DNA from: Bacteroidota bacterium
Lineage (GTDB): Bacteria > Bacteroidota > Bacteroidia > Bacteroidales > DYOH01
Direction of reading: 5' to 3'
Length of the DNA: 41,310 nucleotides
Assembly: GCA_020048155.1 (NCBI GenBank)
Contig: JAIFMY010000020.1
Span: 1-41,310, forward strand
In this document: positions 1 through 41,310 of the stretch, in pieces
How positions within the stretch are numbered: the first letter of the stretch is position 1
Layout of the letters: each line of letters begins with the position of its first letter
The notes under the pieces: model-generated
Databases searched by the model: none
Seen by the model: only the letters and a program-made list of their open reading frames with translations
Told to the model about the DNA's origin: nothing
Translations under genes and position numbers: made by a program

Positions 1-2
1 GC

Positions 3-2252
3 ATAGAGTTGGTCGACAAAAAACAGATGTTGCCACTTTCCTATACCTATGATTCTTTGAAACTGGTTGTGAATCTGGATAAAATGTACACCCGCAACGA
101 TACCGTCAATATTCAAATAGTGTATACTGCATATCCAAGTCGGTTTACCGATACTTTTGGTGGAGGTGCAGTTACCGATGATAATGGGTTGTATTTCATA
201 AACCCCAAAGGAAAATCCGGCGATCATATGCCGCAAATCTGGACCCAAAACGAGCCGGAGTATGCTTCTGTTTGGTTTCCTACCTTTGACTCGCCTGCGC
301 AGCGTCATACACAAGAATTGGAAATAACCGTAGACTCAAAATACCTGACTCTTTCGAACGGCAAATTGGTTAAACAGCAAAAAAATGCAAATGGTACTCG
401 TACCGATTATTGGCAACAAAATAAAACACATCCCCCTTACCTTACCATGCTTGCTGTTGGCGAATTTGCAAAAATAGACGACAAAGCTGGTAATTTGCCC
501 CTGTCATACTATGTCGAAAAACAATATGCTGCAGAAGCAAAAGCTCTTTTCGGTGCCACACCCCGCATGATAGCATTGCTTTCTAAACTTTTTGGGGTAA
601 AATATCCGTGGGATAAATATGACCAGATAGTGGTGCGCAATTTTGTATCGGGTGCCATGGAAAATACAACTGCTACCGTGTTTGGCGATTTTGTATATGC
701 CTATAAAAATGAGTATGTTGATGCCAATCAGGAAGAAATAATAGTACATGAACTTTCCCACCATTGGTTTGGCGATTTGGTTACCTGCGAAAATTGGGCA
801 AATCTGGTGCTCAACGAAGGATTTGCCAGCTATGCCGAAAATCTTTGGTATGAGTATGAATACGATGTGTATACTGCGCAATACCACCGTTTCAATGATT
901 TGCAAGACTATTTAAATGAAGCTTCATACCAACCCAAAAAAGTGCTGAGGCATGCATATGGTAGCCCCAACGATATGTTCGACGCACACTCATACCAGAA
1001 AGGATCCATATTGCTTTATCAACTTCGCAGATTGGTAGGCGATGAAGTATTTTTCGAGTCCATTAAAAGATATCTTACACAATATCAATTCAAAAGTGCA
1101 GAACTTTCTGATTTGAGAAAAATATTTGAAGAGGTATCGGGCAAAGATTTGGTGTGGTATTTTGAACAGTGGTACGAGCGCGAAGAATATCCGGAAGTAT
1201 ATACAGAATGGAATTACGACCCTGAAACGAATACTGTAATGATGAATGTAACTCAGGAAATGAGTATGACAGACAGGCCGGTATTCTATCTTCCACTGGA
1301 TGTAGCCATATACGAAGGTGGCCAAATGCGTATAGAGAAAGTGATATTAGATTCACGTAGCGAATCTTTTGAATTCAAATGCAGTAAAAAACCGGATCTG
1401 GTTTTGCTAGACCCCGATTATACCCTGGTGGGCAAACTTACCCGCAACCTTACCGAAGACGAGAGTAAATACATGCTCGAAAATGTATTGCATTTCAGGG
1501 CACAAACGGACGCAATTGATGGTCTCTCATTAATTACCCATCAGGCCGATGTGCAAAAACTGTTTTTCAAAGCACTCAAACATCCATTTTGGTTTGTACG
1601 TAGCCGGGCCATAGATGTGCTTTATTCGGTAATGGATACCTCAAACGTAAGTTTTACTGAGCAGTTGGTAAATATGGCCAAACATGATGCAAATAGCATG
1701 GTGCGCCAAAATACCCTTTCTTACCTCAGGTACCAGACTGCCGGTAGAAACGCCGATTTGTATACCTATATTCTCGACAACGATTCGTCGGCAGGTATGT
1801 TAAATACAGCACTTAACATTCTGGCTGAGATTGATATACAAAAGGCCATGCAATATGCCGTGAAATATGAAAGCAATCCTTCATTATTGTCGGGGGTGGC
1901 GCAGGTATATGCAACCAATGGCAATGCAGGACAAGGGGAGTTTTTCATAAAAGCATTGAAAGCCTCAAACTATTATGCTCAGTTTACAATTTTTAGCTAT
2001 TTTGAACAATATCTGCTAAAACAAAAACCTGAAGTAGCAGAACCCCTTACCGAAAAACTGCTCATATTGCATGCGCAGCAAAACAACGAGATGTGGGACC
2101 AAATGGTACTTACTCTGGTGTATAACCTGCTTGTAAGTTGGGAAACTATAGCCCAATCGCCCAACTACTATGAATCCACTTCGTTAAGTCCCGAACAATT
2201 GAGACAGAAAATAGATCACCTGAATAAAGTATTCTCGTCATTGAGAAACTAG
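3..2252 (+). CDS. M1 family zinc aminopeptidase, 5' end cut by the window edge
   Basis: Zinc metallopeptidase that removes N-terminal residues from peptides. The frame is open to the left edge, so the TTG at position 9 is probably not the true start; the N-terminal part and any signal peptide lie outside. Numbered from that TTG, the substrate-binding GAMEN motif is at residues 215-219. The zinc motif HELSH is at 247-251, with the third ligand Glu270 exactly 18 residues later, so the catalytic set is complete. The beta-rich N-terminal domain precedes it. After about residue 480 the protein becomes helical and HEAT-like, as in aminopeptidase-N relatives. It is the only plus-strand gene at this end and is separated from the decarboxylase operon by two hairpins. 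Family assignment is secure; substrate and location are not known. Confidence 0.93.
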   Translation: MELVDKKQMLPLSYTYDSLKLVVNLDKMYTRNDTVNIQIVYTAYPSRFTDTFGGGAVTDDNGLYFINPKGKSGDHMPQIWTQNEPEYASVWFPTFDSPAQRHTQELEITVDSKYLTLSNGKLVKQQKNANGTRTDYWQQNKTHPPYLTMLAVGEFAKIDDKAGNLPLSYYVEKQYAAEAKALFGATPRMIALLSKLFGVKYPWDKYDQIVVRNFVSGAMENTTATVFGDFVYAYKNEYVDANQEEIIVHELSHHWFGDLVTCENWANLVLNEGFASYAENLWYEYEYDVYTAQYHRFNDLQDYLNEASYQPKKVLRHAYGSPNDMFDAHSYQKGSILLYQLRRLVGDEVFFESIKRYLTQYQFKSAELSDLRKIFEEVSGKDLVWYFEQWYEREEYPEVYTEWNYDPETNTVMMNVTQEMSMTDRPVFYLPLDVAIYEGGQMRIEKVILDSRSESFEFKCSKKPDLVLLDPDYTLVGKLTRNLTEDESKYMLENVLHFRAQTDAIDGLSLITHQADVQKLFFKALKHPFWFVRSRAIDVLYSVMDTSNVSFTEQLVNMAKHDANSMVRQNTLSYLRYQTAGRNADLYTYILDNDSSAGMLNTALNILAEIDIQKAMQYAVKYESNPSLLSGVAQVYATNGNAGQGEFFIKALKASNYYAQFTIFSYFEQYLLKQKPEVAEPLTEKLLILHAQQNNEMWDQMVLTLVYNLLVSWETIAQSPNYYESTSLSPEQLRQKIDHLNKVFSSLRN

Positions 2253-2274
2253 AAGTACATTTTTAAAAAATAAA

Positions 2275-2309
2275 AAAGTCTTCAGGTATTCATAACCCCT
2301 GAAGACTTT
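2275..2309 (-). terminator. Hairpin terminator downstream of the decarboxylase operon
   Basis: Left arm 2275-2286 (AAAGTCTTCAGG) pairs perfectly with 2298-2309. Read on the minus strand the stem is followed by T6, an A and T6, so it looks like an intrinsic terminator reached by readthrough from mmdB. On the plus strand only three T residues follow, so it would be weak for the aminopeptidase gene. Confidence 0.6.
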
Positions 2310-2328
2310 GAAATAATAATTCAAATCT

Positions 2329-2369
2329 AAAAAGCTTTGACCCAAAACAATTACCGGTCGAAGCTTTTT
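2329..2369. terminator. Bidirectional hairpin terminator between convergent genes
   Basis: The arms 2329-2342 (AAAAAGCTTTGACC) and 2356-2369 pair over 14 positions with one G-U wobble. A-runs and T-runs flank the stem on both sides, so a U-tract is present in both directions. It lies just after the mmdB stop codon and in the path of the aminopeptidase transcript. Confidence 0.65.
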
Positions 2370-2373
2370 ATCT

Positions 2374-3711
2374 TTACATTAGAAAACTAAGCATAATACC
2401 CGCAGCTACAGCCGAACCGATAACCCCGGCCACATTGGGAGCCATAGCATGCATGAGCAGGTGGTTGGTAGGGTCTTCGCGCAATCCTTCCATTTGCGAA
2501 ACACGTGCGCTATCGGGCACAGCAGATACACCTGCAGAACCAATGAGTGGATTTATTTTATCCTCATCTTTTAGAAACCAGTTCATCATTTTTGCAAAAA
2601 GCACACCACCGGCAGTAGCTACCATAAACGATGCTGCACCTAAACCGAATATAAGCATAGACTCAGAGGTAAGGAAAATATCTGCTTGGGTAGATGCACC
2701 AACGGTAAGCCCCAAAATGATGGTAACTATATCAATAAGCGCATTTTTTGCAGTATCTGCCAAACGCTTGGTTACACCAGATTCTTTAAGAATATTTCCA
2801 AAGAAAAGCATACCCAAAAGTGGCATGGCACTGGGTGTGATAAAAGTAGTGAGCAAAAGCCCGAAAATGGGGAATATGATTTTTTCGGTTTTTGAAACAG
2901 TGCGGGGCGGTTTCATGCGTATGAGTCTTTCCTTTTTGGTAGTGAGCAGACGCATGATAGGGGGTTGAATAACAGGCACCAAAGCCATGTAAGAATATGC
3001 GGCAATGGCAATAGGGCCTATAAGGTTTTTTACCGGAACTCCGTCGGGTCCTATGAGTATACCGTTGGCCAACTTGGAGGAAAGAAAAATAGCTGTAGGA
3101 CCATCAGCACCACCAATAATGCCTATAGCTGCAGCCTCAAAAGAGTTGAAACCAATGGTAATGGCACCAAGAAAAGTCACGAATATACCTAATTGTGCTG
3201 CTGCCCCCAAAAGCATAAGTTTGGGGTTAGATATGAGCGATGTAAAGTCGGTCATGGCGCCAATCCCTAAGAATATAAGTGGTGGATAAACGCCTTTAAG
3301 TACGCCGAAATACAAATAGTTTAATGTACTTCCGCTTTCGTATATACCTATCTGCAAACCTGCATCTTGCATAAATGGGACGTTGCCTATGAGTATACCC
3401 GTACCGATGGGAACCAGCAGAAGGGGCTCATAATCATATTTAATGGCCAAATACAGAAAGAAGAATCCAACCATCAACATGACCATATGTCCGATGCTGA
3501 TGTTCTTGAAACCTGTATACAGGTAAAATTGCTTCACTTCAGACCACAAACCATGATCCTCATTCACAGGATTGGGTGTATTCGTAACTGTAGTAGTAAC
3601 CTGATTGTTTGCAACAGTTTGAGAAAATAACCCTTTCTGATCGAGTATGGTATTCAATACCAGTAGAAAGGCAATAATGCCCAGCGCTAAAAGTGCTTTT
3701 TTAGTTTTCAT
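2374..3711 (-). CDS. mmdB: Methylmalonyl-CoA decarboxylase beta subunit, sodium-pumping (OadB family)
   Basis: Integral membrane subunit that decarboxylates carboxybiotin and exports sodium. It has a hydrophobic N-terminal helix, a roughly 40-residue Thr/Asn-rich linker, and then many membrane segments. The family signature GGADGPT is at about residues 200-206, placing the key Asp at 203. A second block has Asn387, Gly391, Ser396 and Arg403, with the same spacing as the functional residues described in Klebsiella OadB. Length (445) fits the family. It is the last gene of the mce-mmdA-D-C-B operon, starting 2 bp after the gamma stop codon. Methylmalonyl-CoA rather than oxaloacetate is inferred from the neighbouring epimerase and carboxyltransferase. 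Confidence 0.93.
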   Translation of the reverse strand: MKTKKALLALGIIAFLLVLNTILDQKGLFSQTVANNQVTTTVTNTPNPVNEDHGLWSEVKQFYLYTGFKNISIGHMVMLMVGFFFLYLAIKYDYEPLLLVPIGTGILIGNVPFMQDAGLQIGIYESGSTLNYLYFGVLKGVYPPLIFLGIGAMTDFTSLISNPKLMLLGAAAQLGIFVTFLGAITIGFNSFEAAAIGIIGGADGPTAIFLSSKLANGILIGPDGVPVKNLIGPIAIAAYSYMALVPVIQPPIMRLLTTKKERLIRMKPPRTVSKTEKIIFPIFGLLLTTFITPSAMPLLGMLFFGNILKESGVTKRLADTAKNALIDIVTIILGLTVGASTQADIFLTSESMLIFGLGAASFMVATAGGVLFAKMMNWFLKDEDKINPLIGSAGVSAVPDSARVSQMEGLREDPTNHLLMHAMAPNVAGVIGSAVAAGIMLSFLM

Positions 3712-3713
3712 AG

Positions 3714-4064
3714 TTATTCAATTTCGCACAGTACATCGTTTTGAAGCACAGAGTCGCCTACAATTACTTTTATGCTTAAAACCTTTCCATCTTTTTCGGC
3801 CAATACATAGTTTTCCATTTTCATGGCTTCCATGGCCATTATTTTCTGACCTTTCTTCACATCGTCGCCCACTTTTATGCTCACATGGGTGATGATACCT
3901 GGAAGTGGTGATTTGATAGCTGAAGCGCCTTTTGTGATATTTTTCACAATTTTCTGATCGCGGCGGGTTGGTCCTGGTACAGCAGAGCGCACCAGAATAG
4001 GGGTTTTGCTCTCAGCAACTTTTTTATGTATTTCCACATTGTATGGAGTACCATTTACTTCCAC
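3714..4064 (-). CDS. mmdC: Methylmalonyl-CoA decarboxylase gamma subunit, biotin carrier; start uncertain
   Basis: Biotin carboxyl carrier of the sodium-pumping decarboxylase, moving CO2 from the alpha to the beta subunit. The C-terminal half is a biotinyl domain with the motif AMKMEN, whose Lys is the biotin site, preceded by the usual short linker after a VEVNGTPY-type N-terminal strand. The only standard start in frame is GTG at 4062-4064. However, the frame stays open upstream to the stop codon of the preceding gene, and the 14 intervening codons (ending KDSNIAE before the GTG) resemble the N-terminus of other Bacteroidota carriers as I remember them. An ATG at 4103-4105 overlaps the upstream stop codon but is one base out of frame. 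So the N-terminus is either atypical or damaged. The biotin domain itself is intact. Confidence 0.85.
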   Translation of the reverse strand: MEVNGTPYNVEIHKKVAESKTPILVRSAVPGPTRRDQKIVKNITKGASAIKSPLPGIITHVSIKVGDDVKKGQKIMAMEAMKMENYVLAEKDGKVLSIKVIVGDSVLQNDVLCEIE

Positions 4065-4106
4065 TTCTGCTATATTGCTATCTTTTAATACGTAATAAGA
4101 ATCATA

Positions 4107-4493
4107 TTATTTTTTTAACCTGCGATATTCGTCCATGTTGTAGATTTTGGAACTCCATGGAGAGTAGTTTCTGGAAACCTTTTTAATAGTGAATTCAGTG
4201 CTTTCCTCGTCGTGTGGATCATCGAAAAATAAGTGTAGGGCCAAGGCTATAGCTGCATTAACCTCACCCGGTATCTGGTTGTTTTCGGGTTTTTCGGGTT
4301 TTGCGGTTTTCATATTTTTTATTTTAGTCCGGGTCGCCGACATGTATTTCAACAATACTGGAAGCTTGTTGAAAAAAACGGTAAGAATAGTAAGAGCAAT
4401 AAATACTACTACGTACCCAAAAATGGTGAGGAAGATATCAGATTCTTTAATAGCCCCAAGATCGAAATCAATGTATAATAAATAAGTTGTCAT
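4107..4493 (-). CDS. mmdD: Methylmalonyl-CoA decarboxylase delta subunit (OadG family)
   Basis: Small membrane-anchored subunit that holds the decarboxylase complex together. One hydrophobic helix lies at about residues 22-41. It is followed by a Lys/Pro-rich linker, a short helical segment containing AAIALALHLFF, and the C-terminal SPWSSKIY motif that is typical of Bacteroidota OadG-like subunits. It begins 12 bp after mmdA and lies in the same reading frame as mmdC, with one TAA stop between them. The sequence alone does not show subunit contacts; the role follows from the operon and the family. Confidence 0.85.
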   Translation of the reverse strand: MTTYLLYIDFDLGAIKESDIFLTIFGYVVVFIALTILTVFFNKLPVLLKYMSATRTKIKNMKTAKPEKPENNQIPGEVNAAIALALHLFFDDPHDEESTEFTIKKVSRNYSPWSSKIYNMDEYRRLKK

Positions 4494-4505
4494 AGTATGC
4501 GGGGA

Positions 4506-6065
4506 TTAAAGTGGCAAATTTGAATGCTTGCGGGGCGGATTGCTGTCTTTTTTTGTAGCAATGGTTTGCAACGCTCTGATGACACGGAAGCGAGTATTGC
4601 GTGGCTCTATCACATCGTCGATGTATCCAAAGCGAGCGGCTACGTATGGGTTTGCAAATTTGTCTATGTATTCGCGTTCTTTCAAGGCCATAAACTCAGC
4701 CAGTTCTTTGGGGTCGTTTATTTGGCTCATAGCCCTTCCTTCTAGTATTTCAATGGCACCTTTGGCACCCATTACGGCAATCTCGGCAGTAGGCCAAGCA
4801 TAGTTTACATCGCCACGCAGTTGCTTAGAGCTCATTACGTCGTGCGCACCACCATAGCTCTTGCGCAGGGTTACTGTTATTTTGGGTACAGTAGCTTCGC
4901 CATATGCAAACAGCAGTTTTGCACCATTGCTTATGATACCACCGTGCTCTTGGGCACTACCGGGCAAAAATCCGGGAACGTCGACAAATGTAACGATGGG
5001 AACATTGAAACAGTCGCAGAAACGCACAAAACGTGCAGCTTTGCGCGAGGCTTCAATATCGAGTACCCCGGCCAGGAACATGGGCTGGTTGGCCACTATA
5101 CCCACCGGCATGCCGTTGAATTTGGCAAAACCCACCACAATATTCTTGGCATAATGGCGGTGCATTTCCAAAAACTCTTCGTTGTCGACCACGCGGTATA
5201 TGATGTCTTTCACATCGTATGGTTTGTTAGACTTGTCGGGAATTATTTCGTTCAACTCATCGGCTTTGCGCTCTATCGGGTCAGTATTTACAGTTACCGG
5301 AGGCTCTTCGAGGTTATTTTGCGGAAGGTATTCTAGCAGTTTGCGTATGAGCATAAGTCCTTCGTCTTCGCTTTCGGCTTTGAAGTGAGCCACGCCCGAT
5401 TTTCCGGTATGAACATCGGCACCACCCAGGTCGGCTACGCTAATATCTTCACCCGTTACGGCTTTGGTGACTTTTGGTCCAGTCACAAACATATAGCTGT
5501 TTTGCTCGTTCATGATTATCACATCTGTAAGGGCAGGGGAGTATACCGCACCGCCGGCGCATGGGCCAAAAATGGCTGAAATCTGAGGAATTACCCCCGA
5601 AGCCATGATGTTGCGCTGGAAAATCTCAGCGTACCCGGCAAGGCTGTTTACGCCTTCCTGTATGCGGGCGCCACCGCTGTCGTTTATGCCTATCACAGGG
5701 GCACCTACTTTGAGCGCCTGATCCATGATTTTACATATTTTTTGTGCAAAGGTTTCTGAAAGTGATCCACCAAAAACGGTAAAATCTTGTGAGAAAACAT
5801 ACACAATGCGTCCATCTATGGTACCACGACCGGTAACTACACCGTCGCCCAAAAATTTCTTGTCGCCCAAACCAAAATCGGTACATCTGTGGGTTACAAA
5901 CATGTCGTATTCCTCAAAACTACCTTCATCGAGTAGTTTTTCAATACGCTCACGGGCAGTATATTTGCCTTGTTCATGTTGTTTTGCAATCTTGTCGAGG
6001 CCACCACCCAGTCGGGCAGTTTCGCGAAGCTTGATTAATTCTTTGACTTTATCTTGTGAGCTCAT
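4506..6065 (-). CDS. mmdA: Methylmalonyl-CoA decarboxylase alpha / propionyl-CoA carboxylase beta-type carboxyltransferase
   Basis: Cytoplasmic carboxyltransferase that moves the carboxyl group between methylmalonyl-CoA and biotin. Both crotonase-like halves are present. The N half has SGGARIQEG at about residues 130-138 and [15 protein letters not shown] at about 167-181; the C half has DVPGFLPG and the [10 protein letters not shown] segment. The length (519) matches propionyl-CoA carboxylase beta and MmdA, which sequence alone does not separate. The operon partners (OadB, OadG, free biotin carrier and epimerase) favour the decarboxylase. It starts 28 bp after mce and ends 12 bp before mmdD. 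Depending on energy state the complex could run as a decarboxylase or in reverse. Confidence 0.92.
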
Positions 6066-6093
6066 ATGGCTTTATAAAAAGTTAATAAAATGA

Positions 6094-6495
6094 TTATTTG
6101 CTGCAAAACTCGGTGAGTACACCAAATGTAGATTTTGGGTGAAGGAAACCGATATTCAATCCTTCTGCGCCCTTGCGGCCTTGTGCATCTACCAGCCTAA
6201 CGCCTTTGGCTGCAACTTCAGACAGGGCACTATTTACGTCTTCTACTGCAAAAGCTATGTGGTGTATGCCTTCGCCTTTGGCTTCTATGAATTTGCCTAT
6301 CGGGCCATCGGGCGATGTGCTCTCGAGCAATTCAATTTTGGTTTGTCCTACCATGAAAAATGCGGTTTTTACTTTCTGGTCGGCTACTTCTTCTACTGAA
6401 TAGCATTCAAGTCCAAGCACATCCTGATAGTACTTGATTGTTTCCTCAAGATTTTTTACGGCTATGCCGATGTGTTCTATATGGGAAGGTTTCAT
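6094..6495 (-). CDS. mce: Methylmalonyl-CoA epimerase
   Basis: Interconverts the R and S forms of methylmalonyl-CoA, joining the B12-dependent mutase to the decarboxylase or propionyl-CoA carboxylase. It is a two-module glyoxalase-fold protein of the usual length (133). Likely metal ligands are His8, Gln51, His79 and Glu129, matching the H-Q-H-E set of characterised epimerases. First gene of the operon, with a good -7 promoter element just upstream. No mutase genes lie in the window. Confidence is high because both the ligand pattern and the neighbours agree. Confidence 0.93.
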   Translation of the reverse strand: MKPSHIEHIGIAVKNLEETIKYYQDVLGLECYSVEEVADQKVKTAFFMVGQTKIELLESTSPDGPIGKFIEAKGEGIHHIAFAVEDVNSALSEVAAKGVRLVDAQGRKGAEGLNIGFLHPKSTFGVLTEFCSK

Positions 6496-6521
6496 ATTTT
6501 AATAAATTTTGAAATTTCATA

Positions 6522-6529
6522 CAAAGGTA
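6522..6529 (-). promoter_or_regulatory. Bacteroidota -7 promoter element for the mce-mmd operon
   Basis: Read on the minus strand this is TACCTTTG, an exact match to TAnnTTTG, and lies 27 bp upstream of the mce start codon. No convincing -33 TTTG element was found at 19-21 bp spacing, so it is only a candidate. Confidence 0.5.
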
Positions 6530-6638
6530 TATTAGCCTTTATGGGCATTGCATGATAAATGTCAAAATTGAAACCTGTTTAGCAACATGTAATTGAAGAA
6601 ATAGGGAATTTTTCGAAGATTTTTGCTGAGATTTTAAT

Positions 6639-6828
6639 CGCAGAGAGTTTTTCTCGTAGACTTTCGCAGATTGAAACGCAGTTTTTATTTCACGCAGAGT
6701 TCCGCAGAGTATATCGCAGAGTCTCGCAGAGATTGTTCTCTCGCAGAGGTAAGCTGAGTTAGGCACAGAGACATGCAGACTTTATTTCACGCAGAGTCTC
6801 GCGGAGTATATCGCAGAGTCTCGCAGAG
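6639..6828 (+). repeat. CGCAGAG heptamer array, left arm of the GxxExxY cassette
   Basis: Exact CGCAGAG heptamers start at 6639, 6693, 6703, 6715, 6725, 6742, 6790, 6812 and 6822, with a one-mismatch copy at 6800. Four-box units with 10-12-10 bp spacing occur at 6693-6731 and 6790-6828. These units sit inside a 48-bp direct duplication (6684-6731 and 6781-6828, 45 of 48 identical). The array lies beyond the stop codon of the GxxExxY gene and makes up most of the 353-bp gap before mce; the rest of that gap shows only the mce promoter. Confidence 0.85.
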
Positions 6829-6848
6829 AGTTTTTCGGAACGAATTTA

Positions 6849-7226
6849 TTATAGTTTATTGGCTATGCGGAAAATGTTTTCTTTGAGAGATGCAGAATGA
6901 AAGTTCATAAGCAATCCTAGCTTCTTATTGGTAAGTTTCAGATAAGTAAGTAATTGTTTGTGATGAACTTCTGACAAGTTTTCAACCGATTTTAATTCAA
7001 GTATTACAGTATTTTCAACCAACAAATCCAACCGAAAGCCTATATCAAATTTTATTTCTTCATAAACAAATGGTAAAGCAACTTGAGATTTCACTTCCAA
7101 ACCGGCTTTCCTGAGTTCATATTCCAACGCTTTTTCATATACGCTTTCCAAAAGTCCCGGCCCCAAAGCTGTATGCACTTTCATAGCACAACCTATAATC
7201 TTGTAGGTCAAATCATTTATATCCAT
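6849..7226 (-). CDS. GxxExxY family protein (PDDEXK_3-like)
   Basis: Small protein of about 125 residues. The signature that names the family is visible as GLLESVY (Gly24, Glu27, Tyr30). A PD-(D/E)XK-like core follows, with Asp67 in RLDLLV and Glu77-x-Lys79 in ILELK, suggesting a nuclease fold, although activity is unproven in this family as far as I know. The length is typical, so the gene looks complete. It is enclosed by CGCAGAG heptamers on one side and the inverse CTCTGCG on the other, and no other gene lies between them. This suggests that gene and repeats form one cassette. Function unknown; a role in repeat mobility or maintenance is inference only. Confidence 0.88.
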   Translation of the reverse strand: MDINDLTYKIIGCAMKVHTALGPGLLESVYEKALEYELRKAGLEVKSQVALPFVYEEIKFDIGFRLDLLVENTVILELKSVENLSEVHHKQLLTYLKLTNKKLGLLMNFHSASLKENIFRIANKL

Positions 7227-7290
7227 ATTGCATAAGAATTAAAACATTTTTCTCAAACTCTATATAATACTATCAAAAAATCACCAACTA

Positions 7291-7328
7291 CTCTGCGAAA
7301 CTCTGCGTTTCCTCTGCGCGACTCTGCG
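7291..7328 (-). repeat. CTCTGCG heptamer array, right arm of the GxxExxY cassette
   Basis: Exact CTCTGCG heptamers start at 7291, 7301, 7312 and 7322 (spacing 10, 11, 10), with a degenerate copy at 7348. They are the reverse complement of the left-arm boxes, so the two arrays face each other across the gene. The block lies upstream of the GxxExxY start codon and just before the end of the glycosyltransferase gene. Confidence 0.8.
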
Positions 7329-7386
7329 TGAAACCCTTTTTGTGCAAATCTGCGAGAAACCCTTCTCTTCGTGAGCCCCCTCTTTT

Positions 7387-8962
7387 CTATTTACTCAAAA
7401 ACACAAATCCGTTTTTCTCACCAATCACCTTCAGATTAGGGTATTCCTTCAGCGATTTTTCGAGCTTTATGTTTTTGGTAACAAAATACACAGGTTTGTC
7501 TACCGAGTCGCTCATAATGAACGCATTATACTGCTCTTTGCTTTGGTTTGGCTGCTTGAGCAATGGCCTTTGGCCATAAAACAGATGCGCATAACTCTTG
7601 AAGCCCATTGGTTGCAGATAGGGCGTTTCTTTCGATTTTTCTTGATAAAATTCTATAGCAGCACGTTGCGAATATGCCTCTATACTAGATGGATATAAAT
7701 AAATAGCCAGCGATACAAACAATGTACTCAGCGCCAATGCCCTGAACACATATTCTATGCCTTTGTTGATGTGTTTGGTCAGAAAATACACTGCCGCGAG
7801 CAACAAAAGCCCGATAAGAAATTCTATTCCCCACCAGTTGGACACGGCTTGCAGATTGCCCATGGCAAATTTGTCCTTTATAAGGTTGGATTCTATGATA
7901 AAATGAGCATTGGCTACAGCCCACTGAAGCACAGCCAGCACCAGCATCAGCAATCCGGCTACCGACCAAAGCATGATTTTCTGGAATTTACGCAGCGATA
8001 ATTTCTCTGTGCTGTATTTGTACAACACCAAGGCTGCCAGGAAGGTAAGCGGGAAATAGGCCAGAGAAGAGTAGTGTACTATTTTGGTTTTTACTATGGA
8101 AAATAAAATGAGCACCACCCAGAACATAATGAGCATCCACAGGTGGAAAGCCGTATTTTTCTCATTTCCCGAAAAACGAAGCCTGAAAGCAGGCAAAGCC
8201 AGAATAGAAGCAGGAAACATGGCAAAAAATATCACCACGAAATGATACAAGGGAAATCCCCCGTGTCCGGCATCCTGCGTATTGAAAAGTCGGATTTGAT
8301 ATACAATAAATTCAAGCATGGTTTGCGTGCTTCCGGTAGCTATTTGTAACAAAAACCAAGAACCGCCCACAAGCAGAAATACCAGAGCAAAAATAAGAGC
8401 ATCTAAGAATCTCAGCCGAACTTTGAATCTTTTCCACACCAGAAATACTGCGTATACCAATCCCGGAACGAGAAGACCCACAGGGCCTTTGGTAAGCACA
8501 GCAAGGCCGATAAACATTGCCGAAAAAGCCATATTCTGCCATTTTTGTACCTCAGCCACCGAGTATTCCATCAGGTAATAAGTGCCCAAAAACATAAACA
8601 GATTGAACCACGGATCTATGATACCCGAACGAAAATAGAAATGCGAAAGGATAGAGCCAGCATACACCATCACCCAAAGCAATCCGAAAGTGTGGTTGAA
8701 ATGCTTGCGCCCTAAGCGGTAAAGCACCAGCAAGGACACTATGCCTGCAATGCATCCAGATGAATAAGGGTGGTTTTTCGAGAAACGGGCGGAAATCGAT
8801 TTGAACGGTGAGGTAATTGCCCGAAATGAGCATCTCGCGAGCGGATTCTGCAAAATTTATCTCATCCCAATCGAATAAATGTGCGCCACCCAGAAATGGA
8901 ATGAACAACAAAGCGGCAAGGGCAGCTATGCTCAGTTGTGTGTATAAAGACTGCCTGTTCAT
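7387..8962 (-). pseudogene. ArnT-like GT39 family membrane glycosyltransferase, disrupted by deletion and frameshift
   Basis: Members of this family move a sugar from a polyprenyl-phosphate carrier to lipid A or protein. The gene starts at 8962 with a membrane helix and the periplasmic DWDEINFAE loop containing the expected acidic residues, then FLEKPPLFIWM. At about 8749-8755 the frame changes. The rest (helices, then a C-terminal periplasmic domain) continues in another frame down to 7387, resuming at IAGIVSLLVLYRLG. Compared with the family, roughly 20 residues between these two pieces are missing, so a deletion whose length is not a multiple of three is likely. The start overlaps the PAP2 stop codon by 4 bp (ATGA), showing that the pair was translated together. 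Either a recent pseudogene or a sequencing or assembly fault. Confidence 0.8.
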
Positions 8963-9612
8963 GATTTTTTGAATGAAAGTTTACCATCAAGTTTGGCAGA
9001 TTTTATACCCATAATCCACCAATAGCCCAGCATTACCGATATAAGGCCGAAGAAAATACCGGCACACACATCTATAAAAAAATGCTGACTCAGGTATACC
9101 CTCGAAAACGCGGTGACAAATGCCACCAGAAAAAATAATACCTGCACCAGCGGTTTGCCTTTGGCAAGCCATATGGCCAGAAAAAAGAACATTACAATGG
9201 CTGTAGCGGTATGTCCCGATGGGAAACTCATATAACTATGTACTTTCACATCCGGAACGAGGTAGAGTGTATAATCGGGTACAAATTCTTCGAAATACTT
9301 TTTCGGGCGATAGCTCGTAAAGCTGTTCTTAATGCCTTGTACAAAGACTGTTTCAATCAGATTTGAAACCATAAGCAGTAGCGCCAATCGGTATTTTTCA
9401 AACAACAATATCACCACCAGTATATAGGTGACCAAAGCATCGCCCAGATGGGTAAGGTATTTGAAGAAAAAATCGAAATAGGGTGTATGCTGTTCGTTTA
9501 CAGCTATGTGTAGCTCTGTTTTGGAGTAAAACATCAGAAAGTACGACAAGACCAGAATACCTGTCAGCGAAGAGATGATAAATGCTTTATTATCCTGAAA
9601 AAAGTGTTTCAT
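8959..9612 (-). CDS. PAP2 family lipid phosphatase
   Basis: Integral membrane phosphatase acting at the membrane surface on a lipid phosphate or diphosphate. The three PAP2 motifs are present in order: the KNSFTSYRP segment (family K-x6-RP), PSGHTAT, and SRVYLSQHFFID with its catalytic His. About six hydrophobic helices fit the length of 217. Its stop codon overlaps the glycosyltransferase start. A PAP2 phosphatase beside an ArnT-like transferase suggests lipid A remodelling or undecaprenyl-diphosphate recycling, but the substrate cannot be read from the sequence. Confidence 0.88.
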   Translation of the reverse strand: MKHFFQDNKAFIISSLTGILVLSYFLMFYSKTELHIAVNEQHTPYFDFFFKYLTHLGDALVTYILVVILLFEKYRLALLLMVSNLIETVFVQGIKNSFTSYRPKKYFEEFVPDYTLYLVPDVKVHSYMSFPSGHTATAIVMFFFLAIWLAKGKPLVQVLFFLVAFVTAFSRVYLSQHFFIDVCAGIFFGLISVMLGYWWIMGIKSAKLDGKLSFKKS

Positions 9613-9629
9613 GCAAGAAATATTTTGTT

Positions 9630-10082
9630 TTACTTTTTATCCATTATTTTAAAAACCAATTCTTTCACTCGCTCAAGTGCCTGAGGAAAAATGCCATCAA
9701 AATAGGCAATATGTTCCTGCGGCATATCTACATGTACCAAAAGGGTAGTGTACGAGCCCAGATTTTGCAGCTCGTAAGTTTCTTGTGCGCCCGACCAATC
9801 ATGCGAACTGTTTTGTGCTGCTTGCTCTTTCCAATTTTTTATTTCGCCCAAATGTGTAAAGACTATCTTTCTGTGTGTAACAAGTTCTGAAATAACCGAA
9901 AACATACCATTCCCATCTGGACCCAGAAAATGCACCTTTCCACCGATTTTCCAATCAGCCACCATGTGCGAACCTTCGGTAAATAGAGCGGTCCAATATC
10001 TGTAGTTAGAATCTTCCCAGAGTGCTTCCCAAATTATTTGTGTACTACTCTCAATATCAGTTTTATAAACACAGATTGGCAT
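9630..10082 (-). CDS. SRPBCC (AHSA1-like) domain protein
   Basis: Small soluble protein of 150 residues with the START-like helix-grip layout: an N-terminal strand, the ALWEDSNYRYWTALF helix region, several beta strands, and a long C-terminal helix (FPQALERVKELVFKIM). Resembles the AHSA1/Aha1-domain branch of the SRPBCC superfamily. No catalytic residues can be named. It lies 17 bp upstream of the PAP2 gene on the same strand and may share its transcript. Ligand and role unknown. Confidence 0.75.
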   Translation of the reverse strand: MPICVYKTDIESSTQIIWEALWEDSNYRYWTALFTEGSHMVADWKIGGKVHFLGPDGNGMFSVISELVTHRKIVFTHLGEIKNWKEQAAQNSSHDWSGAQETYELQNLGSYTTLLVHVDMPQEHIAYFDGIFPQALERVKELVFKIMDKK

Positions 10083-10168
10083 ATGGGTAAGGTATTAATT
10101 TCAAATGAATTCAAGATTACACAAAATTAAGATAATTGGCAAGAAATTATCTTTTGGCAGCCCGCCCC

Positions 10169-11104
10169 TCAGAATACTGGGGATATAAACTGGGAGGGTT
10201 TTTTGTGCATTTTGCGGGGAATATTTTGTACTATATTGTTTTTCAATAGTTTTATCAGATTCAGCTTGTGTGTATATTTATTGCAAACCATGCTTATCTC
10301 GCGTATGGGCACCGGTTGCCTGAAATTGCGCACACGCATTTTTGTTTCCGTATCAAATTCGTTTACAGTCATTTCAGGTAAAATGGTGATGCCATGATTC
10401 AAATCGGTAAGGCGGCGGAGTGTTTCAATGCTTCCCACCTCATAATTGGAGGTGTATCTGGCTTTCTTTTCCTGCAAATCACAAAAGTTGATAATTTGTC
10501 CGCTCAGGCAGTGACTTTCTTCCAGTAGCCAAAGGTTTTCATAGTCCAGCATTTCGGTATTTACCAAACTATCGCTCAGTACCGGATGCCCGGGCGAAGC
10601 ATACAGCAGAAATTCCTCGTAATACATTGGCATTTCCAATAAAGAGTCTATATGTATAGGAGTGGCCAGAATGCCGCAGTCTATTTTACCCTTATACAAT
10701 CTGTCGACGATTTCTAAGGTAGTTATCTCGCTGAATATTAGGTGAATATTAGGATTAGTTGTCTTGAAACTGGTCAGAAACAAGGGGATAAGATAAGGAG
10801 CTACTGTGGGAATAATGCCAATATGTATTTCGCCCTGCATGATGCCTTTCATTTCATTTACCATAGCACCAATTTTACGCATCTCGCTGAGGGCTATTTT
10901 CGCTTGATCTATGATTTTTCGTCCAGCCAGTGTGGGTTCTATGGGCTGCTTGGTTCGGTCGAATATAATCACATCCAGTTCTTCTTCCAGTTTTTTTATC
11001 ATCATGCTCAGCGTGGGCTGTGTTACGTGGCATTTCTCAGATGCAGTAACAAAATGTCGGTATGTATCTACTGCTATTATGTACTCAAGTTGCTGGTAAT
11101 TCAT
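10169..11104 (-). CDS. oxyR: OxyR-type LysR transcriptional regulator
   Basis: LysR-family peroxide sensor. The N-terminal helix-turn-helix covers about residues 1-60 (FVTASEKCHVTQPTLSMMIKKLE). The C-terminal effector domain carries CLSGQIINFC, so the redox pair is Cys199 and Cys208, the same numbering and spacing as in E. coli OxyR. This supports activation by disulfide formation with hydrogen peroxide. It is transcribed away from ahpC across a 103-bp region containing a likely OxyR site, and a candidate oxyR -7 element (11125-11132, minus strand) lies inside that site, so autoregulation is likely. The C-terminal extension beyond about residue 295 is basic and probably disordered. Confidence 0.92.
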   Translation of the reverse strand: MNYQQLEYIIAVDTYRHFVTASEKCHVTQPTLSMMIKKLEEELDVIIFDRTKQPIEPTLAGRKIIDQAKIALSEMRKIGAMVNEMKGIMQGEIHIGIIPTVAPYLIPLFLTSFKTTNPNIHLIFSEITTLEIVDRLYKGKIDCGILATPIHIDSLLEMPMYYEEFLLYASPGHPVLSDSLVNTEMLDYENLWLLEESHCLSGQIINFCDLQEKKARYTSNYEVGSIETLRRLTDLNHGITILPEMTVNEFDTETKMRVRNFRQPVPIREISMVCNKYTHKLNLIKLLKNNIVQNIPRKMHKKPSQFISPVF

Positions 11105-11108
11105 ATGT

Positions 11109-11144
11109 ATAGATTTTATCTATGCAAATATAGAAAATATCAGT
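11109..11144. promoter_or_regulatory. Putative OxyR operator between oxyR and ahpC
   Basis: Three quarters of the known OxyR tetramer pattern (ATAG-N7-CTAT-N7-ATAG-N7-CTAT) are readable: ATAG at 11109-11112, CTAT at 11120-11123 and ATAG at 11130-11133. The middle spacing is 6 instead of 7 and the fourth box (11141-11144, CAGT) is poor. It ends at the -33 element of the ahpC promoter, a position suited to activation. Confidence 0.6.
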
Positions 11145-11175
11145 TTGATATATATAAATAATAACTTTAAGTTTG
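11144..11175 (+). promoter_or_regulatory. ahpC promoter (Bacteroidota -33/-7 type)
   Basis: TTTG at 11144-11147, a 20-bp spacer, and TAAGTTTG at 11168-11175 match the Bacteroidota consensus TTTG-N19-21-TAnnTTTG in every fixed base. It predicts a leader of roughly 25-30 nt before the ahpC ATG at 11208. Confidence 0.75.
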
Positions 11176-11207
11176 TACCAAAATTAATCAACATAAATTT
11201 TACGAAC

Positions 11208-11762
11208 ATGTCAAACAGAATTTTATCAGTAGGATCACAGTTTCCTTCTTACACCAAAAAAGCAGTAGTATCGACCGAAAAAGGAAAAGAATTTTCAGAA
11301 ATCACATCTGAGGATCACAAAAAAGATGGCAAATGGATGGTTATGTTTTGGTGGCCAAAAGATTTTACTTTTGTTTGCCCTACCGAAATAGCTGAATTCA
11401 ACAAACACGTAGGCGATTTTTCTGACCGCGATACTGCCCTTGTAGGTGCATCTACCGATACCGAATTTGTTCACCTTGCTTGGAGAAAAGACCATGCCGA
11501 CCTGCGCGAATTGCGTTTCCCGATGCTTGCCGATACTTCAAAATCATTGGCTGAAGAGCTTGGCATTCTGCAAGCCGAAGAGAAAATAGCTTACCGCGTT
11601 ACCTACATAGTTGATCCTCAAGGAACCATCCGTTGGGTAAGTGTGAACGACCTTTCTGTAGGCCGCAATGTACCTGAGGTTATTCGTGTACTTGATGCAT
11701 TGCAAACCGACGAGCTTTGCCCATGCAACTGGACTAAAGGTCAGGAAACCATCAAAGCATAA
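11208..11762 (+). CDS. ahpC: Alkyl hydroperoxide reductase AhpC, 2-Cys peroxiredoxin
   Basis: Thiol peroxidase that reduces hydrogen peroxide, alkyl peroxides and possibly peroxynitrite. The peroxidatic Cys57 lies in DFTFVCPTE. Two C-terminal cysteines, Cys171 and Cys173 (ELCPCNW), give a three-cysteine arrangement like that of mycobacterial AhpC, which is recharged by AhpD rather than AhpF. The ATG at 11208 was chosen because the frame upstream reads non-conserved AT-rich sequence that contains the promoter; this gives 184 residues, normal for the family. The next gene, 21 bp downstream, is indeed AhpD-like. Induction by OxyR is inferred from the divergent regulator and the upstream site. 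Confidence 0.95.
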   Translation: MSNRILSVGSQFPSYTKKAVVSTEKGKEFSEITSEDHKKDGKWMVMFWWPKDFTFVCPTEIAEFNKHVGDFSDRDTALVGASTDTEFVHLAWRKDHADLRELRFPMLADTSKSLAEELGILQAEEKIAYRVTYIVDPQGTIRWVSVNDLSVGRNVPEVIRVLDALQTDELCPCNWTKGQETIKA

Positions 11763-11783
11763 TCCGGTTAAATCACTCACATC

Positions 11784-12359
11784 ATGAACGAAACACTTCA
11801 AAGCCTGGCTGCACTGCTCAATGTAGAAGTGGCACAACTTGGCAAAGCTTTTACCCAACTGTCCGAAACCGACCACCGTTATCTGAAAGACATTAAGGTA
11901 AATGTATCTAATGCACTCGGGTACGCCACCCTTAGCAAGAAAGAATCGTACTTGTTGGCATTATCTGTGGCATCTAACCAAGGGAAACAGATTTTTGTGG
12001 AAGCATTTACTTCACTTGCAAAAAAGGAAGGTGCAACCGATGCAGACGTAGCTGAAACACTGGCTTGTGTGTCGCTGCTCAATATCAACAACGTGTTTTA
12101 CCGCTTCAGGCATTTTGCCAAGAAAGAGTTTTACAGCACTAACCCGGCGGGCATCAAAATGAATATCATGTTGAGTCCTGTATTGGGGAAAGAGTTTTTC
12201 GAACTGATGAGCCTGGCTGTATCTGCGCTGAATGGTTGCGAAATGTGTGTGGGCTCTCACGAAGAATCGCTCATGAAACTGGGCACCAGCCAGCAACGTG
12301 TGTACGATGCCATGAGGCTGACTTCCATTGTGAAAGGATTTCTGGTTATTACTGATTAA
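11784..12359 (+). CDS. ahpD: AhpD-like alkylhydroperoxidase (carboxymuconolactone decarboxylase family)
   Basis: All-helical CMD-fold protein of 191 residues that passes reducing equivalents to AhpC. The active-site motif is Cys152-x2-Cys155-x3-His159 (CEMCVGSH), as in the mycobacterial AhpD proton-relay site. It is the second gene of the ahpCD operon and is followed by a strong terminator. The electron donor to AhpD (lipoylated protein in Mycobacterium) is not identifiable here. Confidence 0.92.
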   Translation: MNETLQSLAALLNVEVAQLGKAFTQLSETDHRYLKDIKVNVSNALGYATLSKKESYLLALSVASNQGKQIFVEAFTSLAKKEGATDADVAETLACVSLLNINNVFYRFRHFAKKEFYSTNPAGIKMNIMLSPVLGKEFFELMSLAVSALNGCEMCVGSHEESLMKLGTSQQRVYDAMRLTSIVKGFLVITD

Positions 12360-12399
12360 GGATTTTTATACACTCTGCTTATATAATTATGGTTGTTTT

Positions 12400-12437
12400 A
12401 AGGAACCGTTCTCGCAGGGAGCGGTTCCTTTTTTTTG
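12400..12437 (+). terminator. Intrinsic terminator of ahpCD
   Basis: The stem AAGGAACCG (12400-12408) pairs perfectly with 12422-12430, and an unbroken T-run follows. It lies 40 bp after the ahpD stop codon on the same strand. Confidence 0.85.
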
Positions 12438-12500
12438 GTGTATTTACATTGTTGTTAATAACTTAAGTGGGATTCTATTACTGGCAATAAAAAATATATA

Positions 12501-12508
12501 TATTTTTG
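12501..12508 (+). promoter_or_regulatory. -7 promoter element of the 445-residue orphan gene
   Basis: TATTTTTG matches TAnnTTTG and lies 21 bp before the chosen ATG at 12530. There is no clear -33 element. Confidence 0.4.
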
Positions 12509-12529
12509 ACACGTTTAATTTCATCCCCC

Positions 12530-13867
12530 ATGAAAAAAGTCAAAACCAAACGAACCCCAAAGGATCAGGAAAGCTTAATCCGTAAAGCTCAGAAAGATCT
12601 TGAAATTGAATATCTAAGAAGATTTAAATTTTATACCGATTCACTAATCGGAGCAGAGCATTTTGAAAAGTTAGATAAAACTTGGATGAAAACTATTTAC
12701 CAATTCAGAATGCGTATGCCTAATTTTATATTTAAAGATTCATCTGCATTTAGCCCTCAGATGCAAAAATTTATGAAGAGCTATTTAGATAAAGCTTTAA
12801 AAGAAATGAATTCGGAAGTAGAATTGAATGGTAAGCATCTTAAAATGGATGAATATTTAGTAACCTGGCAAACATATACAAAGTTATTTCCGGACTTGGT
12901 TTATCGCGATTTATTCAATAAATATCCCAACCTAGAGGCCTCATTTATGGAAAAATTGGCGACCAAAGATAGCGAAGGCTCTTCTCTACTTGTTTTACTT
13001 CATATTCTAATGCATATTTCGCATCAGATGAGTAGTCCGCGTAAAATCGTGAATTTACGATATGAGACGGTATTCGAAGAATTTATGTATGCAAAAGTTC
13101 TCAAGCAGGTTATATATGCCTCTATTTATTACCCTGAATTTCGAAATTTTAACATCAACAGTAAACACAGACCAGCTCAACGATTTGGATTGAATGAATT
13201 ATTTGGAAAGTTTCAATGGTTTAGTTTTACAGGGAAGCAACTTGGTCTGAAAAATGAATCTGAAAACCAAATTTTTGAAGTATTTATACAAAATCATGCA
13301 GTACTAAGATTTGCAGAAAGGATGCAAGGATGCCGAAATTATGAAGTTTCGATATATTTATATTATTCGTTTGATTCGGCTGAAATTGTCAGATATAAAA
13401 ATACATATTTAGTAAGCTACTATTTTACAGATTACAAACTAGGATATTTTGTTGGTGAGATAGTGGAAAATTGTTTCTTGATAAAAACTTTTCTTTTCCT
13501 TACCCAACTAAACACGCCGGAAGGTGATGCTCTAAGTGAGAAATTGGGTACATCAATACATGATATTGAATATCTGAATATTGGGAAACTAAGTACTTTT
13601 ATAGAAATGAATAGTAAAAGCGCTGATGAAATGTACGAACATTTTTCAGGCACCGGTTGTGAAAGTATTCTCGAATTTAAAAAGGAATTTTTCGATATAT
13701 TTGCGAGAGATTCCAATAAGGAAATTTCTTTGACTAAATACCTGAATTTAGATAAAACCGATGCAGAACTCGATGAGCTATTGGAAAGTAAGGCCGACGA
13801 ATTAGGATATAACTTCAGGAATTTGCGATTTGAAAAGGCATTAAAAGTAAAGGTAATGAAAAGCTAA
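12530..13867 (+). CDS. Unrecognised AT-rich protein next to a repeat cassette
   Basis: Encodes about 445 residues; I recognise no family. The start at 12530 (MKKVKTKRTPK) is preferred over a TTG at 12506 because the latter overlaps a -7 promoter element. The protein is soluble, rich in Lys, Glu, Phe and Tyr, with a basic N-terminus and no signal peptide or membrane segment. A motif HAVLRFAERM at about residues 273-282 resembles short His-Arg motifs of some RNase-like toxins, but this is weak. The DNA is visibly more AT-rich than the genes around it. It lies alone between the ahpCD terminator and the gene-less heptamer cassette, which begins just after its stop codon. Recent acquisition is a reasonable inference. 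Confidence 0.7.
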   Translation: MKKVKTKRTPKDQESLIRKAQKDLEIEYLRRFKFYTDSLIGAEHFEKLDKTWMKTIYQFRMRMPNFIFKDSSAFSPQMQKFMKSYLDKALKEMNSEVELNGKHLKMDEYLVTWQTYTKLFPDLVYRDLFNKYPNLEASFMEKLATKDSEGSSLLVLLHILMHISHQMSSPRKIVNLRYETVFEEFMYAKVLKQVIYASIYYPEFRNFNINSKHRPAQRFGLNELFGKFQWFSFTGKQLGLKNESENQIFEVFIQNHAVLRFAERMQGCRNYEVSIYLYYSFDSAEIVRYKNTYLVSYYFTDYKLGYFVGEIVENCFLIKTFLFLTQLNTPEGDALSEKLGTSIHDIEYLNIGKLSTFIEMNSKSADEMYEHFSGTGCESILEFKKEFFDIFARDSNKEISLTKYLNLDKTDAELDELLESKADELGYNFRNLRFEKALKVKVMKS

Positions 13868-13868
13868 C

Positions 13869-13907
13869 CGCAAAGTCACGCAGAGACATACGCAAAGTCT
13901 CGCAAAG
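13869..13907 (+). repeat. Heptamer array, left arm of the gene-less cassette
   Basis: Four boxes start at 13869, 13879, 13891 and 13901 (CGCAAAG, CGCAGAG, CGCAAAG, CGCAAAG). The 10-12-10 spacing is the same as in the units at 6693-6731 and 6790-6828; 29 of 39 positions match the first unit. Confidence 0.75.
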
Positions 13908-13961
13908 GTTTTTAGGGCAAAAATTAGTTTTATTGAAAACCAATTATATAACTTTTAAAAA

Positions 13962-14025
13962 CTCTGCGCAACTCTGCGCCTTACTTAGCGAAACTCTGCG
14001 GTAATATTCTCTGCGAAACTCTGCG
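13962..14025 (-). repeat. Heptamer array, right arm of the gene-less cassette
   Basis: Inverse boxes CTCTGCG start at 13962, 13972, 13994, 14009 and 14019. They face the left arm across only about 55 bp, with no gene between. The remaining 137 bp up to the acyl-CoA dehydrogenase gene hold no ORF; 14067-14112 carries loose direct repeats of ATCTGT and GTTC/TTCC. Confidence 0.75.
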
Positions 14026-14162
14026 TGAAAATATTCAGCGAGAATCCCATTCACAGAACTTTAAAAAAATCAGTTCCGATCTGTTCGATCAGTCCAATCT
14101 GTGTTCCATTCAAAGACCACTACGCAACTCTGCATTAAAAATCTCATCGAAATCAATCAAAA

Positions 14163-15320
14163 CTATTCCTTCAACACAGCACGGCTAATTACCAATCGCT
14201 GAATTTCGGAAGTACCCTCACCAATTTGCAGCAGACGCTGGTCGCGGAAGAAACGCTCTATATCGTATTCTTGCATCAGGCCATACCCACCAAAAATCTG
14301 AACAGCCTCGTTGGCAGCACGTTGTGCCACCTCAGAGCAGTACAATTTTGCCATAGCAGCCTCTTTGCCGAAAGGCAATTTATTGTCTTTGAGCCAGGTA
14401 GCATGGTACAGCAAATGGCGGGCAGCCTCTATCTCGGTTGCCATATCGGCCAATTTGAAAGCAATAGCCTGAAACTCGCTGATGGCTTTCCCGAACTGGC
14501 GACGTTCTTTAGAGTATTTCAGCGCCATTTCGTAAGCACCCTGAGCCAGCCCAAGTCCCATAGCGCCAATAGATAAACGGCCACTATCTAGCGCATTAAG
14601 CATAATTTTGGAACCGTCGCCTTCTTTGCCAAGCAAGTTGATGGCTGGAACACGCACATTGTCGAAAAACAATTGAGACGTATCTGAGGCACGCCACAAC
14701 AGTTTGTCTTTCATAGGAATGCGGGTGTAACCTTTAGTACCAGCTTCAACTATAATGGTAGAAAAAATCTTATGCCCGTTTTCTTCGCCTGAAATGGCTT
14801 GCACGGTAACCCCGGCACTCATCTCAGAAGCACCATTGGTGATGAAAATTTTACTTCCGTTTATCACCCACTCATCGCCTTCGAGTCTGGCAAAAGTTTT
14901 AGAGCCACGGCTGTCGCTGCCGGCATTGGGTTCGGTAAGACCAAAAGCCCAGGTATTATGCCCGGTGCAAAGGCGGGGTAGAATGTTTTGTTTTTGTTCT
15001 TCGGTGCCGAAATACATGATGGGACCTATGCCCAGTGAGTTGTGGGCAGCAATAGTGGCAGCTTGTGAACTGTCTATACGGGCAAGTTCTTCTACAGCAA
15101 TTACATACGACATATAGTCCATGCCGTGGCCACCATATTCTTCGGGTACAAAGATTCCGAAAAGGCCAATGTCACCCATCTTACGGGTGAGTTCAATACT
15201 AAATTCTTCACGTTTATCTAATTCGCGGGCTACAGGCTTGATTTCGCGCTCTGCAAAATCGCGTACTGTGCGTCGCAGCATTTCATGTTCCGGAGTGAGG
15301 TAAGGAGTTTTTAATGACAT
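14163..15320 (-). CDS. Acyl-CoA dehydrogenase, general (non-isovaleryl) active-site type
   Basis: FAD enzyme that forms the alpha-beta double bond of an acyl-CoA. Length 385, with the usual helical N-domain, beta-domain (WAFGLTEPNAGSDS) and C-domain (FGGYGLMQEYDIERFFRD). Catalytic Glu368 lies in GEGTSEIQR, the MCAD Glu376 position. In isovaleryl-CoA dehydrogenase that site is small and the base lies earlier, in a DLERL-type motif; here the matching stretch reads LDSGRL, with Gly. So despite the liu-like neighbours this is probably not an isovaleryl-CoA dehydrogenase. Last gene of the operon, starting 11 bp after the AtuA-family gene. A short- or branched-chain or citronellyl-type substrate is possible. 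Confidence 0.92.
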   Translation of the reverse strand: MSLKTPYLTPEHEMLRRTVRDFAEREIKPVARELDKREEFSIELTRKMGDIGLFGIFVPEEYGGHGMDYMSYVIAVEELARIDSSQAATIAAHNSLGIGPIMYFGTEEQKQNILPRLCTGHNTWAFGLTEPNAGSDSRGSKTFARLEGDEWVINGSKIFITNGASEMSAGVTVQAISGEENGHKIFSTIIVEAGTKGYTRIPMKDKLLWRASDTSQLFFDNVRVPAINLLGKEGDGSKIMLNALDSGRLSIGAMGLGLAQGAYEMALKYSKERRQFGKAISEFQAIAFKLADMATEIEAARHLLYHATWLKDNKLPFGKEAAMAKLYCSEVAQRAANEAVQIFGGYGLMQEYDIERFFRDQRLLQIGEGTSEIQRLVISRAVLKE

Positions 15321-15331
15321 GAATCTATATA

Positions 15332-17149
15332 TTATGGTTTAACTGAGTCTAATATCCAACGAGGGATAGTAACGTATTGGTTCAATAGGGCTTGCGCATA
15401 TGTTTTTCCCTGAGCATCTATCATCAGCGATTTGGTACCGCCACCATCGAGCGAGTGCTCTAGCAGGAAGTTGAGTGCGAGCAGGTTGTCCAGCTCAAAG
15501 CGAATTACTTGTCCACGGCCAACTTCGGCAAACATAGATTTGAGAACATCGGCAGTGAGGTATTTTTTTATAAAAGTATACACCTCTGGGCTGCGGGCTA
15601 TCACACCTATGTTGGCAGTATCGCCTTTGTCGCCGCTGCGAGCCAGGCAAAGTTCCGAGAAATGTATAGTAGTAACATCCTCATTTCCATACTCACTGGC
15701 ATGAGTGGGAGGCAAAATTCCACTTATTTGTTTGGGAGATTGTTCCAGATTTACAGGTTGTTCGTATCCGGTTATGGAGGTTACGTCAACGGTGCTTTCA
15801 ATAGAGCCATCGAGCGCAAGTACAGATACTCGTGTATTAACCAAAGGTTTAGGTACCAGTGTAGGCCAATAGGTCATCACCGAATGTGGTTTTGGTCGTC
15901 CACCTGTTACAGCTACCCCCGGAGGTCCACTCAGGATAAGGGGCGCAATGCTTTTAGAGAATTCGTTTATCTTGTTTTTATCATAATCAAAAACACTGAA
16001 TTGAAGCAGAATCTCATTGGGCTGCCCGGTAGCTGCCAGATTTCGGTGGCATGCATTGTAACCTACAAATTCAGTATTTTTCTTTACAAAGTTTATATTG
16101 AGACGTTTCCAGAACAAATCGCCGAAAGCACGGGCTTTGGCCAAAGCATTACCACCACTCAATATGATGGAACTTGTAGCTTTATAACCATCGTTGTAAG
16201 CCATAGAAACTTTAAGGAATGGGGTAGAAGGACCACCTTTTATCCCAAAAACCCTCACTTTGTCGGCACCTACGTGTTCCAGCTTTATGGTGCGGAAATC
16301 GGCCACCACATCGGGGCTAATGTAATAGGCAGGATCGCCCATCTCATACACCAACTGCTCGCGTATGGTATCTACATTCACCACACCACCAGTATTGGGG
16401 TGTTTCGTTACCACAAAATTGCCGTCTTCGGTAACTTCAACTATGGGGTAACCAAAATTGTCCCAGCGCTGCACTTTGTGCCAGTCGGTGTAATTGCCAC
16501 CTGTAGCTTGGGCACCGCATTCTATGATATGGCCTGCTACCAGGGCAGCTGCCAACTTGTCCCAATCGTTGAGTTTCCAACCAAACTCATGCACCAAGGG
16601 TGCCATGGTGATGGAAGTATCGGTTACACGTCCTGCTATTATGACATTTGCGCCACTTTCGAGGGCTTTAAGCAGTGGTGGCAAACCCAGATAAGCGTTG
16701 GCACTTTGAATGCGCGAGCGGATTTCAGCAAAATCGTCGCCCGTATCCATGTTTTTAAAATTGGCTTGAGCCGGATATATCTCATCAATGCGGTCGTAGA
16801 GGTTATCGCCTTCTATTACAGCGACTTTCAAATTGGTATTTCCTTCAAGTTTTTGCAAAAGCATGCGGGCACATCCCACCGGATTTATTCCCCCTGCATT
16901 TACTATGAGCCTTACCTTGCTGGTAGCCAATATATCAGCCACATCCACCATCTGGTCTATGAAATCGGAAACATAACCAAGTTCAGGTTGCGCCAGTTGT
17001 TGCTTGCGCAAAATGCTCATGGTGATTTCGGCCAGGTAATCAGCCGTTATATAATCGAGAGGCCCCCCGGTAAGTTGTCTTTTCAAGGCATTCAGGTCGT
17101 CGCCCCAAAATCCGCCGGCATTGCCAATTCTAACAGTTTTTTTAGTCAT
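15332..17149 (-). CDS. AtuA-family protein (DUF1446 plus C-terminal AtuA-like domain)
   Basis: A 605-residue protein of the acyclic terpene utilisation AtuA family. The DUF1446 region opens with the characteristic VRIGNAGGFWGDD and contains GGINPVGCA and NVIIAGRVTDTS. The C-terminal 110 residues form the separate AtuA-like domain (LCLARSGDKGDTANIG). AtuA is required for growth on citronellol in Pseudomonas, but its reaction is not established as far as I know. Here it sits between the biotin carboxylase and acyl-CoA dehydrogenase genes, where a liu operon would often hold a lyase. It may act on the hydrated CoA product or prepare the substrate; both are inference. Confidence 0.88.
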   Translation of the reverse strand: MTKKTVRIGNAGGFWGDDLNALKRQLTGGPLDYITADYLAEITMSILRKQQLAQPELGYVSDFIDQMVDVADILATSKVRLIVNAGGINPVGCARMLLQKLEGNTNLKVAVIEGDNLYDRIDEIYPAQANFKNMDTGDDFAEIRSRIQSANAYLGLPPLLKALESGANVIIAGRVTDTSITMAPLVHEFGWKLNDWDKLAAALVAGHIIECGAQATGGNYTDWHKVQRWDNFGYPIVEVTEDGNFVVTKHPNTGGVVNVDTIREQLVYEMGDPAYYISPDVVADFRTIKLEHVGADKVRVFGIKGGPSTPFLKVSMAYNDGYKATSSIILSGGNALAKARAFGDLFWKRLNINFVKKNTEFVGYNACHRNLAATGQPNEILLQFSVFDYDKNKINEFSKSIAPLILSGPPGVAVTGGRPKPHSVMTYWPTLVPKPLVNTRVSVLALDGSIESTVDVTSITGYEQPVNLEQSPKQISGILPPTHASEYGNEDVTTIHFSELCLARSGDKGDTANIGVIARSPEVYTFIKKYLTADVLKSMFAEVGRGQVIRFELDNLLALNFLLEHSLDGGGTKSLMIDAQGKTYAQALLNQYVTIPRWILDSVKP

Positions 17150-17201
17150 AGTAAATCAGGTTAAAAAAGTTTGTTGAGCCCAGTGTTTTTACACTCTTGA
17201 C

Positions 17202-19205
17202 CTATGATTCAATTATTTTTTCAAAATCAAATAAATTCTTGGTAACATCTACACGCTCGTCTATACTTACATTGATGCTTTTCACCAGAATATCAGCAGG
17301 TGCCAGTATTACGTTTTCCATTTTCATGGCTTCTACCACTATCAGTGGTGCGCCTTTTTTTACACTATCGCCTGCGTTTACATTTATTTTCACCACTTTA
17401 CCTGGCATAGGTGAACTTATACGCGAAATATTTTCATTTCCTTCACCGGTAAGGTCATTCACTGTCCAGTCGTCGTAAAGGCGATCGGTCCGGTGGAGAT
17501 TTACAATCGAGTCTTTATAGCTCACATATATATTTCCTTTAGAGTCTTCAGACACTATGGTTGAATAGTACTTTTCATCAATTGTAAATTCTACCTTTGC
17601 ACCATTCAATACATTCAAATGTATGGTATATAAGTGCTTTTCAATTTCCAATTCAATAAATGCGGGTAGATTTTTTTGAATAAAAACTTCGTATTCATTC
17701 CCGAACAATTTGAATTTCATGAGCATAATCTGTCGCCAAAAACCAATTTGGTTCCATATCAATAAATTATTATCAGAATTTTTCTTGTTTAAGGTGAATA
17801 GCATATATGCAATGAGAGGCACGAAAGCAGGAACCAGCTCATCGGCAGTTTTAATTTGTTTCACCAAATCTGCAGTATGCGTATCGCAAAACTTGGTGCT
17901 TATTTGGTTCGATTTATAGTACTGATTATCAATGAGTACCTTCAGGTACGGGATGTTGGTTTTTATGCCGTGAATATGGTATTGCCTAAGAGCCGCCCCC
18001 ATTCGGTGAATAGCCTGTTCGCGGTCTGCACCACTCACTATAAGCTTGGCTATCATGGGATCGAAAAAGCTCTTAATCTCTGTAGCTTTGTTCAATGCGC
18101 TATCCAGACGAATAAAATCATCGCTTGGTTCAGAATAATGCGTCATTTTGCCGGGGGATGGCATAAAATTGGCTGCAGGATCTTCGGCGTAAATTCGGCA
18201 TTCAATGGCGTGGCCTTTTTGTTGTAATTCTTCCTGCGAGAGTGTAAGTCTGTTGCCGGCGGCTATGAGTATTTGTTCACGCACTATATCTACCCCTGTA
18301 GTAAGTTCTGTTACTGGATGTTCTACCTGTATTCGGGTATTCATTTCCAAAAAATAGAAATTCAGATTTTCGTCTACCAAAAATTCGATGGTTCCGGCGT
18401 TTGCATAGTGTATCTCATGTGCTATCTGAATGGCAGCATTGCCCATTTGCTTGCGTAAGGCAGGTGTTAGGGTTGGTGATGGAGCTTCTTCTATGATTTT
18501 CTGGTAACGACGTTGTATGGTACATTCCCGCTCAAACAGGTATACACTATTCCCGAAATTATCGGCAAGTAGTTGTATTTCAATATGACGTGGGGTTTCA
18601 ATGAATTTTTCGACATAAACATCTTCGCTACCAAAATAGGCTTTGGCCTCACGTGCAGCAGCTTGCAGCGCCTCAGGCAATTCGCTTGCCTCGCGGACTA
18701 TGCGCATGCCCTTACCTCCACCACCCGCAGCAGCTTTTACCAGCACCGGATATTTAAGTTTTTCAGCATTTTCCAGTATTTCAGCGATGGAGCCAGATAA
18801 CCCTTCAACCAAAGGAATGCCTAGACTTTTGGCTAAAGTACGTGCTTCTATTTTGTTACCCATTTGCTGAATAGCAGCAGGCGATGGACCAATAAAAACC
18901 ATTCCGGCATCGATGACAGCTTGAGCAAATTCCCTTCGCTCAGAAAGGAAACCATATCCGGGGTGAATGGCTTGTACATCCGCTTTCCGGGCTATATGCA
19001 CTATTTTGCTTATATTCAGATAAGTATCCGTCAATTCGCCATTTCCAAGTGAAAAAGATTCGTCGGCCATGCTCACGTGTAGCGAGTCGGCATCGGCCTC
19101 GGAGTATATGGCTACGGTTTTGATGGCCATTTTGCGGGCTGTGCGAATGATGCGCAGGGCTATTTCACCACGATTGGCAATGAGTATTTTTTTGAATTGC
19201 TTCAT
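17202..19205 (-). CDS. Acyl-CoA carboxylase alpha subunit (biotin carboxylase + BCCP), methylcrotonyl/geranyl-CoA type
   Basis: ATP-dependent subunit that carboxylates its own biotin. The biotin carboxylase domain fills about residues 1-450 (FKKILIANRGEIALRI at the N-terminus, GGGGKGMR ATP-grasp loop, FLEMNTRIQVEHPVTE). A less conserved linker domain follows, and a biotinyl domain ends the protein with VEAMKMEN, placing the biotin Lys at about 628. Total 667 residues fits methylcrotonyl- and geranyl-CoA carboxylase alpha subunits. The beta subunit is two genes upstream in the operon. Which of the two substrates is used cannot be settled from this subunit. Confidence 0.92.
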   Translation of the reverse strand: MKQFKKILIANRGEIALRIIRTARKMAIKTVAIYSEADADSLHVSMADESFSLGNGELTDTYLNISKIVHIARKADVQAIHPGYGFLSERREFAQAVIDAGMVFIGPSPAAIQQMGNKIEARTLAKSLGIPLVEGLSGSIAEILENAEKLKYPVLVKAAAGGGGKGMRIVREASELPEALQAAAREAKAYFGSEDVYVEKFIETPRHIEIQLLADNFGNSVYLFERECTIQRRYQKIIEEAPSPTLTPALRKQMGNAAIQIAHEIHYANAGTIEFLVDENLNFYFLEMNTRIQVEHPVTELTTGVDIVREQILIAAGNRLTLSQEELQQKGHAIECRIYAEDPAANFMPSPGKMTHYSEPSDDFIRLDSALNKATEIKSFFDPMIAKLIVSGADREQAIHRMGAALRQYHIHGIKTNIPYLKVLIDNQYYKSNQISTKFCDTHTADLVKQIKTADELVPAFVPLIAYMLFTLNKKNSDNNLLIWNQIGFWRQIMLMKFKLFGNEYEVFIQKNLPAFIELEIEKHLYTIHLNVLNGAKVEFTIDEKYYSTIVSEDSKGNIYVSYKDSIVNLHRTDRLYDDWTVNDLTGEGNENISRISSPMPGKVVKINVNAGDSVKKGAPLIVVEAMKMENVILAPADILVKSINVSIDERVDVTKNLFDFEKIIES

Positions 19206-19217
19206 AAAATGGTGGGC

Positions 19218-20006
19218 TTAATGTGTCCAGTTTGGTTTTCTTTTTTCAAGGAAAGCAGCCATTCCTTCCTGGCCTTCTTCCGAAGCCCTGATATCGGCTA
19301 TCATCTTGGCGGTATAGTCAATGGCCTCATTGAGAGAAAGTTTGTTTGAAATATCATAAATCAGATTTTTGCAATGGCTCATGGCTTTTGGGCCACTGGT
19401 CATAAGCAAAGCTATGGTTTCTGCCAGTGCAGCTTCCAGTTCCGCAGCAGGCAAAGATTTGTTTACCAGGCGCATATGGTGTGCATAGTTTCCGTCGAAT
19501 CGTTTTCCGGTGAGCATCAGCTCGCGCGAGCCATATTCGCCTACCCGTTTGGTCACATAAGGCGATATGCAAGCCGGAACAATGCCTATCTTCACTTCAC
19601 TGAGCGAGAAAACGGTAGTTTCATCGGCAAAAGCAAAATCGCAGGCAGCCAGCAATCCGTTGGCGCCCCCTATGGCCACCCCGTGGACTACAGCTATGGT
19701 AGGTTTGGGGCATGTATATATGGTATAAAAGCAAAGAGAAAGTGCCAGGCTCTCGCTGTAGTTCTGCTCGTAGCCATATTTGGCCACATCGCGCATCCAA
19801 TTGAGGTCGGCACCGGCACAGAAAGATTTGCCACGACCACGCAGCAAAATCACCCTTACTTCATCATCTTCAGCAAGTTGCTTGAAGGCTTTGGTTACTT
19901 CCGAAATCATTACCTCATTGAAGGCATTGTGTATGGCAGGGCGATTGAGCCAGATGGTGCCCGAATGTTGTGAAATTTCTATTTCAAGTGTAGTATATGT
20001 ATTCAT
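19218..20006 (-). CDS. Enoyl-CoA hydratase, 3-methylglutaconyl-CoA / isohexenylglutaconyl-CoA hydratase type
   Basis: Crotonase-fold enzyme that adds water to the carboxylated enoyl-CoA made by the carboxylase. Start at 20006 (MNTYTTLEIE) is preferred over an upstream ATG at 20039 that would overlap the preceding gene. Visible features: CAGADLNWM oxyanion strand, GVAIGGANGLLAACD, and SEVKIGIVPACISPYV, which is typical of the LiuC/AtuE group. The C-terminus GMAAFLEKRKPNW is also characteristic. It follows the carboxyltransferase by 13 bp and precedes the biotin carboxylase by 12 bp. Confidence 0.9.
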   Translation of the reverse strand: MNTYTTLEIEISQHSGTIWLNRPAIHNAFNEVMISEVTKAFKQLAEDDEVRVILLRGRGKSFCAGADLNWMRDVAKYGYEQNYSESLALSLCFYTIYTCPKPTIAVVHGVAIGGANGLLAACDFAFADETTVFSLSEVKIGIVPACISPYVTKRVGEYGSRELMLTGKRFDGNYAHHMRLVNKSLPAAELEAALAETIALLMTSGPKAMSHCKNLIYDISNKLSLNEAIDYTAKMIADIRASEEGQEGMAAFLEKRKPNWTH

Positions 20007-20019
20007 GATATTCAATAGG

Positions 20020-21627
20020 TTACATTCTGAAAACACCATTTTTCTGATCGGGGAAAGGACAATTGAGCGAGGCAGCTATGCCCAGCGCCAATATGCGTCG
20101 GGTATCTACCGGGTCTATGATGCCATCGTCCCAGAGGCGCGATGTGCTATAGTAGGCAGAGCCTTCCGTTTCGTACTTTTTCAGAATTTCGTTTCTCAAT
20201 TCCGATTCGTCTTTTTCGCTCAGGTTTTTGCCCGAAGCTTGTAATTGTTCTTTTTTTACAGTCACTAGCACATCTGCGGCTTGCTCACCACCCATTACCG
20301 ATATTTTAGAAGCCGGCCACATGAACAGGAACCGCGGATCGTAAGCACGTCCGGCCATGGCGTAGTTTCCTGCACCAAACGAGCCACCGAAAACTACGGT
20401 AAATTTGGGTACATTGGCATTGGCTACTGCATGCACCAGTTTGGCACCGTCGCGGGCTATTCCGCCATGTTCATATTGTTTGCCCACTATAAATCCTGTG
20501 ATATTTTGCAGGAAAACGATGGGGATTTTTCTACTTGTGCAAAGTTCAATGAAGTGGGCACCTTTGAGTGCCGATTCAGAAAAAAGCACCCCGTTGTTGG
20601 CCAGAATACCTACAGGAAAGCCCATGATGCGGGCAAAACCTGTAACTATAGTTGGGCCATACGAAGCTTTGAACTCATGAAAACGACTGCCATCTACCAT
20701 GCGGGCTATGATTTCATGCGCATCTATAGGTTTTTTTAGATCTACAGGGGCAAGTCCGTACAACTCTTCGGGATCGTAATATGGTTCTTCTATTTGTGAT
20801 AATTCCAATGCTTGCCTATTGGGCACGGGCATAGACTCAAAAATATTGCGACAAATCTGTATGGCGTGAGCATCGTTTTCGGCCAGATGGTCAGCTACAC
20901 CGCTTATAGCAGTATGCACCACGGCACCACCCAATTCTTCGGCAGATACTTCCTCGCCGGTAGCCGCTTTCACCAAAGGTGGACCACCAATAAAAATGGT
21001 TCCCTGGTTGCGCACAATGATGGTTTCGTCGCACATGGCAGGCACGTATGCGCCACCTGCTGTGCAAGAGCCCATCACAATGGCTATCTGCGGAATACCT
21101 TCGGCACTCAGGCGAGCCTGATTGTAGAAAAAGCGACCAAAGTCGAATCTGTCCGGAAATACATTGGCTTGCTCAGGCAGAAAAGCACCACCGCTGTCTA
21201 CCAGGTAGATGCAGGGGAGATGATTTTCTAGGGCTATTTGTTGGGCACGTACATGCTTCTTGATGGTTTCTTGCGTATAAGTACCGCCTTTCACGGTAGC
21301 ATCGTTGGCCACTATCATCACCTCTCGTCCGTGTATGATACCAATGCCGGTGACTATGCCCGCACTTGGAAACGAGTCGCCATATTTCCCAAAAGCAGCC
21401 AGAGCAGATAATTCCAAAAATGGGGTATTGGGGTCAATAAGCAAATCGATGCGATCATGGGCAAGCAATTTGCCACGCTGTATGTGTTTGGCTACAGTTT
21501 GAGCTGAACCACCTTGCCTTACCTTTCGAAGCTTGGTTTTCAAATCGACCACAAGTTTTTTGTATGCCTCTTTGTTTGCTAAAAAATCAGTGGATTGGGT
21601 GTCAATCTTACTTTCTATGCGGTACAC
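20020..21627 (-). CDS. Acyl-CoA carboxylase beta subunit, methylcrotonyl/geranyl-CoA carboxyltransferase type
   Basis: Carboxyltransferase of 535 residues that transfers CO2 from biotin to the gamma carbon of a branched enoyl-CoA. Visible blocks: [13 protein letters not shown] at about 141-153, [13 protein letters not shown] at about 186-198, [20 protein letters not shown], and [11 protein letters not shown] with [19 protein letters not shown] in the second half. These are typical of MccB/LiuB and AtuC rather than propionyl-CoA carboxylase, and the protein differs clearly from the mmdA product in this window. The N-terminus ([15 protein letters not shown]) matches the usual family start. First enzyme gene of the operon, 27 bp after the DUF4349-like gene. 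Confidence 0.92.
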
Positions 21628-21654
21628 GTTGTTAGGTATTTAATTTTGAAGGTT

Positions 21655-22671
21655 CTAAAATACAAAATTGAATGAAATATTGTAATGTATGCCACGTAAA
21701 TTTCTGTTGTAGCGGGTTGGTACAAAATAACCAACTTTATTATCGATCAGTATGTATTTATTTTTAAACAGTTCCAATCCAAAATGGGGCTCGAGGTAAA
21801 AAAAACTCGCTTTTCGATAGTCTGATGTAGCGAAAATGCCACCAACTGTATATCCGGTGTATAGGTTCAGGAATTTATTTTTGCCACGGCCAAAATAACG
21901 AGAATAAAAATCTTGCCCGAACCCAAGGTTGAACATCTCGTTGAAAGTACTACTGTCTGTAGCTTCGGTCGAAAATTTCTTGAATGCACCTATTGTAGCA
22001 AAACTTTTACCTCGAGTAAATAAGTATTTAATATGATAACCCATATATTGCTCAGCAGAAGTACCATTCAGGGGGTTTTCAGTAATCATGAGGTCAGCTG
22101 AAACGCCTGGCATATTTACCCAACTAATTTCGCTGGAAGTGAGATCAACCGTCTCGTCGAAAATCTCGATTTCTACATGGTACAAGTTGCTAACCCCGTA
22201 TGATGCTATGCGCAGGTTTTCCTCATAAATCTGATTTTCGAGTGAGCGAATTTCATCCCAAAAAGAATAATACTTATCGTCTTTTTCGCTCATAATCTTG
22301 AGCTCATTTTTATACTCATTCATTCTCTTTTCGAGGTATTCCAAACGAAGTTTACGCTCTTTCAATTCGTCGCCCAAGTTGCTGGTGCTTATGTCTTTGG
22401 CACTTACAAAACCCAAGATACTGATATCTGACTGCAATTTCTGAAACCCTTGTTCGGTAGTATTAAATTTTACATTTACATAGGTAGCATTTTCGTTTTG
22501 GGAGATTATTTGGGTAGAGTTTTCCTGCAACAAAATATTGAGCTTAGCCTTAGCATCCAAAAAGAAACTGGTATAAACGGTAGCTTTCAGGTTCTTCGTA
22601 AATTCCGGGCTTTGAGCCTGAACCGTTATACCCAATAAGATGAATACAACAAAATAACTTAATCGTTTCAT
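21655..22671 (-). CDS. Exported DUF4349-like protein with C-terminal outer-membrane-barrel-like region
   Basis: A 338-residue protein with a signal peptide (hydrophobic core, cleavage near VQAQ at 17-20). Residues 75-170 show a strand, a long charged coiled coil (about 100-155) and another strand, resembling DUF4349 proteins. Residues 205-338 alternate polar and hydrophobic residues, are rich in Tyr, Phe and Gly, and end in Phe (NISFNFVF), as outer-membrane barrels do. It may be an outer-membrane protein with a periplasmic coiled coil. It ends 27 bp before the carboxylase operon on the same strand, so cotranscription is possible, but a functional link is not shown. Family assignment tentative. 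Confidence 0.65.
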   Translation of the reverse strand: MKRLSYFVVFILLGITVQAQSPEFTKNLKATVYTSFFLDAKAKLNILLQENSTQIISQNENATYVNVKFNTTEQGFQKLQSDISILGFVSAKDISTSNLGDELKERKLRLEYLEKRMNEYKNELKIMSEKDDKYYSFWDEIRSLENQIYEENLRIASYGVSNLYHVEIEIFDETVDLTSSEISWVNMPGVSADLMITENPLNGTSAEQYMGYHIKYLFTRGKSFATIGAFKKFSTEATDSSTFNEMFNLGFGQDFYSRYFGRGKNKFLNLYTGYTVGGIFATSDYRKASFFYLEPHFGLELFKNKYILIDNKVGYFVPTRYNRNLRGIHYNISFNFVF

Positions 22672-22787
22672 TGTGTGTAGTTTATAAGTTGTAAAATTAA
22701 AATTAAGGCCAATATAATGTAAACATATATTTTCTTACTTAAAACTATTTCAGCCATTTATTTGAGCTTATACTATTTTAAGTAATA

Positions 22788-24212
22788 TTATAGTTTTGCA
22801 GCAGTTTGAAGTTCTTTATCCGGAGATTCCTGTTCTTTTGGTTCATCGGCATGCGGGTATTTTGACAAAGCGTGCGACATCATATACCAAGTGATGCCCA
22901 CCGAAAGAAAGTCGGCGAGGGGGAACGCAATCCAAATACCATCGAGACCAATAAAATTGGGCAGAATAAGCAAAAGCGGAATGAGAATAATAACCTGACG
23001 CAATAGGGATAAAAACAGCGATGGCCATATTTTTCCCATAGCCTGAAAGAAACTGGCGCCAATGACTTGAATACCCAAAATAGGGAAACTAAATGCAATG
23101 ATGCGCATGGCGTATGTAGCCTGATTGAGTAAATCGCCATCGGAACTAAATGCAAGGGCAATTTGTGGGGCAAAAGCAAAAATGAGAACAAAGCTGCCTA
23201 GAGCCATGTATGTGGAAAAAAGCATAGAAGCTTTGATGGATTCGCGCATTCGCCCGAAATTGCGTGCCCCCAGGCTAAACCCTGCAACCGGTGTAAAGCC
23301 TTGGCTAAGACCTAGTAGCGGCATAAATGCCACCATCATAACCCGGTTTACAACACCATAAGCAGAAATGGCAATCTCACCGCCATGTGTCATCAGGAAG
23401 TGGTTGACTATAGCCACAGTAACTGCACCACTGGCCATGCGCATAAATGAAGATGCACCTATGCCAATGGCTTCTTTTATGATTTTCCAATCTGGTATCA
23501 TATCTGATAAATGTACAGTGAGGCTAGATTTTCCGCGTAGGAAATAAACCAGAACATAAATAAGAGTAAACCAAATACTTATAACCGTAGCCCAAGCTGA
23601 GCCTTTTATACCCCAGCCAAATCCGAAAATAAAGATCGGATTTAGTATTACGTTCACAATAGCACTCACAATCATCGACATCATTGCTACTTTGGCATTC
23701 CCCTCGGCCCGGATAATGCTGTTGAGAACCATTGCCATACTTAGCACCGGAGCACTCCAAAGCAACACAGAAAAATAATCGCGTGCATATTCGAATATTT
23801 TCCCAGTAGCACCAAAAGCAAACAACAACTCGTCCATAAACAAGTATGACAGAGGAGTAAGCACAATCCCCAGCACTATAACAAGCATAATGAGGTTTCC
23901 CAAGGTACGGTTTGCAGTTTTCATATTAGATGCACCCAAGCTTCGTGATATGATACTGGCACCACCCATGCCTAAAGTTTGAGCTATGCTGTTGATGATC
24001 ATATGTATAGGCATAACTACAGCCAAGCCACCTATGGCAAGCGGGCCTACGCCTTGTCCTACAAATATGGTATCTACAATGTTATAAAGCGCCATTACCA
24101 TCATGCCCACTATGGCAGGGACCGAAAGTTTCCAAATGAGTGGTTTAATGGGCATTTGTCCCAGTTGCTGGGCAGAAGTCTTCAGATTTGAATTCGATTG
24201 ATTTATTTTCAT
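22788..24212 (-). CDS. MATE family cation/drug exporter
   Basis: Multidrug and toxin extrusion transporter driven by sodium or protons. The start at 24212 (MKINQSNSNLK) is chosen because the 38 codons before it are not MATE-like; this gives 474 residues and room for 12 helices in two halves. Visible landmarks: LIWKLSVPAIVGMMVMALYN in helix 1, DTIFVGQGVGPLAIGGL in helix 2, and GFTPVAGFSLGARNFGRM at the start of the second half. The hydrophilic C-terminus is rich in Glu and Lys. No regulator lies beside it and no promoter was recognised in the 186-bp gap upstream, which also holds nothing else of note. Confidence 0.92.
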   Translation of the reverse strand: MKINQSNSNLKTSAQQLGQMPIKPLIWKLSVPAIVGMMVMALYNIVDTIFVGQGVGPLAIGGLAVVMPIHMIINSIAQTLGMGGASIISRSLGASNMKTANRTLGNLIMLVIVLGIVLTPLSYLFMDELLFAFGATGKIFEYARDYFSVLLWSAPVLSMAMVLNSIIRAEGNAKVAMMSMIVSAIVNVILNPIFIFGFGWGIKGSAWATVISIWFTLIYVLVYFLRGKSSLTVHLSDMIPDWKIIKEAIGIGASSFMRMASGAVTVAIVNHFLMTHGGEIAISAYGVVNRVMMVAFMPLLGLSQGFTPVAGFSLGARNFGRMRESIKASMLFSTYMALGSFVLIFAFAPQIALAFSSDGDLLNQATYAMRIIAFSFPILGIQVIGASFFQAMGKIWPSLFLSLLRQVIILIPLLLILPNFIGLDGIWIAFPLADFLSVGITWYMMSHALSKYPHADEPKEQESPDKELQTAAKL

Positions 24213-24398
24213 CCTAAATATTAAAAATCTTGTAAAAATAGTTTTAATGAATGGGCAAATTTGATGCTTAACATTATTTAACGGCAGAAAACAAAGCATT
24301 TGAAGCTCGTAAATATGCACTCTCAATATAAAATAGTGCTGAAATGATTGAGAAGGAACATTAGTTTTAAAAAATTAGCTTGGAGAATGAAGTTATTG

Positions 24399-24563
24399 CT
24401 ATAATGCACTAATTTCCGTTTCAGAAAGTCCTGTTTTCAAAGCTATTTGTTTAGTAAGTTTGTGCATGCTCTTCAGTATTTTGGCTAGCTTTGTAATTTT
24501 TTCTCGAGCCTCAGATTCTCTCTGCAAGGCTTTGTTTTTTAGCCTGAGTGCCTCATTCAAATA
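24399..24563 (-). other. Out-of-frame C-terminal tail of the Rpn-family gene
   Basis: Beginning right after the A8 run, the alternative frame reads YLNEALRLKNKALQRESEA and continues as a charged helix. It ends with KTGLSETEISAL before TAG at 24399-24401. This is the C-terminal coiled coil and helical tail expected for the Rpn family, so it belongs to the gene upstream. Confidence 0.75.
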
Positions 24564-25303
24564 TTTTTTTTGCGCTTATCAAACGCATTTTTGAGATCTT
24601 TTTCAGCCCAAAGTTTCTCTATCATGTTTTCATCTTGCGAAGCAAGATTTAAATGGCGGGCTATATCGCTGAATTCCGGTTCCACATCTTGCTCTTCTAT
24701 TTCAAGAATAAAATCATCGTCGGTGCGGAGATTTTGGTCGAAGAAAGAAAGAAATTTTTCCAACTTGGTTTTCCTATCAGGCTTTAATCTCTGAATCTGA
24801 AGAATATAGCAGGGGTCAGTAATAAATTGCACAAATTCTTTTTTGTGCGGAATGGTTTGCTTGGTGGTGGCATCTATGACCGTATTGTGGACCAGAATAC
24901 CCGGTGAGTCGAATTCCGGAATGTTGTACCCAAGTATATGAATAGTAATAATGGGTAGAGGTTTTTGGACTTCTCGTCCCTGCTCATCTATAAAGCTTTC
25001 GGTAAGAATATAATTTTCGCGCAAAGACCTTCTGAAACGTATGAAAGGGTCAGGAGTTTTGGATTTCTGAATTTCAATAAGTACCACCTGCTCGCCTGTT
25101 TCTGGGCTGCGTATGATGGCCTTGAAGTAGAAGCGCGGATGCGGTATTTCTGTGCGTTTATCAAGAAGTGTTTGCTTGGTGGGAATGCTTTCCACCGACA
25201 AAACTTCCTTTTCCAATATTACTTCCAATACTTTTTTGACCAGATGTTCATTATCCATCAGGTATTTGAAAGCATGATCATATAGCGGATTGATAATGCG
25301 CAT
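24557..25303 (-). CDS. Rpn/PD-(D/E)XK nuclease-family (transposase-like) protein, first reading frame
   Basis: Belongs to the Rpn/TIGR01784 group of PD-(D/E)XK proteins linked to recombination. The N-terminus NPLYDHAFKYLMDNEHLVKK and the core VVLIEIQKSKTPDPFIRFR (Glu77-x-Gln79-Lys80) are typical. The frame ends at TGA (24557-24559) directly after an A8 run (24564-24571, T8 on the plus strand). One more A would extend the protein through a further coiled-coil and helical tail to 24399, giving the usual length of about 300 residues. So the gene is a homopolymer frameshift, a phase-variable gene, or one using transcript slippage. Its neighbours (MATE exporter, nth) are unrelated. Confidence 0.85.
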   Translation of the reverse strand: MRIINPLYDHAFKYLMDNEHLVKKVLEVILEKEVLSVESIPTKQTLLDKRTEIPHPRFYFKAIIRSPETGEQVVLIEIQKSKTPDPFIRFRRSLRENYILTESFIDEQGREVQKPLPIITIHILGYNIPEFDSPGILVHNTVIDATTKQTIPHKKEFVQFITDPCYILQIQRLKPDRKTKLEKFLSFFDQNLRTDDDFILEIEEQDVEPEFSDIARHLNLASQDENMIEKLWAEKDLKNAFDKRKKNI

Positions 25304-25362
25304 TCGTATTTTTTTATTGTAAAATTAAGCCAAATTATTAATTTCTAAAAAAAGACATTCCT

Positions 25363-26010
25363 TCAAAACTTTCCTGTTGTGTAAGCATTACAAAACGAAG
25401 CAATACCACATTCCTTGCATTTAGGGCTTCTGGCAGTACATACATACCTGCCGTGCAATATAAGCCAGTGGTGAGCCTTCGGGATGATTTCCGGTGGGAA
25501 ATGAGTGATGAGTTGTTGTTCAGCTTGCAATGGGTTTTTAGCATTTACTGTGAGTCCAATTCGGGCAGCTACTCTGAAAACATGAGTATCAACCGCCATG
25601 GCAGGTTTATTGAAAAGTACAGAAAGCAACACATTGGCAGTTTTGCGACCAACGCCGGGCAATTTCTGCAGTGAATCAATATCTTGTGGCATTTCTCCGT
25701 TAAAATCGTGCATCAGCATTTGTGCCATGCCTATCAGGTGCTTTGCCTTTGCATTGGGGTAACTGCACGAACGTATATACTCAAACACTTCGCCCTGTTC
25801 TGCTTCAGCCAGAGCTTTGGTATCCGGAAAGCGCTTAAAGAACAAAGGCGTAAGCATATTTACTCGTTTATCGGTGCATTGTGCCGATAGTATCACTGCT
25901 ACGATAAGCTGATAAGGCGATTGATAAATCAGTTCAGTTTCGGCTACCGGCATGTGAGCCTCGAAGTATTCGGTAGTTTTTGCGTAAATCTGTTTCAATT
26001 GGCTTTGCAT
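25363..26010 (-). CDS. nth: Endonuclease III, DNA glycosylase/AP lyase
   Basis: Base-excision repair enzyme that removes oxidised pyrimidines and cleaves the abasic site. From the start at 26010 (MQSQLKQIY) it has 215 residues. The helix-hairpin-helix reads LPGVGRKTANVLL with catalytic Lys123, and the catalytic Asp141 lies in AVDTHVFR. The iron-sulfur ligands are Cys191, Cys198, Cys201 and Cys207 (C-x6-C-x2-C-x5-C), all present. The longer frame from 26025 adds five residues and is less likely. It is transcribed away from arfB. Confidence 0.96.
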   Translation of the reverse strand: MQSQLKQIYAKTTEYFEAHMPVAETELIYQSPYQLIVAVILSAQCTDKRVNMLTPLFFKRFPDTKALAEAEQGEVFEYIRSCSYPNAKAKHLIGMAQMLMHDFNGEMPQDIDSLQKLPGVGRKTANVLLSVLFNKPAMAVDTHVFRVAARIGLTVNAKNPLQAEQQLITHFPPEIIPKAHHWLILHGRYVCTARSPKCKECGIASFCNAYTTGKF

Positions 26011-26043
26011 AGGGCGAAAGTACATATTTTTGAAGAAAAGGAG

Positions 26044-26051
26044 TACATTTG
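26044..26051 (+). promoter_or_regulatory. -7 promoter element for arfB
   Basis: TACATTTG matches TAnnTTTG and lies 49 bp before the arfB start codon. There is no -33 TTTG at the usual distance, so it is a candidate only. Confidence 0.4.
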
Positions 26052-26100
26052 CAGCAATTTTGATACTTTTTTACATTCAACACCTTTATATCTATTTGAG

Positions 26101-26511
26101 ATGTTTTACGATGGCAGAAATTTTGAACCTGAGATGCAATTCCAGACCAGCAGAAGCAGTGGTCCGGGTGGTCAAAACGTAAACAAAACTGAAAGCAAGG
26201 TTGAACTAAGATTTGATGTACAAAAGTCTGAACTACTTACCAATGATGAGAAAGAGCTAATATTGATCCGATTGCAAAATAAAATTTCGTCGGAAGGTAT
26301 TCTGATTATCAGTTCGCAAGAGTCGCGCAGCCAGTTGGATAACAAGCTTACTTGTATTGAGAAATTCTACAAATTACTATCTCAGGCTCTGAAACCCGAA
26401 ATTAGACGGAAACCAACACGGGTCCCCTTGTCGGTGAAGCTCAAAAGATTGGAATCCAAGAAGTATACTTCAGAAAAGAAACAAAACCGGAATAAGAATT
26501 TCTTTGATTAA
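26101..26511 (+). CDS. arfB: Ribosome-rescue peptidyl-tRNA hydrolase ArfB (YaeJ-like release factor)
   Basis: Frees ribosomes stalled without a stop codon by hydrolysing peptidyl-tRNA. The single catalytic domain has the GGQ motif at residues 23-25 within SSGPGGQNVNKTESKVEL. There is no codon-recognition domain, and the protein ends in a long basic tail (about 100-136) that in ArfB enters the empty mRNA channel. Start at 26101 (MFYDGRNFEPEM) gives 136 residues, typical for the family; the open frame upstream is not conserved-looking. It converges with aroE, whose stop codon is only 2 bp away. Confidence 0.93.
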   Translation: MFYDGRNFEPEMQFQTSRSSGPGGQNVNKTESKVELRFDVQKSELLTNDEKELILIRLQNKISSEGILIISSQESRSQLDNKLTCIEKFYKLLSQALKPEIRRKPTRVPLSVKLKRLESKKYTSEKKQNRNKNFFD

Positions 26512-26513
26512 GA

Positions 26514-27269
26514 TCAGAAATTTAAATCAGCATCCCCCGAAAAAATCTGCCAAGCAACCTCTGCTTGTCTGTGTAACATGGCTAACCCATCTTCAACAGT
26601 AGCACCCTGATTATGTGCTTTTTGCAAAAATAAAGTAGGACTCGGATTGTACACTAAATCATATACCAGATGCTCAGAACCTATGGACTGATAGGGTATA
26701 GGTACGCATTCGTCGGGTTTGGGGTATTGCCCTACTGGGGTTGTATTTATTAGTAGTTTATGAGAAAATATATGTTCTTCGTTTACTTCTTCATAAGTCA
26801 GGCAATCGGCTTTGATGGTACGATTTACAAAAGTATAGGCAATACCCAGATTTTTAAGAACATAGGCTACTGCCAACGATGCGCCGCCATTGCCAAAAAT
26901 GAGCGCCTGAGTATGTTGTTTTTGCAAATGTGGCGTAAGTGTATCCCGGAATCCGGCTACATCGGTATTGTAGCCAATGAGAAGTAGCTTGTTGGAATTG
27001 TGAACAGCTTTCACTGCATTTACAGCACCTATTTGCACGATGTTGCTGTGGCAATAATCTAGGTAAGGTATGATGGACTGCTTGTATGGAATGGTTACAT
27101 TGAATCCTTGAATATGATTTTCTGCAATATACGAGCGCATCAGCTGTATTTCGGGCAATTCGATATTCACATATGAAGCATGTATGTTTTCATGTTCAAA
27201 TTTTTGGGTGAAATATGCCTGCGAAAAGCTATGTTTTAACGTTTTGCCAAGAAGACCGTAATATTGCAT
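26514..27269 (-). CDS. aroE: Shikimate dehydrogenase
   Basis: NADPH-dependent reduction of 3-dehydroshikimate to shikimate in aromatic amino acid synthesis. Substrate-domain residues: HSFSQAYF near the N-terminus, NVTIPYK with catalytic Lys63, and GYNTDVAGF with catalytic Asp103. The nucleotide loop is FGNGGASLAV (about 125-134), and the C-terminal GLAMLHRQAEVAWQIF helix is typical. Length 251 is normal for Bacteroidota. It follows the TPR gene at 27302 by 32 bp on the same strand. Confidence 0.95.
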   Translation of the reverse strand: MQYYGLLGKTLKHSFSQAYFTQKFEHENIHASYVNIELPEIQLMRSYIAENHIQGFNVTIPYKQSIIPYLDYCHSNIVQIGAVNAVKAVHNSNKLLLIGYNTDVAGFRDTLTPHLQKQHTQALIFGNGGASLAVAYVLKNLGIAYTFVNRTIKADCLTYEEVNEEHIFSHKLLINTTPVGQYPKPDECVPIPYQSIGSEHLVYDLVYNPSPTLFLQKAHNQGATVEDGLAMLHRQAEVAWQIFSGDADLNF

Positions 27270-27301
27270 GTATGAATAAGCAGTTTGAAAAGGCGAATGA
27301 A

Positions 27302-28717
27302 TTAGTTTAAAAAGCTACGTGTTACATTCTGTATCTCATCTATATCCCTTGCTTCGGGCATAAATTCGAATAATTCGCTGAGACTGGTGATATCAAGTTC
27401 AAGTCCGGTTTTAAGTGAATTGAGAGCTTTGTCCAGGGCATTGGTTTGGAGGTAGTAAGCAGTGAGGCGAAAGAAAATTCCAGCATTTGGAAGAAGATAC
27501 GCATTGGAGTCGACCAAAGTTTGAATCGATTCGTCTAATTTAACTTCAAGATAATATATCTCACTAAGATTTAGCCAGATGTCGGCATTTTGAGTGTCTA
27601 ATTCCAAAGCATAAGAATAAGAGTCTATTGCTTGTTCCGATTCGCCCAGATGGTAAAGAATAGTGCCCAAGCTGGCATGAAACTCAGCATTTTTAGGCTC
27701 TAACTCAATAGCAGTAAGGATTGCAGAGTGTGCTTTATTCCAATTATCGAGTGAGATATATGTGCTTGCCAGCCCCATGAAAGGTGCAGCAACATCATTT
27801 TTCTCTTCGATACTAAGTTTATAGAACTCGATTGCTTTGTCAAAGTTTCCCTTTTTTTCGTAACATTCTGCTATATAGCACAATGCATATGGGTGCTTTT
27901 CTTCAAACTTAAGGTAGTTTTCATATGCATCCAAAGCTTCGTCTACCATGCCTTCAGCGGAGTACACATTTCCTAAGTTGTAAAGAGCCGCATCATAATC
28001 TGGGTTTATTGCGAGAGCAAATTCGTAGGCTTCTATTGCTAAAGCATTATTTTCTACTGAATTGTACACGTTACCAAGGTTATACCACCCGTTTTCAGAA
28101 AACGGATTTAAATCAAGATAATGATTGTAGAATGTAATTGATTTGGGGTAGTTTTCGAGATGGTGATAAGCATAAGCCAAATCGAACACAGCTACATCAT
28201 TTATTCGGTTAAGCTCTATAGCTTTTTCAAGAAAATCAACAGCTTGGTCAAAATGATTCAAATTCACATAATTGTAGCCAATCTGCGAATAAACGTACTC
28301 TTTCTCATCATCGTTGCATTTATCTATAGCAAGTTGAAATTCTTTTTTTGCTTTAGATTCATTTTTTAGGTTCAAGTACGCAAGTCCTTTGTAAAGATGC
28401 GCTTCGTAGTTGAACGGATCAAGTATAAGAGAGTGAGCAGCTGCTTTTATGGCATCGTTAAATTTTGATTGCCTGAGTGCCCAAAGTGCTCTGCGTGAAT
28501 ATATAGATGCAGATTCCGGATAAAGTTTATTGGCGTATTTGAGGGCCAATTTGGCATTATCCAAATCCATGCTTTCGAGGTAATAATCTATAATAGCTTC
28601 AATTTCAGCAATATCGAAAAAACTGGATTTTTTCATTTCCTGCATTTCTTCGAAACGGCGAATGTTGCCCATCACCTCGTCAAATTCATCAAAATATTCT
28701 TTTTCTCTATTGGGCAT
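27302..28717 (-). CDS. Cytoplasmic tetratricopeptide-repeat protein
   Basis: A 471-residue protein built of about ten to eleven tandem TPRs from about residue 45 to 440, for example GWYNLGNVYNSVENNALAIE and the next unit AALYNLGNVYSAEGMVDEAL. No signal peptide or membrane helix is visible; the N-terminal 40 residues are acidic and charged. The C-terminal segment (SELFEFMPEARDIDEIQNV) is not a TPR. It lies 105 bp after a larger TPR gene and 32 bp before aroE, on the same strand. TPR-aroE adjacency may be old in this phylum, though I cannot check. Probably a protein-interaction scaffold; partner unknown. Confidence 0.88.
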   Translation of the reverse strand: MPNREKEYFDEFDEVMGNIRRFEEMQEMKKSSFFDIAEIEAIIDYYLESMDLDNAKLALKYANKLYPESASIYSRRALWALRQSKFNDAIKAAAHSLILDPFNYEAHLYKGLAYLNLKNESKAKKEFQLAIDKCNDDEKEYVYSQIGYNYVNLNHFDQAVDFLEKAIELNRINDVAVFDLAYAYHHLENYPKSITFYNHYLDLNPFSENGWYNLGNVYNSVENNALAIEAYEFALAINPDYDAALYNLGNVYSAEGMVDEALDAYENYLKFEEKHPYALCYIAECYEKKGNFDKAIEFYKLSIEEKNDVAAPFMGLASTYISLDNWNKAHSAILTAIELEPKNAEFHASLGTILYHLGESEQAIDSYSYALELDTQNADIWLNLSEIYYLEVKLDESIQTLVDSNAYLLPNAGIFFRLTAYYLQTNALDKALNSLKTGLELDITSLSELFEFMPEARDIDEIQNVTRSFLN

Positions 28718-28822
28718 GTTTTATCAAAGTTGAACGGTACAAAAATAATCAATTTGTGATTATAATACACAGTTTTCTGATATATAGTTTTAAACACCCA
28801 AATAAAAAGACAACGTACAATA

Positions 28823-31774
28823 TTAGCTTATCCAACGATTAGGTAAATGTACCAATTTGTGCCACAGTAATATCTGATGAATGATGTCGGAATAGTTTTT
28901 GGTTTTCTGGGTAATAACTTCTGCAGCGAAATTAGCATATTCGAGTGCCTTGCTCAGGTTGCCCATGGCATCATATGAGTGTGAAAGCTTATAATAAATT
29001 TTACCGAGACTCTCTGGTTGTTCATCTTTGAGCGCAAGTTCGTCCAGTGCTTTCAGGAAGTATTCAATTGCTTGGTTGTGTTGTCCGGTATCGGCCATCA
29101 TATTTCCAACGTATTCATACACAATTTCAGCAGGGTAAGCGCGAAACTCTTTCAAACGTGTCACAGCCATAGGTCTTATTGCGGTTAGGGCATCGCTATA
29201 GCGGCCCAACTTGAGGTAAGATTCTGAAAGTTCGAGACATACTTCAGTAAATGAGTAGTAATAATCTTCTGTATCTTCATCGAGATCTATAAACCTATCG
29301 TACGATTCGAAAAAATATTCTGAGGCTTTCATATATTCCCCAAGTCTAAAAAAACAGCGCCCTATAAGGCTATAGGTGTATTTGACTTCTGGGTAAATTT
29401 CAGCTTTTTTGTATTTTATGGTTTTTAGTAAAAGACCTGCAGCAAGTCTGTATTTTCCATCCTGATAATACAAATCTGCAAGTTTATCCATGGCATCGTT
29501 TAGCTCTTTGCTATTATTCGCAAAATATTTGCGCCGTATCTGGAGCAGTTTTTTTGCATATTGTATTGCTTTATTCAGGTTTTTTATTTGTGGATTAGAG
29601 TATAGATTTGTAAGTCCTTCATATATAGTGATGAGGAGTGGGGCATTGGTGTCGTTTTTATGTTCGAACGCTTTTTCGGCCAGATGAAGGTGCTTGAGTG
29701 CACTTTTCAAATCGTTTCGGTTTACATAATTCACAGCTAGGCTGTTGTGTATACTTCCCAAAAAAATGAAGTTAATAGATTTGCCTAGTTTTTCGAGCTT
29801 TTTGAGAATATCTAGTGCTTCGAGCGAGTTTTCCATAGACTTGTCAAGTTCTTCAACCAGAAGGTAAGCATCGGCAGCATTGTTGTAATATATTGAAAGC
29901 TCGGCTGTGGGTTGGTTGCCCGAAATTTTCTTTTGAAGTTCCAACGCTCTTTTAGCATAAATGAGGCTGGTTTCATATTCTTTCATACGCCTGTATATGA
30001 ATGATATGGTGTTGTAGGCATTTGCTACCTCATGGCACTCTTCACCTAGCAAATCCCTGAAGATATTGAGCGACTTTAAGCTGTATGTCAATGCTTCGTC
30101 AAATCTTTCCATCTCTTGGTAAGTCAGCGCAAGGTTGTTGTATGATTGCGCCACGTTCTGATGGTTTTTTCCATATACCTTTTCGTTTAGCTCTACAGAT
30201 TTGCGCAAGTGCTTGAGCGAAAGGGCCGATTTTCCAAGTTCATTGTAAATAATGCTTAGATTATTGTGCACATATCCCATATCCGGATGCTCGTGCCCCA
30301 GACGTTCTTCAATGATTCGTTTGGCACGGAGCAGATAGTCCAGAGAGTTTTCATAATTTCCTTTTTCCTGATACAAATGGGCCAGATTGGTGTAATAAGA
30401 GCTCAGGTGTGGATGGTCGGAAAGTCCGTTCACTTCATATATTTCCGAAGCTTTTATATAATAATTGAGTGCTTGCTCAAACTCTGAGAAACTAGTATAA
30501 ACTGCAGCAAGATTGTTGAACAAATACGCAAAGTCAGGATGTTTTTCATCGAATAGTTGTTTGTGTATGTTTACAGATTTACTCAGGTAATCTATGGCTT
30601 CATTCCGGTTTCCCGAAAAACCATACAATAAGCCCAATGTATTGTATACGGTAGAAATCTCAGGATGTATTTCGGGCAATATGAGCAAGAAATGTTTAAG
30701 CGATTCTTTTTCGTAAGTGAGGGCTTTGCCATAATTTGTAAGCTTCATAGATAGTAATGCCTTGTTGTGCAGAAGGTAAGCCACATCATATTGGTAGGTT
30801 GAAAATAAGTTGTTTAGTATTTGCATGGCTTTGTCCAGATACAACAGGCCATTATCATGCTCGAAGGCATACATAAATGCCATAGATGACTCGATGAAGT
30901 TGATTGCAGTATGATAGTTATATGGCAAATTATCGAGCAATTCCACTATCATATGTGCATCGCTGCGCATCAGATTGAATTCACCTCTGAAAATATTTAT
31001 ATTGAGTCTTACAGAAAGTGCATTGGCTAAGTCTGGATGGTTTTCACCTTGCTGCAAAATACGCAAAGCATAAGCTCTTTCTACCATTTCAAATGCTTCA
31101 GAATATTGACCTAAGTACCGTTTGGTGGTGGCAAATGACTCAAGCACGTTTGCAAGCAAGTTTGGTGAAATACCAGCCAGATTTGCAGCTTCAGCCAAAG
31201 CCCATTCGTGATATTGAACAGATTTCTGATACTGTGCAATCATGCGGTAGGTATTGGCTTTGTAATTGAGCAGGGTTATAAATTGAACTACTGTTTCGGC
31301 GGTATCAAGCACATGTTCAGCAAAATTGAGCAGTTGTATTGCCTCGTTGTACCTGCTGTGGTAGTATTTGTCTTGGGCAATGGTATATGCGCAGAGTGCT
31401 GCAACAGGTTGCTGCAGCTGCGGAAGACTTTTGAAAAAGGTGTCTAGCGCCTGAATATTAATTTCATTTTTTTTAAAGTCAAATAACTGAAGTTGAGCTG
31501 TTTTTATCAAACTATATATAAAACGCTCTACCCATATAACGAGATAGCCACTTTGATCGGCCATTGCTTTCTGAAATATTTCTTTGTTTGAAAGAACTTG
31601 ATCATCGGCCGAGAGTTTTGAATATATGCTTGTGAAATAGTTAATTTCATTTTCATCAATATTAAATAGTTCTTTGGCTTCCATCAGATTCTTAGGCTGA
31701 TATGGGCTAAAGGCAGATTTTAAGATGAGATAATAACTATATCTTGTTTCAGTTCCCAATTTCTGATAATTCAT
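28823..31774 (-). CDS. Large kinesin-light-chain-type TPR protein coupled to a histidine kinase
   Basis: A 983-residue protein without signal peptide or membrane segment. The first 125 residues are a helical region I do not recognise. The rest is almost wholly TPR, including 42-residue kinesin-light-chain-type units from about 370 to 640 (HPDFAYLFNNLAAVYTSF, HPHLSSYYTNLAHLYQEKG, HPDMGYVHNNLSIIYNELG). More divergent repeats continue to the C-terminus. Its ATG lies inside the end of the histidine kinase gene (26-bp overlap), implying translational coupling and a shared function. It has no receiver, DNA-binding or enzymatic domain, so it may be a cytoplasmic partner or regulator of the kinase. 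This is inference from gene structure. Confidence 0.85.
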   Translation of the reverse strand: MNYQKLGTETRYSYYLILKSAFSPYQPKNLMEAKELFNIDENEINYFTSIYSKLSADDQVLSNKEIFQKAMADQSGYLVIWVERFIYSLIKTAQLQLFDFKKNEINIQALDTFFKSLPQLQQPVAALCAYTIAQDKYYHSRYNEAIQLLNFAEHVLDTAETVVQFITLLNYKANTYRMIAQYQKSVQYHEWALAEAANLAGISPNLLANVLESFATTKRYLGQYSEAFEMVERAYALRILQQGENHPDLANALSVRLNINIFRGEFNLMRSDAHMIVELLDNLPYNYHTAINFIESSMAFMYAFEHDNGLLYLDKAMQILNNLFSTYQYDVAYLLHNKALLSMKLTNYGKALTYEKESLKHFLLILPEIHPEISTVYNTLGLLYGFSGNRNEAIDYLSKSVNIHKQLFDEKHPDFAYLFNNLAAVYTSFSEFEQALNYYIKASEIYEVNGLSDHPHLSSYYTNLAHLYQEKGNYENSLDYLLRAKRIIEERLGHEHPDMGYVHNNLSIIYNELGKSALSLKHLRKSVELNEKVYGKNHQNVAQSYNNLALTYQEMERFDEALTYSLKSLNIFRDLLGEECHEVANAYNTISFIYRRMKEYETSLIYAKRALELQKKISGNQPTAELSIYYNNAADAYLLVEELDKSMENSLEALDILKKLEKLGKSINFIFLGSIHNSLAVNYVNRNDLKSALKHLHLAEKAFEHKNDTNAPLLITIYEGLTNLYSNPQIKNLNKAIQYAKKLLQIRRKYFANNSKELNDAMDKLADLYYQDGKYRLAAGLLLKTIKYKKAEIYPEVKYTYSLIGRCFFRLGEYMKASEYFFESYDRFIDLDEDTEDYYYSFTEVCLELSESYLKLGRYSDALTAIRPMAVTRLKEFRAYPAEIVYEYVGNMMADTGQHNQAIEYFLKALDELALKDEQPESLGKIYYKLSHSYDAMGNLSKALEYANFAAEVITQKTKNYSDIIHQILLWHKLVHLPNRWIS

Positions 31775-34700
31775 CGCTAAATGCTTCAGCTATTTCAAAT
31801 TCGACAATAAATTTTGACCCCTTTCCGTAAGCGCTTTCGCACCATACCTTTCCGTCCATTGCATCTACATACTTTTTAACAATAGAGAGACCTATACCTG
31901 TCGATTTTTCATCGGCAGTTGGTTGGGCACTAAATTGCTGAAATATCTTAAAAAGTTTTCCTATTTCTTCTTCCGTAAATCCTGGTCCTTCATCTTCAAC
32001 TTCGGTTCTCAATGAGCTTCCTTGTTTCAGATAACGAATATAGACATTTCTATTATGTGGCGAAAATTTAATTGCATTCGAAATCAGGTTCTCAAAAATC
32101 TGAATGGTGTAATTTTTATCCACATATACAGCTGCATCTTTTTCGGCTACTTGAAGTATAAGATCAATGTTTTTGTTTTGGGCTACACGCTGAAAATTAT
32201 TTTTTATTTCTTGCAAAATGGGCAACAGATTAACACATTCGGTATGTAGGTTCAGCGATTTTTGTTCTATTGCCTTTATATCCAGAATTTTCTCTATCAT
32301 CTGGTGCATACGCCACAAAGCTTCGTGTATCGATTTCAGACTGTTGGCTGCTACTTTCGAAAGATATGGTTCTGCGATTTTGATAATGTCAATACTGGTA
32401 AGGGATGCTGTAATGGGGTTACGTAAGTCGTGTGCAACAATTCCAATCAGCTTGCTTTTTTCTTCGTTGAGAGCCATCAATTCTTTGTTTTGCAGCTCAA
32501 TCTTTAGTTGGTTCTGCACGATATTGGAATTTGCATCTTCCAGATGTTTCGATTTAATAGAAAGCTCATGGTACGCCTTTGCATTTTCGAGGGCTATGGC
32601 AGTGTAAATAGAAATATTGCGGGTAATATTGAGATGGTACTGGTTGTAAGCGTTGGGGCTATTGGTTTGCACAGTGAGCACCCCCAGGCGTTTTTCACCA
32701 AGCGATAGTGGCTGGTATATGATAGAAATAGAATTGGATCCTTTTATGGTTAGAATCGGATCTTTTATGTATTTCAGATATTCCTCTTGAAAATTGCCAA
32801 TGAAAATTTCTTCTTGGCGGTTGAAACAAATGATTGCTAGTCGGTTTTCTTCTTTGGTGGATACTGAAATGGTTTGCAACTCTTGTCTGAATTCTTTAAT
32901 ACCACTAAAGACTAAAGATTCGGTATCGGGGTCGTACAATCCGATTCCAAAAATGGAAGCATCCATAAGTGTATTTACGTTTTCATACACTTTCTCGGCT
33001 ATAGTGCGCACATTCAGACTGTTGGTTATGTCTTTTCCAATTTCGGAAAGCAGTGCCAGATTTGAGTAAGCATCTTTCAGAACTTCAGCTTGGTTGGCTA
33101 TTTCCGATTTTTGTTTTTCAAGTACTTTATTTTGTGCCAGAATGGCAATGTTTTGTTCGTGTACTTCAACTGTTTTGTGCACAACAAGGCGCTCAAGCTC
33201 TTCTTTGCGTCCTTTTATGTGGCTAATACGCATTCTGAAAAATATATAACCTAGAACTAATAGTATAGCGGCAAGTAATACAAAAAACCACCAACGTGTA
33301 TAAAATGGACTAAGAATAGAAAATTCGTAGCTGACTATGTTCTCGCTACAGGTTCCCCATTCGTTGCAGACTTTTAATTTAAATACATAGTGTCCGGCAG
33401 GTAGGTTGGTATAGGTGGCCGAGTTGTGAGGTGCCATTGGCGACCAATTTTCATCGAAACCTTCTAAAAACCATGAGTACCTTATACCATCTGGGTACGA
33501 AAAACTAGCTGACTCATACTCAAATGATATATTATTTACAAAATTGGGTAGACGCAGATTGGTTGGCAAACTAAAAAAAGTACTTGTACCATCGTGCCAG
33601 TTTGCTACTGGTTCTTTGTTCCAATCTATGGTTTTCATGTATAGTTTTATATCACGAATAAATGCTATGGGCTTATTTGATAATGCTTTATCAAAACGAA
33701 GGTCGTAGCAAGTAGCGCCATTGATGGTTCCAAACCATATACGTCCTTGGTGGTCTATACTTACAGCCTGACCATTGGTCTCGCCACCTATGAAGCCCTC
33801 AGCTTTGCCATAAAATCGAATGGTTTCAATATTGCCTTCATCGTTGAGTACTATACGCTCTATACCAGATTGGCTACCTGCCCATATGTTGTTGGAACTG
33901 TCGGCTATAACAGAGTATACACTGTTGGATGTAAGACCATTGCCGGCGTGTAGGGTTGAGAAACGATTGTTTTCGAACCTAAGCAGTCCACCACCAAAAC
34001 TGGCAAACCAGATAGTACCATAACTGTCTTCGCTCATTTGCATGATATTTTTGCCTAGCATGCCATTTTTTTCGTCGTAATTTATTATTGTATCATTGAC
34101 AATACAAGTTATGCCTAAATCGGTGCAAATCCAGATTCTACCTTTTGAGTCAGTGTCAACAGAGTTTATGCGGTTCGAAATAATCTTGTCTTCTTCCATA
34201 GTAAACCACCTGGAAGTTTTCTTATTTTTGATGAAAAGACCAACATTGTAGTATGATACAAGCAGAGTATCTTTGAATTTGGAAATGTGCAGGAGGGTAT
34301 TTATATCAGGAATACCAAGCTTGGCATTCACTTTTTGGAAACTTGCACCATTATAATAATATACACCCAAATTTGAGCAATAATAAAATGTACCATTGGC
34401 GAGCGTTACAAAATTTCCTGCCAAGTAATATTGATCTTTGGAATCGTTGAAAAAATGGGTAAATTTTTTACCATCATATTTGGTAAGCCCCCCGCCCAGA
34501 CAACCAAACCATAGGTTTCCGATTTCGTCCTGATATATACTTCGAACCAAATCAGCTGACAGGCCGTTCTGTTTGTTGAAATTGATGAAACGTTCGTCAC
34601 CAAAGCGCATCAGCCCTCTTCCTCTGGTGCCCACCCACATATTGTCTTCGTGGTCCTTTTCAATTGCGCTCACCAAATCGAGCGAAAGTCCATTGTCTTG

Positions 34701-35564
34701 CGTAAATTGGGTAAAACTAGTTTTATTGAATCGCAAAACCCCTTTTGAATTTACTATCCAAATATTTTTTTGAGCATCTATTCTGTATTCGCTAAATATA
34801 CGGATATCTTTAGGCAAGTGATTTAATAGTGCAAATTTACCTTTTTCAACATACCCCACTTGGTAGTTATTTGTGATAGGATCCTGCACCAGAAAATATA
34901 AAGCTTCATCTACACGACCAATTGGCAAAAGAAAGCTATATCCGGTTTCATGGCCCAATGACGATTTTACAAGTTTTTCACCCGAAAAAGTGTACAGACC
35001 GCAGCTGGTAGCCAGATAATAGGTGCCATCGAGCATACGTACAGTGCGCGGCAAGCAGTTTTCGGGCAAGAATTTTTTATAGTCGAAAGGTGAAATCGTG
35101 TTGTCGTTCAGTATATATGCCAGTACTTCATTTGATGATATATAGCTCAATATTAGCGATATAGAATCATTTTCTGTACTTCTGCACAAAGAGAATCGGT
35201 TACCGGAAGTAAAGCCATTATCATGTGAGAAATTTTTGAATTTTTGGCCTTCGTATATACTGAAACCACGCGAAGTGAATGCAAATATACGCCCCAAAGC
35301 ATCTTCATCTAAACTCAAAATCTGATCGTTTACCAGTCCATGCTGTGTATTTAGGGTAATAAATTCCTTCCCATTGAAACGAGAAAGACCGCCACCATTG
35401 GTACCTACCCACAAAAAACCACGTGAATCTGAGATAATATCCGTAACCTCAGACTGGGGAAGGCCCTGTTCAAGAGAGTATTCGTGGAAATTATATTTTT
35501 GAGCCTGTAACTGAAATACTATAGTAAACACGGCCAGTAGAAGCAGCCATCTGTGCTTGGTCAT
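31749..35564 (-). CDS. Two-component sensor: periplasmic propeller, Y_Y_Y, GAF, histidine kinase; no receiver
   Basis: A 1271-residue sensor. Signal peptide 1-22; two-component propeller repeats from about 25 to 625 (for example GNLWFGCLGGGLTKYDGKKF); Y_Y_Y domain about 680-750; one membrane helix about 757-777; coiled coil 785-840; GAF domain about 845-995; second coiled coil; HisKA with phospho-acceptor His1045 (GIVAHDLRNP). The ATPase has N-box Asn1159/Asn1163, DEGPGF at 1191-1196 and STGIGLS at 1221-1227. All kinase motifs are intact. Unlike Bacteroidota hybrid systems of SusR/BT-type it ends after the kinase, with no receiver or AraC domain, and no response regulator lies nearby. The stop region overlaps the 983-residue TPR gene. 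Confidence 0.93.
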   Translation of the reverse strand: MTKHRWLLLLAVFTIVFQLQAQKYNFHEYSLEQGLPQSEVTDIISDSRGFLWVGTNGGGLSRFNGKEFITLNTQHGLVNDQILSLDEDALGRIFAFTSRGFSIYEGQKFKNFSHDNGFTSGNRFSLCRSTENDSISLILSYISSNEVLAYILNDNTISPFDYKKFLPENCLPRTVRMLDGTYYLATSCGLYTFSGEKLVKSSLGHETGYSFLLPIGRVDEALYFLVQDPITNNYQVGYVEKGKFALLNHLPKDIRIFSEYRIDAQKNIWIVNSKGVLRFNKTSFTQFTQDNGLSLDLVSAIEKDHEDNMWVGTRGRGLMRFGDERFINFNKQNGLSADLVRSIYQDEIGNLWFGCLGGGLTKYDGKKFTHFFNDSKDQYYLAGNFVTLANGTFYYCSNLGVYYYNGASFQKVNAKLGIPDINTLLHISKFKDTLLVSYYNVGLFIKNKKTSRWFTMEEDKIISNRINSVDTDSKGRIWICTDLGITCIVNDTIINYDEKNGMLGKNIMQMSEDSYGTIWFASFGGGLLRFENNRFSTLHAGNGLTSNSVYSVIADSSNNIWAGSQSGIERIVLNDEGNIETIRFYGKAEGFIGGETNGQAVSIDHQGRIWFGTINGATCYDLRFDKALSNKPIAFIRDIKLYMKTIDWNKEPVANWHDGTSTFFSLPTNLRLPNFVNNISFEYESASFSYPDGIRYSWFLEGFDENWSPMAPHNSATYTNLPAGHYVFKLKVCNEWGTCSENIVSYEFSILSPFYTRWWFFVLLAAILLVLGYIFFRMRISHIKGRKEELERLVVHKTVEVHEQNIAILAQNKVLEKQKSEIANQAEVLKDAYSNLALLSEIGKDITNSLNVRTIAEKVYENVNTLMDASIFGIGLYDPDTESLVFSGIKEFRQELQTISVSTKEENRLAIICFNRQEEIFIGNFQEEYLKYIKDPILTIKGSNSISIIYQPLSLGEKRLGVLTVQTNSPNAYNQYHLNITRNISIYTAIALENAKAYHELSIKSKHLEDANSNIVQNQLKIELQNKELMALNEEKSKLIGIVAHDLRNPITASLTSIDIIKIAEPYLSKVAANSLKSIHEALWRMHQMIEKILDIKAIEQKSLNLHTECVNLLPILQEIKNNFQRVAQNKNIDLILQVAEKDAAVYVDKNYTIQIFENLISNAIKFSPHNRNVYIRYLKQGSSLRTEVEDEGPGFTEEEIGKLFKIFQQFSAQPTADEKSTGIGLSIVKKYVDAMDGKVWCESAYGKGSKFIVEFEIAEAFSDELSEIGN

Positions 35565-35767
35565 AGTAAAATATTTGTTAATTTATTTACCAAAAACAAC
35601 GCTAAATTAAATAAAACCCCTGAATATTAGATATTCTTTATTAAAATTAAAAGCTAATGTACAATTTTTAAGGATTTAAGCTACTCAATAAAAATCGTAT
35701 ATTATTGTTAATGAAGTAAATGGGGTAAAAATAAATGTTAATGCTTAGTTAAAAAATATTTATCGAA

Positions 35768-35798
35768 TCTGATACCATTATAGGGCCCCGTATATTTA
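35768..35798 (+). promoter_or_regulatory. Candidate promoter for the thioredoxin-like pair
   Basis: TCTG (35768-35771), a 19-bp spacer and TATATTTA (35791-35798) differ from TTTG/TAnnTTTG at one base each, with the ATG 20 bp further on. The rest of the 253-bp divergent gap (35565-35817) is AT-rich and shows nothing else. Confidence 0.35.
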
Positions 35799-35817
35799 CA
35801 CATGTAAAAAATTATCT

Positions 35818-36297
35818 ATGATTCGCAACACAGCATATACCATTATATTAATGCACCTTATATTCATGGTTGGTCAAGCCCAGCAGGTGATGAACTATGA
35901 ACAACTCAAATATCGACTTGCAACCCAAAGCGATAGCTTATATGTGGTCAACTTCTGGGCTACCTGGTGTGGCCCTTGCGTAGAGGAGTTACCCTATTTT
36001 GAGCAACTCAACGAGCAATATTCAGATAAGCCTGTAAAAGTGCTTCTGGTAAGCCTCGATTTTCCAAAGCAGCTGACCACCCGTTTGCAACCATTCATCA
36101 AAGAAAGGAACATAAAATCGGAAGTGATACTGCTTGATGATCCCCGCAGTTATATGTGGATAGATAGTATAAGTCGCGAATGGAGTGGAGCACTGCCGGC
36201 AACACTGATGTTTACCAATACAAACAGGTGGTTTTACGAACGCAATTTTACTTACGAAGAGCTTGAAAATGAAGTTAAACCCAAAATCAATAAATAA
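35818..36297 (+). CDS. Exported TlpA-like thioredoxin
   Basis: A 159-residue thioredoxin-fold protein. A hydrophobic N-terminal segment (about 7-20, ending GQAQ) indicates export to the periplasm. The redox motif is WCGPC (Cys51, Cys54) in VVNFWATWCGPCVEELPYF, and the cis-Pro lies in GALPATLMF. It belongs to the TlpA/ResA group, which reduce disulfides of cytochrome c or other exported proteins. It is followed by a second thioredoxin-fold gene after 4 bp, so the two probably form an operon and may be partners. Confidence 0.88.
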   Translation: MIRNTAYTIILMHLIFMVGQAQQVMNYEQLKYRLATQSDSLYVVNFWATWCGPCVEELPYFEQLNEQYSDKPVKVLLVSLDFPKQLTTRLQPFIKERNIKSEVILLDDPRSYMWIDSISREWSGALPATLMFTNTNRWFYERNFTYEELENEVKPKINK

Positions 36298-36301
36298 ACA
36301 A

Positions 36302-36904
36302 ATGAAAATCATCTCAAACATTTTTGTACTCATGCTAGTACTTGCCGGAGCTGTAAATGCACAAGGCTACAAAGTTGGCGATTATGCCGAAGATTTCAGA
36401 CTTAAAAACGTATCGGGTAACATGGTTTCTATGGCCGATTATCCTGATGCTAAGGGATTTGTAGTAATATTTACCTGCAACCATTGCCCCTATTCTATAG
36501 CCTACGAAGACCGAATAATAGCCTTGAACAAGGAATTTGCATCCAAAGGTTATCCGGTCATTGCTATCAATCCAAATGACCCATCGGTGTCGCCAGAGGA
36601 TTCTTACGACAAAATGATAGTTCGTGCAAACGAAAAAGGGTTCACTTTTCCTTATTTATTCGACGAAGGACAGAAAATTTACCCAAAATATGGTGCAACA
36701 CGTACCCCTCACGTATTTATTTTGAAGAGGGAAAATACTAAGTATCAGGTAGTATACATAGGTGCCATAGACGATAATTCACAAGATGAAAAAAAAGTTG
36801 AAAAAAAATTTGCATTTGATGTATTAAATGCATTATCTTTACAGCAAGAAATTACAACAAGCGAAACGAAAGCAGTTGGATGTTCGATAAAAGCCAAGAA
36901 ATAA
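36302..36904 (+). CDS. Exported peroxiredoxin-like/thioredoxin-family protein (PRX_like1 type)
   Basis: Start at 36302 (MKIISNIFVLML) gives a clear signal peptide with cleavage near VNAQ and a 200-residue precursor; an upstream ATG at 36263 lies inside the preceding gene. The active-site segment is FTCNHCPYS (Cys59, Cys62), characteristic of the PRX_like1 group, followed by AINPNDP and TPHVFILKR with the cis-Pro region. A third Cys (194) lies in the C-terminal VGCSIK, a motif often seen in this group. Likely a periplasmic redox protein working with the TlpA-like protein; substrate unknown. Confidence 0.85.
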   Translation: MKIISNIFVLMLVLAGAVNAQGYKVGDYAEDFRLKNVSGNMVSMADYPDAKGFVVIFTCNHCPYSIAYEDRIIALNKEFASKGYPVIAINPNDPSVSPEDSYDKMIVRANEKGFTFPYLFDEGQKIYPKYGATRTPHVFILKRENTKYQVVYIGAIDDNSQDEKKVEKKFAFDVLNALSLQQEITTSETKAVGCSIKAKK

Positions 36905-36933
36905 AAATATTGTATTTGACATACTGAAAACCT

Positions 36934-37033
36934 AGACCGGATCAAACGTTTCCCTCCAAGTCAATCGCTCTTTTAGACTACCTCCATCGCTCATTACCTA
37001 GTAATCTCACTCGTTTATCCGGTCTTTTTTTTT
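36934..37033 (+). terminator. Long-loop hairpin with T9 tract (terminator or small RNA 3' end)
   Basis: The arms AGACCGGATCAAACG (36934-36948) and CGTTTATCCGGTCT (37012-37025) pair over 14 bp with one bulged C, and nine T residues follow (37025-37033). The 63-nt loop is unusually large and contains ATCGCTC twice (36964-36970 and 36985-36991). It serves as the end of the thioredoxin-family operon. The rest of the 253-bp gap before the aldolase gene shows no gene. Confidence 0.7.
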
Positions 37034-37157
37034 CTCATTTTTTCAGTAAACTCCACCCCTTTTAATATCCACAAAATCATCATTTCTTCAGATTATTCAG
37101 TATTTTCACATTTTATGATTGTGAATGTATTTGAATTTTAATTTATAACATATTGAT

Positions 37158-38186
37158 ATGAATATCATCGACTTACGAAGTGATACAGTTACCCGTCCGT
37201 CCAAGCAGATGATGGATGCCATGTACAATGCGCCTGTTGGCGACGATGTATACGGCGAAGACCCCACTGTAAATGAACTCGAGAATAAAATGGCAGGCTT
37301 GTTTGGCATGGAAGCAGGGCTATTTGCACCTTCAGGCATTATGACCAACCAGTTGGCCATAAAAGCACATACCAAGCCAGGCGACGAGGTCATTTGCCAC
37401 CGTGAGTCTCACATATACAACTACGAAGGCGGCGGCATTGCTTTCCACAGTGCTGCATCGGTAAGGCTCATGTTCGATAACCGCGGCCGTTTTGCAGCCA
37501 GCGATATACTGCCCAATATAAATCCGGAAGATGTGCATTACCCGCGCACCACGCTGGTTTCGGTTGAGAATACTACAAACCGGGGTGGAGGAGCCATATA
37601 CGATTTGGCCGAACTTGAGAAAATGAGCAAGATATGTAAGGACAACAAATTAAAATTTCATGCCGATGGGGCACGACTTTTCAATGCGTTGGTGGCTACC
37701 GGACAGTCGCCTGCACAACATGGTGCTATTTTCGATTCTATAAGTATTTGTTTGTCAAAAGGTCTGGGAGCACCTATCGGCTCAGTTCTTCTGGGCAACA
37801 AAGCATTTATACACGAAGCTCGTCATTTCAGACGCATGTTTGGTGGTGGCATGAGGCAAGCAGGTATTCTGGCTGCTGCATGTATATACGCGCTCGACAA
37901 CAATGTGAACAGGCTTGCCGATGACCATACCCGTGCAAAACAACTGGAAACCATATTATTGAAACTTCCATATGTAAAATCTGTTCTTCCGGTTGAAACC
38001 AATATTGTGATTTTTTACCTGAAGGATGAAGTAACCGACTCGTTATTCCTGAGCAAATTGAATGAAATGGGTATAAAAGCTAGCAGATTTGGGCCACAAA
38101 CCATTCGCTTCGTAACCCATCTCGATTTTACGGACGACATGCTCGCTCGGGTTGAAAATGTACTTTTGCACCAGTTAAACTTTTAA
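37158..38186 (+). CDS. ltaE: Low-specificity L-threonine aldolase
   Basis: PLP enzyme that splits L-threonine or allo-threonine to glycine and acetaldehyde. Length 342 is usual. Visible: IDLRSDTVTRPS near the N-terminus, GDDVYGEDPTVNELE, His85 in ESHIYNYEGG (expected to stack on PLP), Asp170 in FHADGARLFNA, and the PLP-binding Lys201 in CLSKGLGAPIGS. It stands alone as a transcription unit, after the long-loop terminator and before a hairpin at 38203. A role in glycine supply or threonine breakdown is expected. Confidence 0.95.
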   Translation: MNIIDLRSDTVTRPSKQMMDAMYNAPVGDDVYGEDPTVNELENKMAGLFGMEAGLFAPSGIMTNQLAIKAHTKPGDEVICHRESHIYNYEGGGIAFHSAASVRLMFDNRGRFAASDILPNINPEDVHYPRTTLVSVENTTNRGGGAIYDLAELEKMSKICKDNKLKFHADGARLFNALVATGQSPAQHGAIFDSISICLSKGLGAPIGSVLLGNKAFIHEARHFRRMFGGGMRQAGILAAACIYALDNNVNRLADDHTRAKQLETILLKLPYVKSVLPVETNIVIFYLKDEVTDSLFLSKLNEMGIKASRFGPQTIRFVTHLDFTDDMLARVENVLLHQLNF

Positions 38187-38202
38187 TATATAGCTCTTTA
38201 AT

Positions 38203-38243
38203 AAAAATGTCCATCGTTTCTGAATGAAAAGGTGGACTTTTTT
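38203..38243 (+). terminator. Hairpin terminator after the threonine aldolase gene
   Basis: GTCCA (38209-38213) pairs with TGGAC (38233-38237). The stem can be extended by A-T pairs between the upstream A-run and the T6 that follows. It lies between convergent genes. Confidence 0.55.
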
Positions 38244-38265
38244 GTTTATAATGGGTAGAAAAATA

Positions 38266-38955
38266 TTATTCAAGTGCTGCTTCTACTATAGCTCTCCCAT
38301 GAATTTCGAGTGTATCGAATAGCCTGATATCTATATCTGTGCGTTCAATTATAAGCGGGAGTTCTGTACAAGCCAAGGCCACACCTTCTGCACCTTGTTT
38401 TTCCATTTTTTTAATGATTCGCTTCAGGATGTTTCTCGAATCGGGATTTATTATTCCATGCGTAAGCTCATCGAATATGATTTTGTGCACCAAATTCATA
38501 TCTTCTTCATGTGGCAACAGCAACTGAACGTTGGAATCGGCAAAAGCTTTCGGGTAAAAATCGCCGATCATGGTGTATTTTGTTCCTAACAAACCAATGG
38601 TTTTAATTGACGATTTAGCTATGGCCTGCGAAGTAGCCGTTGTAATACTCACTGCCGGAATATGTACTTGAGCTAATATATGGCCGAGGTCCTGATGTAA
38701 AGTATTGCTGCAGATAGCAAAAAAGTCAGCACCGGCACGCTCGAGTGCCTTTATTTCATGAATTAGCCGGTCGGTTATCTGGTGGTGAGCACCGGTAATC
38801 TGTAGGTTCGTAATTTCATCAAAATCAAATGAATACATATATATTCGAGCCGAATGATTTCCCCCAAGTTTACTATTAATCAGTTTGTTAATTCTTGAGT
38901 AATAAACCTGAGTCGATTCCCAACTCAAACCCCCGATAAGCCCGATATTTTTCAT
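38266..38955 (-). CDS. Aspartate/glutamate racemase family protein
   Basis: Cofactor-independent racemase of 229 residues. The two catalytic cysteines of the family are present: Cys82 in FAICSNTLHQ and Cys196 in ALACTELPLI. The N-terminal IGLIGGLSWEST matches the aspartate-racemase branch, which often acts on aspartate or related amino acids. It converges with the threonine aldolase gene and diverges from the methylthioadenosine phosphorylase gene. D-aspartate for cell-wall or other use is possible; glutamate is less likely because glutamate racemases look different at these motifs. Confidence 0.88.
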   Translation of the reverse strand: MKNIGLIGGLSWESTQVYYSRINKLINSKLGGNHSARIYMYSFDFDEITNLQITGAHHQITDRLIHEIKALERAGADFFAICSNTLHQDLGHILAQVHIPAVSITTATSQAIAKSSIKTIGLLGTKYTMIGDFYPKAFADSNVQLLLPHEEDMNLVHKIIFDELTHGIINPDSRNILKRIIKKMEKQGAEGVALACTELPLIIERTDIDIRLFDTLEIHGRAIVEAALE

Positions 38956-39015
38956 TGTGAAATGGTGTTAAGTTTACATCACGTACTGTTGCCAAACAAT
39001 AAACAAGGATAAAAA

Positions 39016-39047
39016 TTTCACGTTAAAATTACAAATAGCTACCTTAG
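39016..39047 (+). promoter_or_regulatory. Candidate promoter for the phosphorylase-Nnr pair
   Basis: TTTC (39016-39019), a 20-bp spacer and TACCTTAG (39040-39047) differ from the Bacteroidota consensus by one base in each element. The ATG is 24 bp downstream. Confidence 0.4.
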
Positions 39048-39071
39048 CAACTCTTTATAAATACAAATTTT

Positions 39072-39821
39072 ATGAATAAAAAAATAGGCATTATTGGAGG
39101 AAGTGGACTCGAAAATTCTACTTTTTTTCAACTAGCCTCTGAGAAAAATGTAGAAACACCATACGGTCACCCATCTTCGAACCTCAGGTTTGGACGAATA
39201 GGCGAAAATGAGGTGGTGATGCTTGCACGACATGGCAGGCATCATACCATTCCACCAAGCCAAGTAAACAACCGGGCAAACCTTTGGGCGCTCAAGCAAG
39301 CGGGCTGCACCCATCTGATAGCTACTACAGCAGTTGGCTCGCTTCAAGCACATATAAAACCTGGTGACTTGGTCATGCTCGACCAGTTTATCGATTTTAC
39401 CCGTCACCGCGAAATCACTTTCTTCGAGGCTTTCGAACCAGGGGAAATGAAACACACCCCAATGGCAGATCCATTCAATATTCAAATACGTGAGCTACTG
39501 AATAATTGCGCCATTAAACTTGAAATTCCGCATCACACACATGGAACAGTTATAACCATAGAAGGACCGAGGTTTAGTACAAAAGCTGAATCGAAAATGT
39601 TCAGACTATGGGGGGCCGATGTCATAAATATGTCTACAGCGCCTGAGTGCATATTGGCAAACGAGTTAGGTATACCTTATGCAGCCGTGGCCATGAGTAC
39701 CGACTACGATTGCTGGCTCGAAACAGAAGAGCCTGTAACCTGGGAAGGAGTAATTAGCGTATTTCAGAAGAATGTAATGAAAGTAACCAGTCTTTTACAA
39801 GAAGCTATACTTAAATTATGA
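39072..39821 (+). CDS. mtnP: S-methyl-5'-thioadenosine phosphorylase (PNP/MTAP family)
   Basis: Splits methylthioadenosine, a polyamine and SAM by-product, into adenine and methylthioribose-1-phosphate. Visible: IGIIGGSGLE phosphate loop at the N-terminus, RHGRHHTIPPSQVNNRAN, TTAVGSL, EGPRFSTKAES, and NMSTAPEC. Asp211 and Asp213 in STDYDCW fit recognition of the 6-amino group of adenine rather than a 6-oxopurine. At 249 residues it is at the short end of the family but all blocks are present. Its stop codon overlaps the start codon of the next gene (ATGA). A related 6-oxopurine phosphorylase cannot be fully excluded. Confidence 0.9.
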   Translation: MNKKIGIIGGSGLENSTFFQLASEKNVETPYGHPSSNLRFGRIGENEVVMLARHGRHHTIPPSQVNNRANLWALKQAGCTHLIATTAVGSLQAHIKPGDLVMLDQFIDFTRHREITFFEAFEPGEMKHTPMADPFNIQIRELLNNCAIKLEIPHHTHGTVITIEGPRFSTKAESKMFRLWGADVINMSTAPECILANELGIPYAAVAMSTDYDCWLETEEPVTWEGVISVFQKNVMKVTSLLQEAILKL

Positions 39822-41263
39822 ATATTTATTCAGCTGAGCAAACGCGTATAATAGACACGCGTACCACTACCAAACAGCAAATTACTTCATATCAGCTCAT
39901 GTGTAGAGCTGCCGATTCTATGGTGCATTGGATTTTGAACAACATTCAGCCTAGTGCACCCATAGTTATATTGGCCGGGCCCGGAAACAATGGAGGTGAT
40001 GCTTTGGTGTGTGCACGATTGCTTTGGATGCAAAATTATAATTGCAAGGTTTTTCTTACTAGCGAAAAACTATCGCCTGATGCCGCACTTGCATTGCATG
40101 ATTTGAAAACGCACACCCATATTGTTCCGGTGCTTATACAATCAGAAACGGACTTTCCGGACTTGTACAATAATAATATTGTTCTGGATGGAATTTATGG
40201 AAGTGGGATTAACAGAGCACCGGAAGGAGTGGTTGCAAAGTTGATTAATTATGTTAACCAAAAAGCTTCACGTATTATTTCAATTGACATTGCCAGTGGC
40301 CTAACCGACAGCAATAATGATAAGCTGCTTCAAGATGAATCTTCCACGGTCATTTGCCCCACTGATACCCTTTGTATCCAGGTTCCTTTTGTTTCACAAA
40401 TCATTACTGAATACTACCCGTATACCGGAAATCTACATTTGATAGATATACGCCTGGAAACGAGTGTAGTACCACACACTGTTTATGCACTCATTGATAA
40501 GTACTTGGTAAAGAGCATATATAAACCAAGAACGCGTACAGGCCACAAAGGAACTTTCGGACATGCTTTGGTTTTGGCCGGAAGTAAAGGAAAATCTGGT
40601 GCTGCAGTGCTTTCTGGCCTTGCTGCTCTTAAATCGGGTGCAGGGTTGGTAACTTTGCATAGCAATAACCATACAGTTAAGGCATTACAGTACTCAGTTC
40701 CTGAGATTATGACTTCGGAAGACAAAAATATGAATGCCATAAGCGAACTGCCAGATACAGAACCATATAGTGCTATACTTATGGGGCCCGGTATAGGTAC
40801 AGATGCAGCAACTGAGGAGGTACTTGCTGAAGTCATACTTACCCACAAACCCACTGTTTTAGATGCCGATGCTCTGAATATATTATCCACCAAACCCTTA
40901 TTGGTCAATCTTTTGCATGAAAATATAGTAGTCACACCACATCCCAAAGAATTTGAAAGGCTTATAGGAAGGAAAACAAGTGGCTATGAACAATTACAAG
41001 CTATACAAGACTTTAGTAAAAAAACAGGAGTAGTGGTAGTATTTAAATCCTTCTACACATATGTTGCCGGCAGCGGTGATGTGCTGGCCGGATTGATAGC
41101 CGGACTAATGGCTCAAAAATACCCACCAACCGAAGCTGCCATTTTGGGAGTAGCACTTCACGCAGCAGCAGGCGACATGGCGGCCGAAAATTACTCTAAA
41201 GAAACCCTCATTGCATCAGACATTTTGGATAATTTATATAAAGCTTTTAACCAGTTGAACTAA
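39818..41263 (+). CDS. nnr: Bifunctional NAD(P)HX epimerase/dehydratase with an apparent internal deletion
   Basis: Repairs hydrated NADH and NADPH. The N-terminal epimerase domain (about 1-215) has AGPGNNGGDALVCARLL and the SIDIASGL strand. The C-terminal ADP/ATP-dependent dehydratase (about 225-481) has KGTFGHALVLAGSKGKSGAA, MGPGIGTD, VLDADALN, VTPHPKEFERLIG and AGSGDVLAG with catalytic Asp421. Between residues 416 and 417 (position about 41063-41066) the usual strand-turn and NxTGNxGMA-type segment, roughly 20 residues, is absent: VVVFKSFYTYV runs straight into AGSGD. The frame is kept. The dehydratase may be inactive, or the gap may be an assembly fault. Confidence 0.88.
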   Translation: MNIYSAEQTRIIDTRTTTKQQITSYQLMCRAADSMVHWILNNIQPSAPIVILAGPGNNGGDALVCARLLWMQNYNCKVFLTSEKLSPDAALALHDLKTHTHIVPVLIQSETDFPDLYNNNIVLDGIYGSGINRAPEGVVAKLINYVNQKASRIISIDIASGLTDSNNDKLLQDESSTVICPTDTLCIQVPFVSQIITEYYPYTGNLHLIDIRLETSVVPHTVYALIDKYLVKSIYKPRTRTGHKGTFGHALVLAGSKGKSGAAVLSGLAALKSGAGLVTLHSNNHTVKALQYSVPEIMTSEDKNMNAISELPDTEPYSAILMGPGIGTDAATEEVLAEVILTHKPTVLDADALNILSTKPLLVNLLHENIVVTPHPKEFERLIGRKTSGYEQLQAIQDFSKKTGVVVVFKSFYTYVAGSGDVLAGLIAGLMAQKYPPTEAAILGVALHAAAGDMAAENYSKETLIASDILDNLYKAFNQLN

Positions 41264-41278
41264 ATTGAACTAATAAAA

Positions 41279-41310
41279 ATGAAAAATACATTACGTATAT
41301 TGTTTCCGGT
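41279..41310 (+). CDS. First codons of a further gene, cut by the right edge
   Basis: An ATG at 41279, 15 bp after the nnr stop codon, opens MKNTLRILFP and runs off the window. The basic then hydrophobic start would fit a signal peptide or membrane anchor. Nothing more can be said. Confidence 0.4.
   Translation, partial: MKNTLRILFP

Follow-up and report, generated by a model that had tools for sequence, protein, structure and literature searches.

A GxxExxY nuclease-like gene between opposed heptamer arrays in a Bacteroidales genome: one copy of a probable mobile palindromic element

The locus and its boxes

The stretch of DNA analysed here (the window, 41,310 nucleotides in full) contains a GxxExxY gene at 6849..7226 on the minus strand, which encodes 125 aa, matches the profiles PF13366 and TIGR04256, and lies between two arrays of 7-bp boxes that point at each other. 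The 3' arm (6639..6828, plus strand) holds nine exact CGCAGAG boxes and one CGCGGAG, and is inverted with respect to the 5' arm (7291..7328, minus strand, i.e. the gene-sense strand), where four CGCAGAG boxes follow each other at a spacing of 10-11-10. The nine CGCAGAG and four CTCTGCG boxes facing each other across the gene are located exactly where the sequence-only reading of this DNA had placed them. In the whole window the exact heptamer occurs 21 times, compared to 2.36 times expected from shuffles (the largest count in any shuffle being 7). The probable core of the element, in the orientation of the gene (minus strand), extends over 6688..7333, from TTTCACGCAGAG (6688-6699) to CTCTGCGTGAAA (7322-7333), i.e. 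~646 bp; its ends were taken from the inverted terminal sequences, in place of an empty-site comparison. A synteny search for the window copy within its taxonomic order returned homologues of its neighbour, but not beside the same partner gene, and thus no empty site for this copy.

Within the 3' arm the boxes form two copies of a four-box unit on the plus strand, one at 6693-6731 with a spacing of 10-12-10, and one at 6790-6828 with the same spacing and CGCGGAG as its second box. A third such unit had been described at 13869-13907, and the spacing of 10-12-10 is indeed present there, but its boxes read CGCAAAG/CGCAGAG/CGCAAAG/CGCAAAG, i.e. only one of them is an exact heptamer. The earlier description had also overlooked its opposed partner: the array at 13869..13907 (plus strand), which starts 1 bp past the stop codon of the upstream gene, faces six boxes (five of them exact) at 13962..14025 (minus strand) in a gap between convergent genes, and 13869-14025 is a gene-less inverted pair rather than a lone unit. 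The window element folds with a z of -6.1, its 3' arm pairing with its 5' arm, and the gene-less pair (13866-14030) with a z of -5.4. The potential for a structured RNA or cruciform that had been suggested is thereby borne out, in that folding and arm pairing show the arrays to be palindromic, with the capacity to fold into a hairpin or cruciform.

The window's own genome (a draft of 3.92 Mb in 251 contigs) has 38 CGCAGAG-pair matches on nine contigs, and the four-box unit occurs on at least eight further contigs. All 23 array clusters on the contigs examined avoid ORFs of at least 100 aa, at a coding fraction of 0.81 (P = 4e-17), and none of the 23 lies between divergent genes. GxxExxY genes number four in this genome, of which the other three adjoin different repeats (ACGGAT-type, CACATAGGCACATAG-type and AACGCAGATCTGAC-type, the gene beside the last being truncated by a contig end). 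Elsewhere in the genome a box array has been amplified as a 53-bp tandem unit in approximately four copies (contig C37, L035:223-472), and on contig C125 (L040:3060-3480) a second repeat family, AACGCAGATTAGACTGATCGAACGGATT, is nested inside opposed CGCAGAG arrays.

The GxxExxY protein

The window protein matches PF13366 with an E-value of 3.7e-43 and 147 bits (curated cut-off 22), and TIGR04256 with 5.4e-45 and 152.5 bits (curated cut-off 35). Across 73 GxxExxY sequences D66, E76, K78, Q90 and Y94 are invariant, while E26, R64 and H87 are nearly so; the window protein thus carries the PD-(D/E)XK residues (D66 and E76-x-K78), together with Q90-xxx-Y94 and the GxxE26xxY helix. A sequence search against solved structures gave no match for the protein, and the best PDB fold for its AF2 model (pLDDT 94.4) is SSO0001 (4ic1, E 1.9e-3), which we take to be a Cas4 protein, with lambda exonuclease also near; the Cas4 profile itself matches weakly (E 0.002). 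The PD-(D/E)XK-like product proposed by the sequence-only reading is in agreement with the profile matches, the invariant D/ExK residues and the predicted fold alike. On the strength of the D...ExK residues on the modelled superfamily fold, the protein can be assigned to the PD-(D/E)XK superfamily, in which it would be a nuclease of the Cas4/RecB type with its predicted catalytic residues intact. It is not a Cas4 protein, for which a four-cysteine Fe-S cluster and a context of CRISPR adaptation are the criteria, as no cysteine is found in the invariant or near-invariant columns of the 73 sequences.

For two vertically held pairs at shared loci dN/dS is 0.016 and 0.03, i.e. there is strong purifying selection, and the protein is therefore being kept functional. 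No assigned function was found for GxxExxY proteins, and no paper on GxxExxY elements, the function of PF13366 or the repeat strings was found in the literature covered (which left out subscription journals and preprints); within the same coverage, a search on PDDEXK and palindromes returned MITE and REP papers only. No relative was found in phages, and in plasmids seven records only.

Boxes, clades and insertion sites across genomes

TIGR04256 is present in 188 of the 296 sampled genomes of the class (drafts, one per species, with heuristic gene starts, and with relatives overlapping in some of the counts). Pairs of the form CRCARAG-N3-CRCARAG average 3.2 per genome with the gene versus 0.69 without it, and having five or more box pairs is associated with gene presence at an odds ratio of 8.9 (p = 8e-6, genome size and phylogeny ignored, the latter also in the other statistics across genomes). 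Within 100 bp of 180 GxxExxY genes, most of which belong to other genomes, the density of CRCARAG is 7.1/kb upstream (sense strand) and 6.5/kb downstream (antisense strand), compared to a background of ~0.25/kb beyond 500 bp, which is an enrichment of ~28-fold; the reversed control motif remains flat (0.04-0.4/kb). Enrichment on the sense strand upstream and on the antisense strand downstream means that the arrays point inward, like those in the window. The co-occurrence of heptamer arrays with GxxExxY loci that had been predicted therefore exists, and the opposite outcome, by which arrays would be equally common far from such genes, was looked for and not observed, density being at background by 500 bp, even though gene-less copies do exist. 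Three genomes (G029, G060 and G183) have several CRCARAG box pairs with no TIGR04256 gene detected, for which relic arrays or another driver are candidates.

The type of box tracks the clade of the GxxExxY protein and not the genome. Two or more inward CRCARAG boxes flank 64% of the genes of clade A (GPGLLES motif, 103 genes) versus 0 of the 59 of clade B (GNGFQE motif), where the box type is AGGATT/CAGGAT (CAGGATT), AGGATT being found at 56% of clade B versus 5% of clade A genes; in about one third of clade A, exact CRCARAG boxes number fewer than two. Clade B also occurs in records labelled cyanobacteria, Ignavibacteria, Geobacteraceae and others, some of which are metagenome bins with uncertain individual phylum labels. 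In 56 within-genome comparisons, box similarity to the paralogue in the own genome is 0.08 versus 0.21 to the nearest protein relative elsewhere (p = 5e-6), and 0.06 to a random foreign gene. Such co-variation is what would be expected if the protein recognises the boxes, and is not predicted by genome composition or by a common third machine. The spacing of the boxes is less constant: other members of clade A range over 8-12 bp, most often 9, and clade B has 8-9 or 17 bp. Helical phasing at 10-12 bp, which had been put forward from the window, thus fails as a general rule in this survey of both clades, and was dropped as the organising principle.

Clade A arms pair with their own partner at -37 kcal/mol versus -26 kcal/mol with that of another gene (p = 1.6e-7), and the own arm is the best of nine in 47% of cases versus 11% by chance; the effect is weak in clade B (p = 0.09) and absent from control windows displaced by 1.3 kb. 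Typical element ends are TTAACC[AG]CARAG and its complement, and a looser version of this end motif is found on both sides of 12 of 98 clade A genes versus 0 of 140 displaced controls, delimiting elements of ~460-610 bp.

Occupied and empty sites were compared in another genus of the class, related to that of the window (g30, 36 genomes), with joined flanks at three loci. In G126 a GxxExxY gene with its arms (~566 bp) lies between PaaD-like and enoyl-CoA hydratase-like genes (as we presume from their translations, read by eye), and these two genes are joined by a short gap in G345, G351, G358, G021 and G355. The L287 site has the element in G289 and G337, a gene-less palindrome in a third species (G342, L310), and contiguous flanks in G354 (87% identity) and several others; at L059 the element is present in G176, with contiguous flanks in many sisters, and at L290 it is present in G359 and G126, the flanks being contiguous in G354 and G063. 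At these four gene-bearing loci the element is found in one or two species, and in many sisters the site is contiguous (at up to 87% identity). A compact gene-less palindrome in G126 folds with a z of -11.2, and a gene-less palindrome of G126 has no counterpart in at least seven sister species, most of which have just a few bases between stop and start codon; an exact-pattern search for such compact palindromes, with what proved too strict a pattern, returned one site in the 36 genomes. Occupied and empty states of one and the same locus, by which a transposable element is recognised, were thus observed at four gene-bearing loci and one gene-less site, all in another genus of the class; the window copy is not among them. 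The four loci showed no consistent target-site duplication. Gain is the simpler reading than loss, because the empty sites are in the majority, although losses are possible site by site. Copies at a site can persist vertically, and transposition is therefore slow. The post-stop site that has a GxxExxY element in G176 holds a different palindrome, CCCTGTCAGGGTTT..AACCCTGACAGGG, in L317, L318 and L319, and the site that has one in G359 and G126 holds two small ORFs in L322 and L323 (perhaps a VapBC-like toxin-antitoxin pair, judging by eye).

The design of a gene in the loop of a palindrome is common to two unrelated proteins, GxxExxY and S23 (TIGR02436, a four-helix bundle). CRCARAG boxes are absent from S23 genes, and the dispersed S23 genes (L219-L248) are located between tandem arrays of their own (TTATTAG, GTATTGA, TTGAGAT and others), the arms of which pair at -47 kcal/mol with their own partner versus -34 kcal/mol across genes, the own arm being the best of nine in 61%. 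In genus g30 one intergenic site, downstream of the enoyl-CoA hydratase-like gene (L266, L261, L277, L268, L270, L258, L295), exists in five states, i.e. empty, with a GxxExxY-type gene-less palindrome, with an S23 gene enclosed by a TGGTTGTTAG/CTAACAACCA palindrome of its own, with deleted S23 remnants, and with single-arm remnants.

A mobile element with its own nuclease, and its relation to known systems

Following these results, it seems probable that a mobile element is present at this locus in one copy: a palindrome of ~0.45-0.65 kb, moved by its Cas4/RecB-type nuclease by way of its own boxes. The two inward arms of tandem 7-bp boxes can pair together, the loop carries the single gene for the 125-aa nuclease, and the element is accommodated in short gaps just past stop codons. 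The nuclease would most likely recognise its own type of box, either as a paired hairpin or cruciform or as a single strand, and cutting at the boxes would lead to excision of the element or to its copying into further intergenic positions. The palindromes that lack a gene (e.g. 13869-14025) may then be non-autonomous and mobilised in trans, or else be what deletions have left behind. Box binding, cutting, the route of insertion, protein-driven movement and mobilisation in trans are what we infer, and the most economical account would be that of a nuclease acting on its own boxes, by analogy to RAYT on REPs, with a different enzyme.

Other explanations of the same observations have to be weighed. 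Movement of the gene alone, by homing, is unlikely: here the nuclease gene would invade existing gene-less box palindromes by cutting them, with repair from a gene-bearing copy, which would suit the commonness of gene-less palindromes with the same boxes and the three states of a single site (empty, gene-less in G342, gene-bearing in G289 and G337). However, the sisters have no box palindrome at the paaD/paaG-like and L059 sites, so that gene and arms arrived or left together there, and the palindrome of G342 is equally explicable as an internal deletion. An explanation at the level of RNA, to which we assign a similarly low probability, holds that the arms are an RNA stem cut by the host RNase III, through which the insertion would be hidden in transcripts, with the protein as an accessory and movement depending on some other factor. 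The elements do lie between operon-like gene pairs directly after stop codons, and the S23 genes of these genomes are also found in palindromic arrays in the same insertion niche; the architecture is the same as that of the S23 intervening sequences in 23S rRNA (PMC4990558). A pure RNA stem, however, would not need a box that is conserved as a motif and tracks the protein clade, and the DNA-nuclease type of fold and the strong purifying selection on the protein also argue against it.

It is more doubtful still that the arrays belong to a different machine, e.g. as the repeats of a REP-associated tyrosine transposase, with GxxExxY as cargo. Array-only copies outnumber the genes in the window's genome and arrays without a detected gene occur in G029, G060 and G183, as such a passenger role would have it, but the box type follows the GxxExxY protein instead of the genome, and a RAYT was rejected as the driver, no Y1 transposase being found in the window's genome with the PF01797 profile. 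Least probable is an immobile regulatory array, in which the boxes are gene operators or transcription terminators; the arrays are hairpin-capable and located at gene ends, which is compatible with this, whereas the empty sites and the many gene-less copies are not.

The preferred reading, i.e. movement by the element's own nuclease, also allows a broader and more tentative proposal, for which our confidence is somewhat below even: that these elements form an undescribed class of bacterial mobile element, in which there is neither transposase nor recombinase, and the heptamer arrays of the palindromic arms, specific to each clade, are recognised by a lone Cas4-like PD-(D/E)XK nuclease that moves its own element as well as gene-less copies, with S23 as a parallel class of similar design. 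Related genes with matching repeats of their own occur in dozens of other genomes, and this kind of element would thus be widespread and is apparently undescribed. The mobile-element reading gives GxxExxY proteins a testable role, accounts for a family of heptamer repeats that is common between genes, and connects the S23 intervening sequences of rRNA with the dispersed elements. It makes of the GxxExxY elements a naturally varied set of nuclease/recognition-box pairs, and raises the question of how an element with a nuclease as its only gene moves.

Of the systems known, the closest resemblance is to the REP/RAYT unit, which is defined by a gene between two inverted repeats, with the RAYT acting on the REPs (PMC2817692). 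By analogy, the GxxExxY element works like such a unit in its gene arrangement, co-specificity and dispersal, as it too has a gene between flanking inverted repeats, a repeat type that co-varies with the type of protein, and dispersed gene-less palindromes. It is not itself a member, given that its protein is of the PD-(D/E)XK type instead of the IS200/IS605-type HUH tyrosine (Y1) transposase of a RAYT and does not match PF01797; moreover, its arms are arrays of 7-bp boxes rather than single REPs, and its copies number in the tens versus hundreds for REP. With MITEs and foldback elements it shares gene-less palindromes related to a gene-bearing element, but it has neither a known transposase nor a clear target-site duplication. 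The fold and the D, ExK and QxxxY motifs are those of Cas4, RecB and lambda exonuclease, from which the GxxExxY protein differs in being minimal (125 aa) and located between box arrays, with no CRISPR gene identified beside it. In the S23 intervening sequences of 23S rRNA the ORF likewise lies in the loop of an inverted-repeat stem, which RNase III excises (PMC4990558). The window element is not an rRNA intervening sequence, since its neighbours are protein genes and the window has no Rfam match at gathering scores, and the GxxExxY copies examined lie in intergenic gaps instead of rRNA, with an unrelated protein and boxes that differ from those of S23. What they have in common is a size of ~0.45 kb and inverted ends that form a stem with a small ORF in its loop; with the dispersed S23 genes, the GxxExxY elements also have in common the palindrome built of arrays and an insertion site.

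Follow-up and report, generated by a model that had tools for sequence, protein, structure and literature searches.

The split gene and its neighbourhood

The window, by which we mean the whole analysed stretch of 41,310 nucleotides from a Bacteroidales genome, carries on its minus strand, between positions 24399 and 25303, an Rpn-like gene that is parted into two reading frames. Its neighbours, judged from their translations, are a minus-strand gene at 22788-24326, which we take to encode a MATE-type efflux protein, and another at 25363-26025 (minus strand), presumably encoding endonuclease III. The parts of the split gene are as follows.

24557..25303, minus strand: Rpn-like body ORF of 248 aa, from ATG to TGA, with a nuclease-type domain and the start of a long linker helix
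24564..24571, minus strand: run of eight As (A8; T8 on the plus strand), the parting point of the body and tail frames
24557..24559, minus strand: body-frame stop codon TGA, directly after the A8 run
24558..24560, minus strand: TTG of the tail frame that shares bases with the body stop (TTGA), a candidate restart codon
24399..24572, minus strand: C-terminal tail, detached from the body by its -1 frame, of 57 codons and a stop, with the RpnS-like end TGLSETEISAL

An earlier note on this DNA had claimed that the main frame stops just after eight A residues and that the expected tail is intact in the adjoining frame; both hold, the body ending at 24557 with the residues AFDKRKKNI ahead of its stop, and the tail staying open through all of its 57 codons. 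Among 5000 mononucleotide shuffles with the composition of the tail, 63 gave a stop-free stretch of 171 nt, and the end TGLSETEISAL is similar to the C-termini of uninterrupted relatives; the rarity in the shuffles, together with this likeness, indicates that the detached stretch once served as the tail of the gene and is no chance open frame. The heptamer A AAA AAT stands ahead of the body stop in the right frame for -1 slippage. As to RNA structure downstream of the A8 run, none was found above shuffles (z of -0.28 and -0.94).

Relatives and family assignment

Relatives were found in 40 of the 295 genomes of the order (the window's genome counted), and a search of genome contigs added 11 loci, all of them MAG records labelled Draconibacterium, Rikenella, Bacteroidales, Bacteroidetes, Bacteroidia or Acetofilamentum. 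Viral contigs, searched with a profile and with an exact pattern, yielded nothing useful, and neither did plasmids or phages. The nearest intact relative is the locus L040, with 70% identity, and another relative, L009, has 69% identity over 65 residues. The ORFs flanking L040 look unlike the neighbours of the window gene, so the gene context is probably not fixed.

The assignment to the Rpn family, also made in the earlier note, is borne out by the profile TIGR01784 (Rpn), which matches four of the eight proteins in an alignment that includes the window body, and by the superposition of the tail on E. coli RpnA-S. The window body as such had no significant match in Pfam or NCBIfam, and PF12784 and PF04754 matched neither this body nor the family members scanned. 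The structure model of L040 (pLDDT 82.6) consists of a mixed alpha/beta body, a long helix (residues 225-282) and a small two-helix end; the break in the window corresponds to approximately residue 245, within the long helix. Residues 258-303 of L040 superpose on RpnA-S (7th0) with Z 8.0 and rmsd 1.3 over 46/46 residues, the next row having Z 5.3, and a Z of such size may, by the warning of the tool, reflect a common arrangement among helices. In hhalign the family tail was aligned with RpnA at a probability of 79.9 and with the PF12784-type tails of the window's own genome at 96.3, while hmmsearch of the tail against 7th0 gave a weak match (E 0.028), the top PDB match being 8vd6, 'CAP REPEAT' (E 1.6e-9). 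The detached stretch of the window is an RpnS-like C-terminal helical tail, out of frame by -1. As for the body, its fold neighbours (VIA) include McrC, EndoMS, MspJI, BamHI and Kpn2I, all weak (Z 2.9-4.8) and mixed with unrelated folds, and Foldseek returned no match at E<=0.001. PADLOC matched single members only, and the overlap of its families with the tail we take to be coiled-coil likeness.

With the Rpn family (COG5464/TIGR01784; E. coli RpnA-E), a toxin-antitoxin of the gene-within-gene type (RpnL/RpnS), the group shares a nuclease-type body with D..D..E-x-Q and a long helix followed by a small helical tail with a TGLS-like terminal motif. It differs in that the body has no match to the Rpn Pfam models and, in the window copy, in that the second catalytic Asp is missing and the tail is out of frame.

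Substitutions at conserved positions

Three substitutions in the body deserve separate mention.

25127..25129, minus strand: codon 59, where Tyr replaces the catalytic Asp (position of RpnA D63 by motif order)
25025..25027, minus strand: codon 93, Ser, where 31/31 aligned relatives have Tyr (wider set: 110 Tyr, 1 Ser, 10 gaps)
24815..24817, minus strand: codon 163, Asp, where 31/31 aligned relatives have His (wider set: 97/111 His)

At position 59 each of the 31 aligned relatives has Asp, and among the 121 other alignment rows there are 112 with Asp, one with Asn (L053) and eight with gaps. The residues of the window at the positions of RpnA D11, D63, E82 and Q84 are D9, Y59, E77 and Q79, an equivalence set by motif order, the hhalign alignment to RpnA having covered the tail only and not the body. 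According to the RpnA study (PMC5350276), these four PD-(D/E)XK catalytic residues were shown to be needed, and the E. coli variant RpnA-D63A was devoid of all three in vivo phenotypes (recombination, toxicity and SOS), its cleavage in vitro being negligible. By analogy with D63A the nuclease activity of the window copy would be lost, and the gene is probably not alive.

The window copy also deviates at Tyr122 (30/31 aligned relatives), a position where Phe occurs too in the wider set. Altogether it departs from the consensus at 8 of the 41 columns conserved at 90% or more, which places it second among 32 sequences; the most deviant one, L010 (11 of 41), is also the most distant, and L040 deviates at 0 of 39 such columns. 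In five overlapping outgroup tests the unique amino-acid changes of the window and L040 stood at 38:13, 29:12, 23:11, 22:6 and 21:5, the excess in the window being significant (p<0.05) in four of the five. An excess of nonsynonymous over synonymous changes was significant with one of the five outgroups only, and the synonymous sites are saturated between the window and L040 (pS 0.77). The window gene is, judging from its sequence, a degenerate relative of the Rpn family and not a working member of it.

The A-run in the relatives and in the source genome

The census of relatives started from 120 loci with 121 body ORFs. Of these, 101 extend to the body end and on to a stop codon, seven get as far as the body end but then leave the contig, and 13 fall short of the body end; ten of the 13 are lost to a contig edge, and the other three (L031, L058 and L059) meet a stop and were left unfollowed. 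A contig edge truncates seven of the 101 genes at the 5' end, and one duplicate (L097 of L046) is counted twice here as well as in the shuffle and run-position counts. The order search contributed 29 new loci; 80 more stretches were added, part of them chosen for short open frames, and the weakest matches of the relative search were left out. A tail was called usual-looking by an end-motif filter supplemented by reading the 13 genes that failed it: L005, L053, L055, L057 and L129 look broken, and eight look normal. By this definition 96 of the 101 genes, the window counted, have the usual tail. The window, L053 and L055 meet a stop no more than 12 residues past the matched body; in L055 the stop is an in-frame one, behind which the tail goes on in the same frame, and L053 has no recognisable tail. 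L057 and L129 contain likely frameshifts inside the tail, not at runs of six or more As. In a second set of nine genes from a phylum search eight read on and one, L167, is broken; left out of it were L161, L164, L169, L170 and L172, which are incomplete or have the break within the body, as well as L162 and L166, which repeat loci of the window's own genome. Taking both sets, the usual-looking tail is reached in 104 of the 109 other genes that can be read from the body to a stop codon.

The A8 run at the junction is not conserved among the relatives. The earlier note had suggested looking for an A8 or A9 run at this spot in relatives, and the outcome goes against it: in L040 and L009 there is no A-run at the junction, the frame continuing through an uninterrupted gene, and a run of at least eight As within -30..+60 nt of the junction occurs in eight of 110 genes, six of which read on. 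In total 43 runs of this length are present in 28 of the 110 genes. Compared with 200 synonymous shuffles of 100 genes, the tails contain 17 such runs against 17.4 expected and the bodies 16 against 36.6, and runs of at least seven and at least nine As are below expectation in both. The bodies of this Rpn branch thus hold less than half of the expected runs of at least eight As, which is consistent with a general avoidance.

From the PF12784 branch 16 stretches were taken, mainly for their short open frames; the 14 that were read for tails showed no frameshift at any A-run, and L218 and L219 run off the contig. In L217 of this branch an in-frame stop lies within the tail repeats, and the same frame goes on behind it.

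The A8 run as such is not unusual for the genome of the window, the 41-kb window alone containing seven A or T runs of at least eight. In a 290-kb sample of this genome (20 contig stretches and the window; open frames of at least 450 nt) there are 29 cases of such a run inside an open frame and more than 40 nt from its stop, counted over mechanical frames on both strands so that a single run may count more than once, against two cases of a run near a stop with another frame continuing, namely the A8 of the window and a T8 in L080. A scan for frame switches, coarse enough to miss the window's own short tail, found a homopolymer in the overlap of one of 11 candidates in these 290 kb (genome G000) and of four of 12 in 220 kb of the one-contig genome G299.

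Loss of the tail and loss of the active site

Catalytic residues could be scored in 91 of the 101 genes, nine with an uncovered catalytic column and the duplicate L097 being dropped; L057 was not scoreable, and L129 was scored and counted as tail-bearing. A gene was called tail-less by a cut-off of 10 residues, chosen after the gap between 6 and 32 had been seen. A catalytic residue is lost in all three tail-less copies and in none of the 88 others (Fisher 8e-6), or, without the window, in two of two against 0/88 (Fisher 2.5e-4); with both sets together (100 copies) the figures become 3/4 and 0/96 (Fisher 2.5e-5). Because the copies are related, these Fisher values are indicative only. The losses are D59Y in the window, D9C and D59N in L053, and E77G in L055.

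The one exception is L167 (G299:C1:2726131-2726925, minus strand), in which the same junction is broken at an A9 tract (reverse-complement index 2249), with an intact tail in the +1 frame and all four catalytic residues present; by inspection, no ATG, GTG or TTG lies near the junction of its detached tail. As homopolymer-linked frame-switch candidates are somewhat more numerous in G299 than in the genome of the window, the break in L167 is possibly a sequencing error. A search of the genus and order of G299 found a match in G299 alone. Two more genes from the second search, in which all four catalytic residues and the tail are present, are interrupted within the body, L161 (G425:C74:41339-42193) by an in-frame stop and L170 (G299:C1:2800441-2801347) by a frameshift adjoining a T6 run. 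Along with L167 they indicate that breakage needs no prior loss of the active site. Tail loss accompanies active-site loss, as a trend only; the absolute rule that the tail is lost only after the death of the nuclease, which the initial 3/3 against 0/88 had suggested, is broken by L167.

Stand-alone and tandem tails

Genes encoding the tail by itself, started with ATG, lie directly downstream of Rpn genes in three loci (L132:1705-2002, L147:1947-2253 and L057:450-687, indices on the gene strand). In the window's genome, on contig C20, a stand-alone tail gene (L002:798-1121, minus strand) lies behind a PF12784-type gene (1111-2244, minus strand). These genes consist of a short lead and an RpnS-like tail, whose repeats in some are fewer or more numerous than those of the parent. 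As side evidence, they suggest that in this phylum the tail is a module. In L144 there is a tandem pair of Rpn genes with similar tails, the second of which leaves the fetched stretch. In E. coli there are separate rpnS genes, and RpnS, the tail produced on its own, blocks RpnL, the nuclease (PMC10327210).

Interpretation of the locus

We suppose, with a probability of roughly 0.6, that the locus is an ordinary decaying Rpn copy, nuclease-dead and recently frameshifted, and not a built-in switch. The nuclease would have been inactivated by the point substitution D59Y, as the behaviour of RpnA D63A suggests; then or at about the same time (the order is what we infer), a change of length in the slippage-prone A-run at the Lys-rich junction would have put the tail out of frame, the A8 being presumably real in the organism. 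Given that the tail is an antitoxin in E. coli, one might expect selection against a live nuclease that lacks its tail, so that the tail would mostly be lost together with the nuclease. Besides the broken copies with an intact active site, it runs counter to decay that the window tail has retained its motif and is free of stops; a tail that is still stop-free points to a frameshift that is either recent or occasionally bypassed. A catalytically dead Rpn protein could also have another role. The decay reading and the four alternatives considered below are not strictly exclusive.

Homopolymer phase-variable genes, or contingency loci, have a homopolymer in the coding frame, as the window does at its break. 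Phase variation would mean here that gains and losses in the A-run during replication toggle between a body-only and a body-plus-tail protein, and an 8-nt run located at a domain junction, with the tail open in the adjoining frame, is what one would expect of it, as is the A9 break that L167, with its catalytic residues intact, shows independently at this junction. The window differs from contingency loci, however, in that its run is neither conserved nor enriched over synonymous shuffles: the nearest relatives lack it, and six of the eight runs near the junction sit in genes that read on. Moreover, a catalytic residue is missing from the window copy, and a simple on/off switch offers no account of D59Y. 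We consider this explanation unlikely. The phase switch or slippage proposed in the earlier note is supported in part: the split at A8 is retained and is joined by the A9 break in L167, while the lack of a kept run and D59Y speak against the proposal. Our literature search, of limited coverage, found no paper joining 'recombination-promoting nuclease' with 'phase variation', and none joining it with 'frameshift' and 'homopolymer'.

Indels are a typical error in A-runs, and the gene could have one open frame, still with Tyr59, if the run length in the consensus were wrong; that the assembly is in 251 contigs and that the tail has no stop would agree with this. Against it are the 29 runs inside uninterrupted long frames, as opposed to two candidate breaks, and the single homopolymer among the 11 frame-switch candidates of the same genome, and the substitutions at conserved sites would be left unexplained. 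An error of this kind is, in our opinion, also unlikely, and the broader idea of a homopolymer-prone assembly was rejected, there being no excess of breaks in the sample of its own genome.

Somewhat more doubtful is slippage of the RNA polymerase, or -1 slippage of the ribosome, on the A-run, yielding some full-length product. The heptamer A AAA AAT stands ahead of the stop in the right frame, and Baranov et al. (2005, PMC1088944) describe slippage sites with eight As in IS elements of Deinococcus and Nostoc as well as frameshifted genes rescued at A-runs. The window resembles their 'pseudo pseudogenes' in that the frame is broken at an A-run and the rest of the gene is open elsewhere. It differs from them in that its run is of 8 and not 9 nucleotides (in the same paper nine is the length avoided in many genomes, and a pattern of eight As is called non-slippery), in that the conservation of the run among homologs, taken there as a sign of purposeful slippage, is absent here, and in that the window is known from DNA alone. 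In addition, no downstream RNA structure exceeds shuffles, and L167 would need the opposite shift. For the same reasons (no stimulating structure, no conservation, the opposite direction in L167) a programmed -1 ribosomal frameshift as a designed feature was rejected.

A real split into two cistrons, with the tail restarted at TTG as a stand-alone RpnS-like protein, appears improbable. The TTGA overlap at the junction, the stand-alone tail genes behind Rpn genes (L132, L147, L057 and contig C20) and the separate rpnS genes of E. coli provide precedents for it; however, those stand-alone tail genes begin with ATG and supplement a parent gene that lies next to them, the nuclease that such a tail would hold in check lacks a catalytic residue in the window, and the detached tail of L167 has no candidate start near the junction.

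One could go further and suppose that A-runs at the Lys-rich junction of Bacteroidota Rpn genes are a recurrent mutational switch, uncoupling the nuclease from its tail (the RpnS antitoxin in E. coli), but we regard this as just as improbable. If it were true, the A8 of the window and the A9 of L167 would be two independent 'off' states, the latter with a live active site, and slippage would let cells vary the restraint of an anti-phage nuclease.

Returning to decay as the preferred reading, the single locus would be an ordinary decaying gene copy, and the by-product of the census is the more useful result. The joint loss of the tail and the active site (3/4 against 0/96), taken with the stand-alone tails, fits the toxin-antitoxin model of RpnL and RpnS in E. 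coli; plain joint decay explains the coincidence of the two losses as well. L167 offers a concrete place for asking whether a live Rpn nuclease tolerates the loss of its tail.
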